Assembly (NCBI RefSeq): GCF_007970665.1
Contig: NZ_CP042430.1
Location: forward strand, 2,480,001-2,544,000
Reading direction: 5' to 3'
DNA: 64,000 nt
DNA from: Baekduia soli
GTDB lineage: Bacteria; Actinomycetota; Thermoleophilia; Solirubrobacterales; Solirubrobacteraceae
Below the pieces are notes generated by a model. That model saw only the letters and a list, made by a program, of their open reading frames with translations, searched no databases and was not told the origin of the DNA. The position numbers and the translations under genes were made by a program. Below are positions 1 through 64,000 of this stretch, piece after piece; the first letter of the stretch is position 1, and every line of letters starts with the position of its first letter.

Positions 1-724
1 CGAAGTCCTCGGAGCGCGCGCAGACCTCCTGGGCGCAGACCTCGAGCTCCAGCGTGACGGCCAGGGCGGGCTTGGCCGCCGCGTCGAGCACGCGCTTGGC
101 CAGGCCGACGGCGCGCGGCGCGCAGGCCAGCAGCTCGCCCACCAGCCGGTCGGTCGCCGCGTCGAGCTCCTCGGCCGGGGCCACGCGGTTGACCAGGCCG
201 ATGCGCTCGGCCTCGACGCCGTCGACGAGCCGCGACGTCATCACGAGCTCCTTGGCGCGGCCGAGGCCGACGACCGCGGGCAGGCGCGAGCAGCCGCCCA
301 CGTCGGGCACGAGGCCGATCCGGGTCTCGACGAGCCCGATGACCGCGTCGGCGGCCATCACCCGCAGGTCGCAGGCCAGGGCGAGCTCCATCGCCCCGCC
401 GATGCACGCCCCGTGGATCTGGGCGATCGTCGGCTTGGACATCTCCTCGAGCAGGTTCCAGGTCTCGAGGATCGTCCGCCGCGACGGCCGCAGGCCGGCC
501 GGATCCCCCGACAGCCCGGCCAGGAAGCCGATGTCCATGCCCGAGGAGAACATGGGCCCGGCGCCCCGCACGACGACGCCGTGGACCGCCTCGTCCTCGG
601 CCGCCGCCTGCAGCGCAGCGCGCAGGCCCAGCACGAGCTCGTCGTCGAACGCGTTGCGCTTCTGCGGGCGGTTGAGCACGACGTGGCGGACCGCGCCGCG
701 GTCCTCGGTCAGGACGATCGACAT
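1..724 (-). CDS. Enoyl-CoA hydratase/isomerase family protein, C-terminus off the window
   Basis: Crotonase-fold enzyme expected to hydrate 2-enoyl-CoA in fatty-acid beta-oxidation. Reading leftward from the ATG at 724, the protein begins MSIVLTEDRGAVRHVVLNRP. It has the crotonase pattern: an 'RPQKRNAF' CoA-binding segment near residue 20, an oxyanion-hole segment 'SSGMDIGFL' near 60 and 'GACIGGAMELALACDLRV' near 105. An acidic residue in the later 'VPDVGG' region stands where catalytic acids sit. It runs off the left edge after 241 codons, close to the usual 255-270. It is divergent from the 3-hydroxyacyl-CoA dehydrogenase gene 40 bp away, so both are likely part of one beta-oxidation locus. 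The exact substrate cannot be told from sequence. Confidence 0.88.
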   Translation of the reverse strand, partial: MSIVLTEDRGAVRHVVLNRPQKRNAFDDELVLGLRAALQAAAEDEAVHGVVVRGAGPMFSSGMDIGFLAGLSGDPAGLRPSRRTILETWNLLEEMSKPTIAQIHGACIGGAMELALACDLRVMAADAVIGLVETRIGLVPDVGGCSRLPAVVGLGRAKELVMTSRLVDGVEAERIGLVNRVAPAEELDAATDRLVGELLACAPRAVGLAKRVLDAAAKPALAVTLELEVCAQEVCARSEDF

Positions 725-763
725 GCGCGCAGCCTAGGCCGTCGGTGGTTAGGGTGGCGCGCC

Positions 764-1656
764 ATGGCCGAGATCGAGCAGGTGGCGGTCGTCGGGTGCG
801 GCGTCATGGGCCACGGCATCGCCCAGGTGGTCGCGACGGCGGGCTACGAGGTGGTCGTGCGCGAGGTCGACGAGGCGGCGCTGGCCCAGGGCCTGGGGCG
901 CATCGAGGCCCAGCTGGCCCGGGCGGTGGCCAAGGGCAAGAGCACGCAGGAGGAGGCCGACGCGATCCGCGCGCGGCTGACCGGCACGACGAGCTACGCC
1001 GACCTCGCCGGTGCCGACCTCGTGATCGAGGCGATCACCGAGGACCTGCCGGCCAAGCTGGCGATGTGGCGCGAGCTGGACGTGATCGTCAAGCCCGAGG
1101 CGCTGTTCGCCACGAACACGTCGTCGCTCTCGACGGTCGGCCAGGCGGCGGTCACGTCGCGCCCCGACCGCTTCGCGGGCATCCACTTCTTCAACCCCGC
1201 CCAGGTCATGACGCTCATCGAGGTCATCCGGGCGCTGACCACCAGCGACGAGACGTTCGCCGCCGTGCAGGCCTGGCCGCCACGCTGCCCGGCAAGCTGC
1301 CGATCCCGACGCGCGACAACGCCGGGTTCATCGTCAACCGCCTGCTCATCCCCTACCTGCTCGACGGCATGCGCGCCTACGAGGAGGGCGTCGGCACGCT
1401 GGCCGAGATCGACGCGGCGATGAAGGCCGGTGCGGGGCACCCCATGGGCCCGTTCACGCTGTCGGACCTCATCGGCAACGACGTGACCGGCGCGGTCGCC
1501 GAGGCGCTGTTCGACGAGTTCCGCGAGCGCCGCTTCGCCCAGCCGCCCATCCTGCGCAAGATGCTGGCCGCGGGCTGGTACGGGCGCAAGGCCGGGATCG
1601 GCTTCTACGACTACAGGGGCGACGCGCCGGTGCCGAACCCGGGGCTGGACCGGTAG
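764..1656 (+). CDS. 3-hydroxyacyl-CoA dehydrogenase, frameshifted near 1272
   Basis: Soluble NAD-dependent oxidation of (S)-3-hydroxyacyl-CoA, or the reverse 3-hydroxybutyryl-CoA reaction. The N-terminal Rossmann motif is GCGVMGHGIAQ, followed by 'IEAITEDL', 'NTSSLS' and the catalytic His141 in HFFNP. The C-terminal dimerisation domain shows 'DNAGFIVNRLL' and 'GHPMGPFTLSDLIGND'. The N half lies in one frame to about 1272 and the rest in another. Restoring one C in 'caggcctggcc' gives a continuous protein of 297 residues, normal for the family, so the gene is whole apart from that base. ATG 764 is chosen because the Rossmann motif starts about 10 residues later. The enoyl-CoA hydratase gene lies divergent beside it. 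Confidence 0.88.
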
Positions 1657-1723
1657 GGGCGGGGCCCTGCTCTCCGCCCTGCGCCCCAAGCCCTTCCGCG
1701 GCGACATCGTCGCCGCCGGCGTC

Positions 1724-2593
1724 GTGGTGCTCACGACGCTGGTCTGGGTCGTCGAGGTGCGCTTCGACCGCGCCTGGGGCGCGGGGGCCCACCTGGCCTA
1801 CGCAGCCGTCGCGTGGGCGTTCGTCGCCACCCTGGCGCTGCTGGCGCCGATGGAGGGCCCGTCGCCTCGCGCCTACCAGTCGGCGCTCTACGTGGCCGCC
1901 GTGGCGCTGGCCCTGGCGGCGCTGGGCAACCTCGCGTCGCTGCTGGGCTCCGACGGGCTGACGAGCGCGGGCACCGCGACGTGGGTGCTGGGCCTCGTGG
2001 CCGCGCAGGCCCTCGTCTTCGCCGTCGGGCGCACGAGCGCCGTGGCCGCGCTGCTGGCGGCGCTGGCGGGGTCGGCGGCGCTCGTCGCGCTCGCGGCCTG
2101 GACCCTGCACCCCGGCGCAGGCACGTTCCGCTGGGTCCTGCTGGGGATCATGGCGGTCCTCACGCTCGCGGCGGTGTCCCAGCGCGACCGGCACCGGCGC
2201 CACGGTGTGGCGCTCGTCGACGCGGCGGGGATCGCGGCGCTGGCGATCGCGCTGACGTTCCTCGCGCCGCCCCTGCTGCTCATCGGCGGGCGCCAGGCGC
2301 CCGCGGGCTGGGGGTGGGAGCTGCTCATCGCCGCCGCGGGCTTCGGCCTCATCGCCTACAGCTCGGTCGACCGCCAGCCCGGCCCGGCCTACCTCGGGGT
2401 GGCGAACCTGGTGGCCTTCACCGTGATGACCTCGGGCGGCGTGAGCCGCTCGGGCGCGACGCTCGTGGGCTGGCCGATCGCCCTGGCGCTCATCGCCGTC
2501 GTGCTGCTGGTGGTCGGGCTGCGGCCCACGACGCCCGCGCCGCCGCCGCCCGACGCCGACGCGCCCGAGCCGCCGCCGTTGCCGCTGCGCTGA
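1724..2593 (+). CDS. Multi-pass membrane protein of unknown function
   Basis: Not recognised as a named family. From the GTG at 1724 it reads 289 residues with about eight or nine hydrophobic helices rich in Ala, Leu and Val, short basic loops ('SQRDRHRRHG') and a proline-rich C-terminal tail of about 25 residues. The frame is open upstream of 1724 and codes for 'LLSALRPKPFRGD', which looks like a natural cytoplasmic N-terminus. No ATG, GTG or TTG precedes it, so translation may begin at CTG 1667 or a start codon may be lost. It sits 10-70 bp after the dehydrogenase and is convergent with the DUF4389 gene. It may be an integral envelope protein; function unknown. Confidence 0.6.
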   Translation: MVLTTLVWVVEVRFDRAWGAGAHLAYAAVAWAFVATLALLAPMEGPSPRAYQSALYVAAVALALAALGNLASLLGSDGLTSAGTATWVLGLVAAQALVFAVGRTSAVAALLAALAGSAALVALAAWTLHPGAGTFRWVLLGIMAVLTLAAVSQRDRHRRHGVALVDAAGIAALAIALTFLAPPLLLIGGRQAPAGWGWELLIAAAGFGLIAYSSVDRQPGPAYLGVANLVAFTVMTSGGVSRSGATLVGWPIALALIAVVLLVVGLRPTTPAPPPPDADAPEPPPLPLR

Positions 2594-2603
2594 GCGGGGC
2601 GCG

Positions 2604-3323
2604 TCATCCGTCGAGCGGGTCGCCGCCGGTCAGGCCGCCGGGGGCGGCCGGAGGCGGCGTGGACCCCGGCGCGGTCCAGGGGCCGGTGGCCTCCGGCGCG
2701 CCCGTCGCCGGGGCCGAGCGCAGCGAGCCGCCCTGGGGGCCGGCGGCCAGCGCGGCGGGCGGATCGGTGAACGGCGGCCAGTCCTCGGTCAGCAGGAACA
2801 TGTAGGCGTAGGCGCGCTGCTGGTAGGAGAGGCCGAGGACGATCATGTCCTGCAGGCCCTTGGGCTGGCGGCCGAGGATCACGATCACGAACCAGGCGAT
2901 GAACGTGCCGACCGACCAGACGATCTGCATCGCGTAGGCGATGACGTAGACCGGGATGACGAGCAGGAACCGCAGCAGGACCTTGAGCCGGTCGTACTGC
3001 GCCTTGGCCGGCGGGATCCGGATCCGCACGGGGTAGCCCGCGGCGTCGGGCGAGAACGGCGGGTACTCGTCGGTGAGCAGCGCGACGTAGCCCGACACGG
3101 CGGTCGAGTAGCGCAGGAACCCCGCGACGAAGTCGTAGAGGCCCTGCGGCCAGCGGCCGGTGAACAGCAGCGCGAACCACGCGACGACGACCGCCAGGGC
3201 GGCGACCATTCCCCAGAGCCACAGGGCGATGTAGTGCGGGATGGCCAGCAGCGCGCGGAAGAACGTCGTCAGCCGGCTGCGACGTTCGACGTAGTCGGCC
3301 TCGAAGATGGGCTGGTCGGTCAC
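2604..3323 (-). CDS. DUF4389 family membrane protein
   Basis: 239 residues. Two similar halves each hold an 'F(R)ALLAIPHYI / FLLVIPVYV' helix, a second helix, and a 'GRWPQGLYDF / GRQPKGLQDM' turn followed by 'YVALLTDEYPPFS / YMFLLTEDWPPFT'. This is the duplicated DUF4389 pattern, giving about four to six membrane helices. The C-terminal 45 residues are a disordered Pro/Gly/Ala tail. The start ATG 3323 gives the typical MTDQPIFEADYVERRSRL opening. Function is unknown in the family; proteins of this kind are common in actinobacteria and often stand alone. It is convergent with the preceding membrane protein and 57 bp downstream of the acetoacetyl-CoA synthetase gene. Confidence 0.75.
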   Translation of the reverse strand: MTDQPIFEADYVERRSRLTTFFRALLAIPHYIALWLWGMVAALAVVVAWFALLFTGRWPQGLYDFVAGFLRYSTAVSGYVALLTDEYPPFSPDAAGYPVRIRIPPAKAQYDRLKVLLRFLLVIPVYVIAYAMQIVWSVGTFIAWFVIVILGRQPKGLQDMIVLGLSYQQRAYAYMFLLTEDWPPFTDPPAALAAGPQGGSLRSAPATGAPEATGPWTAPGSTPPPAAPGGLTGGDPLDG

Positions 3324-3380
3324 GGAGCGACCATAGTGGGCGGCGCGGCGGCGCGGCGACGTGTCCCGCGCCAGGGACGG

Positions 3381-5354
3381 TCAGAGCTCGTCGGCCAGCG
3401 CGGTGAAGGCGTCGAGGGCCTCGGGGTTGGCGAGGCTGTCGCGGCTGGCCGCCGTGGTGGGGTCCTGGCCCATCAGGATGCGCTTGACGGGGACCTCGAG
3501 GACCTTGCCCGACAGGGTGCGCGGGACGGCCTTGACCTGGCGGACCTCGTTGGGGACGTGACGCGGCGAGCAGTCGGTGCGGATGCGGGTCTTGATGCGC
3601 CTGACGAGCTCGTCGGTGAGCTCGGCACCGTCGCGCAGGACGACGAACAGCGGCATGAAGCCCTCCGTCCCGGCCTTGGGCAGGTCGACGACCAGCGCGT
3701 CGACGACGTCGTCCTCGGCCAGGACGGCGCGGTAGATCTCGCTGGTGCCCATGCGGATGCCGCCGCGGTTGATGGTGGAGTCGCTGCGGCCGTAGATGAT
3801 GGCCGAGCCGCGGTCGGTGATCTCGATCCAGTCGCCGTGGCGCCAGACGCCGGGGTAGTGCTCGAAGTAGGACTCGCGCAGGCGCGCGCCGTCGGGGTCG
3901 CCCCAGAAGAAGATGGGCATCGTCGGCATGGGCTGGGTGACGACGAGCTCGCCGACCTCGCCGACCAGCGGCCTGCCGTCGGGGTCCCAGGCCTGGACGT
4001 CGACGCCGAGCATCCGGGCCTGCAGCTCGCCGAGGTGGACGGGCAGCGTCGGGACGCCGCCGACGAAGGAGGTGACGACGTCGGTGCCGCCGCTGGTGGA
4101 GAACAGCCAGGTGTCGGCGCCGACGTGGTCGTAGACCCACTGGAAGCCCTCGGGGGCCAGCGGTGAGCCGGTCGACCCGATCGCTCCCAGCGCCGACAGG
4201 TCGCGGCCCTCCCCGGCGGGCTCGACGCCCTCCTTCATGCACGTGGCGATGAAGGACGCGCTGGTGCCGAAGATCGTCGTGCCGGTGTCGGCGGCCAGGT
4301 CCCAGAGGCGGTCCAGGGTCGGCGTGCCCGGGTTGCCGTCGTAGAGCACGATGGAGGCGGGCGAGAGCAGCACGCCGACCAGGAAGTTCCACATCATCCA
4401 GCCCGTCGTGGTGAACCAGAACAGGCGGTCGCCCGCCTGGGCGTCGATGTGCAGGTGCATGCCCTTGAGCTGCTCGACCAGCACGCCGCCCTGACCGTGG
4501 ACGATCGGCTTGGGGAGGCCCGTGGTGCCCGAGGAGTACAGGACCCACAGCGGGTGGTCGAAGTCCAGCGGCGCGAACGTCAGCGGCTCCTGCTGGCCGA
4601 CGAGGTCGCGCCAGGGCCGGGCGCCCTCCAGCTCGCCCGTGCCGAGGTAGTCGAGCAGGACGACGTGCTCCAGCGACGGCATCTCGGCGCGCAGGGCGGC
4701 GACGACGTCGCGGCGGTCGAAGTCCTTGCCGCCGTAGCGGTAGCCGTCGACGGCCAGCAGCACCTTGGGCTCGATCTGCGCGAAGCGGTCCACGACGGAG
4801 CGCGCGCCGAAGTCCGGCGAGCACGACGACCACGTCGCGCCCAGCGACGAGCACGCCAGGAACGCCGCGACGGCCTCGGGGATGTTGGGCATGTAGGCCA
4901 CGACGCGGTCGCCGGGGCCCACGCCCCACAGGCGCAGCCCGGTGGCGATGCGCGCGGTCAGCTCGCGCAGCTCGCCCCAGGTCATGTGGTCGAGCTCGCG
5001 CAGCTCGGAGGCCGCCTGGATGGCCAGGTCGGCGTCCTTCTTGCCGCGGAAGACGTGCTCGGCGTAGTTGAGCGTCGCGCCGGTGAACCACTCCGCCCCG
5101 GGCATGTCGCGCGAGCCCAGCACGCGCTCGTACGGCGTGGCGGCCTGCACGTCGAAGTACTCCCAGATCGAGGCCCAGAAGCCCTCGAGGTCGTCCACCG
5201 ACCACCGCCACAGCGCCGTGTAGTCGAACGGGTCGGCGCCGCCGAGCTCGACGCCGCGCGTCTCGGCGATCCAGCGCGCATAGCGCGTGATCGCCGCCGC
5301 CTCCTTGCGGTCCTCACCGGGTGACCACAGGACCTTGGGCTCGGGGGTCGCCAT
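3381..5354 (-). CDS. aacS: Acetoacetyl-CoA synthetase
   Basis: Cytosolic ATP-dependent ligase joining acetoacetate to CoA through an acyl-AMP intermediate. The 657-residue length matches the family. Visible motifs are the P-loop-like 'YSSGTTGLPKPIVHGQGG', the aromatic segment 'FWFTTTGWMMWNFLVG', the adenylate motif 'YGRSDSTINRGGIRMGTSEIYR' (split here: YGRSD, then NRGGIRMGT) and the C-terminal catalytic Lys in 'SGKVLEVPVKRIL'. The N-terminal ACAS-like extension (residues about 1-100, with 'WFTGATLNYAEH') separates it from short acyl-CoA ligases. ATG 5354 is preferred over GTG 5372 because homologous starts begin just before the 'VLWSPGED' segment. It fits the CoA-metabolism genes to its left and could let the cell use acetoacetate or ketone bodies. 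Confidence 0.92.
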   Translation of the reverse strand: MATPEPKVLWSPGEDRKEAAAITRYARWIAETRGVELGGADPFDYTALWRWSVDDLEGFWASIWEYFDVQAATPYERVLGSRDMPGAEWFTGATLNYAEHVFRGKKDADLAIQAASELRELDHMTWGELRELTARIATGLRLWGVGPGDRVVAYMPNIPEAVAAFLACSSLGATWSSCSPDFGARSVVDRFAQIEPKVLLAVDGYRYGGKDFDRRDVVAALRAEMPSLEHVVLLDYLGTGELEGARPWRDLVGQQEPLTFAPLDFDHPLWVLYSSGTTGLPKPIVHGQGGVLVEQLKGMHLHIDAQAGDRLFWFTTTGWMMWNFLVGVLLSPASIVLYDGNPGTPTLDRLWDLAADTGTTIFGTSASFIATCMKEGVEPAGEGRDLSALGAIGSTGSPLAPEGFQWVYDHVGADTWLFSTSGGTDVVTSFVGGVPTLPVHLGELQARMLGVDVQAWDPDGRPLVGEVGELVVTQPMPTMPIFFWGDPDGARLRESYFEHYPGVWRHGDWIEITDRGSAIIYGRSDSTINRGGIRMGTSEIYRAVLAEDDVVDALVVDLPKAGTEGFMPLFVVLRDGAELTDELVRRIKTRIRTDCSPRHVPNEVRQVKAVPRTLSGKVLEVPVKRILMGQDPTTAASRDSLANPEALDAFTALADEL

Positions 5355-5409
5355 GGTCCGGCACTCTTGCACACGCCGTGCGCCGCGCCGTCGCCGGCGT
5401 GCGCCGCCG

Positions 5410-6057
5410 TCAGGAGGCGGGCGTGACGGTCAGCGTCGCGTGCATGCCGGCCGCCTCGTGGCTGACCGGCGCGGTCAGCGTGCAGTACACGTAGTACTGC
5501 CCCGCGGTCAGCGCGAGCGTGCGCGTCGTGCTCGCGCCCGGCGCGGTCTGCGGGAGGTCGACCGGCGTCCCCGTGCCGTCGAGGCGGACGACGCGCAGGT
5601 TGTGGGGGTCCTCGCCGACGTTCTGCAGCTGGAGCGTGACGCTGCCCGCGATGACCGACGCCCGCGAGAGCTGCGCCCGGTAGTCCGGCGTGTCGTCGAG
5701 CTGGACGCCGACGGCGGCCGCCGCCGGGGGCGGGGGCGGCCCGGGGTCGGGCGCCGGGTCGCCGGGTGCGGTCGGGGGCCCGGGCGCTGCGGCGGTGGGC
5801 CCCGTGGGGCCGGCGGGGTCGGCGGCGAGGTGGGCGGCGCCCGTGGGCGCGGGCCGACTGGTCGCGGCCAGCAGCGAGGCCGGGATCCAGCCCCGGCCGG
5901 CGCCGGCCTTCGTGGCCAGCGTGCGGCCGTGCGCGCGCAGGGCCTTGCGGGCGTGGTGGGCCCGTGGGTCGGGGCGGGCGTCGGCGACGGCCACGGCGCT
6001 GCCGAGGACGCCGAGGACCAGGAGCCCGGCCAGGGGTCGTGAGGGGCGCGCGATCAC
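5410..6057 (-). CDS. Exported cupredoxin-like blue-copper protein
   Basis: From the GTG at 6057 the protein starts with a signal peptide (basic 'ARPSRP', then a hydrophobic Leu/Val/Ala stretch) and is 215 residues long. After a Pro/Gly/Ala-rich linker (about residues 60-110) comes a beta-rich domain ending in 'GQYYVYCTLTAPVSHEAAGM'. His in 'EDPHNLRV' plus Cys, His and Met in that last segment form a full type-1 copper ligand set (His, Cys, His, Met). It therefore probably binds copper outside the membrane, as a small electron carrier or copper protein. A longer reading from 6276 is possible but would bury the signal peptide, so it is rejected. It is divergent from the amidase gene. Confidence 0.75.
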   Translation of the reverse strand: MIARPSRPLAGLLVLGVLGSAVAVADARPDPRAHHARKALRAHGRTLATKAGAGRGWIPASLLAATSRPAPTGAAHLAADPAGPTGPTAAAPGPPTAPGDPAPDPGPPPPPAAAAVGVQLDDTPDYRAQLSRASVIAGSVTLQLQNVGEDPHNLRVVRLDGTGTPVDLPQTAPGASTTRTLALTAGQYYVYCTLTAPVSHEAAGMHATLTVTPAS

Positions 6058-6145
6058 GGGTCTGGCCCGTTCATCGGTCGCCGGGGCCGCCCGCTCCACT
6101 CGCGCGGTGCGCGGGTGGACGGGGCCGGTAGCGTGTCGCGCGGTC

Positions 6146-7543
6146 ATGGACGCCACCGATCTCGCCTTCGCCGGAGCCGCCGAGCAGGCCCGGCTCATCC
6201 ATGCCGGGGAGGTCTCGGCGCGGGAGCTGACCGAGGTCGTGCTCACGCGCATCGAGCGCCTCGACGCCCGCCTCAACGCCTACCGCGTCGTGCTGGCCGA
6301 GCACGCGCTGGCCCAGGCCGACCAGGCCGACGCGCGGCGCAGCGCGGGGGACCGCCGCCCGCTCCTCGGGGTCCCGGTCGCGGTCAAGGACGACATCGAC
6401 CTGGCCGGCGAGTCGACGGCGTGGGGGACGGCCGCGCACGCCGGGCCCGTGGCCCGCGACGCCGAGGTCGTCGCCCGCCTGCGCGGCGCCGGCGCGATCC
6501 TCGTGGGCAAGACGCACGTGCCCGAGCTGACGATGCTGCCCGCGACCGACAGCACCACGTTCGGCTCCACGCGCAACCCCTGGGACCTGGCGCGCACGCC
6601 CGGCGGCTCCAGCGGCGGCAGCGCCGCGGCCGCGGCGGCCGCGCTGTGCGGCGTCGCGCTGGGCTCCGACGGCGCCGGGTCGATCCGCAACCCGTCGGCC
6701 TGGACGGGCCTGTTCGGCCACAAGCCGACCCGCGACCTCGTCCCGATCGGCCCGCACGACGACGCCTGGCAGGGCCTGTCGGTCAACGGCCCGCTGGCCC
6801 GCACCGTCGCCGACGCGGCGCTCTTCCTCGACGCCACGACGGCCGGCGGCCCCGAGGGCGGCTTCGCCGCGGCGATCGCCGAGGAGCGGGCGCCCGCGCG
6901 GCTGCGCGTCGCGGTCAGCACGAAGGCCCCGCCCGGCGCGCTGCCGCGGCTCGGGCGCGAGGAGCGGGGCGCCGTGCACGCCACGGCGGAGCTGCTTCGC
7001 GGCCTGGGCCACGAAGTCTCCGAGCGCGACCCCGACTACCCCGCGTCGCTGTGGGCGTCGACGTCGACCCGCGTGCTGCGCGGCCTGGCCGACGACGTGC
7101 GCGCCGCGATGCCGCACCCCGAGCTGCTCGAGCGCCGCACGCGACGCGTCGCGGCCGTCGGTGCCGCGCTGCCCGAGCGCCTCGTGCGCTGGTCGCGCGC
7201 GGTGGAGGCCGAGCAGGCCCGTCGGCTGGACCGCCTCTGGGACGACGTCGACGTGCTGCTGACGCCGGCCGCCGTCGACGGCCCCTACGAGGCCGGCACG
7301 TTCGGCCGCCTCGGCGCCGTGACGTACATGGCGCGGGGTGCCGAGCGCCTGACCTGGATGCCCGTGTGGAACGTCACGGGCCAGCCGGCCTGCGCGGTCC
7401 CGTCGGGCACCGACGACGACGGGCTGCCCGTCGGGGTCCAGCTCATCGGCCGCCGCGGCACCGACGCCGTGCTGCTCGCCCTCGCCGCCCAGATCGAGCG
7501 CGCCCGGCCCTGGGCCCGCCGTCGTCCGCCCGTCGCCGCATGA
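6146..7543 (+). CDS. Amidase (amidase-signature family)
   Basis: 465-residue serine amidohydrolase that cleaves a C-N amide bond. The Ser-cisSer-Lys triad can be placed: Lys81 in 'PVAVKDDIDL', Ser156 in 'TPGGSSGGSA' and Ser180 in 'GSDGAGSIR'. 'ILVGKTHVPELTM' and 'NPWDLARTPGGSSGG' are classic signature segments. The residue after the nucleophile motif is NPSAW rather than the common IPA, a small variation. It lacks the features that would mark it as a GatA subunit, and no gatB or gatC lies nearby, so a catabolic amidase is likelier. Substrate unknown. ATG 6146 follows the divergent cupredoxin gene; the inositol monophosphatase-like gene follows 49 bp later and may be cotranscribed. Confidence 0.88.
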   Translation: MDATDLAFAGAAEQARLIHAGEVSARELTEVVLTRIERLDARLNAYRVVLAEHALAQADQADARRSAGDRRPLLGVPVAVKDDIDLAGESTAWGTAAHAGPVARDAEVVARLRGAGAILVGKTHVPELTMLPATDSTTFGSTRNPWDLARTPGGSSGGSAAAAAAALCGVALGSDGAGSIRNPSAWTGLFGHKPTRDLVPIGPHDDAWQGLSVNGPLARTVADAALFLDATTAGGPEGGFAAAIAEERAPARLRVAVSTKAPPGALPRLGREERGAVHATAELLRGLGHEVSERDPDYPASLWASTSTRVLRGLADDVRAAMPHPELLERRTRRVAAVGAALPERLVRWSRAVEAEQARRLDRLWDDVDVLLTPAAVDGPYEAGTFGRLGAVTYMARGAERLTWMPVWNVTGQPACAVPSGTDDDGLPVGVQLIGRRGTDAVLLALAAQIERARPWARRRPPVAA

Positions 7544-7592
7544 GGTCGGACGTCTCAGATGCCCAGGCTCGCCGACGCGGCCGGCACGCTCG

Positions 7593-8354
7593 ATGAGCGA
7601 CGCCGGCGCCGAGCTGCTCGACATCGCCACGGAGGCCGCCCGCACCGCCGGGGCGCTCCTGCTCGAGCGCTTCGGCAGCGAGCGCGTCCTGGCGACGAAG
7701 TCCACGACGACCGACCTCGTCAGCGCCGCCGACCTCGCCGCCGAGGCGGCGATCCGCGGCGTCCTGACCCGCCGCGCGCCCGACGACGCCGTCCTGGGGG
7801 AGGAGGGCGATGACCGCGCGGGCAGCACGGGCCGCCGCTGGATCGTCGACCCGCTCGACGGGACCGTCAACTACCTCTACGGCCTGCCGCAGTGGTGCGT
7901 CAGCGTGGCCTGCGAGGGGCTGGCCGGTGTGGTCTTCGACCCGGTGCGCGACGAGCTGTTCGCCGCCACCGCCGAGGGCCCCGCGACGCTCGACGGCCAG
8001 GTGCTGGCGCCGGCGGCGCCGGAGGACCTCGGCCACGCGCTCGTGGCCACGGGCTTCGGCTACGACGCCCGGCGCCGCGCGCTGCAGGCGCAGGTCGTCG
8101 CCCGGGTGCTGCCGCGGGCGCGCGACATCCGGCGCGGCGGCGCGGCCGCCCTGGACCTGGCGTGGTGCGCGGCGGGCCGCGTCGACGCCTACTGGGAGCG
8201 CGGCGTCAACGAGTGGGACGTGGCGGCCGGCGAGCTCATCTGCGCGCGCGCCGGACTGCACGTCGAGCGCCTGGATCCGGCGGGCGAGCTGCCCTGGGGC
8301 GTGCTCGTGGCCCCCCGCCCGATCGCGCAGGAGCTCCGCGGGCTCGTCGCCTGA
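7593..8354 (+). CDS. Inositol monophosphatase family phosphatase
   Basis: Mg-dependent phosphatase of the IMPase/SuhB family, 253 residues. Metal-binding motifs are present in order: 'LGEEGDD' (Glu ligand, near residue 70), 'WIVDPLDGTVNYLYG' (the DPxDGT motif, near 90) and the C-terminal 'NEWDVAAGELI' (WDxAAG). A 'GAAALDLAWCAAGRVDAYWE' segment precedes the last motif, as in true IMPases. Possible substrates are myo-inositol 1-phosphate, histidinol phosphate or a nucleotide bisphosphate; sequence alone does not decide. Its stop codon directly abuts the stop of the convergent PPOX gene, sharing the TGATCA hexamer at 8352-8357. Confidence 0.88.
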   Translation: MSDAGAELLDIATEAARTAGALLLERFGSERVLATKSTTTDLVSAADLAAEAAIRGVLTRRAPDDAVLGEEGDDRAGSTGRRWIVDPLDGTVNYLYGLPQWCVSVACEGLAGVVFDPVRDELFAATAEGPATLDGQVLAPAAPEDLGHALVATGFGYDARRRALQAQVVARVLPRARDIRRGGAAALDLAWCAAGRVDAYWERGVNEWDVAAGELICARAGLHVERLDPAGELPWGVLVAPRPIAQELRGLVA

Positions 8355-8756
8355 TCAGCCCTGCAGCGCGACGCGCTCCGGGGCCAGCACGAACTTGATG
8401 CGCTGCTCGCCCTCCTGACGGAAGGGGTAGCTGTCGGCGTCGAGGTACTTCTTGGCCAGCGCGTCGATGTGGTCGTCGGCGCCCTCGTGGGTGTCCTCGA
8501 CGACCTTGCCGACGAGCGAGACGAACTCGTAGGGGTTCTCGGCATTGGCGACGCTGATCGTCGCCTGGCCGGCGCGGCGCAGGTTCGCGGGCCAGCCGCG
8601 GCCCTCGGCGGAGTTGACGGTCACGCGCCCGTGGTCGTCGACGTCGGCCCAGATGACGACGCTCTGGATCGAGCCGTCCTTGCGGGGGACGGCGAGGTGG
8701 GCGAAGTTCTTGTCGGCGACGATCTCGCGTGCGCGTCCGTCCAGCGTGTCGGCCAT
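8355..8756 (-). CDS. PPOX-class F420-dependent enzyme
   Basis: 133-residue split-barrel protein of the pyridoxamine-phosphate-oxidase/F420-binding superfamily. It opens 'LDGRAREIVADKNFAHLAVP', continues with 'GSIQSVVIWADVDD' and 'GRVTVNSAEGRGWPANLRR', and ends with a 'YLDADSYPFRQEGEQRIKF' segment typical of small actinobacterial F420-dependent reductases. It probably binds a deazaflavin or flavin as a dimer in the cytoplasm and reduces an unknown substrate. The start at ATG 8756 has a good 'aaggaggc' ribosome-binding site just upstream. It stands alone, convergent with the IMPase-like gene. Confidence 0.82.
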   Translation of the reverse strand: MADTLDGRAREIVADKNFAHLAVPRKDGSIQSVVIWADVDDHGRVTVNSAEGRGWPANLRRAGQATISVANAENPYEFVSLVGKVVEDTHEGADDHIDALAKKYLDADSYPFRQEGEQRIKFVLAPERVALQG

Positions 8757-9047
8757 GGGGGCCTCCTTGGAATGGGGGGAAGGTCGTCCTCCAATCTATC
8801 CACCGGCGGACCGCGGTCCCCTTCTCCGGCCGGCTACCCGTGGCCGGCGGCGCCCCGCCGCGTGCGTAGCCGGCCGCGGCGCGCGCCACCGAGGCGGGCA
8901 CCGTCGACGGGTCGTCGCTCGAGGACCGCAGCGGCCCGGAGCCCGGCAGGTCGGCTCGACGTGCAGATCACCGGGCGCCCGCGTGCGGCGTCCCCGGTGT
9001 CGGCCAGCCGGGCAGCGCGGCGGCGACCCCGGCCGGCAGCGTGGCGA

Positions 9048-9524
9048 TCAGGCGGCGCCCGCCTGGGCCACGAGCGGGGCGGTGCGGTAGGGGATCTGGC
9101 GGCTCAGCGCGATGTAGCTCGTCGAGCGCCGGATGGCGTTGTTGGACAACAGCTGGTTGACGATGGCCTGCAGGTGCTCGGTGTCGCGCGCGACGATCCG
9201 GCACAGCAGATCGCTCGGTCCGCTGGTCGCGGTGGCCTCCAGGACCTCCGGGGTCGCGCCGAGGACGGTGATCGCCTCCGTCAGCCGCCCCTGGGCGATC
9301 TGCAGGAAGACGAACGCGAGCACGGGGTAGCCGAGCCGTGCCGGGTCCACGTCGGGCCCGAAGCCGCGCACCACCCCGCGCCCCTCGAGCTTGGCCAGGC
9401 GGGCCTGCACCGTGCCGCGGGCGACGCCGAGCCGGCGCGCCGCCTCCATGAGCCCCAGGCGCGGCTCGTCGTCCAGCAGGGCGATGAGACGGGCGTCCAG
9501 GGCATCGATCGAGCTGGTCGACAT
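9048..9524 (-). CDS. Lrp/AsnC family transcriptional regulator
   Basis: 158 residues. N-terminal winged HTH: 'LDARLIALLDDEPRLGLMEAA' (split across helices 1-2), 'RRLGVARGTVQARLAKLEGRGVV'. C-terminal RAM/AsnC_trans_reg effector domain: 'VFLQIAQGRLTEAI', 'SGPSDLLCRIVARDTEHLQA'. Such proteins sense amino acids and often control adjacent genes. It is divergent from the phenylalanine hydroxylase gene, with about 100 bp between starts, so it likely responds to Phe or Tyr and controls that gene; this is inference from position. The start at ATG 9524 gives MSTSSIDALD and is preferred over the upstream start at 9548, which adds only a short unconserved stretch. Confidence 0.88.
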   Translation of the reverse strand: MSTSSIDALDARLIALLDDEPRLGLMEAARRLGVARGTVQARLAKLEGRGVVRGFGPDVDPARLGYPVLAFVFLQIAQGRLTEAITVLGATPEVLEATATSGPSDLLCRIVARDTEHLQAIVNQLLSNNAIRRSTSYIALSRQIPYRTAPLVAQAGAA

Positions 9525-9625
9525 GACCAGAGGATACGGCCGTAGCATGGTCGGTATTGGGCAGAATGGCAGCTTCTGCTGCGCGCTCTTGCCAACCGAC
9601 GACCGGGGTGGTGTCCTGGGTGGCC

Positions 9626-10522
9626 ATGTTCGAAGAGGGCCAGCTCTACTCGCCGGTGACGCGCGACGGCGACGGCACGGTCGAGGTCCACCTCGGTGAG
9701 GACCACCCCGGCTTCCACGACGCCGTCTACCGCGCCCCGCGCAACGCGATCGCCGAGGTGGCGATGGCCTGGGCGCCGGGCCGGCCGCTGCCCGACATCG
9801 CCTACACCGAGGCCGAGGACGGGATCTGGCGCGTCGTCTCGCGCGAGCTGCACGACCGCCACGAGCGCTACGCCTGCCGGGAGTACCTCGAGGTCAAGGC
9901 GGCGCTCGGCCTGCCCGAGGACCGCGTGCCCCAGCTGCGCGAGGTGACCGTCGGCCTGGAGGCGCTGTCGGGCTTCACCTACCGCCCGGCGCCGGGCCTG
10001 GTCGAGCTGCGGGAGTTCTACGAGGCGCTCGGCGAGGGCGTCTTCCACTCGACCCAGTACGTGCGCCACCCGTCCGAGCCGTTGTACACGCCCGAGCCCG
10101 ACGTCATCCACGAGGTCATCGGCCACGGCAACATGCTGGCCAGCCCGCGCCTCGCGGCGCTCAAGCGCGAGGCCGGCCGCGCCGCCCGGCGGGTGGAGAC
10201 CGCCGAGGCGCTGCAGGCCATCGCCGACGTCTTCTGGTTCACGATGGAGTTCGGCGTGCTGCGCGAGAGCGGCGACCTGCGCGCCTACGGCGCCGGGATC
10301 CTGTCGAGCTACGGCGAGATCGAGGAGTTCCGGCAGATGGAGATCCGCCCGCTGGACTTCGCCGAGATGGCGACGATCGACTACGACATCACGCGCTACC
10401 AGCCCGTCCTGTACTGCGCGGAGTCCCTCGACCATCTCGAGGACGCGGTCGGCGGCTTCTTCGCCGGGGCCGACGACGACACCCCCGCGCGGCTGCGCGC
10501 GACCGCCGGCGCCCTGAAGTAG
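9626..10522 (+). CDS. phhA: Phenylalanine 4-monooxygenase (aromatic amino acid hydroxylase)
   Basis: Non-haem iron, pterin-dependent enzyme that hydroxylates phenylalanine to tyrosine. The three iron ligands are visible: His162 and His167 in 'DVIHEVIGHGNM' and Glu208 in 'FWFTMEFG'. Other conserved parts are 'SGFTYRPAPGL', 'EPLYTPEPD' and 'YGAGILSSYGE'. The 298 residues match the compact bacterial form without the mammalian regulatory and tetramerisation regions. ATG 9626 gives MFEEGQLYSP; upstream alternatives at 9557-9609 add an unconserved extension. It is divergent from an AsnC-type regulator, which suggests induction by aromatic amino acids. A hairpin terminator follows directly. Confidence 0.92.
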   Translation: MFEEGQLYSPVTRDGDGTVEVHLGEDHPGFHDAVYRAPRNAIAEVAMAWAPGRPLPDIAYTEAEDGIWRVVSRELHDRHERYACREYLEVKAALGLPEDRVPQLREVTVGLEALSGFTYRPAPGLVELREFYEALGEGVFHSTQYVRHPSEPLYTPEPDVIHEVIGHGNMLASPRLAALKREAGRAARRVETAEALQAIADVFWFTMEFGVLRESGDLRAYGAGILSSYGEIEEFRQMEIRPLDFAEMATIDYDITRYQPVLYCAESLDHLEDAVGGFFAGADDDTPARLRATAGALK

Positions 10523-10524
10523 CA

Positions 10525-10562
10525 CAGGCCCCCGAGAACCTCTCCGGTGTCCTCGGGGCCTG
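10525..10562 (+). terminator. Hairpin terminator after phhA
   Basis: Arms CAGGCCCCCGAG and CTCGGGGCCTG pair around a 15-base loop, beginning 3 bases after the phhA stop. There is no run of T after the stem, as is common for actinobacterial hairpin terminators. It would also help separate phhA from the opposing tRNA-Leu gene. Confidence 0.6.
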
Positions 10563-10675
10563 TCGCCCTGTCCCGAGGGCGTCACGCGCGCACCGTAGTT
10601 GAGCGCGTTGGCGCTCACCGCTGCACGACGCGTGCACATAGCCCGAACGGGCGGTCGGCGTTCAGACGCCGTTCA

Positions 10676-10758
10676 TACCCGGGGTGGGATTCGAACCCAC
10701 ACGCCCCTACGGACAAAGGATTTTGAGTCCTTCGCGTCTACCGTTCCGCCACCCGGGC
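10676..10758 (-). tRNA. tRNA-Leu (CAA)
   Basis: 83-nt class II tRNA read on the minus strand. The acceptor stem GCCCGGG pairs with CCCGGGU, with discriminator A as expected for Leu. The anticodon loop CUCAAAA carries CAA at its centre, flanked by a GGA/UCC stem, followed by a long variable arm and a GGTTCGAATCC T arm. No CCA is encoded. It lies just downstream of, and on the same strand as, the small membrane protein gene ending at 10773. Confidence 0.95.
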
Positions 10759-10772
10759 CCGCGGCGGTCAGT

Positions 10773-11267
10773 CTAGGCGAGGTGCGGGTGCGCGCCGGGC
10801 CGCGGGGCCCGCGGGACGGGGTTGCGCTCGACCTCGACGTTCCACGCCTGGCCGAAGCCGCGCATCGCGAACGCGATGAGCAGCACCTGGACGGGGATCA
10901 GGATCACGCAGATCGCGCCGAGGGTCGCCGCGTCGATCGACGACGGCGCGAAGCCCGCATGGTCGCGGTCGAACCAGCCCGGCGCGGCGACCGCGCCGAA
11001 GATGGCCAGGATGATCGCCAGCGCCGCGGCGACCGGCAGCACGCCGCGGTTCCACCGGGCAACGTAGACCGCCATCACGAGGTAGACGAGCTCGTAGCCG
11101 ATGAGCACGGCCTTCGTGCCCTGCAGCTGGTCCCAGCCGCCGGCGGTCACCAGCAGCATGAGGACGACGGAGACCAGGAGGAGCGCCAGCACGACCAGCC
11201 GCGTGGCCTTGCTGGCGGCCTTGTCGCGGTTGGGGTGGTCGATGATGACGGTGCTCTCCTCGGCCAT
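10773..11267 (-). CDS. Small four-helix membrane protein, unknown function
   Basis: 164 residues starting MAEESTVIIDHPNRDKAASK, then four hydrophobic segments ('LVVLALLLVSVVLMLLVTA', 'AVLIGYELVYLVMAVYVA', 'VAAALAIILAIFGAVAA', 'LGAICVILIPVQVLLIAFA') and a basic C-terminus. Not recognised as a named family. The reading frame is open further upstream across the tRNA-Leu(TAG) gene to 11516, but that extension is a tRNA antisense and is rejected; ATG 11267 is therefore the start. It is transcribed toward tRNA-Leu(CAA), 14 bp away, so the tRNA may be cotranscribed. Confidence 0.7.
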   Translation of the reverse strand: MAEESTVIIDHPNRDKAASKATRLVVLALLLVSVVLMLLVTAGGWDQLQGTKAVLIGYELVYLVMAVYVARWNRGVLPVAAALAIILAIFGAVAAPGWFDRDHAGFAPSSIDAATLGAICVILIPVQVLLIAFAMRGFGQAWNVEVERNPVPRAPRPGAHPHLA

Positions 11268-11329
11268 CAGCGCGCGACCATACAATCCCGGGCGGGTGCG
11301 CGCGACGATCGGTCGTCGCCGGCCCGCCG

Positions 11330-11412
11330 GCGGGCGTGGCGGAACTGGTAGACGCGCGAGGTTTAGGTCCTCGTGGCCATCGGCTGTGGGGGTTCGAGTC
11401 CCTCCGCCCGCA
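11330..11412 (+). tRNA. tRNA-Leu (TAG)
   Basis: 83-nt class II tRNA. The acceptor stem GCGGGCG pairs with CGCCCGC, discriminator A. The anticodon stem CGAGG/CCUCG encloses UUUAGGU with anticodon UAG. A long variable arm and the GGTTCGAGTCC T arm follow. No CCA is encoded. It is divergent from the small membrane protein gene at 11267. Confidence 0.95.
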
Positions 11413-11500
11413 TGCGGGGTCGTCCTGCGTGAAAGGCCGCAGCACGACGCGGGACCAGCACTGATGCGGCGGGAGGGCCGGCGGCCGAGCATCCGGGGCC

Positions 11501-12237
11501 ATGATCGCGCCATCACCCATCGGACATCCCGCCGGCCGCCGGCGACCCAGGGCGAACATCGGCCGGATCCTGCTGGGCCTCGTGGTGGTCAGCATCGGCG
11601 TGCTGTTCCTGCTCGACAGCGCGGGCGTCCTGCGCGCCGGCGATGCGATCGACCACTGGTGGCCCGTCGCCGTCGTCGTCCTCGGCGCGCTCCAGCTCGC
11701 GCAGCGGCCGGGATCGCTCACCGGCCGCTGCTGCTCATCGTCGCCGGCGGGGTCGCGCTGCTGTTCACGACCGACGCCGTCCACGGGGACGTGTGGGCCT
11801 ACCTCTGGCCGATCGCGGTCATCGCCGCCGGGATCATGGTCCTCGGCCACCGGCGAGGCGCGGGCGCGCTGCCGGCCGGCGTCGCGCGCGATGACACCAT
11901 CGTCGCCACGGGCATCTTCGGCGGCCCGAGCGTCGCCAGCAGCTCCCAGCGGTTCCACAGCGCGTCGCTGACCGCGATCTTCGGCGGCGTCACGCTCGAC
12001 CTCAGGCACGCGACACCGGCTCCGGACGGCGCGACGATCACCGCGACAGCGGCCTTCGGCGGCATCGACATCCTCGTCCCCCGCGGCTGGCGCATCACGA
12101 CGAGCAGCACGCCGCTCTTCGCCGGCGTCGAGGACAAGACGGAGGCCGCAGGCGAGCTCGGCCAGGACGCTCCGCGCCTGCACGTCGACGCGCTCGCGCT
12201 GTTCGGCGGCATCGCGATCAAGCACGACAAGCACTAG
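11501..12237 (+). CDS. LiaF-like / DUF5668 cell-envelope response protein, frameshifted near 11725
   Basis: The N part reads 'NIGRILLGLVVVSIGVLFLL' and 'DHWWPVAVVVLGALQLAQRP', two DUF5668-type helices with their Trp-Pro motif. After a one-base frameshift the protein resumes with 'LLLIVAGGVALLF' and 'WAYLWPIAVIAAGIMVLG'. It ends in a beta-repeat domain ('TAIFGGVTLDLRHA', 'TAAFGGIDILVPRGW', 'ALFGGIAIKHD') typical of LiaF/YvqF C-terminal domains. Restoring one C at about 11725 gives 245 residues, a normal length. Relatives modulate envelope-stress two-component systems in Firmicutes; here no LiaRS pair is adjacent, so the role is inference. ATG 11501 starts MIAPSPIGHPA. Confidence 0.75.
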
Positions 12238-12249
12238 GGACGGCGGCCG

Positions 12250-12381
12250 ATGCGTGTCGAGCACGTCTCCTTCTCCCGCGCCACCGTCGCCGACCAGGCG
12301 GCCATCGAGAGCTACCTGAGGCGGGCGTACCGGCTCGGCGGCGCCTTCGAGCCCGCCGGGCTCACAGCCGGCGCAGCATGA
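12250..12381 (+). CDS. Possible 43-residue small protein
   Basis: A short frame 12 bp after the LiaF-like stop, starting MRVEHVSFSRATVADQAAIE and ending GLTAGAA. It resembles the start of a helical soluble protein, and its 3' end overlaps the end of the convergent acetyltransferase gene. No good ribosome-binding site and no family recognised. It could be a truncated gene end or chance. Confidence 0.25.
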   Translation: MRVEHVSFSRATVADQAAIESYLRRAYRLGGAFEPAGLTAGAA

Positions 12382-12859
12382 GGTGCAGGCCCACGAGGCC
12401 GCGCTCCGGATGGCGAAAGGCCTCCGGGACGGTCGCGAGCACCTCGAAGCCGAGCGCGCGCCACAGCGCCATCGCGGCGGTGTTCGTCTCGACGACCGCG
12501 TTGAACTGCATCGCGCGGTAGCCGGCGTCGGTCGCCCAGGCGATCGCGTGCTCGCCCAGCGCGCGGCCGACCCCGCGCCCCTGGGCCGCCGGGTCGACCA
12601 TGAAGCTCGCGGTCGCCACGTGTGCGCCGTTGCCGCCGCGGTTGGGCCCCATCTTGGCCGAGCCGAGCACGGCGCCGGCGTCGTCGACGGCCACCACCGT
12701 GCGGCCGGGCGGCGCCTCCATCCACAGCGCGCGGCCCGCGTCGGCGTCGAGGTCGGCGTCGTAGGCATAGGTCTCGCCCGCGCGCACGATCGCGGCGAAG
12801 AACGGCCAGATCGCCGCCCAGTCGGCGGGGATGGCCTCGCGGATCCGCATGCCGGCCAT
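12362..12859 (-). CDS. GNAT family N-acetyltransferase
   Basis: About 165 residues, acetyl-CoA-dependent. The opening 'MRIREAIPADWAAIWPFF' and the acetyl-CoA loop 'VDPAAQGRGVGRALGEHAI' (Q/RxxGxG/A) followed by 'NAVVETNTAAMALWRALGF' are standard GNAT motifs A and B. 'AGETYAYDADLD' is typical of the subgroup close to phosphinothricin/YncA-like acetyltransferases. The start could be ATG 12859 or ATG 12850, which differ by three residues. Substrate unknown. It is divergent from the secreted protein gene at 12906. Confidence 0.85.
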   Translation of the reverse strand: MAGMRIREAIPADWAAIWPFFAAIVRAGETYAYDADLDADAGRALWMEAPPGRTVVAVDDAGAVLGSAKMGPNRGGNGAHVATASFMVDPAAQGRGVGRALGEHAIAWATDAGYRAMQFNAVVETNTAAMALWRALGFEVLATVPEAFRHPERGLVGLHLMLRRL

Positions 12860-12905
12860 GGTGGCACGCGCTCCGGTGCGGCCGCCCCTTAGGCTTGCGC
12901 GCGCC

Positions 12906-13334
12906 ATGACCGCCCGCACCCGCCGCCTCGCCGCCTGCGTCCTCGCGGGCCTCGCCGTGGTCGTCCCCGCCGCCTCGGCCAAGGACAGCTTCGTCGCGTT
13001 CCGGACGCCGTCGGGCTCCATCGGCTGCATCTACAGCCTCGTCGGCGGCGTGCGAGCGCTGCGCTGCGACGTGCGCGGCGTCGTCGATCCGCCGGCGCGG
13101 CCCAAGTCCTGCGATCTCGACTACGGCAGCGCGTTCCTGCTCGGGACCACCGGACGGGCCCGGCGCCTGTGCGCCGGGGACACCGCGCTGGACCCCAAGG
13201 CCAACGTGCTGGCCTACGGCCACCAGCGCCGGCTCGGTCCGTTCACGTGCACGTCGCGGCGCACCGGGCTGCGCTGCGCGACGCACGCCGGCCACGGCTT
13301 CGAGCTCTCGCGCCAGGCTCAGCGGCTGTTCTAG
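12906..13334 (+). CDS. Secreted Cys-containing protein (DUF6636-like)
   Basis: 142 residues. The signal peptide 'MTARTRRLAACVLAGLAVVV' (cleavage probably after 'AASA') is followed by 'FVAFRTPSGSIGCIYS', a segment seen in small exported actinobacterial proteins of the DUF6636 kind. Six Cys in the mature part could form three disulphides. No enzyme motif is visible. It was assigned from ATG 12906 because the signal peptide begins there. Confidence 0.6.
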   Translation: MTARTRRLAACVLAGLAVVVPAASAKDSFVAFRTPSGSIGCIYSLVGGVRALRCDVRGVVDPPARPKSCDLDYGSAFLLGTTGRARRLCAGDTALDPKANVLAYGHQRRLGPFTCTSRRTGLRCATHAGHGFELSRQAQRLF

Positions 13335-13558
13335 GGCCGGGGCAGCGTGAACCAGGAGGCCGCGCCGGCGCCCGGCGGCAGGCGGCCGAAGATCGCCGGC
13401 GCCGCATCCAGCCGTGCCGGGCCGAGGTCGTGTCCGATGCACCATCCGGGGACCAGGGGATCGGCGCACGCGGTCCCGCTGGGGTCGCGTCCGAGGCCCG
13501 CGACCCACGCGGGTTTGACGTACTCCATGGTCCCCTGGGAGGTTGCTGACGCCAGCAT
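13331..13558 (-). CDS. Hypothetical 75-residue protein, weak
   Basis: A frame of 75 codons opposing the preceding gene. The interior 'MEYVKPAWVAGLGRD' and 'GWCIGHDLGPARLDAAPAIF' has plausible amino-acid composition and two Cys. No family is recognised and no clear ribosome-binding site is seen. It fills the gap between the secreted protein and the response regulator; it may be a real exported or truncated protein or chance. Confidence 0.3.
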   Translation of the reverse strand: MLASATSQGTMEYVKPAWVAGLGRDPSGTACADPLVPGWCIGHDLGPARLDAAPAIFGRLPPGAGAASWFTLPRP

Positions 13559-13650
13559 CGCGGGGAGCGCTGGACCATTGGGGCCGCTGGGGATGCCGGA
13601 TCGTTCATGACGTGCCGCCTGATGCTCTACCGTCGCGTCGTGTGTCCGAG

Positions 13651-14271
13651 ATGAGTCGCAGGATCGTGGTGGTCGAAGACCATCCCACGGTTCGGGAGGG
13701 CCTGTGCCTGGTCCTCGAACGGGAGGGGTACGCGGTCGTGGGCCGCGCCGGGACGGCCGAGGAGGGCCACGCCGCGATCGTCGGATCCGACCCTGACCTC
13801 GCGCTCATCGACGTCCAGCTGCCCGACGGCAGCGGCATCGAGCTGACCCGGAGGCTGCTGCGCCGCGACAACCGCCTGGGCGTGCTCCTCTACACGGGCA
13901 GCGACGACGGCGACCTGCTCGAGCACGCGCTCGAGAGCGGGGCCCGCGGGTGCACGCACAAGGCCTCGGCGCCGGAGACGACCCTGAAGGCGGTGCGAGC
14001 CGTGGCCGCGGGCGGCACGTTCATCGATCCGAGCATCCGCGAGCGGCTGATGCTGCGCGCGACGCCGCCCCAGCGCGTGCTCACCGTGCGTGAGCGCGAG
14101 GTCCTCAGCCGCCTGGCCGAGGGCCAGTCGATCGACGACATCGCGGCGGAGCTGGTGCTGTCGGTCGAGACCATCCGCACCCACGTCCGCAACGCGATGG
14201 GCAAGCTCAGCACGCGCACCCGCGCGCACGCGATCGTCGTCGCGCTGCGCCGGGGCGAGCTCGAGCTCTAG
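13651..14271 (+). CDS. LuxR/NarL-family response regulator
   Basis: 206 residues. Receiver domain: acidic pair Glu9-Asp10 in 'VVVEDHPTVREG', phospho-acceptor Asp54 in 'LALIDVQLPDGSG', Thr in 'LLYTGSDD' and Lys in 'CTHKASAPE'. C-terminal LuxR HTH (about residues 140-200): 'LTVREREVLSRLAEGQSIDD' then 'ETIRTHVRNAMGKLSTRTRA'. It will bind DNA on phosphorylation. No sensor kinase is adjacent, so the partner is an orphan elsewhere. ATG 13651 is used; GTG 13642 would add three residues. Confidence 0.92.
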   Translation: MSRRIVVVEDHPTVREGLCLVLEREGYAVVGRAGTAEEGHAAIVGSDPDLALIDVQLPDGSGIELTRRLLRRDNRLGVLLYTGSDDGDLLEHALESGARGCTHKASAPETTLKAVRAVAAGGTFIDPSIRERLMLRATPPQRVLTVREREVLSRLAEGQSIDDIAAELVLSVETIRTHVRNAMGKLSTRTRAHAIVVALRRGELEL

Positions 14272-14292
14272 GACGGCGTGGCCGACGGTGGG

Positions 14293-14727
14293 TCAGCCGC
14301 CGCCGACGGCCTCGGTGACCCAGCCACGGCCCTGGCAGGTGGCGCAGACCGCGGTGCCGACGAGGCCGGTGCCGTCGCAGTCGGGGCAGACGTCCTGCCC
14401 GGTGCCGGTCGTGCCCGGCGGGGCCTCGTCGCCGGGGGCGGTGTCCGGTGGCTGGGGAGGCTGGTCGCTCACGGGTGTGGGTGTTCCCGCGAGGCGCTCG
14501 CCGGACACGCCGCCGGCCACGGGCCGGCGCTGCTCGAGACGCTGCTTGAGCACCCGGCGGCGGCGGTGGTAGGCCTCCACGTCGGAGACGGGCAGCAGGC
14601 GACGCGACCCGCAGCAGCTGCAGGTCGGCGTCACGAGCTCGTGCGACACCGAGTGCGCCCCGCACATCAGGCACGCCACCCGTCCGGTCCCCGGGTGCTG
14701 CGGGTGCTGCGGGGGCTGCCACGTCAT
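14293..14727 (-). CDS. Double zinc-ribbon protein with a DnaJ-like CxxCxGxG repeat
   Basis: 144 residues from ATG 14727. An N-terminal zinc ribbon ('CLMCGAHSVSHELVTPTCSC' and the following CG) is joined to a basic helix ('YHRRRRVLKQRLEQRR'). A Pro-rich linker leads to a C-terminal pair 'CPDCDGTGLVG...CATCQGRGW', the pattern of DnaJ cysteine-rich repeats. It may be a small metal-binding or RNA/protein-binding adaptor. No enzymatic signature. It is convergent with the response regulator gene, 22 bp apart. Confidence 0.6.
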   Translation of the reverse strand: MTWQPPQHPQHPGTGRVACLMCGAHSVSHELVTPTCSCCGSRRLLPVSDVEAYHRRRRVLKQRLEQRRPVAGGVSGERLAGTPTPVSDQPPQPPDTAPGDEAPPGTTGTGQDVCPDCDGTGLVGTAVCATCQGRGWVTEAVGGG

Positions 14728-15034
14728 GCGACGGCCCCGCACGGGATCGCCGTCGCAGCCATTGCTGAGGATCGGTTCACCATTCTGTCCCGCGAACCGT
14801 AGCGCGTCGTGGGACGGGATCGGTCGTGTCCTGACCAGGACGCGGGCGCAGCACCGTGCTCGTCGTGGTGTCGGTGAGGCGGGTTCAGGCGCTGGTCGTC
14901 GGCATCGCCGCGAGCATGGCTGGCATCGACGCCGAGCAATCCGGACGCGTTCGCCGGGGGCGGGCCACGGCCGCCATCGGCGAGACGTCGGACACCGCAG
15001 GACCAGCGTCCGCCGGTCCGGGTACGTCCGGACC

Positions 15035-15247
15035 ATGCCCCAGTCCGCCGAGTACGACCCTCAGGATCTCACCGTCCGCGTCGACCGCGCCCTCGACGAG
15101 GCCGCCGTCCTCGCCGAGGGGCCGCCGCGCCCGGAGCGACCCGACGTCGACGTCGCGGCCCGGCGCGCTCGCCTGGCGTTCGGGTCGCTGCGGCGCGCCA
15201 CGCGGTCGCGCCCTGGGTCGCCCGCCGGGTCGCGCCGCGACTACTAG
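15035..15247 (+). CDS. Small 70-residue hypothetical protein
   Basis: Starts MPQSAEYDPQDLTVRVDRAL, with an acidic helical first half ('EAAVLAEGPPRPERPDVDVA') and a strongly basic Arg-rich end. No family recognised. Its position between the zinc-ribbon gene and tRNA-Trp gives no functional clue. Coding is plausible because the composition is balanced, but a ribosome-binding site is not obvious. Confidence 0.4.
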   Translation: MPQSAEYDPQDLTVRVDRALDEAAVLAEGPPRPERPDVDVAARRARLAFGSLRRATRSRPGSPAGSRRDY

Positions 15248-15343
15248 CTCCCACGTCAGCGGTCGCGCGGCACCGCCCGCGGCAGCCGCTCGAAGCGTGG
15301 ACCGAGGACACGAACGTCTCCGGGGACGCGCGGGGGACCGGAG

Positions 15344-15414
15344 CGGGGGACCGAGGAATCGAACCTCGAGTTACGGTTTTGGAGACCGTCGTGTTACCAC
15401 TACACCAGTCCCCC
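15344..15414 (-). tRNA. tRNA-Trp (CCA)
   Basis: 71 nt on the minus strand. The acceptor stem GGGGGAC pairs with GTCCCCC, discriminator G as expected for Trp. The anticodon stem ACGGT/ACCGT encloses CTCCAAA with anticodon CCA. The T arm GAGGTTCGATTCCTC is regular. Confidence 0.95.
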
Positions 15415-15462
15415 AGCGGCCGATCATTGTAAGCCGCCGGGCCGCGCGGTGGGCGCGCGGGG

Positions 15463-15822
15463 TCAGGCGAGGCCGGCCGCGCGCCGGATCTTCGCCGCCG
15501 CGGCGTCGGGGTCGTCGAGCGTGATCGCCAGGCGGTCCCAGTCGCCGCCCTCGGTGTCGATGACGAGTGCGGGGGAGCCGGCGTAGAGGGCGGCGAACGT
15601 GCGCCCGCCGCCGCGTGGGCGGAAGCGGCCGAAGGCCAGGCGGTGCGGGATGCCCGTCCCGCCGACGCGCAGGCCGAGGTCGAGGTCCCACCCGTCGGCG
15701 ACGACGTCGACCGACCGCACCGAGGTCAGCGGCACCGACACCTGCCGGGCCAGCGCCATGACGGCCTGGCGCCCGTTGAACCGTACGACGACGTCGCCGC
15801 CGGTGACCTCGATGTCCGACAT
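15463..15822 (-). CDS. Conserved hypothetical protein, probable PH-like fold
   Basis: 119 residues from ATG 15822 (MSDIEVTGGDVVVRFNGRQA). Alternating strands and the central 'IPHRLAFGRFRPRGGGRTF' followed by 'LVIDTEGGDWDRLAITLDDP' and a final helix suggest a small bacterial PH-like domain, but this is only a fold impression. A TTG start at 15903 would repeat 'MSDIEL' and is less likely. No partner gene is obvious; it lies just downstream of a region divergent to the LAFTG surface protein gene. Confidence 0.5.
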   Translation of the reverse strand: MSDIEVTGGDVVVRFNGRQAVMALARQVSVPLTSVRSVDVVADGWDLDLGLRVGGTGIPHRLAFGRFRPRGGGRTFAALYAGSPALVIDTEGGDWDRLAITLDDPDAAAAKIRRAAGLA

Positions 15823-15999
15823 GGGGCGCATCGTCGCAGAGGCGCGCCGAGGCGCCGCCGTGCGGAAGTCCAGGCTGGGATCAGCGAGTTCAATGTCAGA
15901 CAACGGACACCCTGGTCGGATGGGGTCCCTAAGGGGGTTGCGCGAGGTTATGGTCGGCGATGGTCAGGAATAACGAGGAACGGACTCGGAAGAAGGGTT

Positions 16000-16491
16000 A
16001 TGACACGGTTGTCGCGTCACACCATCGTGGTGCTCATCACCGCCGTCGTCGCCTCTGTCGGCGGCATGGGCCTGGCGGTCGTCGCCTTCGGCCAGTCCAG
16101 CGACGGCTCGGGGTCCGACGCCCCGCTCAGCGGCTACACGACGACCACCCCTGCCACCACGCCGACGTCGGGCTACACGACGACCACACCGGCCTCGGGC
16201 TACACGGTCCCGACGGTCACGACGCCGTCGGCGGGCGGCAACGCTCCCTCGACGAGCACCGGCGCCTCGGGGCCGACCACGACGACGGGACGCGCCACGC
16301 ACGCCAACGGTCATCGGGGCACGCCGACAGGCACCCACGCGGTCCCGGTCAAGGCGACGCGGCCGGGCCCGACCCACCTGGCCTTCACCGGCGGCGAGCC
16401 GATCCTGGCCGGCGCGGCGGGCGTCGCGCTCATGCTCGCGGGCCTGGCGCTCCAGTGGCGCCGGCGCCGGGGCTCCCGGCTGGCGGCGTAG
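16000..16491 (+). CDS. Sortase-anchored surface protein with an LAFTG sorting signal
   Basis: 163 residues. A signal peptide/TM ('HTIVVLITAVVASVGGMGLA') is followed by a Thr/Pro/Ser/Gly-rich low-complexity stalk containing repeated 'SGYTTTTPA'-like units. The C-terminus is 'LAFTGGEPILAGAAG', a hydrophobic helix and 'QWRRRRGSR'. This is a cell-wall sorting signal of the LAxTG kind cut by class E sortases. ATG 16000 has 'agaaggg' just upstream. The product is likely a short cell-wall-anchored, probably glycosylated, stalk. The sortase gene lies directly downstream on the other strand, with the two 3' ends overlapping by 62 bp. Confidence 0.75.
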   Translation: MTRLSRHTIVVLITAVVASVGGMGLAVVAFGQSSDGSGSDAPLSGYTTTTPATTPTSGYTTTTPASGYTVPTVTTPSAGGNAPSTSTGASGPTTTTGRATHANGHRGTPTGTHAVPVKATRPGPTHLAFTGGEPILAGAAGVALMLAGLALQWRRRRGSRLAA

Positions 16492-17643
16492 CGGCCGGGG
16501 TCGCGACCCGGGCGGCGCCGCGCGGCGTCGCCCGCTGCAGCGAGGCGATCACCACGAGCCGCTGTGAGGCGCTGTAGAGCGGGTGGCACGCGGTGAGCAC
16601 GAGCCGCTGGCGCCCGATCGCCCGCAGCGAGGAGACGTCGTCGGGGGAGACGATGCGCGTGCCCTCGACGCGGTAGACGAAGTCGCCGTAGGGCATCGTC
16701 ACGTCGATGGCGTCGCCGCGGCGGAGGACGTCGAGGTGGCGGAACGGCGCGCCGTAGGTCGTGCGGTGGCCGGCGATGCCGACGGTGCCGGGCTGGCCGG
16801 GCAGCGCCGTGCCGAGGTAGTGGCCCGGGCCGCGGCGCAGGCTCCCGGCACCCGTGCCCTGCACGACGACGAGGTGGGTGTCCAGCCGCGGGATGCGCAG
16901 CCGCCCGAGCGGATGACCCGCCGACGTGTCGCGCTCCAGCATCCGGGCGATGGCGCGCATCCGCACCGCGGGGCTCGGGGGCAGCGCCGCGGTGGCGGCG
17001 GTCGGCGCCGCCAGCCGCTGGTCCAGGCGGGCGACCTCGGACTCGAGCTCGTGCTGCTGGCGCCCGGCCCACAGCGCCGAGACGGGCTCCTGCCAGGCGA
17101 CGGTGGCCACGGCGTCGCCGAGGACGAGCGCACCGGCGGCGACGAGGACGGCCGGCAGCGTCGGGCGCAGCCGCAGGCGGCGGGTCGCGGCCGCGGGCAC
17201 GGCCACCGCGGTGGGCGACGGCGCGGGCCCCGGGGGGGCTCGGCCTCGGCCTCCGGCGGCGGCGGATCGGCGGCCGCGGCCGCGCGCAGGGCGACGAGCT
17301 CGTCGCCGAGGTCGCGCACGCGGTCGCGCAGGTGCGCGACCGTCGCGGCCAGCTCGTCGTCGGCGACCGGCGGCCCGGGCTCCAGCCACCAGGCTCCGGC
17401 CCCGGCGAGCAGGTGCAGCGGCACCTCGAAGGTGACGACGAACGGCGGCGCGGCCGGTCCCGCGCGCAGGGGCGGCGTCCCCGCGACCGCCGCCAGGCGC
17501 CGCCAGGCCGCGCCGTCGGCGACGAGCAGCGCGGGGGCGGCGTGCCGGCCGGGCAGCGGGGCGTGGGCGCGCCCGGACACGCGGACCGAGGCGAAGCCCG
17601 GGCCGCCTCCGGCGTACTCCGCGTTCAGGACGTCCAGGGTCAT
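16430..17643 (-). CDS. Class E-type sortase with a cytoplasmic N-terminal domain, frameshifted near 17235
   Basis: Transpeptidase that cleaves the sorting signal and links proteins to the wall. The C-terminal sortase domain shows 'GIAGHRTTYGAPF' (catalytic His), 'LVLTACHPLYSASQRLVV' (catalytic Cys and Arg) and 'IPRLDTHLVVVQGTG'. A membrane helix ('VLVAAGALVLGDAVATVAW') precedes it. Restoring one base in a run of seven G/C at 17232-17238 fuses this in frame to a 145-residue N-terminal part from ATG 17643 (MTLDVLNAEYAGGGPGFASV), which has a beta-rich region and a coiled coil 'VAHLRDRVRDLGDELVALRA'. The whole would be 404 residues, long for the family. The neighbouring LAFTG protein is the obvious substrate. 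Confidence 0.78.
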
Positions 17644-17725
17644 GGGGCGAGGCGGACGACCGTCCATGGCCGCCGCGGCCAGTCTACGGGCGGTCGCGCA
17701 CTCCGCCCACGCCGTTGGTCTGGGT

Positions 17726-17878
17726 TCAGGCGGGATATGCCCGGCGATGACGTACTCGGCGACACGCTGCGAGGCGGCGCGCAGGCAGCAGGGAGTCGAA
17801 GAGGGCCAGCTCGGCCTCGCGGCCCACGAAGCGCTGGGCATCGCGCGCGGCGATGCGGTGGGCGAGGGTCCCGGACAC
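17726..17878 (-). pseudogene. N-terminal remnant of a LuxR/AAA-type regulator
   Basis: A 50-codon frame from GTG 17878 reads 'SGTLAHRIAARDAQRFVGRE' and 'AELALFDSLLPARR', then loses sense. The 'R(F)VGREAEL' segment is the usual opening of large ATP-binding LuxR regulators, just before the P-loop. No P-loop or downstream domain follows; the next gene is the sortase. I read it as a truncated relic. Confidence 0.4.
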
Positions 17879-17944
17879 GGCCCGCCGAGGGCTCCAAGCC
17901 GCCCGAAAACGTCCAGACACGGACTGCGCCATAGTTGGACCCTG

Positions 17945-18796
17945 ATGGCCGGGCCCTCCGAGATCTTCCGCCCCGACCTGCTGGCCGGCCGGGTCGCGAT
18001 CGTCACCGGCGGCGGCACGAACCTGGGGCGCCAGGCGACGGCAGAGCTGCTGGCCTGCGGGGCACAGGTCGTCATCGCCGGGCGCCGCGAGGAGGTGCTG
18101 GCCGCCACGGCGGACGAGCTGGGGGAGGGCTGCTCCTATGTGAGCGGGGACGTCCGCGAGCGCGCCGATGCCGACCGCATCGTGGGCGGTGCGCTGGACC
18201 GCCACGGTCGCCTGGACGTGCTGGTCAACAACGCCGGCGGCCAGTACTTCGTGCCGGCCGAGGCCATCGCCGCCAAGGGCTGGCGGGCCGTCATGCGTCT
18301 CAACGTCGAGGGGACGATGACGATGACCCATGCGGTCGCCGAGGCCGCCTGGCTCGGCCGGCCGGGCGCGGGCGGCACCGTGATCAACGTGACGGTATCG
18401 CCGCACCACGGGATGCCGGCGATGGCCCACACGGGCGCGGCGCGCGCGGCGGTCGAGGCGCTCACGGCCGAGCTCGCGGAGCGCTGGCGTGAGGATGGCG
18501 TCGCGCTCGTGGCGGCGGCGATCGGCCGCTTCGACACCGAGTCGCTGCGCAAGTACCCTGAGATCGTCGTGCGCCAGGCCGCGCGCAGCGTGCCGCTGCA
18601 GCGCCTGGGGCGGATGCAGGAGTTCGCATGGCTCGTCGCGTTCCTCGCGTCACCGGTGGGCCACGGGCTGTCGGGGACGACCGTGACGCTCGACGGCGCG
18701 GCCGACAACTGGTGGGGCGCATGGCCGCCGGAGCTGATCGCTGACGACGAGGGCACCGTGCCCACCGAGGCGCGCCGCGCGGAGCCTCCCGCGTGA
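17945..18796 (+). CDS. Short-chain dehydrogenase/reductase, DECR-like without YxxxK
   Basis: 283 residues with the NAD(P)-binding motif 'TGGGTNLGRQ', 'GDVRERADADRIV' and 'LVNNAGGQYF'. In the catalytic region the usual Ser-Tyr-x-x-x-Lys is replaced by 'HHGMPAMAHTGAARAAVEAL', as in 2,4-dienoyl-CoA-reductase-like and citronellol-dehydrogenase-like SDRs. It is therefore probably an acyl-CoA-type reductase in fatty-acid or terpenoid metabolism; the exact reaction is unknown. ATG 17945 is 10 residues before the Rossmann fold. The C-terminal 'NWWGAWPPELIADDEG' is typical of this subgroup. Confidence 0.82.
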   Translation: MAGPSEIFRPDLLAGRVAIVTGGGTNLGRQATAELLACGAQVVIAGRREEVLAATADELGEGCSYVSGDVRERADADRIVGGALDRHGRLDVLVNNAGGQYFVPAEAIAAKGWRAVMRLNVEGTMTMTHAVAEAAWLGRPGAGGTVINVTVSPHHGMPAMAHTGAARAAVEALTAELAERWREDGVALVAAAIGRFDTESLRKYPEIVVRQAARSVPLQRLGRMQEFAWLVAFLASPVGHGLSGTTVTLDGAADNWWGAWPPELIADDEGTVPTEARRAEPPA

Positions 18797-18839
18797 GGCT
18801 CCCGGCCGCGCGCGCGTGCCGGTAGACTCGCTCAGACCT

Positions 18840-18911
18840 GCGGGCGAGGTGTCAACGGCTGCACGGGAGCCTTCCAAGCTCTAGGAGCGGGTTCGAGTCC
18901 CGTCGCCCGCT
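18840..18911 (+). tRNA. tRNA-Gly (TCC)
   Basis: 72 nt. The acceptor GCGGGCG pairs with CGCCCGC, discriminator T. The anticodon loop CTTCCAA between GAGC and GCTC carries TCC. The T arm GCGGGTTCGAGTCCCGT is regular. Confidence 0.95.
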
Positions 18912-18929
18912 CTGCAGGTCACATAGCCA

Positions 18930-19003
18930 CGGGGAGTGGCGCAGTCTGGTAGCGCACCCGGCTGGGGGCCGGGCGGTCGCAGGTTCAAATCCTGTCTCCC
19001 CGA
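18930..19003 (+). tRNA. tRNA-Pro (GGG)
   Basis: 74 nt. The acceptor CGGGGAG pairs with CTCCCCG, discriminator A. The anticodon stem CCCGG/CCGGG encloses CTGGGGG with anticodon GGG. The T arm contains GGTTCAAATCC. Its 3' part is duplicated at 29025-29074, marking it as the integration site of a genomic island. Confidence 0.96.
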
Positions 19004-19008
19004 CTCAC
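18959..19008 (+). repeat. Left 50-bp attachment repeat (3' part of tRNA-Pro)
   Basis: Runs from the anticodon arm of tRNA-Pro to just past its 3' end. The same 50 bases occur at 29025-29074 with one mismatch (g here, c there, before 'caggttcaaatcc'). Overlap with a tRNA 3' end is the classic tyrosine-recombinase att arrangement. Confidence 0.85.
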
Positions 19009-19035
19009 GAAAACCGCTCTGTAGAGCGGTTTTCG
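19008..19035 (+). terminator. Rho-independent terminator after tRNA-Pro
   Basis: Perfect 13-bp arms CGAAAACCGCTCT / AGAGCGGTTTTCG with a two-base loop, followed by a T-containing stretch 'ttttcgtcgtt'. It starts 5 bases after the tRNA 3' end. The element-distal att copy at 29.07 kb does not have this hairpin. Confidence 0.75.
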
Positions 19036-19140
19036 TCGTTAGGCGAACGTTCGCGTTCTCCTATGACGGTCCAATTACGGTCCAATTTCCCGGCATCCAA
19101 CGGAACGGGGTTCGTCGCAGGCGCTGCATAGGGTGCGCGG

Positions 19141-19428
19141 GTGACTTTCAAGGGCAAAGAGGAGCGTCGGGCGATGCTCAACGCGGTCGACAAGCTGCGC
19201 CAGTTGGGTCCGAAGCTCGTCGCGCCGCACGTCAAGTCCCTGAAGGGGGAGGCGGACCTGTTCGAGCTGCGGCCCCGGCAGGGGAGCTCCATGTGCCGCC
19301 CGATCTTCGTGCAGCAGGCGGATCGCTACCTCGTGGTCGCCGTCGCCGTCGACCATGCGAAGGACATGGACCGAGCCGTGGCCGATGCCCGAGCGCGACT
19401 TCAGGAGCGCGGCACGGTTGCCGACTGA
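19141..19428 (+). CDS. higB: HigB-like toxin (RelE superfamily, Gp49-like)
   Basis: 95 residues, GTG start. A lysine/arginine-rich beginning ('FKGKEERRAMLNAVDKLRQL') leads to 'GPKLVAPHVKSLKGEADLFE', 'LRPRQGSSMCRPIFVQQADR' and a final helix with 'RAVADARARL'. This is the phage Gp49-like / HigB pattern of ribosome-dependent mRNA interferases. Toxin first, antitoxin second and a short gap are the HigBA order. It probably stabilises the island. No downstream target can be read from sequence. Confidence 0.8.
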   Translation: MTFKGKEERRAMLNAVDKLRQLGPKLVAPHVKSLKGEADLFELRPRQGSSMCRPIFVQQADRYLVVAVAVDHAKDMDRAVADARARLQERGTVAD

Positions 19429-19445
19429 TAACCCATGAGTTATCA
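19426..19445. promoter_or_regulatory. Inverted repeat between higB and higA
   Basis: TGATAAC-CCATGA-GTTATCA, 7-bp perfect arms around a 6-base spacer, overlapping the toxin stop and lying 10 bases before the antitoxin ATG at 19456. It is a plausible HigA operator or an internal promoter-operator for the antitoxin gene. Confidence 0.45.
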
Positions 19446-19455
19446 TCGTCGCACG

Positions 19456-19881
19456 ATGGCCAAGCGCAGCAATCACGACGTCAGCTTCGGCGAGTTCGTC
19501 GCCGAGGAGCTCAACGAGGACGAGGGCTTTCGTCGCGACTGGCAGCGGCTCGCCCCGGCGCGTCAGTTCGCGGCGATGCTCATCGAGTATCGCGCCGACC
19601 ACGGGCTGAGCCAGCGCGGGCTGGGTGAGAAGCTCGGGGTCTCTCAGCCGAGGGTGGCCCGCATGGAGTCGGGCGAGCAGAACCCCGATGTGGACACGAT
19701 CATTGCGACCATCGAGAAGCTCAGCACTGAGTTCGTCCTCGACGTCGGACCGGCCGACACGGATGCCACGCTGGTCACCAAGGGTGCCCGGTCCTCGGGC
19801 GCCGTCATCAGCCACGGCAACGTCTCGGTCACGACGGCCTCGGCTCGGGCCCGGAAGGGCACCAAGAAGCCAGCCAGCTAG
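19456..19881 (+). CDS. higA: HigA-like antitoxin, XRE family
   Basis: 141 residues starting MAKRSNHDVSFGEFVAEEL. The central XRE HTH is 'YRADHGLSQRGLGEKLGVSQ' then 'PRVARMESGEQNPDVDTI'. The N-terminal region pairs with the toxin and the C-terminal Lys/Ala-rich tail 'ARARKGTKKPAS' is basic. It should neutralise HigB and repress its own operon. An in-frame ATG at 19435 lies within the inverted repeat and is less likely. The gene follows higB by 27 bp. Confidence 0.82.
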   Translation: MAKRSNHDVSFGEFVAEELNEDEGFRRDWQRLAPARQFAAMLIEYRADHGLSQRGLGEKLGVSQPRVARMESGEQNPDVDTIIATIEKLSTEFVLDVGPADTDATLVTKGARSSGAVISHGNVSVTTASARARKGTKKPAS

Positions 19882-19911
19882 TCGGAGGCCGCCCAGGCGG
19901 CGAGAGGGCGG

Positions 19912-20160
19912 TCAGCTGGCCACGTCGCCTGGCGTTGTTCCGGCGGCGGATTCATCGGCCGGCTGCTCACCGGCGAATGCGGCGTCGACGAGGGCGACCT
20001 CGTGCGCGCCGGGCGCGTAGTGCGTGTAGATCTGGGTCGTCTTCGCGTCGGCGTGACCCAGGAGCTCCTGGACCGCTCGCAACGGCGTGCCCGGCGCGAC
20101 GAGGCGGGTACCGAAGGTGTGCCCGTGGCCAGCCGGCTGGCCATGGGCACCGACGACCAT
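19912..20160 (-). pseudogene. Tyrosine recombinase (integrase), C-terminal remnant
   Basis: Only the last part of the catalytic domain remains: '[20 protein letters not shown]' (the HxxR box, with His and Arg) then '[15 protein letters not shown]' with the active-site His and nucleophilic Tyr. The upstream Arg box and the N-terminal arm-binding and core-binding domains are missing; sequence before 20130 is unrelated. It lies 0.9 kb from the tRNA-Pro att copy, the normal place for the element's own integrase. The island is therefore probably immobile. Confidence 0.75.
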
Positions 20161-20378
20161 CGACCGCAGCAGAGACGGGGGCTCTCGAGCCAGAGAGATG
20201 ATCACGCCGGTCCGAGGCGAACCGCCGGGGTCAAGGACGTGCACCCGTTCATCGGGCAACCCGGAGGTGCCGGCACGCAGTCTTCACGTCACGGGACGGT
20301 GAGCAATCACCGGCCCTTCGCTCTGAGGATCTGACGCTTAGCGCTAGCGCCAGGACCTCATCTGGCAGGCTCGCGGAC

Positions 20379-20810
20379 ATGGACGAACGTGTCTCGCGGA
20401 CTCAGATCGATCCCGACAGCGACCAGCGGATGGTCTCCTTGCGCCGCGCTCTCGGAATCACCAGCTTCGGCATCAACCAGATGGTGCTGCAGCCCGGCCA
20501 GCAGATGCGCGTCCACGACCACGAGTCCCAGGAAGAGGCGTATCTCGTCCTCGAGGGCACATTGACGATCACCATCGAGGGCGACCTTCTGGAACTGGCG
20601 GCGGGTCAGCTGGCACGAGTCCCGCCCGGCGTACGACGACAGCTGTCCAACCGGCGTCGAGCCCGTGTCGTTCTCATTGCGCTGGGGGGCCACGGCGACC
20701 ACGAGTCCCGTGATGCCAAAGCCTACGCGTCGTGGGATGCCCAGACGCACGGCACGCCGCAGGACGTTCCGCTGCCCGACGATCTGCCCCCGTCCCAGCT
20801 CAACGACTAG
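20379..20810 (+). CDS. Cupin-domain protein
   Basis: 143 residues, single small barrel. The first cupin motif is 'PGQQMRVHDHESQEEAYLVL' with His, His and Glu ligands and the second 'ELAAGQLARVPPGVRRQLSN', where the last His is replaced by Arg/Gln. It probably binds a metal or ligand, as a small oxygenase, isomerase or sensor. The N-terminal segment 'SDQRMVSLRRALGITSFGIN' is unusual but plausible. It stands alone in the island. Function unknown. Confidence 0.75.
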   Translation: MDERVSRTQIDPDSDQRMVSLRRALGITSFGINQMVLQPGQQMRVHDHESQEEAYLVLEGTLTITIEGDLLELAAGQLARVPPGVRRQLSNRRRARVVLIALGGHGDHESRDAKAYASWDAQTHGTPQDVPLPDDLPPSQLND

Positions 20811-21333
20811 GCCTGGCCGTCCGCGGCAGCCGTGCTTCGTGCACGGCGCTCCGCGTCGGCCATCGCCTGCAGGGAACAGTTCTGGCGCTGGTGGTGCTGG
20901 CGGCGCTCGGCCAGCTCGGTGAGATGGTCAAGCGTCGACTTGGAGATCACGCCGCCGCGGGCACGGTGCCGTCGGGCGCGGCGTGTGGCCCTGATTGGTC
21001 TCGGCCAGGGCGTCGCGGATGACCATGGAGGCGACCTCGCGACTGCGAGGCACCGCGATCTCGCGGCCGAGCTCCAGGGCCACGTCTGCGATGAGCTGGC
21101 GCTGGCGCCGCGTGGTGGCGTATACCAGGCGGCTGCTCGAGGGTCCGGTTCCCGTTGCCCCGGCGTAGCGGATCGTGGCTTGCCGACGGTGCCCTGCGTG
21201 GCCTCCCAGGGGTAGCCGGTCGGCAGGCACGGATCGTCAAAGCGCGGCCAGCGCCACTCGCACGCCGCACACATCGGCGTGTGTGAACCGACCCCGCTCG
21301 CCCGCCTGCGACGTGATAGAGATCGATATCCAT
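20807..21333 (-). pseudogene. Degraded gene spread over three reading frames
   Basis: Reading leftward from about 21333, protein-like stretches appear in successive frames: 'MCAACEWRWPRFDDPCLPTG' (two Cys and acidic/aromatic residues), then 'SSSRLVYATTRRQRQLIADV' with 'ELGREIAVPRSREVASMVIR', then 'GVISKSTLDHLTELAERRQH' ending 'STAAADGQA'. They fit one basic helical protein broken by at least two indels. No family recognised; a plasmid or phage accessory protein is a guess. Its end overlaps the cupin stop by 4 bp. Confidence 0.4.
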
Positions 21334-21376
21334 CGAACTAGGGGCCGCCTGGGGCGCGGCCGGTCAGGAGCACTGC

Positions 21377-22300
21377 ATGCGGATCGTCGTTGTTGGTGCC
21401 GGTGGCGTCGGCGGGTACTTCGGCGGCCGGCTGGCGGCAGCCGGGGCCGACGTGACGTTCGTCGCGCGGGGGGCGCACCTGGCGGCCATGCGCCGCGACG
21501 GCCTGCGGATCGAGAGCTCGCAGGGCGACCTGACGGTCGCGCCGGTCCAGGCCGTGGGGACGGTCGACGACGCCGGGCCCGCCGACGTGGTGATCGTCGC
21601 CGTCAAGCTCTGGGACACGGCGGCGGTCGCACCGGCGCTGCGTCCGCTGGCCGAGCAGGGTGCGGGCATCCTGTCGCTGCAGAACGGCGTCCAGAAGGAC
21701 GATGAGCTTCGCCGCCACGTCCCCGCCGAGTCCGTGATGGGCGGGGTGTGCTTCATCGCGGCCTCCATCGCGCGGCCCGGGGTGATCGTCCACCACGGCG
21801 CGATGCAGCGCGTGGTGTTCGGCGAGTACGGCGGAGCGCGCTCGGCACGGGCCGAAGCGCTGCTGGCCGCATGCGCTGCCGCCGGCGTCGAGGCCGAGAT
21901 CAGCTCGGCCATCGAACGGGAGATCTGGGAGAAGTTCGTCTTCCTGGTCGGCCTCTCGGGGACCACCGCGATGGCACAGACGTCGATCGGCCCCATCCGC
22001 GAGGACCCGGTGCTCCGGGCGACGCTGCATGACGCGATGGGCGAGGTCGTCGCCGTCGGCCGGGCGAGCGGCGTGCCGCTGCCGCCGGACTTCGCCCACG
22101 ACCGCCTCGTGTTCTGCGACACCCTGCCGCCGACGATGAGCTCGTCGATGGCCGGCGACCTGGAGCGTGGCACCCGGCTCGAGCTGCCGTGGCTGAGCGG
22201 GGCAGTCGTCGACCTGGGCGCGTCCCTCGGCGTGCCCACCCCGGTCAACGCGTCCATCGTCGAGGCGCTCGCCCCCGTGGTCGACGGCACGAGGCCATGA
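21377..22300 (+). CDS. 2-dehydropantoate 2-reductase (ketopantoate reductase family)
   Basis: 307 residues. The Rossmann motif 'VVGAGGVGGYFGGRLAAAG' opens the protein, followed by 'DVVIVAVKLWDT', the Asn-containing 'LSLQNGVQKDD' and the catalytic-lysine segment 'EIWEKFVFLVGLSG'. 'GTRLELPWLSGAVVDLGASL' is the conserved C-terminal substrate part. Family members use NADPH to reduce ketopantoate to pantoate, but many paralogues act on other 2-oxo acids. Translationally coupled (ATGA at 22297) to a mandelate-racemase-like dehydratase, so a catabolic 2-oxo acid pathway is more likely than pantothenate synthesis. Confidence 0.82.
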   Translation: MRIVVVGAGGVGGYFGGRLAAAGADVTFVARGAHLAAMRRDGLRIESSQGDLTVAPVQAVGTVDDAGPADVVIVAVKLWDTAAVAPALRPLAEQGAGILSLQNGVQKDDELRRHVPAESVMGGVCFIAASIARPGVIVHHGAMQRVVFGEYGGARSARAEALLAACAAAGVEAEISSAIEREIWEKFVFLVGLSGTTAMAQTSIGPIREDPVLRATLHDAMGEVVAVGRASGVPLPPDFAHDRLVFCDTLPPTMSSSMAGDLERGTRLELPWLSGAVVDLGASLGVPTPVNASIVEALAPVVDGTRP

Positions 22301-23394
22301 CCGTGACCGTGCACCCGACCCTGCGGTCGCTCACGGCGACGGCCGTGTCGGTGCCGATGCGGCGGCCGCTGGGCACCAGCGCCCAGAGGATCGACACCGC
22401 GTCGCTGGCCCTGGTCGACCTGCAGACCGAGGAGGGCATCACCGGTCGTGCCTACGCCTTCTGCTACCTGCCGTCCATCGCGCTCGCGCTGGTGCCGATC
22501 GTCGCGGAGCTGAGCGCGACGCTTGCCGGAGCGCCCGTCGCACCGCTCGAGCTCGCCCGCCGCGTTGGCCGGCACCTCAAGCTGCCCGGGATCACCGGCC
22601 CGCTGGCCATGGTCGCGTCCGCCGTCGACACCGCGGCGTGGGATGCCTTCGCACAGGCGGCCGGCGTGCCGCTCGCCGCGGTCCTCGGTGCCCAGGCCAG
22701 GCCGATCCCGGCCTACAACAGCACCGGCCTGGGGCTGATGACCGCCGATCAGGCGCGGGTCGAGGCGGTCGCGCTGACCGAGGGCGGCTTCACCGCGGTC
22801 AAGCTGCGGCTCGGGCGCCCGACGGCTCGCGAGGACCTGGCCGTCGTGCGGGCGGTACGGGATGCGCTGCCCGACGAGGTGCACCTGATGGTTGACTTCA
22901 ACCAGGCCCTGAGCTTCGCCGAGGGCATGCGGCGCTGCGTGATGCTTGACGGCGAGGGCGTGTACTGGATCGAGGAGCCGATCCGCCACGACGACTACCG
23001 GCACCTCGCGCTGATCGCGCAGGCGACGGCGACCCCGATCCAGATCGGCGAGAACTTCACGGGAACGGCACCGATGGTCGCGGCTCTCGAGGCCGGTGCG
23101 ACCGACTACGTGATGCCCGATCTGGACCGCATCGGCGGCGTGACCGGCTGGCAGCAGGCCGCGGGGCTGGCGGCCGCGCACGATCGCGAGGTCTCGTCGC
23201 ACCTGTTCCCCGAGGTCAGCGCGCACCTGCTGTGCGCGACGCCCGGCGGCCACTGGCTCGAGTACGTCGACTGGGCCGAGCCGGTGCTCGAGCAGCCGCT
23301 GGAGATCGCCGACGGCCTGGCGATCCCCTCGACCGAGCCGGGCAACGGCCTGCGCTGGGACCGCGCGGCCGTCGTTCACCACCGGCTCGGGTAG
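22297..23394 (+). CDS. Mandelate racemase / muconate lactonizing enzyme family protein
   Basis: 365-residue enolase-superfamily enzyme. Lys in 'FTAVKLRLGRP', metal ligands Asp in 'HLMVDFNQAL', Glu in 'YWIEEPI' and Glu in 'QIGENFTG', then 'MPDLDRIGGVTG' (Asp) and His in 'SSHLFPEVSAHL' follow in the order of the mandelate-racemase subgroup. It would abstract a proton alpha to a carboxylate on Mg2+, giving a racemisation or acid-sugar dehydration. Substrate unknown. It overlaps the PanE-like gene by 4 bp and is convergent with a TetR regulator 18 bp away, which may control the pair. Confidence 0.86.
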   Translation: MTVTVHPTLRSLTATAVSVPMRRPLGTSAQRIDTASLALVDLQTEEGITGRAYAFCYLPSIALALVPIVAELSATLAGAPVAPLELARRVGRHLKLPGITGPLAMVASAVDTAAWDAFAQAAGVPLAAVLGAQARPIPAYNSTGLGLMTADQARVEAVALTEGGFTAVKLRLGRPTAREDLAVVRAVRDALPDEVHLMVDFNQALSFAEGMRRCVMLDGEGVYWIEEPIRHDDYRHLALIAQATATPIQIGENFTGTAPMVAALEAGATDYVMPDLDRIGGVTGWQQAAGLAAAHDREVSSHLFPEVSAHLLCATPGGHWLEYVDWAEPVLEQPLEIADGLAIPSTEPGNGLRWDRAAVVHHRLG

Positions 23395-23412
23395 GCATCC
23401 CTTGCCGTCTCA

Positions 23413-24063
23413 TCAGCCTGGGAAGGTGGCTCGTGTGCCTGCCAGCAGCGCCTCGAGCCCGGAGGCGAACGCCTGGTCGGGCGTCAGCGCTGACAGCTCC
23501 TTGACGCTGCGCCGCAGCACGGGGAACTCCTCAGCGGCCAGGGCACGGAGCGGGCGCCGGGCGGCCGCGGTGCTGGCGTCGACCGTGAAGCCGGTGACCT
23601 CGGCCAGTGCGTAGCCGCGCGCGTAGCTGGCCACGGAGCGGTAGACGCCCAGGGCCGCCGCAGGCGTGGATCCCGCCGAGACGAGGCACTGCAGCAGACG
23701 CTCGACGGGGCGCAGCGCCGCGGGCGAGGCCAACGGCCGAAGTCCGATGAGCCGGAACGCCTGTGGGTGGTGCAGGGTCAGGGTGCGCAGCTGCCCGGCG
23801 AAGGCGCGACATGCGTCGGTCCAGTCCGATCCGGGCTCGGGGATCTCGATGCGCGCCATGAGCAGCTCCCCGAGCCCGTCGAGCACGGCCTCGCGGTTGG
23901 GCACGTGGTTGTAGAGGGACATGGCCTCCACGCCGAGCTCATCACCGAGGCGGCGCATCGTGAGCGCCTCGGCACCCTCTCGTTCGACGAGCGCGAGCGC
24001 TGCCCGCAGGATGCGCTCGCGGGTTAGGCCGGCGCGGCGCGTGCGGGTGTTCGCGGCAGGCAC
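23413..24063 (-). CDS. TetR/AcrR-family regulator (TetR_C-type)
   Basis: 216 residues. N-terminal HTH: 'TRERILRAALALVEREGAEA' and 'LTMRRLGDELGVEAMSLYNH', with the MSLYNHV recognition helix typical of the TetR(B)-like C-terminal group. The C-terminal ligand domain follows ('HHPQAFRLIGLRPLASP'). It represses a nearby operon, most likely the convergent PanE-like/mandelate-racemase-like pair or a distant gene. No clear palindrome is visible in the 140 bp upstream. Confidence 0.86.
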   Translation of the reverse strand: MPAANTRTRRAGLTRERILRAALALVEREGAEALTMRRLGDELGVEAMSLYNHVPNREAVLDGLGELLMARIEIPEPGSDWTDACRAFAGQLRTLTLHHPQAFRLIGLRPLASPAALRPVERLLQCLVSAGSTPAAALGVYRSVASYARGYALAEVTGFTVDASTAAARRPLRALAAEEFPVLRRSVKELSALTPDQAFASGLEALLAGTRATFPG

Positions 24064-24206
24064 GTCTACACCCTATGTGCGGCGAGCGCCGCCGCCGCAC
24101 GCAGGACCGCCCGGTCGTCCGCACACCTCAGGGCAGGGAGGCGATGAGGAGAAATGCTTCGGGCCGGGCGGGCCTCCGCGCGGCGGAACGTCACCTGCGG
24201 CGTGCG

Positions 24207-24662
24207 TTAGAGCACCTCGCCGCTGCTCCACGTGCCGCACTGCCACCGGGCCGTCTCCTCCTCGGCGGTGGCCGCCTCGCGCGAGGCCGACAGGCCCCAG
24301 GCGGCCATGGTCGCCACCACGGCGCCAGCCACGCTGACGTTCCACGACGCCGTCGGGCCCGGGTCCAGCCACCACGCCGAGCTCAGCAGCCACAGCCCCG
24401 CGACGATGTTCGCCACCGCGAGCCGCGCGCTGCGCGACGGACGGGCCATCCGCACCGCCGCGACGGCCACGATGACCGCCCCGGCGGCGACCGGGTTCCA
24501 GCTCGCGTCGCCGGGGCCGTCATGCAGGACCCATGAGGAGGCGACAAGCCACCCGCCCGCGAGCAGGTTCAAGGCGCTGGCGGTCTCGGCGCCGCGGCGG
24601 CTGACGCGGCCGGCCTGTGCCGGCGTCGTCGGGACGGGCGTCGGGGGGCCGGGATCGGTCAT
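24207..24662 (-). CDS. SPW repeat membrane protein
   Basis: 151 residues from ATG 24662 (MTDPGPPTPV). Two SPW-type units: 'NLLAGGWLVASSWVL...ASWNPVAAGAVIVAVAA' and 'NIVAGLWLLSSAWWL...ASWNVSVAGAVVATMAA', each forming two membrane helices. A charged acidic tail follows. SPW proteins are small inner-membrane proteins of unknown function found in many actinobacteria and proteobacteria. The gene stands 0.1 kb upstream of the decayed ferritin-like gene's end, on the same strand. Confidence 0.75.
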   Translation of the reverse strand: MTDPGPPTPVPTTPAQAGRVSRRGAETASALNLLAGGWLVASSWVLHDGPGDASWNPVAAGAVIVAVAAVRMARPSRSARLAVANIVAGLWLLSSAWWLDPGPTASWNVSVAGAVVATMAAWGLSASREAATAEEETARWQCGTWSSGEVL

Positions 24663-24749
24663 GCAGGCTCGTCTCCCCGGCGGCCCCGCTATGGGCCGGC
24701 GGGCTGTCATGGGTGCGGTGCTGGTGTCGCGCGCCTGACACCGGCGATG

Positions 24750-25273
24750 TCAGCGGAGGTGCGGGCCCGCGATGGGCCGGAAGGCCAGTCCGTCCTGGCG
24801 GATGATCCCGCAGGCCTCCACGGGCACGCCCGGGTCTCCGCCGCTGCAGCCATAGCTTGACGGGACGTGGTACGCGGCGCTGCCGTCACAGGTTCATCCC
24901 GACCCGGCCTCGCTCGCACCGGCGAGGTCATACGTGCCGGTCGAGATGCGGTAGCGGACGGCCCCGGAGTCCGAGGTCCGGCACCCGCCCGGATCGCCAC
25001 CGCGTCGAGCTGGGAGCCGAGCTTCTCGGGGCCGACCGTGTTGACGATCGTGGCCAGCACCTCGGCCGTGGCCGCCACGGCCAGGATGTTCTCGGCCTTG
25101 TTGGCGTCGTTGGTGGACACCTTCGCCTCGGCACTGGCGCTCATGAGACCGAAGAGACCCATGCCCGCCAGCGACGCCGCCGTGCCCTTGATCAGCCCGC
25201 GCCGGCTGGAGGCCGGCAGATGCTGGTTCTGGCGGTCGATCTCGTCGTACAGGTGGTTGGTGGCATCGCTCAT
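24750..25273 (-). pseudogene. Truncated ferritin-like protein joined to an unrelated secreted-protein end
   Basis: From ATG 25273 the first 85 residues are a ferritin-like Tat-exported protein: 'MSDATNHLYDEIDRQNQHLP', 'SSRRGLIKGTAASLAGMGLF' (twin-arginine-like signal), then 'ENILAVAATAEVLATIVNTV' as in ferritin-like_2 proteins. It then stops matching. Downstream, in two other frames, lie protein-like pieces ending at 24750: 'GDPGGCRTSDSGAVRYRIST' and 'CDGSAAYHVPSSYGCSGGDP' to 'IAGPHLR'. These look like the end of a Cys-containing secreted protein. I read a deletion chimera with later indels. It overlaps the flippase-like gene stop by 4 bp (ATGA). Confidence 0.5.
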
Positions 25274-26361
25274 GCGGGTGGATCCCTTCTGGCGGCCGCT
25301 CGGAGCCAGCCGGGCGCCCGCGCTGTGCTGCGGATGACTGCCGCGTGGCCGGCCTGGACCGCGACGGGGGCCGCGACGGGGGTCGCGACGTCGACAGCGC
25401 GGGCGGCCCGCAGCGCCCCCCGTGGTGTGTGTGCGCCGAGCTCGCGTGCCACGATCGTCACCGAGATCGCCAGCATGACGACGAAGAGGGTGGCGCTGAC
25501 CCCGACGGTGAAGACCGTGATGGCACCGGGGTCGACCGGCCGGCCGGTCACCTCGACGAGCCCGTAGGCCAGCAGCACGATCCGCAGCCCGGTGCTGACC
25601 GGCGCGATGGGCACGATGCGCCCTCCGCTCTGGGCGGCCATGACCAGGACGGCCGTTCCCACCGTCGCCGGAAGGCCGAAGGCGTTCAGGAAGCAGGCCA
25701 GCGATCCCAGCCGGATCACGCGGCCGAGCGCCTGCCAGGTCGCAACACCGGTCATGAACAGGCGCGGCCGGCGCAGGATGGTCAGGCCCTGGCGCAGGCG
25801 ATCCAGCAGCACGCGGGACCGGCGCCCGGCCCACCGCAGGACGACGACCGTCAGCAGGACCGCCGCCGCAACCGACGCCGCCGCGAGGACCGGGTGCTCG
25901 ACGACCGTCGAGGCGTCGGGTCCCGGCAGGTCGCCGGGCGCGGCGGGCACGGGAAGGAAGCCCCGAGCGAGCATCCACACGACCAGGACCGCGCCGAGCG
26001 CGGATTCGAACAGCGTTTCGGGCAGCGATGTCGCGGCGAGCGTGCTGTAGCGCGATCCGGGCAGCCGTCGATGCAGGATCGTGTACTTGACGACGTCGCC
26101 TGCGCGGGCCGGAAGCAGGCCGTTGATCCCGGACCCTGCAAGGTAGGCGACGGTGACGTCGCGGTGACGCAGGCCGGCGGCCTGCGCCGGGTACGCGACG
26201 CGGAGGATGTTCCACCAGCCGCGGATGCGGACGACCTGTGCGGCGAGGTGGGCCAGCACCCCGGCGACCAGCCACAGCGGGTCGACGTCGACGGCGTTGC
26301 TGAGCAGCAGGTCGGCGGCGTGGTGGGCGCGATCGATCGCCCCGTCGATGACCTCCCTCAT
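25270..26361 (-). CDS. Flippase-like membrane protein (LPG_synthase_TM / UPF0104)
   Basis: 363 residues with about eight helices. The conserved 'GINGLLPARAGDVVKY' segment near the N-terminus and 'AAQSGGRIVPIAPVSTGLRI' near residue 245 are hallmarks of the MprF-flippase-like UPF0104 family. Relatives translocate or bind lipids in the inner membrane. No synthetase domain is attached, so lipid modification by this protein is not implied. It is followed with ATGA coupling by the ferritin-like relic and preceded by the ClC gene on the same strand. Confidence 0.8.
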   Translation of the reverse strand: MREVIDGAIDRAHHAADLLLSNAVDVDPLWLVAGVLAHLAAQVVRIRGWWNILRVAYPAQAAGLRHRDVTVAYLAGSGINGLLPARAGDVVKYTILHRRLPGSRYSTLAATSLPETLFESALGAVLVVWMLARGFLPVPAAPGDLPGPDASTVVEHPVLAAASVAAAVLLTVVVLRWAGRRSRVLLDRLRQGLTILRRPRLFMTGVATWQALGRVIRLGSLACFLNAFGLPATVGTAVLVMAAQSGGRIVPIAPVSTGLRIVLLAYGLVEVTGRPVDPGAITVFTVGVSATLFVVMLAISVTIVARELGAHTPRGALRAARAVDVATPVAAPVAVQAGHAAVIRSTARAPGWLRAAARRDPPA

Positions 26362-26453
26362 GGACGGCAGGTACCGCCGGGGAGCGCGACCCGGACTCGG
26401 GTGTCATCGGGATGACGCGAACGGTGAACGGTCCGCGTCGGCGCATCACGAGG

Positions 26454-28364
26454 CTAGGGCGCGACCGCTGGCGTGGCGTCGCGCTCGCGGGCCGGGGGCC
26501 GGTCGGCCGGCGTCGGCGTCGGCGTCGGCGCCGACGCCAGGCGCCGGCGCTCTCGGTGGTAGGCGTACAGGATGCTGCGGTGCGTGATCCAGCCGGCGAT
26601 CTCCCGACCGCCCGCGGTCAGCACGGGCAGCCCGGTCGCGTCGGTGGCGCCCAGGGCGTGGACGGCGTCCTCGAGCGTGTCGTCGGCGTGCAGCTCGTGG
26701 ACGCCGCGGGCGAGGGAGCCGGCATCGGCGCCGGGTGGGTCGTCGGCCATCATGTGCTGCTCGAGGTCCCCGGCGGTGATGACGCCGACCAGCCTTCCGA
26801 GCGCATCCAGGACGGGAACGGACTGGTCGGGGCGATCGGTGAGGCGCGCCGGCGCCGCCGAGAGCGGCGCGTCGGCGGCCAGGGTCTCGGGCATGGGCTC
26901 GATCGCGTCCTCGAGCGTGACGGTGCGCATGACGCTCACGACGCGGGGACGGTCGATCTGGATGCCGCGACGACGCAGCTTGAGCGTGTAGATCGTGTCG
27001 GACGACAGGCGCCCGCTGATGCCGGCGGCCAGGACGATCGCGAGCATGAGCGGCAGGATGATGGAGTACTCGCCGGTGAGCTCGAAGATGATGAGCACCG
27101 CGGTGATCGGTGCCCGGGCCGACCCGGCGAACACCGCTCCCATGCCGACCAGGGCGTAGGCGCCGGCGGGTGCGGTCACCCCCGGCAGGAGCTGATGGGC
27201 GACCTGGCCGAAGGCCGAGCCGAGCATGGCGCCCATGAACAGGGAGGGGGCGAAGACGCCGCCGGAGCCGCCGATCGAGATGGTCAGGCTCGTGGCCGCG
27301 ATCTTGGCGACCAGCAGCAGCAGGACGAACGCGATGGCGTAGTGGCCGGAGACGGCCAGCGAGAGGACGGGGTAGCCCACGCCGTACATCTCAGGGACGG
27401 CGAGCAGCAGTAGGCCGAGCAGGATGCCGCCGACGGCGGGGCGGGCCCAGGCGGGACCTCTCCAGAGGCGGTCGGCGAGGTCCTCGGACCCGTAGAGCAC
27501 GCGGATGAACACGATGCCGACGGCACCGCCGAGCAGGCCGAGCGCGGCGTAGAGCACCAGCTCGACCGGTGAGGTCAGGGTGAAGCCCGGCAGGTGCAGG
27601 AAGCTCGCCGAGCCGAACGCCCCGCGGGCGATCGCCGCGGCGGTGACCGAGCTGAGCACGACCACGCCGAAGGAGTCGGTCTCGAAGTCGCGCAGGATGA
27701 CCTCCAGCGCGAAGAAGACCCCGGCGATCGGGGCGTTGAACGTGGCCGAGATCCCGCCGGCTGCGCCACAGGCCACCAGCAGCTTGAGCCGGCGCTCGGG
27801 CACGCGGGCCGCCTGGCCGATCAGCGAGCCGAGCGCGGACCCGATCTGGACGATGGGGCCCTCGCGGCCGACCGAGCCGCCCGAGCCGATGGTCAACGCC
27901 GAGGCCAGCGCCTTGATCACGGGCACCTGTGCGCGCATGCGTCCGCCGTGCTCGGCGACCGCGAGCATGACCTCGGGGACCCCATGGCCACGTGCCTCGG
28001 GGGCGAAGCGCGCGACCAGCGGCCCATACAGGAGCCCACCCATGACCGGTGCCAGGACCACGAACCAGATGCCCAGGCCCGGAACGTGGGGATTGGCCAC
28101 GCGACCGGCCGCGCTGTAGTCGCGGTAGCCCGAGAAGAGCTCGGTCAGCCCTTGGATGAGCTCGCGGAACGCGATCGCGCCCAGTCCGGCGCCGACCCCG
28201 ACCAGCAGGGCGAGCGCGACGAGGCCGCGGGTCCCACTCAGCCCGAGGCGTGCGCGTGCGGTGATCGTCGCCCCCCGTGGACCCCGGGCGCCGCGCGCAG
28301 CGCGCTCGCGCACGATGGCTCCATCCGCCGGAGGGCGTGAGGACGAACGGGACACGCCGAGCAC
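26454..28364 (-). CDS. ClC-family chloride transporter with C-terminal CBS pair
   Basis: 636 residues, about 11-12 membrane helices. Selectivity-filter segments are 'GSGGSVGREGP' at residues 160-170, which keeps the gating glutamate (Glu168) of H+/Cl- exchangers, and 'GSGGVFAPSLFMGA' in the second half. The cytoplasmic end carries two CBS domains ('VMRTVTLEDAIEPMPETLAA', 'VLDALGRLVGVITAGDLEQH', 'HELHADDTLEDAVHALGATD'), probable nucleotide or ionic-strength sensors. GTG 28364 is the start; it lies 5 bases from a 15-bp palindrome. Expected in the cytoplasmic membrane, moving Cl- or another halide. Confidence 0.9.
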   Translation of the reverse strand: MLGVSRSSSRPPADGAIVRERAARGARGPRGATITARARLGLSGTRGLVALALLVGVGAGLGAIAFRELIQGLTELFSGYRDYSAAGRVANPHVPGLGIWFVVLAPVMGGLLYGPLVARFAPEARGHGVPEVMLAVAEHGGRMRAQVPVIKALASALTIGSGGSVGREGPIVQIGSALGSLIGQAARVPERRLKLLVACGAAGGISATFNAPIAGVFFALEVILRDFETDSFGVVVLSSVTAAAIARGAFGSASFLHLPGFTLTSPVELVLYAALGLLGGAVGIVFIRVLYGSEDLADRLWRGPAWARPAVGGILLGLLLLAVPEMYGVGYPVLSLAVSGHYAIAFVLLLLVAKIAATSLTISIGGSGGVFAPSLFMGAMLGSAFGQVAHQLLPGVTAPAGAYALVGMGAVFAGSARAPITAVLIIFELTGEYSIILPLMLAIVLAAGISGRLSSDTIYTLKLRRRGIQIDRPRVVSVMRTVTLEDAIEPMPETLAADAPLSAAPARLTDRPDQSVPVLDALGRLVGVITAGDLEQHMMADDPPGADAGSLARGVHELHADDTLEDAVHALGATDATGLPVLTAGGREIAGWITHRSILYAYHRERRRLASAPTPTPTPADRPPARERDATPAVAP

Positions 28365-28368
28365 GTTA

Positions 28369-28383
28369 GCTTACACCGTAAGC
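28369..28383. promoter_or_regulatory. Palindromic operator 1, GCTTAC-N3-GTAAGC
   Basis: Perfect 6-bp arms around ACC, 4 bases upstream of the ClC gene's GTG. It shares the CTTAC-N3-GTAAG core with the 23-bp palindrome 42 bp away. Two such boxes between divergent genes point to one regulator, in style a TetR-type dimer. Confidence 0.6.
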
Positions 28384-28424
28384 ATCAGGGTTCTCGTGCT
28401 CGCCCGTCCGGCACGTTGCCGAAC

Positions 28425-28447
28425 GAGAACTTACGATGTAAGTTCTC
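28425..28447. promoter_or_regulatory. Palindromic operator 2, 10-bp arms around GAT
   Basis: GAGAACTTAC-GAT-GTAAGTTCTC, a perfect 23-bp palindrome ending 4 bases before the ATG of the 55-residue membrane protein. A possible promoter overlaps it: TTGCCG (28416-28421) and TAAGTT (28439-28444), 17 bases apart, which would put the transcript start at about the ATG (leaderless). Binding would block this promoter directly. Confidence 0.65.
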
Positions 28448-28451
28448 TGGT

Positions 28452-28619
28452 ATGGGACTTGCCGCTGCTGGGGTCTTCGCCTGTGGGCTCTGGATCATCC
28501 TCTGGGGGATCGACTTCGGCCGGACCGGGGATGCGTTCCTCGTCACCGTGCCGCCGATCATGTTCATCGCCGTCATGGTGCACGCGATCAGGGCCAAACG
28601 GGCACGGCAGCGGCCATGA
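28452..28619 (+). CDS. Small two-helix membrane protein (55 residues)
   Basis: Starts 'MGLAAAGVFACGLWIILWGI', then 'FLVTVPPIMFIAVMVHAI' and a basic 'RAKRARQRP' tail. The two helices with short loop 'DFGRTGDA' suggest a membrane hairpin with the C-terminus inside. No Shine-Dalgarno is seen; translation may be leaderless. The upstream 23-bp palindrome ties it to the ClC gene's regulation, so it may be an accessory or stress-induced membrane peptide. No family recognised. Confidence 0.55.
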   Translation: MGLAAAGVFACGLWIILWGIDFGRTGDAFLVTVPPIMFIAVMVHAIRAKRARQRP

Positions 28620-29024
28620 CGCGCGGGGCCGTGAGATCCAGCTGGGGTCCCTGACGGCCGCCGGCCGGCGCGTTGCACCGCGCGCCGGGACGTAGACCCC
28701 GCTCATCTGGGATCACCAGTCGGGAACGGTGGCCGCCGAGCCCTCCTCCGCGGCGGTGTGCGGTGGTTGAGTGGCCGGGCCCTCTCGCGGGATCGACCCA
28801 GGAGCGCCGCATTCGACTGCCACGCCGACGGCTCGCTGACCCGACGGCTGGTTCGTCGGTCATGGGTCGCTTCTCGCGCGCCGCCGTAGCGGGTCGCCGG
28901 CGCCCGAGTTGCCCTATGCCGCGAGGTACGAGACGGGGTACAAACTGAGGCAACCCAGAGCTACCGAGCCGCCCAGAGCTCCCGCTGTGGAGCAACACGC
29001 GGACGGACGGATTTCGCGTCCTTG
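28620..29024. other. Non-coding stretch before the right att copy
   Basis: About 400 bp between the small membrane protein and the right att copy. Open frames here have skewed Arg/Gly/Pro composition, no recognisable motif and no ribosome-binding site. I see no gene, RNA gene or repeat in it. Confidence 0.4.
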
Positions 29025-29074
29025 CGGCTGGGGGCCGGGCGGTCCCAGGTTCAAATCCTGTCTCCCCGACTCAC
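29025..29074 (+). repeat. Right 50-bp attachment repeat (tRNA-Pro 3' copy)
   Basis: 49 of 50 bases match 18959-19008, covering the anticodon-loop GGG, variable region, T arm and acceptor 3' side of tRNA-Pro, plus the next 5 bases 'ctcac'. The 5' half of a tRNA is not present, so this is not a gene. Confidence 0.85.
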
Positions 29075-29273
29075 AGAGGCCCTGATCTCATCCGGGTCTT
29101 CTGCTTTCTAGAACTCTCGAGTCGACCTCACGGGATCCGATTCGGGATCCATTTGCCCGCGCGGACCTCGGCGTTCGCCATCGCCCTACCGCGTATGGAC
29201 GATCTCCAGTTCGACTTCGATGACGCGGCGGGCGCTGAGCGCGGCCCCGGGGCGTCTGGGGTAGTGCTCCCGC

Positions 29274-29555
29274 CGCTACGGTCCCGACGCCATCCGCCGC
29301 CTGGAAGTGCTCGACGCCGCCGAGCGAGCCGGGTCTTAGCCCCGACGAGGCCCGCCTGCCAGTCGAGCACGACGACGCCGGTACCCCTGCCTTTACCGCG
29401 CTGGGCGGGCTGGTCGCTCGCAAGCTGCCGACATCGACGCGCTGATCGCCCCAGGCGCAGGCCATGCGCACCTGGATGCTGACCGCAACGACCGCTCCTG
29501 CGCGGCGCTTGACTCATGCGCGATGTTCGAGCCGAGCAGCACGGCGCGTTGTTGA
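29274..29555 (+). pseudogene. MerR-family regulator remnant
   Basis: Three frames in succession give 'RYGPDAIRRLEVLDAAERAG', then 'GLSPDEARLPVEHDDAGT' and 'ALGGLVARKLP', then 'DIDALIAPGAGHAHLDADRN' and 'CAALDSCAMFEPS'. Together these are the effector half of a MerR regulator, and the last segment resembles the C-terminal metal-site Cys region. The N-terminal HTH is missing and at least two indels are present. It may once have controlled the neighbouring sulfur/metalloid genes. Confidence 0.45.
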
Positions 29556-29656
29556 TCTCGCACGTCAACGCACCAGGCGCGAGCGCGTCGACGGCTGAGC
29601 TCGGCGGTCAGGTCGGCGACGCGTCGGCCACGGCCCGGCGCCCCGGGCGCCCGGCC

Positions 29657-30025
29657 TCAGTAGTTGAACGTCGTGGCGCCGTCGCCGACGAACTCCATCA
29701 GTGGCGTGGCGCCCTTGAGTTCGGCCCCGTCGACGAGGTCGGCTTCGTCGAGCTCGCGCTCGCGGAAGCAGATGGGGCAGACGAAGAACCGGCCGCCCTT
29801 CTCGATGAACTGGCCATGGAGACGGTCGATCGGTGGTTCCTGGCCGGCGCGGATGCGGTCGGCGTAGCCACGCAGGCCGAGTCTCACGCCGTCGACGCTG
29901 AGCCACATGACGACGTCCTTGCCTTGATCGAGGGCGGCGACGGCGGTGAGGTAGGAGACCGCCACGCGGTCGGGGTCCTCCTCGCCATGTGTGCAGCCGA
30001 CGACGACGCGTCCGTTGCTTGCCAT
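29657..30025 (-). CDS. DsrE-family protein
   Basis: 122 residues from ATG 30025 (MASNGRVVVGCTHGEEDPDR). Rossmann-like DsrE fold: 'VVVGCTHGEE', 'VAVSYLTAVAALDQGKDVVM' and the C-terminal 'GRFFVCPICFRERELDEADL' with a CxxC pair, ending in 'GDGATTFNY'. DsrE/TusD-like proteins carry persulfide sulfur or bind thiol-bound ligands. It follows the methyltransferase in the same operon, 22 bp downstream, so it probably acts in the same sulfur or metalloid pathway. Confidence 0.8.
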   Translation of the reverse strand: MASNGRVVVGCTHGEEDPDRVAVSYLTAVAALDQGKDVVMWLSVDGVRLGLRGYADRIRAGQEPPIDRLHGQFIEKGGRFFVCPICFRERELDEADLVDGAELKGATPLMEFVGDGATTFNY

Positions 30026-30047
30026 AGGTACGTCCTCCTGTGGTTGT

Positions 30048-30839
30048 TCAGTGACCTGGCTTGACGGCGCGGATCGTGGAGCCCATCGCCCCGAACTTGG
30101 CCGCCTTGCGACGGGTGTCCTCGAAGACCGAGCGTGCGTAGGTGTCGACGAGGTCGCCCTGGGTGATGTCGGTGTAGGCCCGCTGGACCAGCAGGCGCGC
30201 GTGCTCGCCCTCGAGCAACGCGCCGGCGATTCACCCCGTCCAGAGGTCGATGCGCTTGCGGGCGTCCTCGGAGACTTCGTGGTGGACGATCACGTCGGCC
30301 AGCTGCAGCCGGCCGCCGGGCCGAAGGACGCGGTCGATCTCGTCGAGCACGGCGTCCTTGTCGGGGACCAGGTCGATGACGCCGTTGGAGATCACGACGT
30401 CGACCGATGCGTCGGGTAGCGGCAGTGCCTCGATCAGCGACTCGTGCAGCTCGACGTTGTCGACGTCCATCTCGTTGGCGCTCTGCCGGGCACGCGCGAG
30501 CATCGTCGTGGTCATGTCGACGCCGATGACCTGCCCAGTTGACCCGGTCATCTGGGCCGCGATCAGCAGGTCGGTGCCTGCGCCGCAGCCGAGGTCCAGG
30601 ACGACCTCTCCGGGTTCGATCCGTCCCAGCGCCCAGTGGTTGGCGACCCCGGCGAAGCTCTCCACGGTGGCGTCGGGAACCCGCGACAGCTCCGGTTCGG
30701 GGTACCCGAGCGCTCGCGCCCAGCTTCGCCCGGTGGGGAAGATGTAGTCCTTGGACTGATCAGTGGAGACATCGGTGTAGGTCTTGCGGATCTCGTCGCG
30801 CAGGACGTCGACGTCGACGGGAATGTCGTGTGAGCTCAT
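30048..30839 (-). CDS. ArsM-like SAM methyltransferase with in-frame TGA, candidate selenoprotein
   Basis: From ATG 30839 (good 'ggagagga' upstream) the protein has a class I fold: 'VVLDLGCGAGTDLLIAAQMT' (motif I), 'VIGVDMTTTMLARARQSA', 'VVISNGVIDLVPDKDAVLDE' and 'IDRVLRPGGRLQLADVIVHH'. After 'RKRIDLWTG' comes TGA (30231-30233). The same frame then continues 60 codons, 'IAGALLEGEHARLLVQRAYT' to 'IRAVKPGH', to a second stop at 30048. In relatives I recall the sequence LWTGCIAGALL, so the TGA replaces a Cys that corresponds to an arsenic-binding Cys of ArsM. With readthrough it is 263 residues, the normal length; without it, 202. A hairpin follows the TGA. The usual second ArsM Cys ('SNC') is Gly here. 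Confidence 0.72.
30194..30224 (-). ncRNA. SECIS-like hairpin downstream of the TGA
   Basis: Within the coding sequence, 6 bases after the TGA: outer stem GGCGCG/CGCGCC, a short asymmetric internal loop, inner stem TGCTCG/CGAGCA and apical tetraloop AGGG. The apical loop is 20-23 bases beyond the TGA. Bacterial SECIS elements lie directly after UGA, with the apical loop roughly 16-37 bases away and a G near its start, so this fits. High GC makes hairpins common, so it is suggestive only. Confidence 0.45.
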
Positions 30840-30967
30840 GCGGCGGTCCTCTCCCTGCGGGAGGTGCCAGTCCTCCTGGCCATGGCCTCGCCGGGCAGGC
30901 AGAAGTCGGTCGTCGTCACCGGCCTCCAGGCGGCCACCAGCAAGACGCTGATCCCGAGTGCACGCAT
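30836..30967 (-). CDS. 43-residue peptide with strong RBS, coupled to the methyltransferase
   Basis: ATG 30967 is preceded by 'gaaggaggacgag', a near-ideal Shine-Dalgarno. The peptide begins 'MRALGISVLLVAAWRPVTTT', a signal or membrane-anchor-like stretch, then 'DFCLPGEAMARRTGTSRRER' and stops by ATGA overlap with the methyltransferase start. It sits between the ArsR-rhodanese gene and the methyltransferase. One Cys (residue 23) is present. It may be a leader peptide that couples translation or a small membrane peptide; no family known. Confidence 0.5.
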   Translation of the reverse strand: MRALGISVLLVAAWRPVTTTDFCLPGEAMARRTGTSRRERTAA

Positions 30968-30985
30968 CTCGTCCTCCTTCGTGGG

Positions 30986-31651
30986 TCAGGCGGCTCGCTG
31001 GTTCATTCGCGGCTGGGTCGCGAGCCGCCACTCGGGCCAGCCTTCCTGGAGGCGCCTGGCGTCACGGCCGGCGGCGCGCAGCTGGCGTACCGCCTCGTGG
31101 GCGTAGGCGCAGAACGGGCCGCGGCAGTAGGCGACGACCTCGCGATCGGCGGGAAGCTCGGCCAGCCTGTCGCGCAGCTCGTCGATCGGGATCGAGCGGG
31201 CACCGTCGATGTGGCCGGCCGCGAACTCCTCGGACGGCCGGACGTCGATGACCATCACCTCGCCGCGACGCAGGCGGGCGATCAGCTCGTCGCGGCCGAT
31301 CGCCTCGACGTCCTCGCCGAGGTACTCGCCGGCCGCCCGCTCGACCTCGGCCAGCTGTGCGACAGATGTCTCTCGTAGGGAGAGCCACAACCTCAGGACC
31401 TCGTCGCCGGCCAGGGCGTAGCGCACGCTTGTGCCCTCGCGCGCTCGGGTGACGACACCGGCGGCGTGCAGCGCCTGCAGGTGCTGCGACGTGTTGGCCG
31501 TCGACTGATCGCTGGCCCTCGCCAGCTCATCGACGGACCGCGGCGCCTGGGCGAGGAGATCCAGGAGCTCGAGGCGACGGGGACTGGCGAACGCCTTGCC
31601 CATCAGTGCGATGGCCTCGAACAGCGCGGTCTTCTCGGCTCGGGAGCTCAT
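30986..31651 (-). CDS. ArsR-family HTH fused to a rhodanese domain
   Basis: 221 residues. N-terminal ArsR winged HTH: 'FASPRRLELLDLLAQAPRSV', 'STANTSQHLQALHAAGVVTR'. C-terminal rhodanese: 'VMVIDVRPSEEFAAGHIDGA', 'SIPIDELRDRL' and the active-site loop 'VAYCRGPFCAYAHEAV' with the nucleophilic Cys. The fusion suggests a repressor that senses sulfane sulfur, persulfide or metalloid through the rhodanese Cys. It is the first gene of the leftward operon, and a palindrome lies just upstream of its ATG, shared with the divergent hydrolase gene. Confidence 0.88.
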   Translation of the reverse strand: MSSRAEKTALFEAIALMGKAFASPRRLELLDLLAQAPRSVDELARASDQSTANTSQHLQALHAAGVVTRAREGTSVRYALAGDEVLRLWLSLRETSVAQLAEVERAAGEYLGEDVEAIGRDELIARLRRGEVMVIDVRPSEEFAAGHIDGARSIPIDELRDRLAELPADREVVAYCRGPFCAYAHEAVRQLRAAGRDARRLQEGWPEWRLATQPRMNQRAA

Positions 31652-31661
31652 CCGTTGTTAT

Positions 31662-31677
31662 TCAAGTGATCACTTGA
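31662..31677. promoter_or_regulatory. Operator TCAAGTGATCACTTGA between ArsR-rhodanese and MBL genes
   Basis: Perfect 16-bp palindrome, extended to GTTA(T)-core-TAAC (31657-31681). ArsR-family boxes commonly have TCAA/TTGA arms. It lies 10 bp from the ArsR-rhodanese ATG and 34 bp from the GTG of the MBL-fold gene, so one regulator can control both directions. Confidence 0.7.
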
Positions 31678-31711
31678 TAACTTGTCAAGCCCTTCGACCA
31701 GGAGGTCCGCC

Positions 31712-32476
31712 GTGTTCTTCCGCCAGCTGCTCAACGACGAGACCGCCTGCGCCTCCTACGTGCTCGGCTGCAAGACGCACAGCTCGTTCGCCGTGGTCGA
31801 GCCGCACGCCGATCTCGTCGACGACTACATTGCGCTGGCCGAGGCGCAGGGCTCGACGATCACGGCCGTCTTCGATACGCACGTCCAGGCCGACCACGTG
31901 TCGGGGATGGCTGAGCTGGTCGCACGCACCGGCGCGATCGCATACCTGCCCGTGGGCGCCGGCGTGGACTTCGATCATCGTCCGATGGGTGATCTGGAGG
32001 TCGTCGTGCTCGGCAACGTCGAGGTGCAGGCGATGGCGACGCCAGGCCACGCGGTCGCCCATCACGCCTACCTGGTCACTGATCACACGCGCGCCGACGA
32101 ACCGTGGTTCGTGCTGACCGGCGACGCGCTGCTGGTCGGCGACGCCGGGCGCCCCGACCTGCACGCCCACGGCGAGCACACCGTCGAGGCGATGGCGCGG
32201 GAGCTGTACCGCTCGATCACACAGCGGCTGCTGGCACTGTCCGACGACGTGCTGCTGTACCCCTCGCACTACTCCGGCTCGCTCTGCGGCCGCGGCCTGT
32301 CGGCCAACCCCGCCTCGACGATCGGCTTCGAACGCCGCCATAACGTCGCACTGCAGCATGGCGACGAGGACGCCTTCGTGAAGGCCTTGGTGCAGGACAT
32401 CCCGCCGAGGCCCGAACAGCAGGCCGCAATCGTCGCCGCCAACCGCGCCGGGCACCCGCTCGCCGACGTGACATGA
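31712..32476 (+). CDS. Metallo-beta-lactamase-fold hydrolase (persulfide-dioxygenase-like)
   Basis: 254 residues from GTG 31712 with 'aggaggtcc' upstream. The MBL motif is 'DTHVQADHVSG': His57, Asp61 and His62 are kept but Gln59 stands where the second His is normally found. Other metal-site segments are 'TPGHAVAHHAY' (His), 'TGDALLVGDAGRPDL' (Asp) and 'YPSHYSG' (His). The nearest groups are persulfide dioxygenases (ETHE1-like) and glyoxalase II-like hydrolases, which fits the rhodanese and DsrE neighbours. Overlaps the MFS gene by 4 bp (ATGA). Confidence 0.82.
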   Translation: MFFRQLLNDETACASYVLGCKTHSSFAVVEPHADLVDDYIALAEAQGSTITAVFDTHVQADHVSGMAELVARTGAIAYLPVGAGVDFDHRPMGDLEVVVLGNVEVQAMATPGHAVAHHAYLVTDHTRADEPWFVLTGDALLVGDAGRPDLHAHGEHTVEAMARELYRSITQRLLALSDDVLLYPSHYSGSLCGRGLSANPASTIGFERRHNVALQHGDEDAFVKALVQDIPPRPEQQAAIVAANRAGHPLADVT

Positions 32477-33798
32477 GCCGGCCGCAGGTCCGCCTCGGGC
32501 TGCGCGAGAACGCCGCGCAGTTCTCGCTGCTGGTCGCGGTCAACGCGTTCGTGGGTGCGATGGTCGGCCTCGAACGCTCGACGCTGCCGCTCCTCGGCCG
32601 CGAGGAATTCCACGTGGCCTCCAGTGCCGCGGTGCTGTCGTTCATCGTCGCCTTCGGTCTCGCCAAGGCGTTCACGAACCTCGGCGCGGGGGCCCTCGCG
32701 CAGCGCGCAGGGCGGCGGCGCCTGCTGATCGCCGGCTGGGCGGTTGCGCTGCCCGTGCCGCTGCTGATTGCCGTGGCGCCGAGTTGGGGCTGGATCGTGG
32801 CGGCCAACCTCCTGCTCGGTGTCAACCAGGGCCTGGCCTGGTCCATGACCGTGGTGATGAAGATCGACCTGGTCGGGCCCCGCCGACGTGGGCTCGCGCT
32901 CGGGCTCAACGAGGCCGCCGGCTACGGCGGCGTCGCGTTGGCCGCCGGGCTGAGCGGCGTGATGGCCGCTGAGTTCGCCGCGCGGGATGTGCTGGTCGTC
33001 GCGGGCGCCGTGATCGCCGGGACCGCGTTCCTGCTCTCGGTGCTGTTCGTGCGCGACACCGCCGAGCACGTCGCGCTCGAGCAGGCCGCCCATCATCCGA
33101 CGGCCGGCGGCAACCCACCGCGGCTGCGCGAGGCGTTCGCCCGCGCGACCTACCGCGTGCCCGCGCTGCGGTCCTGCTCGCAGGCCGGCCTGGTCAACAA
33201 CCTCAACGACGGCCTGGCCTGGGGACTGGTGCCGCTGTTCCTGGCCGCCCACGGCGCCGGCGCTGCGCAGATCGGCCTCGTCGCCGCGGTCTATCCCGGC
33301 GTCTGGAGCATCGCCCAGATCGTCACCGGGCACTGGTCCGACACCGTCGGACGCAAGCCCCTGATCGTCACCGGCATGCTCGTCCAGGCCGTCGCGCTCA
33401 CGCTGCTGTCGCTCAGCGGCGGCTCGGTCGCCGTCGCGACCGGCACCGCGGCGCTGCTCGGGATCGGCACCGCGCTCGTGTACCCGACGCTGATCGCCGC
33501 GATGTCCGACGCGGTCTCACCGATCGCTCGCGCGCCGGTCGTCGGGGTCTACCGCTTCTGGCGCGACATGGGCTACGCGTTGGGAGCGCTCCTCGCCGGG
33601 GGCGTCGCCGACGCGCTGGGCTACGGCGGCGCGATCGCGATCGTGGCCGGCCTGACCGCCGCTTCCGGGTTGTGGGTGCTGCGCGACATGCCCAAGCGAC
33701 CGCCCGGGTCTCGGCCGGGCGCGGCCTCGACCATGCACCCCGCCGAACATCGATCCGGTCTGGAGGCGACGTCCCCGAGCAAGGTGGAGGTCACGTGA
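32473..33798 (+). CDS. MFS transporter
   Basis: 441 residues, twelve predicted helices. 'LVAVNAFVGAMVGLERSTLP' opens helix 1 and 'GAGALAQRAGRRRLLIAGW' and 'VTGHWSDTVGRKPLIVTGML' are the paired MFS loop motifs. A charged cytoplasmic tail of about 35 residues follows. In the sulfur/metalloid module it probably exports a small anion, thiol conjugate or methylated product. The substrate is not visible from sequence. Confidence 0.86.
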   Translation: MSRPQVRLGLRENAAQFSLLVAVNAFVGAMVGLERSTLPLLGREEFHVASSAAVLSFIVAFGLAKAFTNLGAGALAQRAGRRRLLIAGWAVALPVPLLIAVAPSWGWIVAANLLLGVNQGLAWSMTVVMKIDLVGPRRRGLALGLNEAAGYGGVALAAGLSGVMAAEFAARDVLVVAGAVIAGTAFLLSVLFVRDTAEHVALEQAAHHPTAGGNPPRLREAFARATYRVPALRSCSQAGLVNNLNDGLAWGLVPLFLAAHGAGAAQIGLVAAVYPGVWSIAQIVTGHWSDTVGRKPLIVTGMLVQAVALTLLSLSGGSVAVATGTAALLGIGTALVYPTLIAAMSDAVSPIARAPVVGVYRFWRDMGYALGALLAGGVADALGYGGAIAIVAGLTAASGLWVLRDMPKRPPGSRPGAASTMHPAEHRSGLEATSPSKVEVT

Positions 33799-33961
33799 CG
33801 GTCATACGCCGCTGAACCGGCACTGGGCAAGGTGCTTGCGGACCATGCTGGCAAGTGCGTCTGCGGATGGGCGCCGGAATGCAGCCAGATGCGGTGAGGT
33901 CCGCAGTGAGGACGGCAAAAGCACGGATGACACCCGTGAGGTCACCGCCAACGATCCAATC

Positions 33962-34309
33962 ATGAAGACCCTCGTGATCGTCAACGACCCGCCCTATGGC
34001 AGTGAGCGCCCCTACAACGCGCTCCGCCTGGCCGGCGCGCTCGCCAAGCGTGGCGGCCTTGAGCTGCGGGTGTTCCTGCTGGGCGATGGGGTTGCCTGCG
34101 CGATCGCCGGACAGGAGTTGCCCGAGGGCCACTACCACCTCGATCGCATGCTCGAGCCGCTCGTGCGCCGCGGCGAGGTCGCCTGCTGCGGTACCTGTCT
34201 GGACGCACGCGGCCTCGGCGAGTCCCGGCTCGTCGACGGCGCGCGCCGCTCGACGCTTGACGAGCTGACCGATTGGACCCTGTGGGCCGACAAGGTGATG
34301 GTGTTCTGA
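33962..34309 (+). CDS. DsrE-family protein (second copy)
   Basis: 115 residues from ATG 33962 (MKTLVIVNDPPYGSERPYNA). The 'ALRLAGALAKRGGLELRVFL' helix-strand and the cysteine cluster 'GEVACCGTCLDARGL' are typical DsrE sulfur carriers; the C-terminus ends 'LWADKVMVF'. It is about 160 bp after the MFS transporter, probably the last gene of the rightward unit. The two DsrE proteins of the module are not close copies (the other has a CPIC pair). Confidence 0.85.
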   Translation: MKTLVIVNDPPYGSERPYNALRLAGALAKRGGLELRVFLLGDGVACAIAGQELPEGHYHLDRMLEPLVRRGEVACCGTCLDARGLGESRLVDGARRSTLDELTDWTLWADKVMVF

Positions 34310-34311
34310 CG

Positions 34312-34638
34312 GCACTCATCGTCAGCGAGCGCGCTGCGCGCTACGACGCGTGGTTCGACACGCTGCTCGGCACCGCGATGGACAGGCCGGAATCCCGGGC
34401 GGTGCTCGACCTGGCCGCGCCGCTCCCCGGCGAGGACGCACTCCGCGCTGCCTGCGGCACGGGCATCTACACGCGTCGCCTCGCAGGGGCGGGAGTGATG
34501 GTCACGGGCCTAGGTGAGATCGCAGGAGCGTTGTTCTGTCCGGGTCTCGCCGTGGAGGATGACGGCCGAGATGACGGCGAGCGCGCCGATGAGCCGGGTG
34601 GCCACGGCGCTGACCGCGCTCGTCTGACCCGCGGCTGA
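34312..34638 (+). pseudogene. Degraded SAM methyltransferase start
   Basis: The frame following the DsrE stop reads 'ALIVSERAARYDAWFDTLLG' and 'TAMDRPESRAVLDLAAPLPG', then 'ACGTGIYTRRLAGAGVMVTG'. This is the motif I region of a small methyltransferase whose VGCGTG has become AACGTG. Beyond that it stops resembling the family. It looks like a truncated relic. Confidence 0.45.
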
Positions 34639-34924
34639 CGCCAGGACGACGCCGATACCGAGACGCGTCCTGGTCAGGGGCTAGCTGCGCGTGGTGCAGA
34701 TCCGTCGGCGGTCCGCCCCGCCTGTGGTCTGATCTGGCGCGCCGGCGTCATCGGCGTGACAGGGACCGCCTCGGCACGAGCTCGCCGGTTACGGCAGACA
34801 GCGGGCCTCGGGTGACGGCGGCGGAACGCCGAGGCACCCCATCGACTGCGGGTATGCGCAGCGGTTCTGACCGGATCGCGCGACGCCTCGGAGATCAACG
34901 TCATCCGTGACCTTGAGGAGAGCC

Positions 34925-35311
34925 ATGCGCTCCTGGAATCAGCAGACGATCGAGCCGCTCTGTCTCCGGCGAGTGCTGCTGGGACCCGAGTCCTGCGGAG
35001 ACGAGGTCCTGGTGCAGCGTGGAACGACGATCGTGGTCACGGTCCATGGCGAGGTCGACCTGCTGCCGGCCGATGCGCTGGTGGTCGTGGTGGCCGAGGC
35101 GATCGGTCGTGCTCAAGAGATCGTGGTGCTCGACCTTGCCGCTGTCACGCTGCTGGACTCGGCCGGGCTGCACGCGCTGCAGGTCATCGTCGAGCGTGCG
35201 CGATCGCGGCGGGTGCGACTGGTCGCCGTGCTCCCCGAGGGGCAGGTCCGAGAGGCCCTCTCGATCGTCGGGCTGGACGAGCTGCTGGCGCAGGCCGGGG
35301 TCGAGAACTAG
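34925..35311 (+). CDS. STAS-domain anti-sigma-factor antagonist
   Basis: 128 residues from ATG 34925. The STAS fold 'VVTVHGEVDLLPADALVVVV' leads to the phospho-acceptor motif 'LDLAAVTLLDSAGLHALQVI' with its Ser in DSAGL, as in SpoIIAA/RsbV. Dephosphorylated antagonists bind an anti-sigma factor and release the sigma factor. Here the sigma-factor gene begins in the very last base of this gene's stop codon (GTG 35311), so antagonist and sigma factor are translationally coupled. No anti-sigma kinase is visible nearby. Confidence 0.85.
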   Translation: MRSWNQQTIEPLCLRRVLLGPESCGDEVLVQRGTTIVVTVHGEVDLLPADALVVVVAEAIGRAQEIVVLDLAAVTLLDSAGLHALQVIVERARSRRVRLVAVLPEGQVREALSIVGLDELLAQAGVEN

Positions 35312-36552
35312 TGCGCGAGCTCGAGGGTGCGCAGGAGCCGGCGACGCTGGAAGCCGACGTGCGGACGCAGTCCGTCGGGGCTGTCACCGGGCCCTCCGTC
35401 GGGCACGGCAGCGGGGCCGACGCCGCCCTGCTGGCACGCTATGCGCGTACGCGCTCTCCGCAGGTGCGTGAACAGCTCGTGCACCGCTACCTGCCGTTGG
35501 CGCGGCATGCGGCAGGTCAGTACGCGGCCGGCGCGGAGCCGTTCGACGATCTGCTGCAGGTGGCCAGCATCGGGCTGTTGAAGGCGATCGACCGCTTCGA
35601 TCCCGACCGCGGGATCGCCTTCAGCAGCTTCGCCCTGCCGACCATGGCGGGCGAGATCCGCCGGCATTTCCGCGACCGAGGCTGGGCCATCCGCCCGCCG
35701 CGGGACCTGCTCGAGCTGGCCCTGAGCCTGGAGCGCGAGGCTGAGGAGCTGCAGCGCGTCCTGGGTCGCTCACCGACCGTCGCCGAGCTCAGCCGAGCTG
35801 CCGGCCGCGACGAGGAGACGGTGCTGGAGGCCCGCCAGGCCCTGTCGGCCAAGACGTTCGCATCGCTGTCGGCCCCCTCGGGCGGTGAGCACGGCGGCGG
35901 GGAGACGATCCTGGAGCGTGGCCACGGCGTTGAGGAGACCGGGTATGAGCGCGCCGAGCAGCGCGCGACGCTGGCCCCGCTGGTGGGCCGGCTCCCGGCG
36001 CGCGAGCAGTTGATCGTGCGTCTGCGCTTCGACCGGGATCTGACCCAGGCCGAGATCGGCGAGATCGTCGGCCTCTCGCAGATGCACGTCTCGCGCATCC
36101 TGCGCACCAGCCTGCAGCGCCTGCAGACCACCGCTCCCGAGCCGTGGGTGCCCGCGCCGGTTGCTCGGGCCCCGAGGGCGGGGCCCGGCTCGTCTGTCGC
36201 AGGCCGGCCCGCGCGAGCGCGCATGGTGGGATCCGCCGCGGACACCGTCCGGATCTTGGATGACGACACCGAGCTGACCTCGGGCCTGGACGCCGGGACG
36301 GTCGCGGGTCTGGGTGGCGGGGTCGAGGTTCGCCGTCGGCGGATCAGGCGGGGGCCCTGGACACCGCCCCTGGCCGACCTCTGCGAGGTCGGCCACCTCG
36401 GACTGTTGGTCCTCGACGGGTTCTGGTCCGAGAGCTGTGGCTGGCCGGGCGCCGGAGCGCCGAGCTGCTGGGGCCCGGTGATCTGCTGTGTCATTCAGAC
36501 GTCGCCAACGACGGCGGTTCGGTGGATACCCGGACCGACTGGCACGCCGTGA
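35311..36552 (+). CDS. SigB/SigF-type RNA polymerase sigma factor, reading into a Crp-like domain
   Basis: Residues 1-275 are a stress-type sigma factor: region 2 'DDLLQVASIGLLKAIDRFD' (79-97) with 'RGIAFSSFALPTMAGEIRRH' and region 4 HTH 'LTQAEIGEIVGLSQMHVSRI' (about 244-263). No stop follows. The frame runs through a Pro/Ala/Gly linker into 'VRILDDDTELTSGLDAGT' and 'RRGPWTPPLADLCEVGHLGL', the start of a Crp-like regulator, until a frameshift at 36423 brings a chance stop at 36552. The true product is either a sigma-Crp fusion or two genes with a lost stop. GTG start coupled to the STAS gene. Confidence 0.8.
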   Translation: MRELEGAQEPATLEADVRTQSVGAVTGPSVGHGSGADAALLARYARTRSPQVREQLVHRYLPLARHAAGQYAAGAEPFDDLLQVASIGLLKAIDRFDPDRGIAFSSFALPTMAGEIRRHFRDRGWAIRPPRDLLELALSLEREAEELQRVLGRSPTVAELSRAAGRDEETVLEARQALSAKTFASLSAPSGGEHGGGETILERGHGVEETGYERAEQRATLAPLVGRLPAREQLIVRLRFDRDLTQAEIGEIVGLSQMHVSRILRTSLQRLQTTAPEPWVPAPVARAPRAGPGSSVAGRPARARMVGSAADTVRILDDDTELTSGLDAGTVAGLGGGVEVRRRRIRRGPWTPPLADLCEVGHLGLLVLDGFWSESCGWPGAGAPSCWGPVICCVIQTSPTTAVRWIPGPTGTP

Positions 36553-36968
36553 CGCCCGCCACGCTGGCGGTCCTTGACCCGGAGTTCGCCGAGACCGTCG
36601 CCCGCCGGCCGCACATCACCGGCGACCTGCAGGCCTGCCTGGCCCGACGCCTCGACGCGGTGATGCGGCAGGTCACGATCGCCCACGTCCGTCACGCCGA
36701 GACCAGGGTGATGCTGGCGTTGTGGCTGCAGGCCGACCGTTGGGGCCACACCAGCAGCGCGGGCGTCGTGTGCCCGGTTCCACTGACCCACGGCCTCCTC
36801 GGGCGGCTGACCTGCCTGCAGCGCCCCACCGTCAGCACCGCTGTCTCCCGGCTCATCGCCGACGAGCGGCTCAGACGACGCCCGGACGGCTCCTGGCTGC
36901 TGCTCGGCGGGCGGCCGCAGACCGCGACCAGCCCCACGTCGCCTGAGGTCCTGTCCGCGAGACGCTGA
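36223..36968 (+). CDS. Crp/Fnr-family regulator, frameshifted near 36423
   Basis: ATG 36223 lies in the sigma frame. Restoring one C after 36423 ('gggttctgg') joins 'HLGLLVLDGF' to 'LVRELWLAGRRSAELLGPGD', then 'TLAVLDPEFAETVARR' and the Crp HTH 'HGLLGRLTCLQRPTVSTAVS' and 'DGSWLLLGGRP'. The whole is 248 residues, usual for Crp proteins. The cyclic-nucleotide barrel is degenerate, so the effector is unknown. It may be a separate gene or the C-terminal part of a sigma-Crp fusion. Confidence 0.7.
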
Positions 36969-37066
36969 TCGTCGCGCGGCATGTCATGCCGACGACCCTG
37001 GCCCGCGACGATGTCCTCGATGAGCGATCTCGGAGGGTCGACGCCTCGCCGAGGCACGCCCCGTCG

Positions 37067-37336
37067 TCATCGGGTCTCGCGGCGCAGGCGCCGCCACAGC
37101 CACAGCGGCGCGGCCGCGAGCAGGAAGCGGCGCTCGCCGCGCCCCGGCTCCTCGTCGAAGGCCCGCGCGTAGCGGCGCGCGGCCGTGGCGTCGGGGTACT
37201 CCTTGCTCCCGCCGTGGGCCGCGCACCGTTCACAGTCCCACGACAGCGTGCGGTCGTCGGCGCGGAACCGCCAGCGGTGCCCGAGCAGACGGCAGGCCAC
37301 CGGGGACGATCCGGTGGCCCCGGGGCGAGTGGTCAT
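37067..37336 (-). CDS. Small zinc-ribbon-like protein, 89 residues
   Basis: From ATG 37336 the protein reads 'SPVACRLLGHRWRFRADDRT' and 'LSWDCERCAAHGGSKEYPDA', with CxxxGH and CxxC pairs that could bind one zinc, then a basic helix 'LWLWRRLRRETR'. Similar small proteins are common in actinobacteria without known function. It is divergent from the MFS gene, 78 bp between starts. Confidence 0.65.
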   Translation of the reverse strand: MTTRPGATGSSPVACRLLGHRWRFRADDRTLSWDCERCAAHGGSKEYPDATAARRYARAFDEEPGRGERRFLLAAAPLWLWRRLRRETR

Positions 37337-37414
37337 CCGCCTGTCGCTCCGGCAGGCCAGGAGGCCCGTGGGCGGGTATCGCCGCGGTGTCCGCGACCGG
37401 CGAAGAAGGATGCG

Positions 37415-39310
37415 ATGAGCGACGTGCAGACGGAGACCATCGAGACGCAAGTACCCGCTCGTCTGGATCGGCTCCCATGGGCCCGGTTCCATTGGATGGT
37501 CATCATCGGCCTCGGGACGGTGTGGATCCTCGACGGCCTCGAGGTCACGATGGTCGGCTCGGTCGCCTCGCGGCTCACCGAGGGCGGAAGCGGGATCACG
37601 ATCAACGCCGGGCAGATCGGGACCGCGGCGGCGATCTACGTCGCGGGCGCGTGCCTGGGGGCGTTGTTCTTCGGCCAGCTCACCGACCGCTTCGGCCGTA
37701 AGAAGCTGTTCGTCCTCACGCTGGCGATCTACATCACGGCCACGACCGCCACCGCGTTCGCCTGGACGCCCTGGTACTTCTTCCTGTGCCGGTTCTTCAC
37801 GGGGGCCGGGATCGGTGGCGAGTACGCGGCCATCAACTCGGCGATCGACGAGCTCATCCCCGCCCGGGTCCGTGGGCGGGTCGACCTCATCATCAACGGT
37901 TCGTACTGGCTCGGCTCGGCGGCCGGGTCGGCGGCCGCCCTGGTCCTCCTGGACACCGGGATCTTCGCGCGGGACTTCGGATGGCGCCTGGCGTTCGGCA
38001 TCGGCGCGGTGCTCGGCCTGACGATCATGGTCGTGCGCCGCCACGTCCCCGAGAGCCCGCGATGGCTGTTCATCCACGGCCGTGAGGATGAGGCCGAGCG
38101 GATCGTCGGCCGAATCGAGGACGGGATCCGCGAGGAGACCGGCGAGGACCTGTCAGAGCCCGAGGAGACGCTGGAGGTCCATCAGCGCGAGCGCATCCCG
38201 TTCCGGGAGCTCGCGCGCACGGCGTTCGGGACCTATCCGCGGCGGGCCTGGCTTGGACTGGCGCTGTTCGTGGGCCAGGCCTTCATCTACAACGGCGTGA
38301 CGTTCAACCTGGGCACGCTGTTCTCGACGTTCTTCGACGTGTCGTCCTCCGCCGTCCCCGTGTTCATCGTGATCTTCGCGGTGGCCAACTTCCTGGGACC
38401 GGTCACGCTGGGACGGCTGTTCGACACCGTCGGGCGTAAGCCGATGATCAGCGGCTGCTACCTGGGCTCGGCTGTCGTGGCCGTCGTGATGGCGTTCGTG
38501 TTCCTCGGCGGGGGCCTGAACCGCTGGACGTTCGAGGTGTTCATCGTCGGCACGTTCTTCCTGGCCTCGGCCGGAGCGAGCGCGGCCTACCTCACCGTCA
38601 GCGAGATCTTCCCGATGGAGACGCGTGCGCTGGCCATCGCGTTCTTCTACGCCGTCGGCACGGGGATCGGCGGCATCACCGGTCCGCTGCTGTTCGGGCA
38701 CCTGATCGGGTCGGGCGAGCGCGGCCAGGTCGCCATCGCCTTCCTGATCGGTGCCGCCTTGATGGCCATCGGCGGGGTCGCCGAGGTGCTGCTGGGGGTC
38801 AAGGCCGAGGGGGAGAGCCTCGAGGACATCGCCACACCGCTCAGCGCCGAGGAGGACGGCGACGCGCAAGAGGGGGGCACTCGGGAGAAGAGCGACGGCG
38901 ATGGCCGTGCGCCCCGTCGCGATGACGAGGATCATGATGCCCGCGCGGCCGAGCACCGGCGCCAGCGGGAGGCGCAGCGGCGCATGCGCGAGCGCGCGGC
39001 CCGCCGGCGGGCGCGTGACGCCCAGGGCCTGCAGCGGTTCCGTCCCGGCCCGGGGTCGGGCCGGTATGGGCACGGGATGCTCAGCCGGCCGGGCGCCGAC
39101 CCCTGGCAGGCCGACCCCGCGCTGGACCGGGAGGTGCAGCTCATCGAGGCGGCCCTGCTCGAGCACGGGACCGTCGACGACGCGGCGCTGGCGCGCATGG
39201 TCGGTGCTCGCTCCTGGGGTCCCGGGCGGTTCCGCGCCGCCCTGCGCGAGGCCCTCGACGAGGGCCGGGCGCAACGCCTCTCGCGTTCGAGCTACGGTCC
39301 CCCCAGGTGA
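37415..39310 (+). CDS. MFS transporter of the metabolite:H+ symporter group with a long cytoplasmic tail
   Basis: 631 residues from ATG 37415. Twelve helices with sugar-porter-like signatures: 'GQLTDRFGRKKLFVLTLAIY', 'CRFFTGAGIGGEYAAINSAI', 'VPESPRWLFIHGREDEAERI' and 'GRLFDTVGRKPMISGCYLGS'. The last 170 residues are soluble, Arg- and Ala-rich with 'EHRRQREAQRRMRERAARRR' and a compact helical end ('LIEAALLEHGTVDDAALARM'). The end resembles a small winged-helix-like domain. It is not part of the usual MFS fold and may sense the cytoplasm. Substrate probably an organic acid or sugar derivative; not certain. Confidence 0.85.
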   Translation: MSDVQTETIETQVPARLDRLPWARFHWMVIIGLGTVWILDGLEVTMVGSVASRLTEGGSGITINAGQIGTAAAIYVAGACLGALFFGQLTDRFGRKKLFVLTLAIYITATTATAFAWTPWYFFLCRFFTGAGIGGEYAAINSAIDELIPARVRGRVDLIINGSYWLGSAAGSAAALVLLDTGIFARDFGWRLAFGIGAVLGLTIMVVRRHVPESPRWLFIHGREDEAERIVGRIEDGIREETGEDLSEPEETLEVHQRERIPFRELARTAFGTYPRRAWLGLALFVGQAFIYNGVTFNLGTLFSTFFDVSSSAVPVFIVIFAVANFLGPVTLGRLFDTVGRKPMISGCYLGSAVVAVVMAFVFLGGGLNRWTFEVFIVGTFFLASAGASAAYLTVSEIFPMETRALAIAFFYAVGTGIGGITGPLLFGHLIGSGERGQVAIAFLIGAALMAIGGVAEVLLGVKAEGESLEDIATPLSAEEDGDAQEGGTREKSDGDGRAPRRDDEDHDARAAEHRRQREAQRRMRERAARRRARDAQGLQRFRPGPGSGRYGHGMLSRPGADPWQADPALDREVQLIEAALLEHGTVDDAALARMVGARSWGPGRFRAALREALDEGRAQRLSRSSYGPPR

Positions 39311-39341
39311 CCGGCCGCGGGCCGATCTTCCGACCCGGGGC

Positions 39342-39797
39342 TCAGTGACCGGCCCCTGCCTCGAGGTCGATGAGCGCGAGCCCCGATCGGTCATCGACCC
39401 GCTTGCGCAGGTGGGCGGGCACGACGTCGATCACGAGCTCGAGTGTCGGGCGCACCACGGCCCGAAGGAGATGCCCGCCGACCGCGGCACCGTCGGAGCG
39501 GCCCAGGACGACATGGGCGTGCACGCTCGGGCGGCCCTCGGGGTCGGCTGCGACGTCGCCCATGAGGGAGAGGACCTCGACCTGCTCGTCGAAGCTGATA
39601 TCCCGGTAGGACCTGGCGTCCCAGTCGAACCACCCGACGGTGGCCTGTGAGAACGCGCCGATCGCGGTGAAGCGAGCGCCGGGCAGACGCTCGTCGCGAC
39701 ACCACTCCGAGAGGAGGGCGATGACCTCGTCGCCGGCATCGAAGACCAGCGCGTCGGTGCGGTTGTCGTGGGCGTGACGGAGATGATGGGCGTGCAT
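39342..39797 (-). CDS. PPC/DUF296-domain DNA-binding-like protein
   Basis: 151 residues from ATG 39797 (MHAHHLRHAHDNRTDALVFD). The DUF296 beta barrel is recognisable: 'FTAIGAFSQATVGWFDWDAR', 'VEVLSLMGDVAADPEGRPSV', 'HAHVVLGRSDGAAVGGHLLR' and 'TLELVIDVVPAHLRKRVDDR'. In plants the PPC domain joins AT-hooks; stand-alone bacterial copies form trimers and may bind a metal or nucleic acid. The His-rich N-terminus is notable. Convergent with the MFS gene. Confidence 0.85.
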   Translation of the reverse strand: MHAHHLRHAHDNRTDALVFDAGDEVIALLSEWCRDERLPGARFTAIGAFSQATVGWFDWDARSYRDISFDEQVEVLSLMGDVAADPEGRPSVHAHVVLGRSDGAAVGGHLLRAVVRPTLELVIDVVPAHLRKRVDDRSGLALIDLEAGAGH

Positions 39798-40168
39798 GGG
39801 GTCGGGGTGCCGCAGCGCGCGGGGGCGGCAAACCACCACGGTCATCCCGCTGGCGCCACAGGCGCCCGGATGTCGCGAGCTCAGGAGCTCTGGGCGCTGC
39901 GCCAACCGTCCAGCGTCAGCTGCCAGTGCTCGGCGGCACGCCGTCAGCGGCATCATGGCCGCCTACATCGTGGGCTGGGCCTTGAAGGGGGACAGGCGTC
40001 GGCTGGCCGCGGGCGAGGTCGAAGTTGTCGCGGCCGCCGACGTCGGCGCCCTCGCAACCGGAACAGCCCGACCCTGTCCGAGTGCCATGACGCGCGCTGG
40101 GACCGAGGGCCAGACGGCTGCTCAGCGACGCTCGTAGCAGATCCGGGCCCGCATGCAGCAGAGCTGTC
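39798..40168. other. Intergenic stretch before the respiratory operon
   Basis: About 370 bp between the DUF296 gene and ctaC. Short frames such as 39796-40137 have poor composition and no motif. I see no gene. It must contain the ctaC promoter, but no clear -35/-10 pair stands out. Confidence 0.4.
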
Positions 40169-41311
40169 ATGGACATGACGACAAGGCGCAGCGGCCCCGG
40201 AGATGGCGGTCGGGGCGGCGTATCGGCCCTGGCGATTGGGTATTGGCGCGCTGTGCCTTCACCGCGGCGAAACGGGCAGGTGGCGCACCGGCGCAGAGCC
40301 GGACGTGCACATGCGCGGTGTCTCGCTGCTGGGGCCATGGTCGTCGCGGTCGCCCTGGCCGGCTGCGGCGACAACGGCCAGAACGCGCTGGATCCCAACA
40401 GCGGCCCGTCGCGGGACATCGCCACGCTGTGGTGGGGCATGCTCATCGCCGCGACGGTCGTGTTCGCCGGCGCGGCCGCCCTGCTCTGGGTCGCCTACCT
40501 GCGCCGCGCCCGGAAGGGGCTTCCGCGCCTGGGCGAGGACGACAGGACCGCGCGCGGCCTCGTCGTCGGCTTCGGCGTGGCGATCCCGATCGTCGTGCTC
40601 GTCGCGCTGTTCGCCGTGGCGAACTTCACCGTGATCGCCAAGACGCAGGCGCCGGCCGCGGGGAGCACGCGGATGACGATCCAGATCATCGGCCACCAGT
40701 GGTTCTGGGAGGTGCGCTACCCCGGCTCGAAGGCCGTCACCGCGAACGAGATCCACATCCCGTCTCGCACGCGCGTCGACGTCGTGGCCACCACGGCCGA
40801 CGTGATCCACAGCCTCTGGGTGCCGGAGATCAACCGCAAGATCGACATGATCCCCGGCCACCGCAACCACATCCTGTTCTATGCCGACCACGACGGCGTC
40901 TTCCGCGGGCAGTGCGCGGAGTACTGCGGTCTGCAGCACGCGCACATGTCGATGAAGGTCATCGCCGAGCCGCCGGCGCGCTTCGCGGCCTGGCTGCGCA
41001 CCATGGCCTCGCCTCGCCGCGCGCCCGCGACCCCCGAGACCCAGCGCGGCGAGCAGGTCTTCCTGGCCAACGCGTGCGCGAGCTGCCACGCGATCCGCGG
41101 CACGCCGGCGGACGGCACCATCGGTCCCGACCTGACCCACCTGGCGACGCGCGGGACGCTGGCCGCGCTGACGATCCCGAACACCCGCGCCGCGCTGACG
41201 CGCTGGATCCGCGATCCCCAGCACATCAAGCCCGGCAGCAAGATGCCTCACATCGACCTCGGCGACCGCGACCTGCAGGCGGTCGTGGCCTACCTGCAGA
41301 GCCTGCGCTGA
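40169..41311 (+). CDS. ctaC: Cytochrome c oxidase subunit II with fused cytochrome c (caa3 type)
   Basis: 380 residues. A lipoprotein signal 'MVVAVALAGCGDN' (lipobox Cys) and two membrane helices precede the CuA domain: 'IIGHQWFWEVRYPG', 'DVIHSLWVPE' (His) and 'GQCAEYCGLQHAHMSM' (Cys, Cys, His, Met). The C-terminal fused cytochrome c has 'NACASCHAIRGTPADGTIGP' and a Met ligand in 'GSKMPHI'. It accepts electrons from the bc complex or cytochrome c and passes them to subunit I. The N-terminus is uncertain: ATG 40169 or GTG 40280 are both possible; the first 50 residues are unconserved. TGA overlaps the ctaD ATG. Confidence 0.9.
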   Translation: MDMTTRRSGPGDGGRGGVSALAIGYWRAVPSPRRNGQVAHRRRAGRAHARCLAAGAMVVAVALAGCGDNGQNALDPNSGPSRDIATLWWGMLIAATVVFAGAAALLWVAYLRRARKGLPRLGEDDRTARGLVVGFGVAIPIVVLVALFAVANFTVIAKTQAPAAGSTRMTIQIIGHQWFWEVRYPGSKAVTANEIHIPSRTRVDVVATTADVIHSLWVPEINRKIDMIPGHRNHILFYADHDGVFRGQCAEYCGLQHAHMSMKVIAEPPARFAAWLRTMASPRRAPATPETQRGEQVFLANACASCHAIRGTPADGTIGPDLTHLATRGTLAALTIPNTRAALTRWIRDPQHIKPGSKMPHIDLGDRDLQAVVAYLQSLR

Positions 41312-43221
41312 TGTCCGCGATCGCGTCTGCGACCCCCGCCGGCCAGGCCCGCGTGCAGCGCCTCGAGCGGATCTGGGCCGAGCGGCCCGGCCTGGTCGGC
41401 TGGCTCACGACGACCGACCACAAGCGCATCGGGCTCCTCTATCTGTTCGCGAGCCTCGTGTTCTTCGCCGCCGGCGGCGTCGAGGCGCTCCTCGTCCGCA
41501 CCCAGCTGGCCGCCCCGAACCAGCACGTGCTCGGCCCCGCCGCCTACGACGAGACCTTCACGATGCACGGGATCACGATGATCTTCCTCTTCGTGATCCC
41601 GATCACCACGGGGGCCTTCGGGAACTACCTGCTGCCGTTGATGATCGGCGCGCGCGACATGGCCTTCCCACGGCTGAACGCGCTGTCGTTCTGGCTGTTC
41701 GCCGGTTCGGGACTGTTCCTCTACATGTCGATGATCGTCGGGCAGGCGCCGTCGGCCGGCTGGTTCAACTACGTGCCGCTCGCCTCGCGCGCGTACAGCC
41801 CCGACAAGGGCATCGACTTCTACTCCTACGGGTTGATCTTCAACGCGATCGCGAGCACCGCGGCGTCCGTCAACTTCATCGTCACCATCTTCAAGCTGCG
41901 CGCGCCGGGCATGTCGCTGAACCGCATGCCGCTGTTCTGCTACGCCTTCCTGGCGGTGTCGTTCTCGCTGCTGTTCGCGCTGCCGTTCCTCAGCGTCGCG
42001 CTGATCCTGCTCGAGCTCGACCGACAACTCGGCTTCCACTTCTACGACGCCGCCGCGGGCGGCGACCCCCTCCTGTGGCAGCACCTCTTCTGGCTCTTCG
42101 GCCACCCCGAGGTGTACATCATCATCCTCCCGGCCTTCGGGTTCGCGACCTCCATCATCCCCACCTTCGTCCGCCGCCGGATGGTGGCCTTCCCGCTCGT
42201 CGCACTGGCCGAGCTGCTGGTGGGCTTCCTCGGCTTCGGCGTCTGGGCGCACCACATGTTCGCCGTCGGCCTGTCGACGTCGACGACGACCTACTTCGCC
42301 GCGGCCAGCCTGATCATCGTCATCCCCAGCGCGATCCAGATCTTCGCCTGGATCACGACGATCCTGACCGGTCTGCCGCGGTTCACCACGCCGCTGCTGT
42401 TCATCATCGGCTTCATCCTGTTCTTCCTGCTGGGCGGACTGACCGGGATCATGTTCGCGGCGATCCCGTTCGATCAGCAGCTGACCGACACCTACTTCGT
42501 CGTCGCGCACTTCCACTTCGTGATCTTCGGCGCCGCGGTGTTCCCGATCCTCGGCGGTCTCTTCTACTGGTTCCCCAAGGTGACCGGGCGGCTGTACCAC
42601 GAGCGCACCGGGCAGATCAGCTTCTGGATCACGTTCGTGGGGACGCTGCTCACGTTCTTCCCCATGCACATCCTCGGCCTGCTCGGGATGCCTCGGCGTG
42701 ACTACACCTACCCGTCCGGACTGGGCTGGGGCGGCTTCAACCTGCTGGAGACGATCGGGGCCTACGTGCTGACCGCCGGGTTGCTGCTGATCGTGGGCAA
42801 CCTGCTCTACAGCCTGCGCCGTGGCGCGCCGGCCGGCAACGACCCGTGGTCGGGCGCCACGCTGGAGTGGTCGACGACCTCGCCGCCCCCGGCCTACAAC
42901 TTCCCGGTCATCCCCGTCGTGTCCAGCGCCTACGCGATGTGGGACGAGGACGACCGGCGCGCCGACGCGGCACGTCTGAACCGCGGCGAGCTCGTCCTCG
43001 AGCGCGGGCACGAGACGGTGGCCTCCACCGTCCAGGACGGCGACTGGGACGAGGTGCTCACGATGCCCTCCGAGTCGCCCTGGCCGATCACGCTGGCCAT
43101 TGCGGTCACGGCGATGTTCGCGATGCTGCTGCTCGAGCACTTCGTGACCGCGGGCGTGTTCGGTGGCGTAGCGCTGCTCGCGCTGCTCGGATGGCATACG
43201 ACCGAGCCGCAGGAGTCATGA
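41311..43221 (+). CDS. ctaD: Cytochrome c oxidase subunit I
   Basis: 636-residue haem-copper oxidase core, twelve helices plus an extra subunit-III-like C-terminal helix pair. Haem a ligand His in 'TMHGITMIF', CuB ligands in 'FGHPEVYI' (His265, Glu267, Tyr269) and 'WAHHMFAVG', haem a3/a His pair in 'VVAHFHFVIFGAA'. The K-channel position is different: where A-type enzymes have IKIFSW, this has 'IPSAIQIFAW', Gln343 replacing Lys. The Glu of HPEVY is kept, so it is A1-like. Drives O2 reduction to water with proton pumping. Overlaps ctaE by 4 bp. Confidence 0.95.
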   Translation: MSAIASATPAGQARVQRLERIWAERPGLVGWLTTTDHKRIGLLYLFASLVFFAAGGVEALLVRTQLAAPNQHVLGPAAYDETFTMHGITMIFLFVIPITTGAFGNYLLPLMIGARDMAFPRLNALSFWLFAGSGLFLYMSMIVGQAPSAGWFNYVPLASRAYSPDKGIDFYSYGLIFNAIASTAASVNFIVTIFKLRAPGMSLNRMPLFCYAFLAVSFSLLFALPFLSVALILLELDRQLGFHFYDAAAGGDPLLWQHLFWLFGHPEVYIIILPAFGFATSIIPTFVRRRMVAFPLVALAELLVGFLGFGVWAHHMFAVGLSTSTTTYFAAASLIIVIPSAIQIFAWITTILTGLPRFTTPLLFIIGFILFFLLGGLTGIMFAAIPFDQQLTDTYFVVAHFHFVIFGAAVFPILGGLFYWFPKVTGRLYHERTGQISFWITFVGTLLTFFPMHILGLLGMPRRDYTYPSGLGWGGFNLLETIGAYVLTAGLLLIVGNLLYSLRRGAPAGNDPWSGATLEWSTTSPPPAYNFPVIPVVSSAYAMWDEDDRRADAARLNRGELVLERGHETVASTVQDGDWDEVLTMPSESPWPITLAIAVTAMFAMLLLEHFVTAGVFGGVALLALLGWHTTEPQES

Positions 43222-43838
43222 GCTCGGTCCCGCGCAGCCTGCAGGCCACCGACCCCGCCGCCGTGCGGGCGGTCGCCGCCCGCCGGCGCGCGGCGCCGAG
43301 CGGCTGGTGGGGCATGCTGCTGCTGATCGGGACGGAGGCGACGCTGCTCGCGGCGCTCGTCGCGACGTACTGGTACCTGCGCTTTCGGGCCACGAGCTGG
43401 CCGCCGCCGGGCGTGCCCGAGCCGAAGGTCGTGCTGCCGCTGATCCTGCTCGGCGTGCTGCTCGCCACGAGCATCCCCATGCAGGCCGCGGCACGCGCCG
43501 CGCGCACCGGGCGCCTGAGCGCCACCCGGTCCCTGCTGATCCTCGCGCTGCTCGTGCAGGCCGGCTACCTGGCCGTGCAGATCGTCGAGCTGCGCCTCGA
43601 CCTGCTCGACTTCAGCCCCACCCGCACGGCGTACGGCTCGGCCTACTTCGCCATGGTCGTCGCCCACCACGTCCACGTGGCGGTCGGCCTGGCGCTCAGC
43701 CTCGGGATGCTGGGGCGCCTGCTCGGCGGCCTCACCGAGTACCGCACGATCGGCGTCCGCGCGATCACGCTGTACTGGCACTTCGTCAACGTCATGGCGA
43801 TCGTCGTCGTGCTGACCCAGATCTCGGCGGCGCTGTGA
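43218..43838 (+). CDS. ctaE: Cytochrome c oxidase subunit III
   Basis: 206 residues, about five helices. 'WWGMLLLIGTEATLLAALVA' with 'YWYLRFR', 'FAMVVAHHVHVAVGLALSLG' and the C-terminal 'ITLYWHFVNVMAIVVVLTQI' are characteristic of COX3, which stabilises the proton-pumping core. The two N-terminal helices of longer forms are missing, as in actinobacterial CtaE. Starts at ATGA overlap with ctaD. Confidence 0.92.
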   Translation: MSSVPRSLQATDPAAVRAVAARRRAAPSGWWGMLLLIGTEATLLAALVATYWYLRFRATSWPPPGVPEPKVVLPLILLGVLLATSIPMQAAARAARTGRLSATRSLLILALLVQAGYLAVQIVELRLDLLDFSPTRTAYGSAYFAMVVAHHVHVAVGLALSLGMLGRLLGGLTEYRTIGVRAITLYWHFVNVMAIVVVLTQISAAL

Positions 43839-44221
43839 GGGTCGCCGGCCGTGACCTCCCGCTGGCGGCGCTGCAGTGGCTCGGCCTGCTCGCCGCGCCC
43901 GCCGCGGTGCTGTCCCAGCAGATCTTCGGCGTCGCGCTGACGCTCGCCCAGTGCAACGCGGCGGGTCGCAGCTGGCAGCTGCCCGTCCACGCGCTGAGCG
44001 CGGCGGCCACCGCCGTGGCCGCGGTCGTCGCCGCGCTCGGCGTGATCGCCGCGGTCCTGGCGCTGCAGGCCACTGCAGGGGTCGAGGACCAGGCGGCCCC
44101 GCCCCCCGGCCGGGTCCACTTCCTCGCCGTCGTCGGCCTGACGGTCAGCCCGCTGCTGCTGGCCGTGATCCTGATGGACGGCTTCGGCGTCGGCTTCCAC
44201 GAGGCGTGCCGGCAGTCATGA
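43835..44221 (+). CDS. Small membrane protein in the oxidase operon
   Basis: 128 residues, GTG start overlapping the ctaE stop. Three or four hydrophobic helices ('LQWLGLLAAPAAVLSQQIFG', 'ALSAAATAVAAVVAALGVIA', 'HFLAVVGLTVSPLLLAVILM') and one Cys in 'LAQCNAAGRSW'. No family recognised. Its place between ctaE and qcrC and the 4-base overlaps on both sides imply an accessory subunit or assembly factor of the caa3/bc supercomplex. Confidence 0.65.
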   Translation: MRVAGRDLPLAALQWLGLLAAPAAVLSQQIFGVALTLAQCNAAGRSWQLPVHALSAAATAVAAVVAALGVIAAVLALQATAGVEDQAAPPPGRVHFLAVVGLTVSPLLLAVILMDGFGVGFHEACRQS

Positions 44222-45045
44222 GCGCCGCGCGGCAGCACCACCGCCTCCGGCCCCGCGCGCTGATCGGCGGCGTGCTGGCGGTCGTGCTCGCGCTGGGCGC
44301 CGCGCCCGCCGGCGCCCAGCCCCCCGTGGGCATCGTGCGCCCCGACCCCGCCCAGGAGCGCACGATGAGCCCCGCCCAGCTCGGCGCCCAGCTGTTCGCC
44401 GGCAACTGTGCGAGCTGCCACGGCGACCGAGGCCAGGGCGTCCTCCCCGGCACGCAGCCCAACGGCGTCGGCGACGTCAAGGCGGCGGGCCCCTCGCTGC
44501 GCGGCGTCGGCGCGCTGGCCGTCGACTTCTACCTGCGCACGGGCTACATGCCGCTCGGCCGCCCCGGCGCCCAGCCCGAGCGCAGCCGCGTCCTCCTGCG
44601 CGACAACGAGATCCGGGCGCTGATCACGTATGTGGGCTCGCTGGGGAAGGGCCCGCCGGTGCCGCGGGTCGACGTGCAGGCCGGCAACCTGGGCGAGGGA
44701 CGGGAGCTGTTCACCGAGCACTGCGCCGGCTGCCACCAGGTCGTCGCCCAGGGCGGCGTCGTCACGGGCGCGCGCGTCCCACCGCTGGAGAAGGCCACGC
44801 CCCAGCAGGTCGCCGAGGCCATCCGCATCGGTCCGTACCTGATGCCGCACTTCGACAAGCGCCAGATCAGCGACGCGCAGGTGCAGTCGATCGCGCGCTA
44901 CGTCCAGTGGACGCACAGCCCGGACGACGCCGGCGGCTGGGGCCTGGGCAACCTCGGGCCGTTCTCGGAGGGCATCGTCACGTGGCTCGTGGCCATCGTC
45001 GTGCTCATCGCCACGTGCATCGTCATCGCCTGGAGGCGGACATGA
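44218..45045 (+). CDS. qcrC: Dihaem cytochrome c subunit of the bc complex
   Basis: 275 residues. A signal/TM segment 'LIGGVLAVVLALGAAPAGA' is followed by two haem-c sites: 'FAGNCASCHGDRGQGV' and 'FTEHCAGCHQVVAQGGVV', with Met ligands likely in 'GYMPLGRP' and 'YLMPHFDKRQIS'. A C-terminal helix ('TWLVAIVVLIATCIVIAW') anchors it. This is the actinobacterial QcrC layout that takes electrons from the Rieske centre to the oxidase in a direct supercomplex, without soluble cytochrome c. Confidence 0.92.
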   Translation: MSAARQHHRLRPRALIGGVLAVVLALGAAPAGAQPPVGIVRPDPAQERTMSPAQLGAQLFAGNCASCHGDRGQGVLPGTQPNGVGDVKAAGPSLRGVGALAVDFYLRTGYMPLGRPGAQPERSRVLLRDNEIRALITYVGSLGKGPPVPRVDVQAGNLGEGRELFTEHCAGCHQVVAQGGVVTGARVPPLEKATPQQVAEAIRIGPYLMPHFDKRQISDAQVQSIARYVQWTHSPDDAGGWGLGNLGPFSEGIVTWLVAIVVLIATCIVIAWRRT

Positions 45046-46036
45046 GACGCATCGGACGCGGGCTGCTGGCGCTGATCATCCTGCTGACGGCGTGGACGCG
45101 GCGCGGGGAGGTCACGGGCTCACGCCGCCGGCGCATCGTCCCCCGGGCGAGCCCGACCGGCGCGCCGAGCTGGTGGTGATCGCCCTGCTGATGGCCGCCA
45201 CGCTCAGCGCCGCGGGGTTCATCGTCGTCTACGCCATCGACCGGATCGGCAGCCAGACGCAGCTGCTCGGCCTCGCGCTCGCGCTGTGCCTGGTCTTCCT
45301 GGCGGCCGCGCTGACGATCGTCGGGCAGCGGCTCGTCGTGACCGAGGACAACGAGGAGGACTACCCGCCGCCCGGTCATCCCGAGGCGCAGCAGGATCTG
45401 GTCCAGATCGTCGAGGAGAGCGGAAGCCGCATCACGCGCAAGCGGCTGCTGACCGCGGCCGGCGGCACCGCCGCGACCGCGCTGGGCGCCGCGATCGTGA
45501 CCCCGGCCCTGTCTCTGGGACCGTGGCTGGACACCTCCAGCCTCAAGCACTCGCCGTGGCGCCGCGGGCTGCGGCTGATCGGCAGCGACGGGCTCCCGCT
45601 CTTCGCCGACCACGTCGCCGTGGGCACGTTCTACACCGCCTTCCCCGAGCACGCCAACCGCGACGACCTCGCCTCGTCGGTGGTCGTGGTGCGCCTGCCG
45701 ACGGCAGACCTGCGGCTGCCGGCGGAGCGGCGCGCATGGGCACCGCAGGGCATCCTGGCCTACTCGAAGATCTGCACGCACGCCGGCTGCGCGATCGCGC
45801 TGTACCGCAAGCCGACGTTCGCGCCCGAGCAGCCGCGTCCCGCGCTCGTGTGCCCGTGCCACTACTCGACGTTCGACCCCGCCCGCGGCGGCAAGGTGCT
45901 CTTCGGTCCCGCGGGCCGGCCCCTGCCGCAGCTGCCGCTGACCATCGGCAACGACGGGATCGTGCGCGCCGCCGGGGACTTCTCGGGCCCGGTCGGCCCC
46001 TCGTGGAGCAGCGTGCGGCGGGGTCGGGCGACGTGA
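45042..46036 (+). CDS. qcrA: Rieske iron-sulfur subunit of the bc complex, frameshifted at 45140-45144
   Basis: ATG 45042 overlaps the qcrC stop (ATGA) and reads 'MRRIGRGLLALIILLTAW' ... 'RRRRIV'. Restoring one C in the run at 45140-45144 continues as 'PPGEPDRRAELVVIALLMAA', then two further helices. The C-terminal Rieske domain has 'ICTHAGCAIALY' and 'CPCHYSTFDPARGGKV', the CxH and CxxH ligands of the 2Fe-2S cluster. The corrected length is 331 residues, right for actinobacterial QcrA with its extra N-terminal helices. It moves electrons from menaquinol to QcrC. Confidence 0.88.
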
Positions 46037-47454
46037 GGCTGCAGCGCGTCGTCTCGGCCATCGACGAGCGCAGCGGGGCCTCGCCGCTGTTCGTCAAGGC
46101 CCTGCGCTACCTGTTCCCCGACCACTGGTCGTTCCTGCTCGGCGAGGTCGCGCTCTACGCGTTCATGGTGCTCGTCGGCACCGGGATCTACCTCACCCTG
46201 TTCTTCGAGCCCAGCCTCGGGCAGACGACCTACCACGGCACGTACGCCCCGCTCCAGGGTGCGCACATGAGCGAGGCCTACAAGTCGGCCATCGACATCT
46301 CGTTCCGCTACAAGGCCGGGCTGCTCATGCGCCAGACCCACCACTGGGCCGCCGACGTCTTCGTGGCCGCCATCGTGGTGCACCTCATGCGCGTCTTCTT
46401 CACCGGCGCGTTCCGCAAGCCGCGCGAGCTGACGTGGGTCGTCGGCCTGGCCATCCTGTTCAGCGCGCTGCTGGAGGGCTACCTCGGCTACTCCATGGTC
46501 GACGACCTGCTCTCGGGCATGGGCCTGGCCATCGGCTACGGCGTCGCGCTCTCGCTGCCGGTCATCGGCGGCAACCTCGGCGTCGGCCTGTGGGGCTCGC
46601 CGTTCCCGGGCGACCACGCGTTCGAGTCGCGGATGTACATCGGGCACGTCCTGATCTTCCCGGTGCTGATCGGCCTGCTGATCGGCCTGCACCTCACGCT
46701 CGTCGCGGCGCGACACCACACGCAGTTCGCCAAGCGCCCCCGCCAGACCAACAGGCGGCTGGTCGGCGTGCCGGCGTTCCCCGGCCAGGCGCCGCGCTCG
46801 CTGGCGCTGCTGCTGGCCGTCGCCGCGGTGCTCTTCGCGCTCGGCGGCCTCGTCCAGATCAACCCGATCTGGCAGTGGGGCCCCTACGAGACGTCCCTGG
46901 GCACCAACGGCGCCCAGCCCGACTGGTACCTGGGCTGGCTGATCGGCGCCCTGCGGCTGATGCCGGGCTTCGACGTCACGATCGGCGATTACACGCTCAT
47001 CCCCAACCCGTTCTGGGGCGGGGTGCTGTTCCCGATCGTCGTGCTCGGCGTCCTGGTGGCGGTGCCATGGGCCGAACGGCGTCTCACGGGGGACCGCGGC
47101 GTCCACAACCTCGCCGACCGGCCCCGCGACGCGCCCAGGCGCACCGCGTTCGGTGTCGCCTTCCTGACCTGGGTGGGGCTGATCTTCTTCGCCGGCAGCG
47201 CCGACCGCCTGTACGTCTTCCTCGGCGTCAGCTACGAGTCGATGATCTGGATCTACCGGGCGGTCACCGTCGCGGTGCCGATCGGGCTCTTCCTCGTGGT
47301 GCTCGCCGTCTGCCGGCAACTGCAGGAGGGCGACCGCCAGCAGGCGGACCGCGAGCGCGCCGAGCGCGAGGCGGAGGACGCCGAGCGCGAGGCGGGCCGC
47401 GGGCTTCAACTGGACGGCGGCGAGCCGCCGCGGGCGCCGGCGGCGGGCCCGTAG
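46033..47454 (+). CDS. qcrB: Cytochrome b subunit of the bc complex
   Basis: 473 residues starting at GTG 46033 (ATGA-type overlap). Haem b ligands in 'RQTHHWAADVFVAAIVVHLM' and 'IGHVLIFPVLIGLLIGLHLT'; quinone-site segments include 'GYLGYSMVDDLLSGMG' and 'NPIWQWGPYE'. Eight or more helices and a charged coiled tail ('DRQQADRERAEREAEDAERE'), as in actinobacterial QcrB. Oxidises menaquinol and translocates protons. Its last 49 bases overlap the end of the convergent ctaG gene. Confidence 0.93.
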   Translation: MRLQRVVSAIDERSGASPLFVKALRYLFPDHWSFLLGEVALYAFMVLVGTGIYLTLFFEPSLGQTTYHGTYAPLQGAHMSEAYKSAIDISFRYKAGLLMRQTHHWAADVFVAAIVVHLMRVFFTGAFRKPRELTWVVGLAILFSALLEGYLGYSMVDDLLSGMGLAIGYGVALSLPVIGGNLGVGLWGSPFPGDHAFESRMYIGHVLIFPVLIGLLIGLHLTLVAARHHTQFAKRPRQTNRRLVGVPAFPGQAPRSLALLLAVAAVLFALGGLVQINPIWQWGPYETSLGTNGAQPDWYLGWLIGALRLMPGFDVTIGDYTLIPNPFWGGVLFPIVVLGVLVAVPWAERRLTGDRGVHNLADRPRDAPRRTAFGVAFLTWVGLIFFAGSADRLYVFLGVSYESMIWIYRAVTVAVPIGLFLVVLAVCRQLQEGDRQQADRERAEREAEDAEREAGRGLQLDGGEPPRAPAAGP

Positions 47455-48266
47455 CGCGCCGCGCGGGCCGCGGCCTCGGCCGAGGCGCCGCCGTCGAGCA
47501 GCGCCTGGCGCACCTCGGCCTCGCGCACCCAGCGCAGGAACAGCAAGGAGAACGCCACGACCGTGATCGTGCCGCCCTCGACGAACATCAGGCCGCCCCC
47601 GATGGCCTGGTCGGTCAGCGGCGCGATGCCCCACCGCTGCTCGCCCGGGCCGTAGTTGGGGTAGAAGACGTGGCCCGACCAGATCAGCGTGAGCGCCAGC
47701 GTCCCGCCGATGATGCGCATGACCAGGACGTAGACCGCCTTCTGCGCGGTGCCCATCCAACGCGGCCCGGGCAGGGGCTCGACGACCGCCGCCCACGCCA
47801 GCGCGCCCGTCGCGAAGAACATCATGTGCTCGAGCGCGTGGACGCCGGAGTGGGCGAGCGCCGCCTGGTACAGCGGCGGCAGGTGCCAGCCCCACAGCGT
47901 CATCGCCCACAGCGGCAGGGCGACGAGCGGGTGGCCCGTCCACCGTAGGCGGCGCACCGGCGCCAGCGCCAGCAGCGGGCGCAGGAGCCGGCCGTCCAGG
48001 CCCATGACGACCGCGAGCGGCGCAAGGTCGCCGAGCAGCAGGTGCTGGCCCATGTGCAGGTAGAACACGCGCTCCTCGCCGAGGCGGTCCAGCGGCGAGA
48101 CCAGCGCGACCACCACCAGCCCCAGCCCGAGCGCGAACCAGGCGACCCGGCGACGCTCCACCGGCCGGCCCCGGCGGCGCAGCCTCCGGGCTCGGACCGC
48201 GTAGCCGACGCCGGCCGCGGCGACCGGCGCGAGGGCCAACGGGTCGAGCGACCACCATCCGAGCAT
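47406..48266 (-). CDS. ctaG: CtaG-like oxidase assembly/copper protein
   Basis: 286 residues from ATG 48266. Seven membrane helices; the conserved 'FYLHMGQHLLLGDLAPLAVV', 'MTLWGWHLPPLYQAALAHSG' and 'HALEHMMFFATGALAWAAV' histidine-rich segments match the caa3_CtaG family. In Bacillus this protein is needed for functional caa3 oxidase assembly, probably by copper delivery. Position next to the caa3 operon supports that role here. Confidence 0.88.
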   Translation of the reverse strand: MLGWWSLDPLALAPVAAAGVGYAVRARRLRRRGRPVERRRVAWFALGLGLVVVALVSPLDRLGEERVFYLHMGQHLLLGDLAPLAVVMGLDGRLLRPLLALAPVRRLRWTGHPLVALPLWAMTLWGWHLPPLYQAALAHSGVHALEHMMFFATGALAWAAVVEPLPGPRWMGTAQKAVYVLVMRIIGGTLALTLIWSGHVFYPNYGPGEQRWGIAPLTDQAIGGGLMFVEGGTITVVAFSLLFLRWVREAEVRQALLDGGASAEAAARAARYGPAAGARGGSPPSS

Positions 48267-48276
48267 CTCGGGCGCC

Positions 48277-49566
48277 CTACCCGCTGCCGATGCCGGCCAG
48301 CAGATGTCGCCGGATGTCGGCGTCAAGCGTCGCGCGGTCCCGGTACTCGCCCTGATGGGTCGCGATCACGCGCCCGGCGCGATCGAGGAAGAACGTCGTC
48401 GGCAGCCCGAAGAAGCCGGGCAGGCCGGAGCCGGCCGCGCCGCTTGCGCCGGCGTAGCTGGGGTAGCTCGGCTGCGCGGCGGCGAGCAGCCGCCGGCCGG
48501 CGGCGGCCTGGTCGTTGACGTCGAGGCCGAGGAACGCGACCTGACGGCCGAAGCGCGCGGCGGCGCCCGCCAGCAGCGGCAGCTCGGTCCGGCACGGCGG
48601 GCACCACGACGCCCAGGCGTTGACGACCACGGGCCGGCCGCGCAGCGCCGCCAGCCGCGCGCGGAAGGCGGCGGTGCCGCCATCCAGCAGGCGGCCGCCC
48701 TGGGCGTGCAGCGCGGCCAGCGGCGCCGGGGAGCCCGTCAGCGCGGCCCGGGCCTCGGCCGCGGTCGGCGCGGCGCCCGCGCCCGCGCCCGGCGCGGCGG
48801 GCCGGCCCATGACGGCCAGCAGGTCGGCGTACAGGCCCTCGACGGTCCACGGCGCCCGCGGATGGAGCAGGTTCTCACGCCCGGTCGCGTCGAGCATCGC
48901 GGTCAGCCGCTTTGGCAGGACGCCGACGCGGGGCATCCCCGTGATGGCGACGCGCAACCGGCCGCGCGGGTCGACGACGAAGACCCCGTCGCTGTGCTGG
49001 ACGTCGAAGCGCAGCGGGCGGTGCGTCCACGAGTCGGTGTCCGCCGGGACGCCCTCCGGCGTGCGTCGGTAGGCGATGCCCAGCGCGCTCCACAGTCGGT
49101 GGATCTGCGCGGGGGACCCCGTGAGGTAGCGGATCGTGGCGCCCGTGCGCCGCTTCCACGCGCGCACGCGCGCGGGCGAGTCACGCCAAGGGTCGACCGT
49201 CGCCTCGGCCACGACGACCCGGTCGCCGAGACCGTCGTCCTGCAGCCGGCGGCGCAGACCTTCCAGGGCACCGGTCGTCAGCGGGCACACCTCGCGGCAG
49301 AGCGTGAGCGACGGGGCGATGACGAGATAACGGCCGCGAAACGCCGCCAGGGACGTCGGGCGCCCGCGCTCGTCGCGCAGGCCGAGGGACCCGACCGGCC
49401 GGTCGACAGCGACGCCCTCGGCCAGCGACGAGGTCGGGACCGCCCCAGCCTGCTTCGTACCACGCCCCACGCCAAGGCCCAGGAAGGCCACGACGTCGGC
49501 CACGACGAGCACGGCGCCGACAGCCAGCAACGCGCGCCCGATGCGTTCGATGCGCGACACGTCCAA
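48277..49566 (-). CDS. Sco1-like domain fused to a TlpA/ResA-like thioredoxin
   Basis: 429 residues. After an N-terminal anchor ('ALLAVGAVLVVADVVAFLGL') residues about 60-230 form an Sco1/SenC domain with 'LTLCREVCPLTTGALEG' (CxxxCP copper motif) and a distal His in 'SDGVFVVDPRG' context. Residues about 290-429 form a TlpA-like thioredoxin with 'NAWASWCPPCRTELPLL' (WCPPC) and 'GLPTTFFLDRAGRVIATHQG'. The two functions, CuA copper delivery and thiol reduction of the CuA Cys pair, are normally on separate proteins. The gene is upstream of, and close to, ctaG on the same strand. Confidence 0.88.
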   Translation of the reverse strand: MDVSRIERIGRALLAVGAVLVVADVVAFLGLGVGRGTKQAGAVPTSSLAEGVAVDRPVGSLGLRDERGRPTSLAAFRGRYLVIAPSLTLCREVCPLTTGALEGLRRRLQDDGLGDRVVVAEATVDPWRDSPARVRAWKRRTGATIRYLTGSPAQIHRLWSALGIAYRRTPEGVPADTDSWTHRPLRFDVQHSDGVFVVDPRGRLRVAITGMPRVGVLPKRLTAMLDATGRENLLHPRAPWTVEGLYADLLAVMGRPAAPGAGAGAAPTAAEARAALTGSPAPLAALHAQGGRLLDGGTAAFRARLAALRGRPVVVNAWASWCPPCRTELPLLAGAAARFGRQVAFLGLDVNDQAAAGRRLLAAAQPSYPSYAGASGAAGSGLPGFFGLPTTFFLDRAGRVIATHQGEYRDRATLDADIRRHLLAGIGSG

Positions 49567-50140
49567 GGATGCTAATGCGTTGCGGAGGGCATCACGTCAC
49601 CCGCGACCTCTCGAGCCGCGCACAGCGCGGCATCCCATCGGGCGATATCGGCAGACGTTGGGGCGGCAGCCAGCCGACGAGCACCGACAACGAGGGCAAC
49701 GCAATCAACAGCCACAGGCGACAGCTGCCCGTGAACGCAACATGTCACACTCGGCGGGGCATGTGGGTGACACCGAGCGGCATCACCGCCCGGGCACGGC
49801 GCCTCCTTGGCCCAAGATCAGCAGCGACCTCCTAGCGCCTCGCCGGGACGCGTTGGGCCCTGGCTCCTGGAGTCGTTCCGCCCGAGTCGTCAGGGGCCGG
49901 CATGACCAGACGAGCGGCCGGGTCCGCGCTACAGGCGGGCGACGGCACGATCCGAATGGCGATGGTGTCTGGGCCGAGGCCGGAGCCCGGTCGTCGGATC
50001 AGGCTGCCACGGGCGCCGGTCCCCGACGTGAGGCGCAGTCTGACCGTCGCCGTGGTGCCGGGGTCATGTCGGTAACAGCTCGCCATACAGCCGCGTGCTC
50101 CTGCGGTGAACCCTATGTCGTCCCCCCACCGAGGAGCCTC
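49567..50140. other. Intergenic stretch upstream of the ThDP-enzyme gene
   Basis: About 570 bp. No frame has a coherent protein; no tRNA or strong terminator is seen. It must contain the promoter for the divergent sco-tlpA gene and for the ThDP-enzyme cluster. The ribosome-binding 'gaggag' sits just before ATG 50141. Confidence 0.4.
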
Positions 50141-51987
50141 ATGTCCGTCACTGCCTCTGACCTCATGATCGATCGCCTTTGCCAATGGGGAGTCGACACG
50201 ATCTTCGGACTGCCGGGCGACGGGATCAACGGTCTCATGGAGGCGTTGCGAGCGCGCCAGGATCGAGTCCGCTACGTCCATGTGCGTCACGAGGAGGTCG
50301 GCGCGATGGCGGCCGTGGGCTACGCACGGTTCACCGGCAAGCTCGGCGTCTGCTTCGCCACCGCCGGACCGGGCGCCATCCATCTGGCGAACGGGCTGCT
50401 GGATGCCCGCATGGAGGGCGTACCGCTGCTGGCGATCACCGGGATGACCTACCACGACCTGATTGGCACGCACTACCTGCAGGACTTCGATACCGATCAC
50501 CTGTACGCCAACCTCGCGGCTTACAACCAGCGGATCATGGGGCCGGCGCACATCGAGAACGTCGTCGACCTCGCGTGCCGCACCGCGCTGAGCCAGCGAC
50601 TTCCATCGCACATCGCGTTTCCGATCGACTACCAGGTCGCCGACGCCAGCGACCAGATGCGCTTCAAGCGCAACCTCCAAGGCCACACCAGCACGGCCTT
50701 CACGGCACCGGTTCGCGCCCCGGTCCACGCCGAGCTCGAGCGTGCCGCGCAGCTGCTGGCGGGCTGCTCGAAGATCGCCATCCTCGCGGGGCAGGGCGCC
50801 CGTGGTGCTGGTGCCGAACTCGAGCAGGTCGCCGAGAAGCTCGGTGCCCCGGTGGCCAAGGCCTCGCTCGGCAAGGACTGCATTCCCGACGACAGCCCGT
50901 ATACGACCGGCGGAATTGGCGTCATCGGGACCCGCCCGACGACCGAGGCGATGGACGGCTGTGACGGCCTGCTGATCGTCGGCAGCTCGATGCCCTACCT
51001 CGAGTTCTATCCGTCACCGGGACAGGCCAAGTGCGTGCAGATCGACGACAAGCCTGAGCGCATCGGTCTCCGCCACCCCGCCGACGTCGGCTTGGTCGGC
51101 GACGCGCGTGTCACGTTACGTGAGCTGCTGCCGTTGCTGACCTACAACGAGCATCGCGGCTTCCTGTCCGCGGCGCAGCGCGGGATGAAGGCATGGTGGA
51201 AGCTCATGGAGCACCGCGCCTCGCGCGCCGACGAACCATGCCTGAAGCCGCAGACGGTGGCCTGGCACCTGGCCAAGGTCCTGGCGGACGATGCGATCGT
51301 TTGCGGCGACTCGGGCCAGGTGACCTACTGGGGTACCCAGATGCCGCTGCGCCGCGGACAGAGGTTCGCATTCAGCGGTACGAACTGCTCGATGGCAGCC
51401 GCGCTGCCCTACGCGATCGGCGCCCAGACCGCCTACCCCGAGCGCCAGGTGGTGGCGTTCACCGGTGACGGGTCGATGACGATGCAGATGGGCGATCTGG
51501 CCACGCTCGTCCAGCACGAGCTTCCCGTCAAGGTCATCGTGTTCAAGAACAACACGCTGGGGCTGATCAAGTGGGAACAGATGCTCTTTCTCGGCAATCC
51601 CGAATACGGGGTGACCTTCGCACCAGTGGACTTCGTCAAGGTCGCCGAGGGCTGCGGCGCGACGGCGTTCCACATTGAAGACTCGGTCAGTTGCGAGGAC
51701 ACACTACGCCGGGCGCTGGGCACGCCTGGGCCCGTCCTGGTCGAGTGCGTCGTCGACCCCAACGAGCCCCGATGCCGCCCACGATCACCAGCGACGACGT
51801 CCAGGCACTGGCCACCGCGCTGGCGCACGGCCAGGAGCACCGCCGGCGCATCGCACTGACCATCGGACGCGCAGCCATCGACGAATCGACGTTCTCGGCC
51901 AGCCCGCTCGGTGTCGTGGCCAGGGTCAAGGACAAGGTCGGCCTCGGTGACCACGACCACCAGGACAGCGGGAGCGCTCGGTCGTGA
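50141..51987 (+). CDS. ThDP-dependent pyruvate-oxidase-like enzyme, frameshifted at 51767-51770
   Basis: 615 residues after restoring one C. N-terminal PYR domain with catalytic Glu51 in 'VRHEEVGAMAAVGYARFTG', FAD/ADP-binding-like middle ('AGQGARGAGAELEQVAEKLG') and C-terminal ThDP site 'TGDGSMTMQMGDLATL' with 'FKNNTLGLIKWEQMLFLGNP'. Past the frameshift the protein continues 'PPTITSDDVQALATALAHGQ' to 'VGLGDHDHQDSG'. Closest to pyruvate oxidase / pyruvate dehydrogenase (quinone) rather than acetolactate synthase. Would turn pyruvate into acetate (or acetyl-P) and CO2, feeding the acetate transporter gene in the same cluster. Confidence 0.8.
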
Positions 51988-54964
51988 GCCTCACGCTTCC
52001 CTCCCTCCACCATGGTCCGGCGAAGGTCGGGCGCCGCTCACGACGTCCAGAGAACGACGACGGCGACGTCCGTGCCGGTGTCCACGCGCGCGCGCTGGCT
52101 GCCGAGCTGGCCCGTACGGTCTCCGGAGAGGTCCGCTTCAGCGACGGTTCGCGTGCCCTGTACGCCTCGGACCTGTCGCTCTACCGCCAGGTTCCGATCG
52201 GCGTCGTGATCCCCAAGACCTATGACGACGTGGAGGCTACGCTGGCCGCCTGCCGCCGCCACGGCGCGCCGATCTTGGCCCGCGGTGCCGGCACAAGCCT
52301 GCTCGGCCAGTGCTGCAACGTCGCCGTCATCATCGACTTCTCCAAGTACCTCAACGCGATCCTGGAACTCGATCCGCGGCAACGCACCGCCCGCGTGCAG
52401 CCCGGGGTCATCAACGACCAGCTGCGCGAAGCGGCCGAGGAGCACGGTCTGACCTTCGCGCCCGATCCGGCCACGCACGACTACTGCACCATCGGCGGCC
52501 AGATCGGCAACAATTCGTGTGGGACCCATTCGATCATGGGCGGTCGCACGGCCGACAACGTGCTCGAGCTCGACGTCCTGACCTACGACGGCGAGCGCAT
52601 GCGTGTCGGCCAGACCAGCGAGGAGGAGCTGGCGGAGATCATCGCCGCTGGTGGTCGCCGCGGCCAGATCTACGCTGACCTGCGCGCTCTGCGCGAGCGT
52701 TACGGCGACGCGGTCCGCGAGCATTTTCCTGAGATCCCGCGGCGCGTGTCGGGCTACAACCTCGACGAGCTGCTGCCCGAGCGCGGCTTCAACGTCGCCC
52801 GGGCTCTGACGGGCAGCGAAAGCACCTGCGCATTGTGGTTGGAGGCCACGGTGCGCCTGGTGCCGAGCCCGCCCAAACGCGCGCTCGTCGTCTGCGGCTA
52901 TCACGACCGCTTCGCCGCCGGTGACCATGTGCCCGAGATCATGGATCTGGACCCGGGTCCGCTCGGGCTTGAGGGCTTTGACCACACCCTCGTCGAGAAC
53001 ATGCGGCGCAAGGAGCGCCACCTCGAGGACATCCGCCACTTGCCCGACGGGCAGGCTTGGCTGCTCATCGAGTTCGGAGGGGCCACGCAGCAGGAGGCCA
53101 ACGAGCACGCCGAGAAGGCCAAGGAGACACTGCAGCGCCATCACACCGCCCCCGTCATCGAGATCGTCGAGGACGCCCACAAACAGGACCAGATCTGGGC
53201 GGTGCGCAAGTCCGGCGTCGGCGACAGCCGGATCCCCGGCGTGCTGGACACCTGGCCCGGCTGGGAGGACGCTGCCGTGCCACCCACCCGGCTGGGTGCG
53301 TACCTGCGCGAGTTTCACGATCTGTGTGAGCGCTTTGGCTATCACTCCGAGTACCACGGGCACTTCGGGCAGGGTTGCATCCACACGCGGATCGACTTCG
53401 ACGTCAAGACCGCCGCCGGCGTCGCGGCCATGCGACGCTTCATGGAGGAGGGAACCGACCTCGTGGTCAAGTACGGCGGGTCGATCTCCGGCGAGCACGG
53501 CGACGGCCAGTCGCGCGCCGAGCTGCTGCCGCGCATGTTCGGCGCCGAGGTGGTCGAGGCCTTCGCAGCGTTCAAGCGCATCTGGGATCCGCAGGGCGCC
53601 ATGAACCCCGGCAAGGGTGCCGGTGCGGTGCACGACGGCTACAAGCTTGACGAGAACCTGCGCATGGGCCCCGGCTATCGTCCCCCCGCCGTCGAGACGT
53701 ACTTCGCGTTCCCCGGCGACCACGGCTCGTTCGCCGAGGCCACCGAGCGCTGCTTCGGCGTCGGGCAGTGCCGGCAGCTCGAAGGCGGGACAATGTGCCC
53801 GAGCTTCATGGTCACGCGTGACGAGCGGTATACGACGCGTGGACGCACGCGGATGCTGTTCGAGATGCTGCAGGGCGAGGCGATCGGCGACGGCTGGCGC
53901 GACGAGGAAATCAAGGAGTCGCTCGACCTGTGCCTGTCGTGCAAGGGTTGTCGCGGCGACTGCCCCGTGCATGTCGACGTCGCCACCTACAAGGCCGAGT
54001 TCCTGGCCCACTACTACGAGCGGCGACTGCGTCCGCCATCGGCCTACGCGCTGGGCCTGATCCCGCTGTGGGCGCGACTTGCGTCCCACGCGCCCCGGGT
54101 GGCCAACACCATGGCGGGCCTGGGGCCCGTCAGGCGGATGGCGGGCGTCGCGCCCGAGCGCAAGCTGCCGAGCTTCGCCGCGCAGACGTTCCGCTCGTGG
54201 TTTGACCAGCATCACCAGCCCGCCAACCCGGACGGTCAACCGGTCATGCTGTGGCCCGACACGTTCAGCGACCACTTCGAGCCCGACGTCGGCCGCGCGG
54301 CGGTCCGAGTGCTCGAGCACACCGGCTTCCGGGTGCAGCTGGCCCCCCGGGCGTATGCTGCGGGCGCCCGCTGTATGACTACGGAATGCTCAGGCTCGCC
54401 AAGTGGCTGGCGCGCCGTAACCTCGACACGCTGGGTCCCTATCTGACTCAAGGCGTGCCGATCATCGGTCTGGAGCCCAGCTGCATCGCCGTCTTCCGCG
54501 ACGAGACCTCCAACCTGCTCCCACACGACGAGGACGCGCGGCGGCTACGCACCCAGACGCTGACCCTGGCCGAGCTGCTGCAGCGCCACGCACCCGACTA
54601 CGTGCCCCCTGCGCTGAAGCGCCCGGCAATCGTCCAGGGTCACTGTCACCACAAGGCGATCATGGGTCTGGGCGCCGAGCAGCGCCTGCTGGAGATGATG
54701 GGCGTTGACTGGGGCACCCAAGACTGGGGCTGCTGCGGCATGGCCGGCAGCTTTGGCTACGAGGCAGAGAAGTACGCCATCTCGATGCAGATCGGGGAGC
54801 GCTTCGTGCTGCCCGCCGTGCGCGATGCGCCCGAGGCGATCGTCATCGCCGACGGGTTCTCGTGCCGCTCACAGATCAAGCATGGAGCGGGGCGCCACGG
54901 CGTCCACACCGCCCAGGCGCTCGCGCTCGCGCTGGACCAGGACCAGATGACGATAGGAGCATGA
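51984..54964 (+). CDS. FAD-linked and Fe-S 2-hydroxyacid dehydrogenase (GlcD-GlpC fusion), frameshifted near 54351
   Basis: 993 residues after restoring one base. The N half is an FAD-binding type 4 oxidase: 'ILARGAGTSLLGQCCN', 'DPATHDYCTIGGQIGNNSCG', 'VKYGGSISGEHGDGQSRAEL'. It is followed by a ferredoxin-like part 'GGTMCPSFMVTRDERYTTRG' and 'DLCLSCKGCRGDCPVHVDVA', and a GlpC/CCG domain 'CCGRPLYDYGMLRLAKW' and 'CCGMAGSFGYEAEKYAIS'. This is the D-lactate/2-hydroxyglutarate dehydrogenase fusion that passes electrons to quinone. The GTG start at 51984 overlaps the ThDP gene stop. Pairs functionally with the upstream pyruvate enzyme. Confidence 0.82.
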
Positions 54965-55641
54965 TGATGGCATCGATCGGCACACCATCCGAGCGCGCGG
55001 CGGCCGCCACCGGACGCGGGGTGAAGTTCCAGGAGGCGGGACCGGGCCGATTCATCTCCGACCCGGCGGCGCTGGGCCTGGCGGGCTTCGCGCTGTCGAC
55101 GATGACGCTGAGCTTCATCAATGCGGGCATTCTGCCGCAGGCCGACGCCCCTGTCGTCCTTGGGCTCGCCCTGGCCTACGGCGGCGTCGTGCAACTGCTG
55201 GCCGGCATGTGGGCGTTCGTCAAGAACGACACGTTCGCCGCGGTGGCGCTCAGCTCCTACGGCGCCTTCTGGATCTCGTTCTACTTCCTGCAGCACACGT
55301 TCATCCAGCAGATTCCCGCCGGTGACCGGTCCGGGGCGCTGGCCCTGTATCTGCTCTGCTGGGGCGTGTTCAGCCTGTATATGTGGATCGCGTCTTTCCG
55401 CGTCAGCATTGCCATCAACGCGGTATTCATCACGCTGTGGCCCGCGTACGTGCTGCTCGGTCTGGGCAAGGCGATCGACTCGACGCCGCTGTTCCACATC
55501 GGCGGGATCTTCGGGATCGCCACGGCGGCCGCGGCCTGGTATGCGTCAGCGGCGATCGTGTTGAACAAGACGTTCGTCCGTGACCTGCTGCCGCTCGGAG
55601 AGCTGCGCTCCGCCCAGCAGGATCTCGCCACGAGGCCGTAG
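54961..55641 (+). CDS. satP: Acetate uptake transporter (GPR1/FUN34/YaaH family)
   Basis: 226 residues from ATG 54961 overlapping the previous stop. Six helices with the family signatures 'DPAALGLAGFALSTMTLSFI' (the NPxPLGL-type start), 'FAAVALSSYGAFWISFYF' and 'PAYVLLGLGKAIDSTPLFHI'. It should move acetate or succinate with protons. Its place after a pyruvate-oxidase-like enzyme and a lactate-type dehydrogenase suggests acetate overflow or scavenging. Confidence 0.9.
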   Translation: MMMASIGTPSERAAAATGRGVKFQEAGPGRFISDPAALGLAGFALSTMTLSFINAGILPQADAPVVLGLALAYGGVVQLLAGMWAFVKNDTFAAVALSSYGAFWISFYFLQHTFIQQIPAGDRSGALALYLLCWGVFSLYMWIASFRVSIAINAVFITLWPAYVLLGLGKAIDSTPLFHIGGIFGIATAAAAWYASAAIVLNKTFVRDLLPLGELRSAQQDLATRP

Positions 55642-55668
55642 TCGCTGCCCACCCGGGTTCCGTACCGC

Positions 55669-56310
55669 ATGGTCGCGCTGGCCTGGGTGGCTGGTTGCGT
55701 CGACGCGGTCAGCTACCTGCGGCTGGGCAGCGTGTTCACCGCCAACATGACCGGCAACACCGTGCTCCTGGGTATCGCGGTCGCCCAAGGGCACGGCGCC
55801 GCCGCCGTTCGCTCGGCGGTAGCGATCGCCGGGTTCTGCTCCGGCGCGCTGATCGGGTCGCTGCTGGACGGGGCCGCCGTCGCGCTGCTGCCTGAGGGAT
55901 TGGTGTTGGTCGGGCTGGCGGTCGGCGCCCAGTTCGGGCTCGTCGGGCAGCCGCTGATCGCCGCCAGCGGTTGCGCGATGGGGCTGCAGGCCGCGACGGT
56001 GCGCCGGCGCGACGGCACCGGGGTCAACGTGACGTACATCACCGGGACGCTGACGACGCTGATGTCGCGCGTGACCGACCGGCTGCGGGGGCGCCGTCCT
56101 GACCATGACGGCCACGAAGCCCGGGTCGCGTTCCCCGCACTCGTATGGGCGGGCTATGCGGTGGGCGGCCTGTGCGGCGCACTGGCGGCCGGCGCCTGGC
56201 ACGCTCGGGCCTTCGTGCTTCCGGCTGCGGCGGCCCTGCTCACAGGCCTCGCAGACGTCCTCAGCCGCTCAACCGGGGGCGAGCGCGTCACCACCGCCGT
56301 CGATCGCTGA
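55669..56310 (+). CDS. DUF1275 (YoaK-like) membrane protein
   Basis: 213 residues, six helices. 'VALAWVAGCVDAVSYLRLGS' and 'VFTANMTGNTVLLGIAVAQG' are the DUF1275 signature; 'GVNVTYITGTLTTLMSRVTD' is the second. Function unknown in the family; it is a compact inner-membrane protein. The start is ATG 55669, 28 bp after satP, so probably same transcript. Confidence 0.85.
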   Translation: MVALAWVAGCVDAVSYLRLGSVFTANMTGNTVLLGIAVAQGHGAAAVRSAVAIAGFCSGALIGSLLDGAAVALLPEGLVLVGLAVGAQFGLVGQPLIAASGCAMGLQAATVRRRDGTGVNVTYITGTLTTLMSRVTDRLRGRRPDHDGHEARVAFPALVWAGYAVGGLCGALAAGAWHARAFVLPAAAALLTGLADVLSRSTGGERVTTAVDR

Positions 56311-56808
56311 CCTGCCGGCTCCACGCCTCGGGGGATCGCACGTGGGTCGCCGCGCCGGCACCTGCTCGGTGACCCCTCTTCGACCCCGACGCCGGACGAC
56401 AGACGACCTGTGCGCTTGTCGGGGTGCGGACGGGATGGCGCCGCGGCGGTTGGAGGGCCTATCGAACGGTCACACCGATGACCGCAGACGAGATGCCCGG
56501 GCGCAGATCGGACACCGTCCCGGCATGGACGACCACGCGCGCGGCCTCACCTATATCCGAGATGCTCTGAACCGTCGGCACACGTCAGCTCCGCGGATGC
56601 CGTTGATGCCGGCCGCTCGCCGCTATCTGCGACTGGCACGTCCGGCACCCGTGATGCCCGCCAGCTCGCGAAACTCAGACCCAGGCGTCGACCCGCGCGC
56701 CCACGAGGCGCCGTGCCCGAGCGGTGCGCCCGGAGCCGAGCACAACCGAGCGGACGACACACACCAGCAACCGTCCGGCCCTGAGGACGGAAGCGGCCGC
56801 GGACGCCA
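56311..56808. other. Stretch between convergent units
   Basis: About 500 bp. Several short frames have Arg/Pro/Thr-rich, non-homologous translations. No gene, tRNA or repeat is seen. It separates the lactate/acetate cluster from the leftward Mrp operon. Confidence 0.4.
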
Positions 56809-58596
56809 TCAGCGCAGCACGACGGCCAACACACCGCACAGCGCGGCGGCCCCGGTGGCCGTCCAGGCCACGTAGTCGGTCGGCCGGCCGCTGTGGATCG
56901 CCCTCAGCGTCGCGATCACCACGCGGGCGGCCTGTGGAGGGCGTCGGCCGAAGCCGAGCAGGCCGAAGGTCGCGATGATCAACGCGCCAGCCAGCGAGGC
57001 GCCGGCGTAGAGCAGACCAGTCGTGCCGGGCGCCTTGAGCTCGGGGACGACCACCACGGGCGACACGCCTCCTAGGACCGAAGCGCCGTAGCCACCGGTG
57101 TCGACGAACACCGCGGCGGCGCGGGCCACCGCGGTGCGCAGGCCCGGCACCACGCCCCAGCCGATGGCAGCGGCGAGGAGCCCGGAGGCGACCGTGAGGA
57201 GGACGGCCCCGGATCGCGGCGCGCGCTCGTCATCACGTTCATCGGCGTCATAGGGATCCTCGCCGGCCCGGGCACCCCAGCCGGCGAAGACCCGCACGCC
57301 CGCGCGCAGTAGCGTGCCGGCGATGACCGCCGTCACGGCCGCCATGAGCACGGGCACCCAGCGGTAGCCGTCGGCCTTGAGCGCCGCATCCTCCACCAGA
57401 GACCGGCCCAGGAAGGAGCCGGTCGGAGGCAACGAGGCGATCGTCAACGCGCCGATCGCAAAGAGCACGCCGAGCGGCCATGAGGAGCGCGCGACCCCGC
57501 GCAGCCGACCCTCGGTAAGCGAGCCGTGGCGGTGCTCGACCAGCCCGACGATCGCAAAGAGGGCGGCCTTCGTGACGCCGTCGCCCACGATCCAGATCGC
57601 CGTGCCGGCCACCCCGTCTGCGCTGAGCAGTCCCAAGCCGATCAGGAACAGGCCGACCTGCGCGATGGTGGCAAAGGCGAGCATGCGCTTGAGATGGTGC
57701 TGCAGCATGCACATCGTGGCTGCGAGCACCGCCGTCAGGGCGCCCGCGACGACGAGGACGGCCCGCAGCTCGGCATCGTGCCGGCCCAGCACGCCATGGA
57801 AGGCGGCCCAGTAGATGCGCATCAGTCCATAGAGACCGAGCTCGGAGAACGCGCCCGCCAGCAGGATGCAGACAGGGGTGGTCGCCACGGCATAGGCGTC
57901 GGCGGTCCACAGGTGAAAGGGCACGACCGCCGCCTTGATCAACAGCCCGACGGCAATCAGCGCGAACCCGAGGATGACGGCCAAGTCCAGCGGTCGGTCG
58001 TGCAGCGCGCGTCCGATCTGCGCCAGGTTCAGAGCGCCGCTGGTTCCATAGACCAGCGCGATGCCGAAGAGGAAGAGGATCGACCCCACCGTGTTGGTCA
58101 CCGCGAAGGTCAGCGAGCCTTCCAGTGGGGCACGGTGGCGTATCTCGTAGCCGACGAGCACGTAACCGGCGACGCTCATGAGCTCGAAGAACACGAACAT
58201 GTTGAACACATCGCCGCTGAGACAGAAGCCGAGCATCCCCGCGACGAACAGCAGGACCAGCGCGTCGAACAGCAGGCTCTTCTCGACGATGAGGCGGGCG
58301 GCCAGGACGAACGCGACGAGCGCCAGGACGGCGACAAAGAGCGCCAGGCCGGCGCCGATCGGGTCCACGGCGAAGTCGATGCCGATTGCGGCGCCCCCTC
58401 GGGGATGCCAGCCCGAGAACCAGACGATCTGCCGGCGACCGACGCTGTGACCGAGCAGCATCGCGGCCAGTACGACGCAGGCCATCGCGGGAGCCAGGCC
58501 GAGCAGGCTGCTCCGACGTGGTGCGAGCGGCGACCACGCCGCCAGCAGCGTGGCCGCCAGCATCGGCACCAGGACGACCAGCGCCGCTACGGCCAT
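56809..58596 (-). CDS. mrpD: Mrp-type antiporter subunit D (NuoM-like)
   Basis: 595 residues from ATG 58596. NuoL/M/N fold with 'NMFVFFELMSVAGYVLVGYE' (key Glu), 'LIKAAVVPFHLWTADAYAVA' (key Lys) and 'MCMLQHHLKRMLAFATIAQV' (second Lys). An extra 80-residue C-terminal helix part is present. It probably forms the ion-translocating channel of the Mrp antiporter. Its start overlaps the stop of mrpC. Confidence 0.9.
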   Translation of the reverse strand: MAVAALVVLVPMLAATLLAAWSPLAPRRSSLLGLAPAMACVVLAAMLLGHSVGRRQIVWFSGWHPRGGAAIGIDFAVDPIGAGLALFVAVLALVAFVLAARLIVEKSLLFDALVLLFVAGMLGFCLSGDVFNMFVFFELMSVAGYVLVGYEIRHRAPLEGSLTFAVTNTVGSILFLFGIALVYGTSGALNLAQIGRALHDRPLDLAVILGFALIAVGLLIKAAVVPFHLWTADAYAVATTPVCILLAGAFSELGLYGLMRIYWAAFHGVLGRHDAELRAVLVVAGALTAVLAATMCMLQHHLKRMLAFATIAQVGLFLIGLGLLSADGVAGTAIWIVGDGVTKAALFAIVGLVEHRHGSLTEGRLRGVARSSWPLGVLFAIGALTIASLPPTGSFLGRSLVEDAALKADGYRWVPVLMAAVTAVIAGTLLRAGVRVFAGWGARAGEDPYDADERDDERAPRSGAVLLTVASGLLAAAIGWGVVPGLRTAVARAAAVFVDTGGYGASVLGGVSPVVVVPELKAPGTTGLLYAGASLAGALIIATFGLLGFGRRPPQAARVVIATLRAIHSGRPTDYVAWTATGAAALCGVLAVVLR

Positions 58597-58934
58597 CAGC
58601 CGCGCAGCGCTCCGAGCTCGTCGGGGTCCACGGTGCCAAAGCGCGTCGCGACCTGGACCGTCAGGGCCAGCAGCACCGCGGTCACCGTGGCCTCGACGAC
58701 CACGTCGGTCAGCGTCAGCGCCTGCACGATCGGATCGACGACCGGCGTGCCGGGCGCCAAGTCGGCGAAGACCGGCGCGCGGCCGCCCGCGCGGTAGCCG
58801 ATCGCGACAAGCAGCACGTACGTCGAGGCCTGGGTCACCGTCAGGCAGAGCACCATGTGGACGAGATGGCGGCTGGTCAGAACGCCGTAGAGGCCAACGA
58901 TCAGCAGCCACACAGCCACCACGTAGGCCAGCAC
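58596..58934 (-). CDS. mrpC: Mrp-type antiporter subunit C (NuoK-like)
   Basis: 112 residues from GTG 58934. Three helices: 'VLAYVVAVWLLIVGLYGVLT', 'HLVHMVLCLTVTQASTYVLL', 'ALTLTDVVVEATVTAVLLAL'. The NuoK-type Glu in 'VVVEATVTAV' and 'DPIVQALTLT' are diagnostic. The stop of mrpB lies 2 bp upstream of this start. Confidence 0.88.
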   Translation of the reverse strand: MLAYVVAVWLLIVGLYGVLTSRHLVHMVLCLTVTQASTYVLLVAIGYRAGGRAPVFADLAPGTPVVDPIVQALTLTDVVVEATVTAVLLALTVQVATRFGTVDPDELGALRG

Positions 58935-58935
58935 G

Positions 58936-59685
58936 TCAGGCCGCCCCGGGCAGGGCCTGGTCCAGCAACTCGGTGAGGATGAGAGCCATCGCGCTGCCGA
59001 CCTCGAACCCCACGACGACCTCCAAGACCAGGATCGTCCCACCCGACAGCAGCTGGCCGCTGATGCCCAGCGCCAAGAAGTTGGTCATCGCCGCGCCAGC
59101 GAACACCAGCCCGCCGAGCGCGACCAGCACGAACGCTGCCGCCCCGACGGCGTCGACGAGCTCGACGAGGGTGACGGGCCGCGGTTCGCGCCCCGCGAGC
59201 GCGCGCCCACCGACGTAGACCAACAAGGCCACCGCCGCAAGGATGACGCCGCCCTGGAATCCGCCGCCGGGGGTGAGGTGTCCGTGGCTGACCAGGTAGC
59301 CGGCGAACACGAGCAGGGGCCCCGCCAGGGCGGCAGCCAACGCCCGGACCGCGCCCGGAGTTTCCGAGCGCCGCGCCTCGCTGGGTTCGGCCTCGCACTC
59401 GACGCGGACTTCCCGACGCCCGGCGCGCAGCAGCACCGACACACCGATGGCGGCAGAGAACAGGATCAGCTCCTCGCCGAGGGTGTCGACCCCGCGCAGG
59501 TCGAAGGTGATGCCGGCCACCGTGTCGGTGACGTGTCGCTCGTGCACCGAGACGCTGGTGCTGAGCAGGGCGCTGCGTGGCGGCGGCGCATCCGGACGCG
59601 GCAGCGTGGCGACCGCGGCGGTCAGCAGGCCGCCCAGGCACAGCAACGCAACCGTGCCCAAGACGACTCGGCTCCGTCGGCTCAC
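58936..59685 (-). CDS. mrpB: Fused MbhE/MrpA-C-terminal and MrpB antiporter subunit
   Basis: 249 residues from GTG 59685. The N-terminal third ('VVLGTVALLCLGGLLTAAVA', 'TDTVAGITFDLRGVDTLGEE', 'LILFSAAIGVSVLLR') is the MbhE / MrpA C-terminal domain. The rest is MrpB: 'FAGYLVSHGHLTPGGGFQGG', 'AVALLVYVGGRALAGREPRP', 'GGTILVLEVVVGFEVGSAMA'. The domains overlap into one protein, which is unusual compared with separate subunits. Start and stop overlap MbhD and mrpC respectively. Confidence 0.85.
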   Translation of the reverse strand: MSRRSRVVLGTVALLCLGGLLTAAVATLPRPDAPPPRSALLSTSVSVHERHVTDTVAGITFDLRGVDTLGEELILFSAAIGVSVLLRAGRREVRVECEAEPSEARRSETPGAVRALAAALAGPLLVFAGYLVSHGHLTPGGGFQGGVILAAVALLVYVGGRALAGREPRPVTLVELVDAVGAAAFVLVALGGLVFAGAAMTNFLALGISGQLLSGGTILVLEVVVGFEVGSAMALILTELLDQALPGAA

Positions 59686-59933
59686 GACCCCTCGTTCTTC
59701 TGGCGGTCGCGGAGCTTGGCCAGGGCGAGCAGCACCATGACCGGCACGGCGACCGTGGCCACCACGAGCTCGGAGAGCGCGACGTCCGGGGCGCCGTAGG
59801 CGAACAGCATCAAGGTCAGCGCCAGGCCGAAGAACCCTGCGACCACCGTCTGGCGCACCGGGTCGCGAACGACGACCGTCGCCGTACCGGTGATCGCGAC
59901 CATGATGAGGGTCACGCCCTGAACGACGATCAA
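59682..59933 (-). CDS. MbhD-like (DUF4040) antiporter subunit
   Basis: 83 residues, three helices: 'MIVVQGVTLIMVAITGTATV', 'VVAGFFGLALTLMLFAYGAP' and 'VALSELVVATVAVPVMVLLA'. 'AYGAPDVALSELVV' with its Glu is the MrpA C-terminal / MbhD signature. In canonical Mrp operons this region is part of a large MrpA; here it is a stand-alone gene. Overlaps mrpG and mrpB by 4 bp. Confidence 0.88.
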   Translation of the reverse strand: MIVVQGVTLIMVAITGTATVVVRDPVRQTVVAGFFGLALTLMLFAYGAPDVALSELVVATVAVPVMVLLALAKLRDRQKNEGS

Positions 59934-60217
59934 CGTTCCGCCCGCCGGTCATGGATCGCCCGTGCCGTCGCGTGCGTCAGCACCGGTGCGGTCACCAGCA
60001 GAATGGTGGCCAGCAGGATCGCGCGTGTTGCGATCAGCGACGGGCCTCCGGCTACCAGCACGGCAGAAGCCGCGCACAGCGCGCCGAGCAGGGCGGGCCC
60101 TGCGTAGTGCAGACGGTCCAGGACGTCGCGCATCAGTAAGACCCCCGCGACCGAGATCACCGTCAGTGCGACCGTTGCGATGAGCAGCGCGTCTACGACC
60201 AGGTCGCGCAGGCTCAT
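59930..60217 (-). CDS. mrpG: Mrp-type antiporter subunit G
   Basis: 95 residues, three helices starting 'MSLRDLVVDALLIATVALTV'. 'GVLLMRDVLDRLHYAGPALL' is the MrpG/MnhG signature (RLHxxGP), and 'LATILLVTAPVLTHATARA' ends the protein. ATG 60217 overlaps the mrpF stop. Confidence 0.9.
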   Translation of the reverse strand: MSLRDLVVDALLIATVALTVISVAGVLLMRDVLDRLHYAGPALLGALCAASAVLVAGGPSLIATRAILLATILLVTAPVLTHATARAIHDRRAER

Positions 60218-60465
60218 GACGCCGGCTCCAGAAACCGCAGGAACGCCACGGCGCCGATGAAGGAGAGCAGGCCGAGCGCGACGGCGAGGTCGGCGAAGGC
60301 CTGACGGTTGGTGCCTTGCGACAGCAGGAGCAACGCGACGGAGCTGAGGGTCCCGGCGACCTCCAGGGCGACGAGGCCGTCGAGGGCCGGCCGTCGTACG
60401 GCGACGACCAACAACGGAAGCAGTGCCGCCGTCAACCCACTGGCCGCCCACAGCCACCCGTTCAT
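60214..60465 (-). CDS. mrpF: Mrp-type antiporter subunit F
   Basis: 83 residues from ATG 60465 (MNGWLWAASGLTAALLPLLV). Three helices with 'RPALDGLVALEVAGTLSSVA' (MrpF/MnhF core) and 'ALGLLSFIGAVAFLRFLE'. Overlaps mrpE and mrpG. Confidence 0.85.
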   Translation of the reverse strand: MNGWLWAASGLTAALLPLLVVAVRRPALDGLVALEVAGTLSSVALLLLSQGTNRQAFADLAVALGLLSFIGAVAFLRFLEPAS

Positions 60466-60959
60466 CGCGGCACCTCGTTGAGTGGACACGCGCTACGCGC
60501 GACGCCGCTGGTCGGCTGCAGCTGATGGGCGAGAAGGATCCGTCGGTCGCGGTCGACGGCCACGACGATGGTGTTGGGGGCCAGCGACCCGAGCGTCTCG
60601 GTGAGCACCCGGTAGCCCGCCTCCTCGCCCGGGTCCCCGCCGAGGGCGAAGGGCAGTTCGGAGAGCACCCCGCGCTCGTCGCGCCGCAGGATGCCCCGGA
60701 CCACCAGCGTACGCGTCAGCGGTACCAGGTCGGTCACCAGCCCGAGCAGCGGACGCCACGCGCCCGTCAGCCAGCGCGGATGGACTCGCAGCACCGTCTG
60801 GCGCCGGCCGCGGACCATCGTGGCGACGGTCGCCGCGATCGCCGCGATCGCCGCGCCGGTCAGCAACTCGGCCGCGTGGACACGGTCGACGAGCAGCCCC
60901 CAGAGACCTTGGCATAGCGTCCACCACGCGATCCACGGACGGGCCTGGGACGTCACCAC
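60462..60959 (-). CDS. mrpE: Mrp-type antiporter subunit E
   Basis: 165 residues from GTG 60959. Helices 'WTLCQGLWGLLVDRVHAAEL' and 'LTGAAIAAIAATVATMVRGR', then the MrpE soluble part with 'DERGVLSELPFALGGDPGEE' and 'TLGSLAPNTIVVAVDRDRRI'. First gene of the leftward operon; the promoter lies in 60960-61118. Confidence 0.85.
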   Translation of the reverse strand: MVTSQARPWIAWWTLCQGLWGLLVDRVHAAELLTGAAIAAIAATVATMVRGRRQTVLRVHPRWLTGAWRPLLGLVTDLVPLTRTLVVRGILRRDERGVLSELPFALGGDPGEEAGYRVLTETLGSLAPNTIVVAVDRDRRILLAHQLQPTSGVARSACPLNEVPR

Positions 60960-61118
60960 GGCCCCCGGATACCCGGAGCGCGCGGACGCTCAACCGCGGG
61001 CGCCACGCTGGCCCCGGCAGGGTCCGGTCCTCGTCATCGAGCTGACGGCCGAGCTCGATCGCCGCCCGAGGGCGGGGAGCACGTTCCGTGTCAGCTTGCC
61101 TGCCCACAAGAAGTCGTC

Positions 61119-61379
61119 GTGGCCCATTCCACCATTGCGCAGTTCACGCTCAACCGTCCGGCCGATTGGGGCGCCAAGCGCATCTACGGCTACCCGGGCG
61201 ACGACATCAACGGCCTGCTCGGGGCCTTCCGCGAGGTCGGCGACCGCGTCGAGCTCACCCAGGTGCGCGACGAGGAGATCGCGTGGTCTGCAGCCTGCGC
61301 CCATGCCAACAAGGACGTCGCATCGGAGTTCGTACAGGTCTGCACGGTGCCAACTTGCCGTAGTGCGACAGCCGGGTAG
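61119..61379 (+). pseudogene. N-terminal fragment of a second ThDP-dependent enzyme
   Basis: The translation 'ADWGAKRIYGYPGDDINGLL' and 'VELTQVRDEEIAWSAACAHA' aligns with the PYR-domain start of pyruvate-oxidase-like proteins ('WGVDTIFGLPGDGINGLMEA' in the intact copy at 50141). It then diverges and stops at 61379. The intact enzyme's catalytic Glu and GYP-GDxIN motif are visible but the rest is lost. A truncated paralogue. Confidence 0.6.
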
Positions 61380-61382
61380 GCA

Positions 61383-63194
61383 GTGGCCGTGGACCGGACG
61401 CCGGTAAGGATCGATGGCTACGCGCCGATCGCCGACTATGCCGCCATCGGCAACAAGCGGACGGTGGCGCTCGTTGCCGCCGACGGCTCAGTCGACTGGT
61501 TCTGCCCGGGCGGATTTGGCGCCCCCAGCGCGCTGGGCGCCCTGCTGGACAGTGCCGACGGCGGCACGTTCGCCCTGGCTCCGACGGAGGCCTACACCGT
61601 CCAGCGGCGCTACCTGCCCGGCACCAACGTGCTGCAGAGCACCTTCACCACCGCGCGGGGAAGCGTACGCATCACCGACGCCATGAGCCTCCCGGCGACG
61701 CGCGCGCTGGACTTCACCGAGATCATCCGGCTCGTCGACGGGCTGGGCGGCGAAGTGCCGATGGGCTGGGCCGTGCGGCCGCGCTTTGACTACGGCCGAA
61801 CGCGCGGCGAGGTCGTCCACCGTGGCGGCGTCCCCGTCATCGTCGGCGGACAGCAGATGCTCGCGGTGCAGGCGCACGGCGCCGGAATCGCGGAGGGCGC
61901 TCACGGCAACGTTCACGGTACGTTCACCTGCGCCGCAGGCACGAACGCGGTCCTCGCCCTGAGCGCCTTCACGGTTGGGCCGCTGGCCTACGCCGACGCC
62001 GAGCAGCTGCGCTCCCGGGTCGACGCGACGGTCGCCCATTGGGAACAGTGGACACAGGGCTGCACCTACGACGGTCCGTGGCGGGGCGCGGTACTCCGAA
62101 GCGCCTTGGCGCTGGACCTCATGGTCGATGAACAGCGCGGGGCGATCATCGCCGCGCCGACGATGGGGCTTCCTGAGCGCATCGGAGGCGCCCGCAACTA
62201 CGACTACCGCTACGCCTGGCTGCGCGACGGCAACCTCACGCTGGAGGCCATGCTCCGGCTCGGCTTCGTCGACCAAGTCCATGCCTCGCTGCGCTGGATG
62301 TTTCACACCACCGCGCACACGCATCCACGGGTGCAACCGATGTACCGCGTCGACGGCCGCGGCGTGCCTGACGGCCACGATCTCGATCACCTGCACGGCT
62401 ACCGCGGCTCGCGGCCGGTGACGCGCGGAAACGCGGCACGGTCCCAGCTCCAGCTGGGCTGCTACGGCGACATCTTCGACATGGCATGGCACTACGTGGA
62501 GGCCGGCAACGCGCTCGACGCCGGCGTCGGCGTGCGCATGGCCGAGCTGGCCGACTATGTCTGCCTGGTCTGGGACAGGCCCGACGCCGGCCTGTGGGAG
62601 CTCGATGACCAACAGCACTTCACCCAGAGCAAGTTGGGCTGTGAGCTGACGCTGAAGCGGGCGCAGCAGCTGGCAGAGCGCGACATGCTGCCGCGCGACC
62701 GCGTTGATCGCTGGGCCGCGACGCAGGCAGCGATCCAGCGCTTCGTCAGGGAGCGCTGCTGGAGCGATCGGCTGAAGGCCTACACGCGCGCAGCCGACAG
62801 CGAGGAGCTCGACGCGGCGGTCTTGCTCGCGTCGCGGGGCTCCTTCCTGGCCGACGAGCCGTCGAGGCTGTCGAGCACGATCGACGCGGTCCTGCTGCAT
62901 CTCGGTGTCGACGGCGGCCCATTGATCTACCGGTACACCGGTATGGCGGGGCAGGAGGGCGCGTTCTTGGCGTGCTCGTTCTGGGCCGCCGAGGCGCTCG
63001 CCCGCTGCGGCCGCGGCGACGAGGGCGCGGCGATGTTCGAGTCGCTGCTGGCCGTGTCCAACGACGTCGGGCTGTACTCGGAGGAGATCGATGCGGCCAC
63101 CGGGACGTTGTTGGGCAACATGCCCCAGGCGCTGACCCATCTGGCGCTCATCAACGCCGCCGATGTCTGCGGCCGCGATCGGTCGGGCCGATGA
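61383..63194 (+). CDS. Glycoside hydrolase family 15 protein (glucoamylase/trehalase-like)
   Basis: 603 residues from GTG 61383. N-terminal beta-sandwich ('RIDGYAPIADYAAIGNKRTV', 'ALVAADGSVDWFCPGGFGAP') then the (alpha/alpha)6 barrel: 'GGARNYDYRYAWLRDGNLTL', catalytic acid Glu in 'DAGLWELDDQQHFTQSK' and base Glu in 'YSEEIDAATGTLLGNMPQAL'. Cytosolic; no signal peptide. Actinobacterial relatives hydrolyse trehalose or alpha-glucans. It may be part of compatible-solute or glycogen turnover. Confidence 0.9.
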   Translation: MAVDRTPVRIDGYAPIADYAAIGNKRTVALVAADGSVDWFCPGGFGAPSALGALLDSADGGTFALAPTEAYTVQRRYLPGTNVLQSTFTTARGSVRITDAMSLPATRALDFTEIIRLVDGLGGEVPMGWAVRPRFDYGRTRGEVVHRGGVPVIVGGQQMLAVQAHGAGIAEGAHGNVHGTFTCAAGTNAVLALSAFTVGPLAYADAEQLRSRVDATVAHWEQWTQGCTYDGPWRGAVLRSALALDLMVDEQRGAIIAAPTMGLPERIGGARNYDYRYAWLRDGNLTLEAMLRLGFVDQVHASLRWMFHTTAHTHPRVQPMYRVDGRGVPDGHDLDHLHGYRGSRPVTRGNAARSQLQLGCYGDIFDMAWHYVEAGNALDAGVGVRMAELADYVCLVWDRPDAGLWELDDQQHFTQSKLGCELTLKRAQQLAERDMLPRDRVDRWAATQAAIQRFVRERCWSDRLKAYTRAADSEELDAAVLLASRGSFLADEPSRLSSTIDAVLLHLGVDGGPLIYRYTGMAGQEGAFLACSFWAAEALARCGRGDEGAAMFESLLAVSNDVGLYSEEIDAATGTLLGNMPQALTHLALINAADVCGRDRSGR

Positions 63195-63237
63195 CCATGC
63201 GCGCGGCCACCCCGCGCGTGCGGGTAGGGGTCTAGCG

Positions 63238-64000
63238 ATGTCAGACGAAACGGTCGTGATCACCGGCGCCTCGAGTGGCATCGGACGCGCCACGGTTCGG
63301 CGCTTCGCGGGCCCCGGCGTCAATATCGGTCTCGTCGCACGTGGACGCGACGGCTTGGAGGCCGCCTGCGCCGAGGTGGAGCGGGCAGGTGGACGCGCGC
63401 TCGTCTTGCCGACCGACGTCGCCGACCCCGAGGCCGTCGACGCGGCGGCCCAGGCTGTCGAGGACGTCTTCGGACCAATCGACATCTGGATCAACGACGC
63501 CATGTCGACCGTCTTCGCCTTCCTGTGGGACATCTCGGCCGACGAGTTCCGTCGCTCAAACGAGGTGACCTACTTCGGCTCCATCTGGGGCATGCAGGCG
63601 GCGTTGAAGCGCATGATGCCCCGTGACCGTGGCACGATCGTGCAAGTGGGGTCCGCCATGGCCTATCGAGGCATCCCGCTCCAGGCGCCCTACTGCGGGG
63701 CCAAGCACGGCATCCAGGGCGTATTCGAGTCGCTGCGCACGGAGCTGCGCCACAAGAACTCGCACGTCCACCTCACCACCGTCCAGCTGCCCGGCGTCAA
63801 CACGCCGCAGTTCGAGCACGCCCGCGACAAGTTCGACACCGTCTCCCAGCCGGTGGCGCCGGTCTACCAACCGGAAGTGGCCGCCGACGCGATCCACTGG
63901 GCCGCCCACCATCGTCGCCGCGAGGTCTACGTCGGCATCCCGACCGTGTACACGATCTGGGGCAACAAGGTGGCGCCATGGCTGGCAGAGCGATATCTCG
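63238..64000 (+). CDS. Short-chain dehydrogenase/reductase, runs off the window
   Basis: 254 codons visible from ATG 63238. Rossmann motif 'VVITGASSGIGRATVRRFAG', 'VLPTDVADPEAVDAAAQAVE', 'DIWINDAMSTVFAFLWDISA' (NNAG changed to NDAM) and the active site Ser, Tyr, Lys in 'VQVGSAMAYRGIPLQAPYCG' and AKHG. The sequence continues beyond the end with 'NKVAPWLAERYL'. This SDR group often has an extra C-terminal membrane-associated region. Substrate unknown. Confidence 0.88.
   Translation, partial: MSDETVVITGASSGIGRATVRRFAGPGVNIGLVARGRDGLEAACAEVERAGGRALVLPTDVADPEAVDAAAQAVEDVFGPIDIWINDAMSTVFAFLWDISADEFRRSNEVTYFGSIWGMQAALKRMMPRDRGTIVQVGSAMAYRGIPLQAPYCGAKHGIQGVFESLRTELRHKNSHVHLTTVQLPGVNTPQFEHARDKFDTVSQPVAPVYQPEVAADAIHWAAHHRRREVYVGIPTVYTIWGNKVAPWLAERYL

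What the first reader, a model, noticed from the sequence alone, without database searches (positions are those of the whole stretch)
28369..28447. Paired CTTAC-N3-GTAAG palindromes between ClC transporter and a 55-residue membrane protein
Two perfect palindromes with the same core lie 42 bp apart between divergent genes. One is 23 bp and overlaps a -10-like TAAGTT and ends 4 bp from an ATG without a Shine-Dalgarno, suggesting a leaderless transcript controlled by a dimeric regulator. No obvious regulator gene is adjacent, although TetR (23413-24063) is in the same island.
Basis: partly seen in the sequence, partly recalled or inferred. Interest (0 to 1): 0.6.

Follow-up and report, generated by a model that had tools for sequence, protein, structure and literature searches.

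The report
TetR repressor operators on genomic island
The two matching DNA palindromes are very probably landing sites for a TetR-type repressor encoded about 4 kb away on the same small genomic island, where they would switch off a chloride-channel-family gene and a tiny membrane-protein gene; it is a well-supported new example of a common kind of bacterial gene switch.

Summary
The palindromes are real: 15 bp at 28369-28383, 23 bp at 28425-28447. The 5.2-Mb genome has three exact CTTAC-N3-GTAAG sites, two of them here. They are almost certainly TetR-family operators. Of 80 named relatives of the window's TetR (23413-24063), 47 carry the exact motif within 400 bp upstream (67 sites; 0.08 expected), and it ranks first among 5-mer palindromes. 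In Patulibacter minatonensis the order is ferritin-like <- two sites -> ClC -> TetR ortholog. In another genus (G147) one site precedes a homologue of the 55-residue protein followed by the TetR ortholog, another precedes ClC. ClC genomes with the TetR ortholog: 4 of 4 have a site (one with a mismatch); without it, 0 of 11. The genome's other full-length TetR_C_1 protein has a different helix and its own GTGTAC sites. Both flanking genes have leaderless-type promoters (TAnnnT-7 nt-start) that the palindromes overlap or abut; this pattern occurs at 3 of 3456 ATG/GTG in the window, two of them here. The module lies in a ~10-kb island at tRNA-Pro. Binding, effector and transcript starts are untested.

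The parts
28369..28383 (.). Operator 1, GCTTACACCGTAAGC (6-bp arms, 3-nt centre), just upstream of the proposed -10 of ClC
   Evidence: motif score 26.0 with a matrix from 67 TetR-adjacent sites, against 3.0 for the best non-site in the window
28425..28447 (.). Operator 2, GAGAACTTACGATGTAAGTTCTC (10-bp arms, 3-nt centre), overlapping the proposed -10 of the 55-residue gene
   Evidence: highest matrix score in the window, 28.1; same position before the homologue in G147
28416..28421 (+). -35-like TTGCCG, 17 nt before the -10 (weak match, read by eye)
   Evidence: sequence
28439..28444 (+). -10-like TAAGTT, exactly 7 nt before ATG 28452
   Evidence: TAnnnT-7-(ATG/GTG) occurs at 3 of 3456 ATG/GTG in the window
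28452..28619 (+). 55-residue small membrane protein (two probable TM segments, by eye), relative of a small family beginning MGLxxATTFxLxLWxVLW
   Evidence: homologue in G147 (E 3e-11) with site start to ATG 22 nt, as here
28363..28368 (-). -10-like TAACGT, exactly 7 nt before GTG 28355 (proposed leaderless start of ClC)
   Evidence: same arrangement at ClC in G147 and G024
26454..28355 (-). ClC-family anion transporter/channel with CBS region; longest ORF starts at GTG 28364, GTG 28355 proposed
   Evidence: Pfam PF00654 E 3e-102, PF00571
23413..24063 (-). TetR-family regulator (TetR_N + TetR_C_1), helix GVEAMSLYNHV; proposed repressor of both operators
24207..24710 (-). SPW-repeat membrane protein next to TetR; membership of the regulon unknown
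   Evidence: PF03779
24999..25313 (-). 98% copy of the 5' part of the ferritin-like gene whose intact copy lies at about C1:2594763-2595590 (L004:4764-5591), near the third site
25270..26361 (-). LPG_synthase_TM-domain membrane protein, same strand between ClC and TetR; membership unknown
   Evidence: PF03706
18959..19008 (+). attL-like repeat: 3' half of tRNA-Pro(ggg) (tRNA 18930-19004)
19912..20259 (-). C-terminal remnant of a tyrosine integrase inside the island
   Evidence: PF00589 E 6e-10, profile positions 134-169 of 172
29025..29074 (+). attR-like repeat: 50 bp, 98% identical to the tRNA-Pro 3' half (29 nt exact)

Best explanation
The palindromes are a pair of TetR-type operators. A homodimer of the island's own TetR_C_1 repressor (23413-24063) binds each 13-bp core CTTACR-N-YGTAAG (6+1+6). 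Site 2 overlaps the -10 of a leaderless promoter of the 55-residue membrane protein; site 1 abuts the -10 of a leaderless promoter of ClC. Binding would keep RNA polymerase off both divergent promoters, and an unknown small molecule in the TetR C-terminal pocket would release it. The same regulator probably also controls the ferritin-like gene (or its divergent neighbour) at the genome's third site. Shown by sequence comparison: the sites, motif-TetR linkage, conserved target linkage, promoter geometry. Inferred: binding, repression, the effector, transcript starts. The module sits on a ~10-kb island inserted at tRNA-Pro.
For: Exact motif within 400 bp upstream of the TetR match in 47 of 80 named loci (67 sites; 0.08 expected from 2 in 897,608 bp elsewhere); CTTAC with a 3-nt gap ranks first among 5-mer palindromes with gaps 0-8 found in at least 5 loci. 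G024 = Patulibacter minatonensis: ferritin-like <- site, site -> ClC -> TetR, 57% identical to the window's. G147: site - 55-residue homologue - TetR (65%), and site - ClC. ClC genomes: 4 of 4 with the TetR ortholog have a site (3 exact, 1 with a mismatch), 0 of 11 without it (Fisher 0.0007, or 0.009 for exact sites). Rival TetR_C_1 protein: helix VVPMALYKH and its own GTGTACNNNGTACAC pair. TAnnnT-7-start in 5 of 5 of the exact-site 55-residue-gene and ClC promoters examined; 3 of 3456 ATG/GTG in the window overall. Typical TetR-family operator: 15-bp inverted repeat, two 6-bp arms 1 bp apart (PMC4486848, passage seen).
Against: No binding data. The window's TetR lies 4.3 kb from site 1 with no motif before its own start, unlike the 47 named loci where site and TetR adjoin. 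None of the 6 congeners has the TetR ortholog at E 1e-30 or the ClC at 1e-80, so conservation rests on a few other genera. In 33 of 80 named loci the exact motif is absent: 6 have a 4-nt centre, 21 a TAC-N3-GTA core with changed flanks, 6 nothing. The two G147 sites match CTTAC-N3-GTAAG but not the R-N-Y centre. With one mismatch allowed, the motif is no commoner than its backwards control in most of 12 genomes (G119: 6 against 11), so the G119 site is weak. The leaderless ClC start uses the second of two in-frame GTGs, chosen after the fact; the G119 ClC promoter lacks the 7-nt spacing. No good -35 is visible for ClC. The third site is ~560 bp upstream of the ferritin-like start and ~145 bp from a divergent gene, so its target is unclear. 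The partial TetR copy at C1:2575339 keeps the HTH part and is not excluded as a binder. G127 has a motif with no TetR within the 9 kb read.
Confidence: 0.85

Rival explanations
1. The palindromes are TetR-type operators, but another regulator of the host binds them in this genome; the island's TetR controls something else.
For: TetR is 4.3 kb away, not adjacent, and has no motif of its own. A partial copy of it with the HTH part lies 72 kb away. TetR-family proteins without the TetR_C_1 domain were not enumerated.
Against: Only 3 TetR_C_1 matches exist in the genome at E 0.001: this one, the partial copy, and one with a different helix and different operators. Orthologs of this TetR travel with the same targets and sites in G024 and G147.
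Confidence: 0.09
2. The palindromes act in RNA or as terminators: stem-loops at the 5' ends of the two divergent transcripts.
For: Perfect dyads; the 23-bp one could form a 10-bp stem.
Against: The motif recurs beside TetR genes with fixed half-site sequence but variable flanks; no T-run follows; with the proposed starts the palindromes lie upstream of the transcripts. No fold or terminator scan was run.
Confidence: 0.02
3. They are recombination or mobile-element sites belonging to the island.
For: The region is a tRNA-Pro island and islands carry such sites.
Against: The attachment-like repeats are elsewhere (18959-19008, 29025-29074). The motif occurs next to TetR genes in named genomes of several phyla.
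Confidence: 0.02
4. Chance palindromes in AT-richer intergenic DNA.
For: The genome-wide count (3, control 2) alone is only modestly above the 0.63 expected.
Against: The pair within 60 bp is expected 4.6e-6 times per genome; 29 sites of CTTACRNYGTAAG against 11 for the backwards control over 146 family genomes, with 13 genomes holding two sites within 260 bp (my tally of the table).
Confidence: 0.01

Closest known systems
SimR-simX (Streptomyces antibioticus simocyclinone repressor; PDB 2y2z/3zql)
   Same: Best solved relative of the window's TetR (E 5e-19); two separate operators between divergent genes (PMC5812520, passages seen).
   Different: SimR sits next to its target, an MFS efflux pump, and senses simocyclinone. 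Here the targets are ClC and a small membrane protein, the regulator is 4.3 kb away, the effector is unknown. The SimR operator sequence was not checked (paper not held).
TetR-tetO (tetracycline repressor)
   Same: Same domain pair (TetR_N + TetR_C_1; TetR class D at E 2e-15) and the same 6+1+6 operator layout (PMC4486848, passage).
   Different: Different half-site (CTTACR here; tetO recalled as CTATCA, from no call) and recognition helix (VEAMSLYNH against IEQPTLYWH); no tetracycline pump seen here.
TetR relatives beside MMPL transporters in the same family (G005, G015, G100, G164, G165, G166)
   Same: Same CTTACRNYGTAAG motif as close pairs near the TetR and an MMPL gene.
   Different: 33-40% identical to the window's TetR; different transporter.
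ActR (ActII-ORF1; PDB 2opt)
   Same: Relative of the window's TetR (E 6e-19).
   Different: Controls an actinorhodin exporter (PMC4486848, table passage); operator not compared.

Membership tests
TetR family (TetR_C_1 branch), the regulator | N-terminal TetR-type HTH and TetR_C_1 ligand-binding domain above curated cut-offs | tested here: met
   PF00440 33.1 bits (cut-off 24), PF02909 64.6 bits (cut-off 21); PDB matches SimR, ActR, TetR
TetR family (TetR_C_1 branch), the regulator | Intact open reading frame | tested here: met
   216 aa, no internal stop
TetR-type operator | Inverted repeat of about 13-15 bp with two 6-bp arms about 1 bp apart | tested here: met
   CTTACR-N-YGTAAG; purine/pyrimidine preference flanking the centre across 67 sites; definition from PMC4486848. 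Both window sites have R-N-Y centres (ACC and GAT), though G-T in site 2 is not a complementary pair
TetR-type operator | Recurs beside TetR genes of the same branch in other genomes | tested here: met
   47 of 80 named loci, 67 sites, 0.08 expected
TetR-type operator | Overlaps or abuts a promoter of a target gene | tested here: inconclusive
   Sequence geometry fits; transcript starts not mapped
TetR-type operator | Bound by the repressor and released by a ligand | not testable with these tools
   needs gel shift, footprint, reporter
TetR autoregulation | Operator in the regulator's own promoter | tested here: not met
   No motif upstream of 24063; in G024 and G147 the TetR follows ClC or the 55-residue homologue on the same strand
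Leaderless promoter | TAnnnT about 7 nt before the start codon | tested here: inconclusive
   Geometry present in 5 of 5 exact-site 55-residue-gene and ClC promoters, rare by chance; no transcript data; G119 ClC does not fit
H+/Cl- exchanging ClC | Gating glutamate (GREGP) and internal proton glutamate (E203 of E. coli ClcA; residue roles recalled) | tested here: not met
   GREGP present; the E203 position aligns with valine, so ClC family yes, exchanger unproven
tRNA-integrated genomic island | Direct repeat of the tRNA 3' end, integrase, broken synteny at the tRNA end | tested here: met
   50-bp 98% repeat, integrase remnant, synteny up to tRNA-Pro in 5 of 6 congeners and no blastn match to island or right flank in the stretch up to ~1.5 kb past it. 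GC of the stretch is not distinct

The most novel reading that the evidence does not exclude
A previously undescribed mobile stress module: one TetR_C_1 repressor with the CTTAC-N3-GTAAG code represses, from leaderless promoters, a ClC protein lacking the internal proton glutamate (possibly a chloride channel or uncoupled transporter), a small two-helix membrane protein and a ferritin-like protein with a Tat-like signal, all induced together by one unknown ligand.
Probability: 0.4. Interest if true: 0.5.

Novelty: new member of a known kind. Interest (0 to 1): 0.4.

Why it matters
It assigns a regulator, operators and targets to an uncharacterised actinobacterial island from sequence alone, and gives a testable DNA-recognition rule: helix EAMSLYNH goes with CTTAC half-sites, helix VPMALYKH with GTGTAC half-sites in the same genome (the second rests on one protein). 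If it holds, operators and targets could be predicted for many TetR_C_1 regulators across phyla. A TetR controlling a ClC protein together with a ferritin-like protein, rather than a drug pump, is unusual in my judgement and its effector would be informative.

Tried and rejected
Chance, hairpin/terminator and recombination-site readings were considered and rejected (see rivals). The other full-length TetR_C_1 protein of the genome (C1:1370563) was checked as binder and set aside because it has its own distinct operator pair. Pfam and PHROGs gave nothing for the 55-residue protein. In the repeat search of 24000-29400 the families listed (20 of 31 direct, 25 of 67 inverted) showed nothing resembling the palindromes elsewhere. 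tRNA genes were sought in 8 relative or own-genome stretches around the module and none was found, so an island setting is shown for the window only. Papers: searches aimed at SimR, at this motif or at a TetR-chloride-channel-ferritin link showed in their listings no paper describing CTTAC-N3-GTAAG as a TetR operator or such a regulon; only the held open library was searched, and one search listed 8 of 13 and one search listed 15 of 60 papers. One search (TetR operator prediction) listed nothing used. Of two papers (PMC5812520, PMC4486848) I saw passages only. No structure was predicted, since the PDB sequence matches already settle the family.

Full report
OBSERVATION. Allowing one mismatch the window holds only these two, against 0.05 expected in shuffles. 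The whole genome (G000, 5,212,251 bases, one contig) holds three exact CTTAC-N3-GTAAG sites: these two and C1:2596143-2596155; the backwards control has 2. One-mismatch sites add two more, making 5 against 8 for the control. From base composition 0.63 sites and 4.6e-6 close pairs are expected per genome, so the pair is significant and the third site alone is not.

THE MOTIF BELONGS TO A TetR BRANCH. With CTTACRNYGTAAG, 7 of 61 genomes and 15 of 146 genomes of the family have sites, this genome included. By my tally of the table there are 29 sites against 11 for the backwards control, and 13 genomes hold two sites within 260 bp. In 12 of the 14 genomes other than G000 a TetR relative lies in the stretch I read; the exceptions are G159, where the contig ends and the TetR is on another contig, and G127, where no TetR lies within 9 kb. 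A scan of named genomes with an alignment of six TetR orthologs kept the best 80 of at least 595 matches. These were selected by peptide patterns that include the recognition helix, so they are a biased set. In 47 of 80 the exact motif lies between 400 bp upstream and 30 bp downstream of the start of the TetR match: 67 sites, against 2 in 897,608 bp elsewhere in the same loci, or 0.08 expected. Among 5-mer palindromes with gaps 0-8 found in at least 5 loci, CTTAC with gap 3 ranks first. Of the other 33, six have CTTAC with a 4-nt centre, 21 have a TAC-N3-GTA core with changed flanks, and six have nothing; one of the six is the Patulibacter locus, whose sites lie before ClC. A matrix from the 67 sites scores the two window sites 28.1 and 26.0, the next window position 3.0, and the third genome site 23.0; maxima in 5 shuffles were 3.8 to 10.9.

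WHICH TetR. The window's TetR (23413-24063; TetR_N and TetR_C_1 above cut-off; nearest solved relatives SimR, ActR and tetracycline repressors) has orthologs at 52-65% identity in G147, G159, G155, G024 and G119; further relatives at 41-49% are in four more of the 146 genomes. In G147 one site precedes a homologue of the 55-residue protein, which is followed by the TetR, and another precedes ClC; these two sites fit CTTAC-N3-GTAAG but not the R-N-Y centre. In G119 ClC has a one-mismatch site and the TetR ortholog follows it on the opposite strand; one-mismatch sites are not commoner than the control in that genome (6 against 11). Fifteen of 146 genomes have this ClC at E 1e-80. Of these, the four that also have the TetR ortholog (E 1e-30) have a site; the eleven without it have none even with one mismatch in the stretches read. 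Fisher's test gives 0.0007, or 0.009 if only exact sites count; shared descent is not corrected for. G000 has just three TetR_C_1 matches: this one, a partial copy 72 kb away whose similarity ends at residue 140 of 216, and C1:1370563. The last has helix VVPMALYKH instead of VEAMSLYNH, and its upstream region carries its own pair, GTGTACGCCGTACAC and GTGTACACCGTACAC. It is therefore an unlikely binder of CTTAC sites.

PROMOTERS. Before the 55-residue gene: TTGCCG - 17 nt - TAAGTT - 7 nt - ATG 28452. Before ClC: TAACGT - 7 nt - GTG 28355, the second of two in-frame GTGs. In G147: TAAGGT-7-ATG (55-residue homologue) and TATCGT-7-GTG (ClC). In G024: TAAGGT-7-GTG (ClC). TAnnnT-7-(ATG or GTG) occurs at 3 of 3456 ATG/GTG in the window, 3 of 732 in the G147 stretch and 3 of 790 in the G024 stretch. 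The palindromes overlap or touch these -10 elements, which fits repression by occlusion. G119 does not show the 7-nt spacing, and the sites upstream of the ferritin-like gene lie about 200 to 560 bp from its start. Leaderless transcription is inferred, not shown.

TARGETS. The 55-residue protein has matches at E 0.01 or better in 25 of 146 genomes, this one included, but a strong one only in G147. Twelve loci were read: two, the window's and G147's, have the palindrome. Of the other ten, nine begin MGL, MGM or MAL and by eye have a TAnnnT element close to the start, without the palindrome; one looks spurious. A possible paralogue lies at C1:4118535 (E 0.007). ClC has the voltage-gated ClC domain and CBS region. 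Its gating glutamate motif is present, but the position of the internal proton glutamate of E. coli ClcA is valine (residue roles recalled), so 'antiporter' should not be assumed. The third genome site lies between a ferritin-like gene (PF13668) and a divergent gene that looks like an FAD oxidoreductase by eye. Sites upstream of the same ferritin-like gene in G024 and G159 make it the likelier target.

ISLAND. tRNA-Pro(ggg) ends at 19004. Its 3' half is repeated at 29025-29074 (50 bp, 98%; 29 nt exact). The genome has no other copy of the 24-nt core with up to one mismatch. Between the repeats lie a Gp49/HTH pair, an integrase remnant, metabolic genes, the TetR, ClC, both operators and the 55-residue gene. 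In 5 of 6 congeners the sequence up to tRNA-Pro is syntenic; past it, in the stretch of up to about 1.5 kb read, blastn found no match to the island or to the right flank. No empty site was therefore seen, and the GC content of the island is not distinct from its flanks. None of the 6 congeners has the TetR ortholog or the ClC at the stated thresholds, as expected for an acquired island.

KNOWN OR NEW. It works like, and is by sequence a member of, the TetR-operator kind; SimR also uses two operators between divergent genes (PMC5812520, passages seen). The CTTAC-N3-GTAAG assignment and this target set were not found in the held papers (listings only). The tetO sequence is recalled, not checked.

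Noticed in passing
window 18959-19008 and 29025-29074: Direct repeat of the tRNA-Pro 3' half bounding a ~10-kb genomic island with an integrase remnant; synteny ends at the same tRNA in 5 of 6 congeners, and G005 has a 98% repeat of the tRNA end about 11 kb away, so it may be an integration hotspot.
   Followed up: partly
window 24999-25313 and L004:5305-5618: A 98% copy of the start of the ferritin-like gene sits in the island and overlaps the end of the LPG-synthase-like ORF; the intact gene is ~90 kb away.
   Followed up: partly
window 23672-24471 and L054:7368-8166: Part of the TetR-SPW block is duplicated (84% identity) about 72 kb away with a partial TetR.
   Followed up: partly
L163:2163-2207: Another TetR_C_1 gene with helix VVPMALYKH has its own paired operators GTGTAC-N3-GTACAC: a helix-to-half-site contrast within one genome.
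   Followed up: partly
window 26454-28364: The ClC protein keeps the gating glutamate but has valine where E. coli ClcA has its internal proton glutamate; possibly a channel or uncoupled transporter.
   Followed up: no
L042 near 9741: In G159 the first CTTAC site precedes a ~41-residue one-helix ORF (by eye), again with TAnnnT-7 nt-ATG: a small membrane protein may recur under this operator.
   Followed up: no
window 19141-19881: Gp49-like protein and HTH protein pair next to the island's left end, resembling a HigB/HigA-type toxin-antitoxin pair.
   Followed up: partly
window 29657-33798: DsrE, methyltransferase, ArsR-rhodanese fusion, metallo-beta-lactamase and MFS genes just beyond the right repeat look like a sulfur or persulfide handling cluster.
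   Followed up: no
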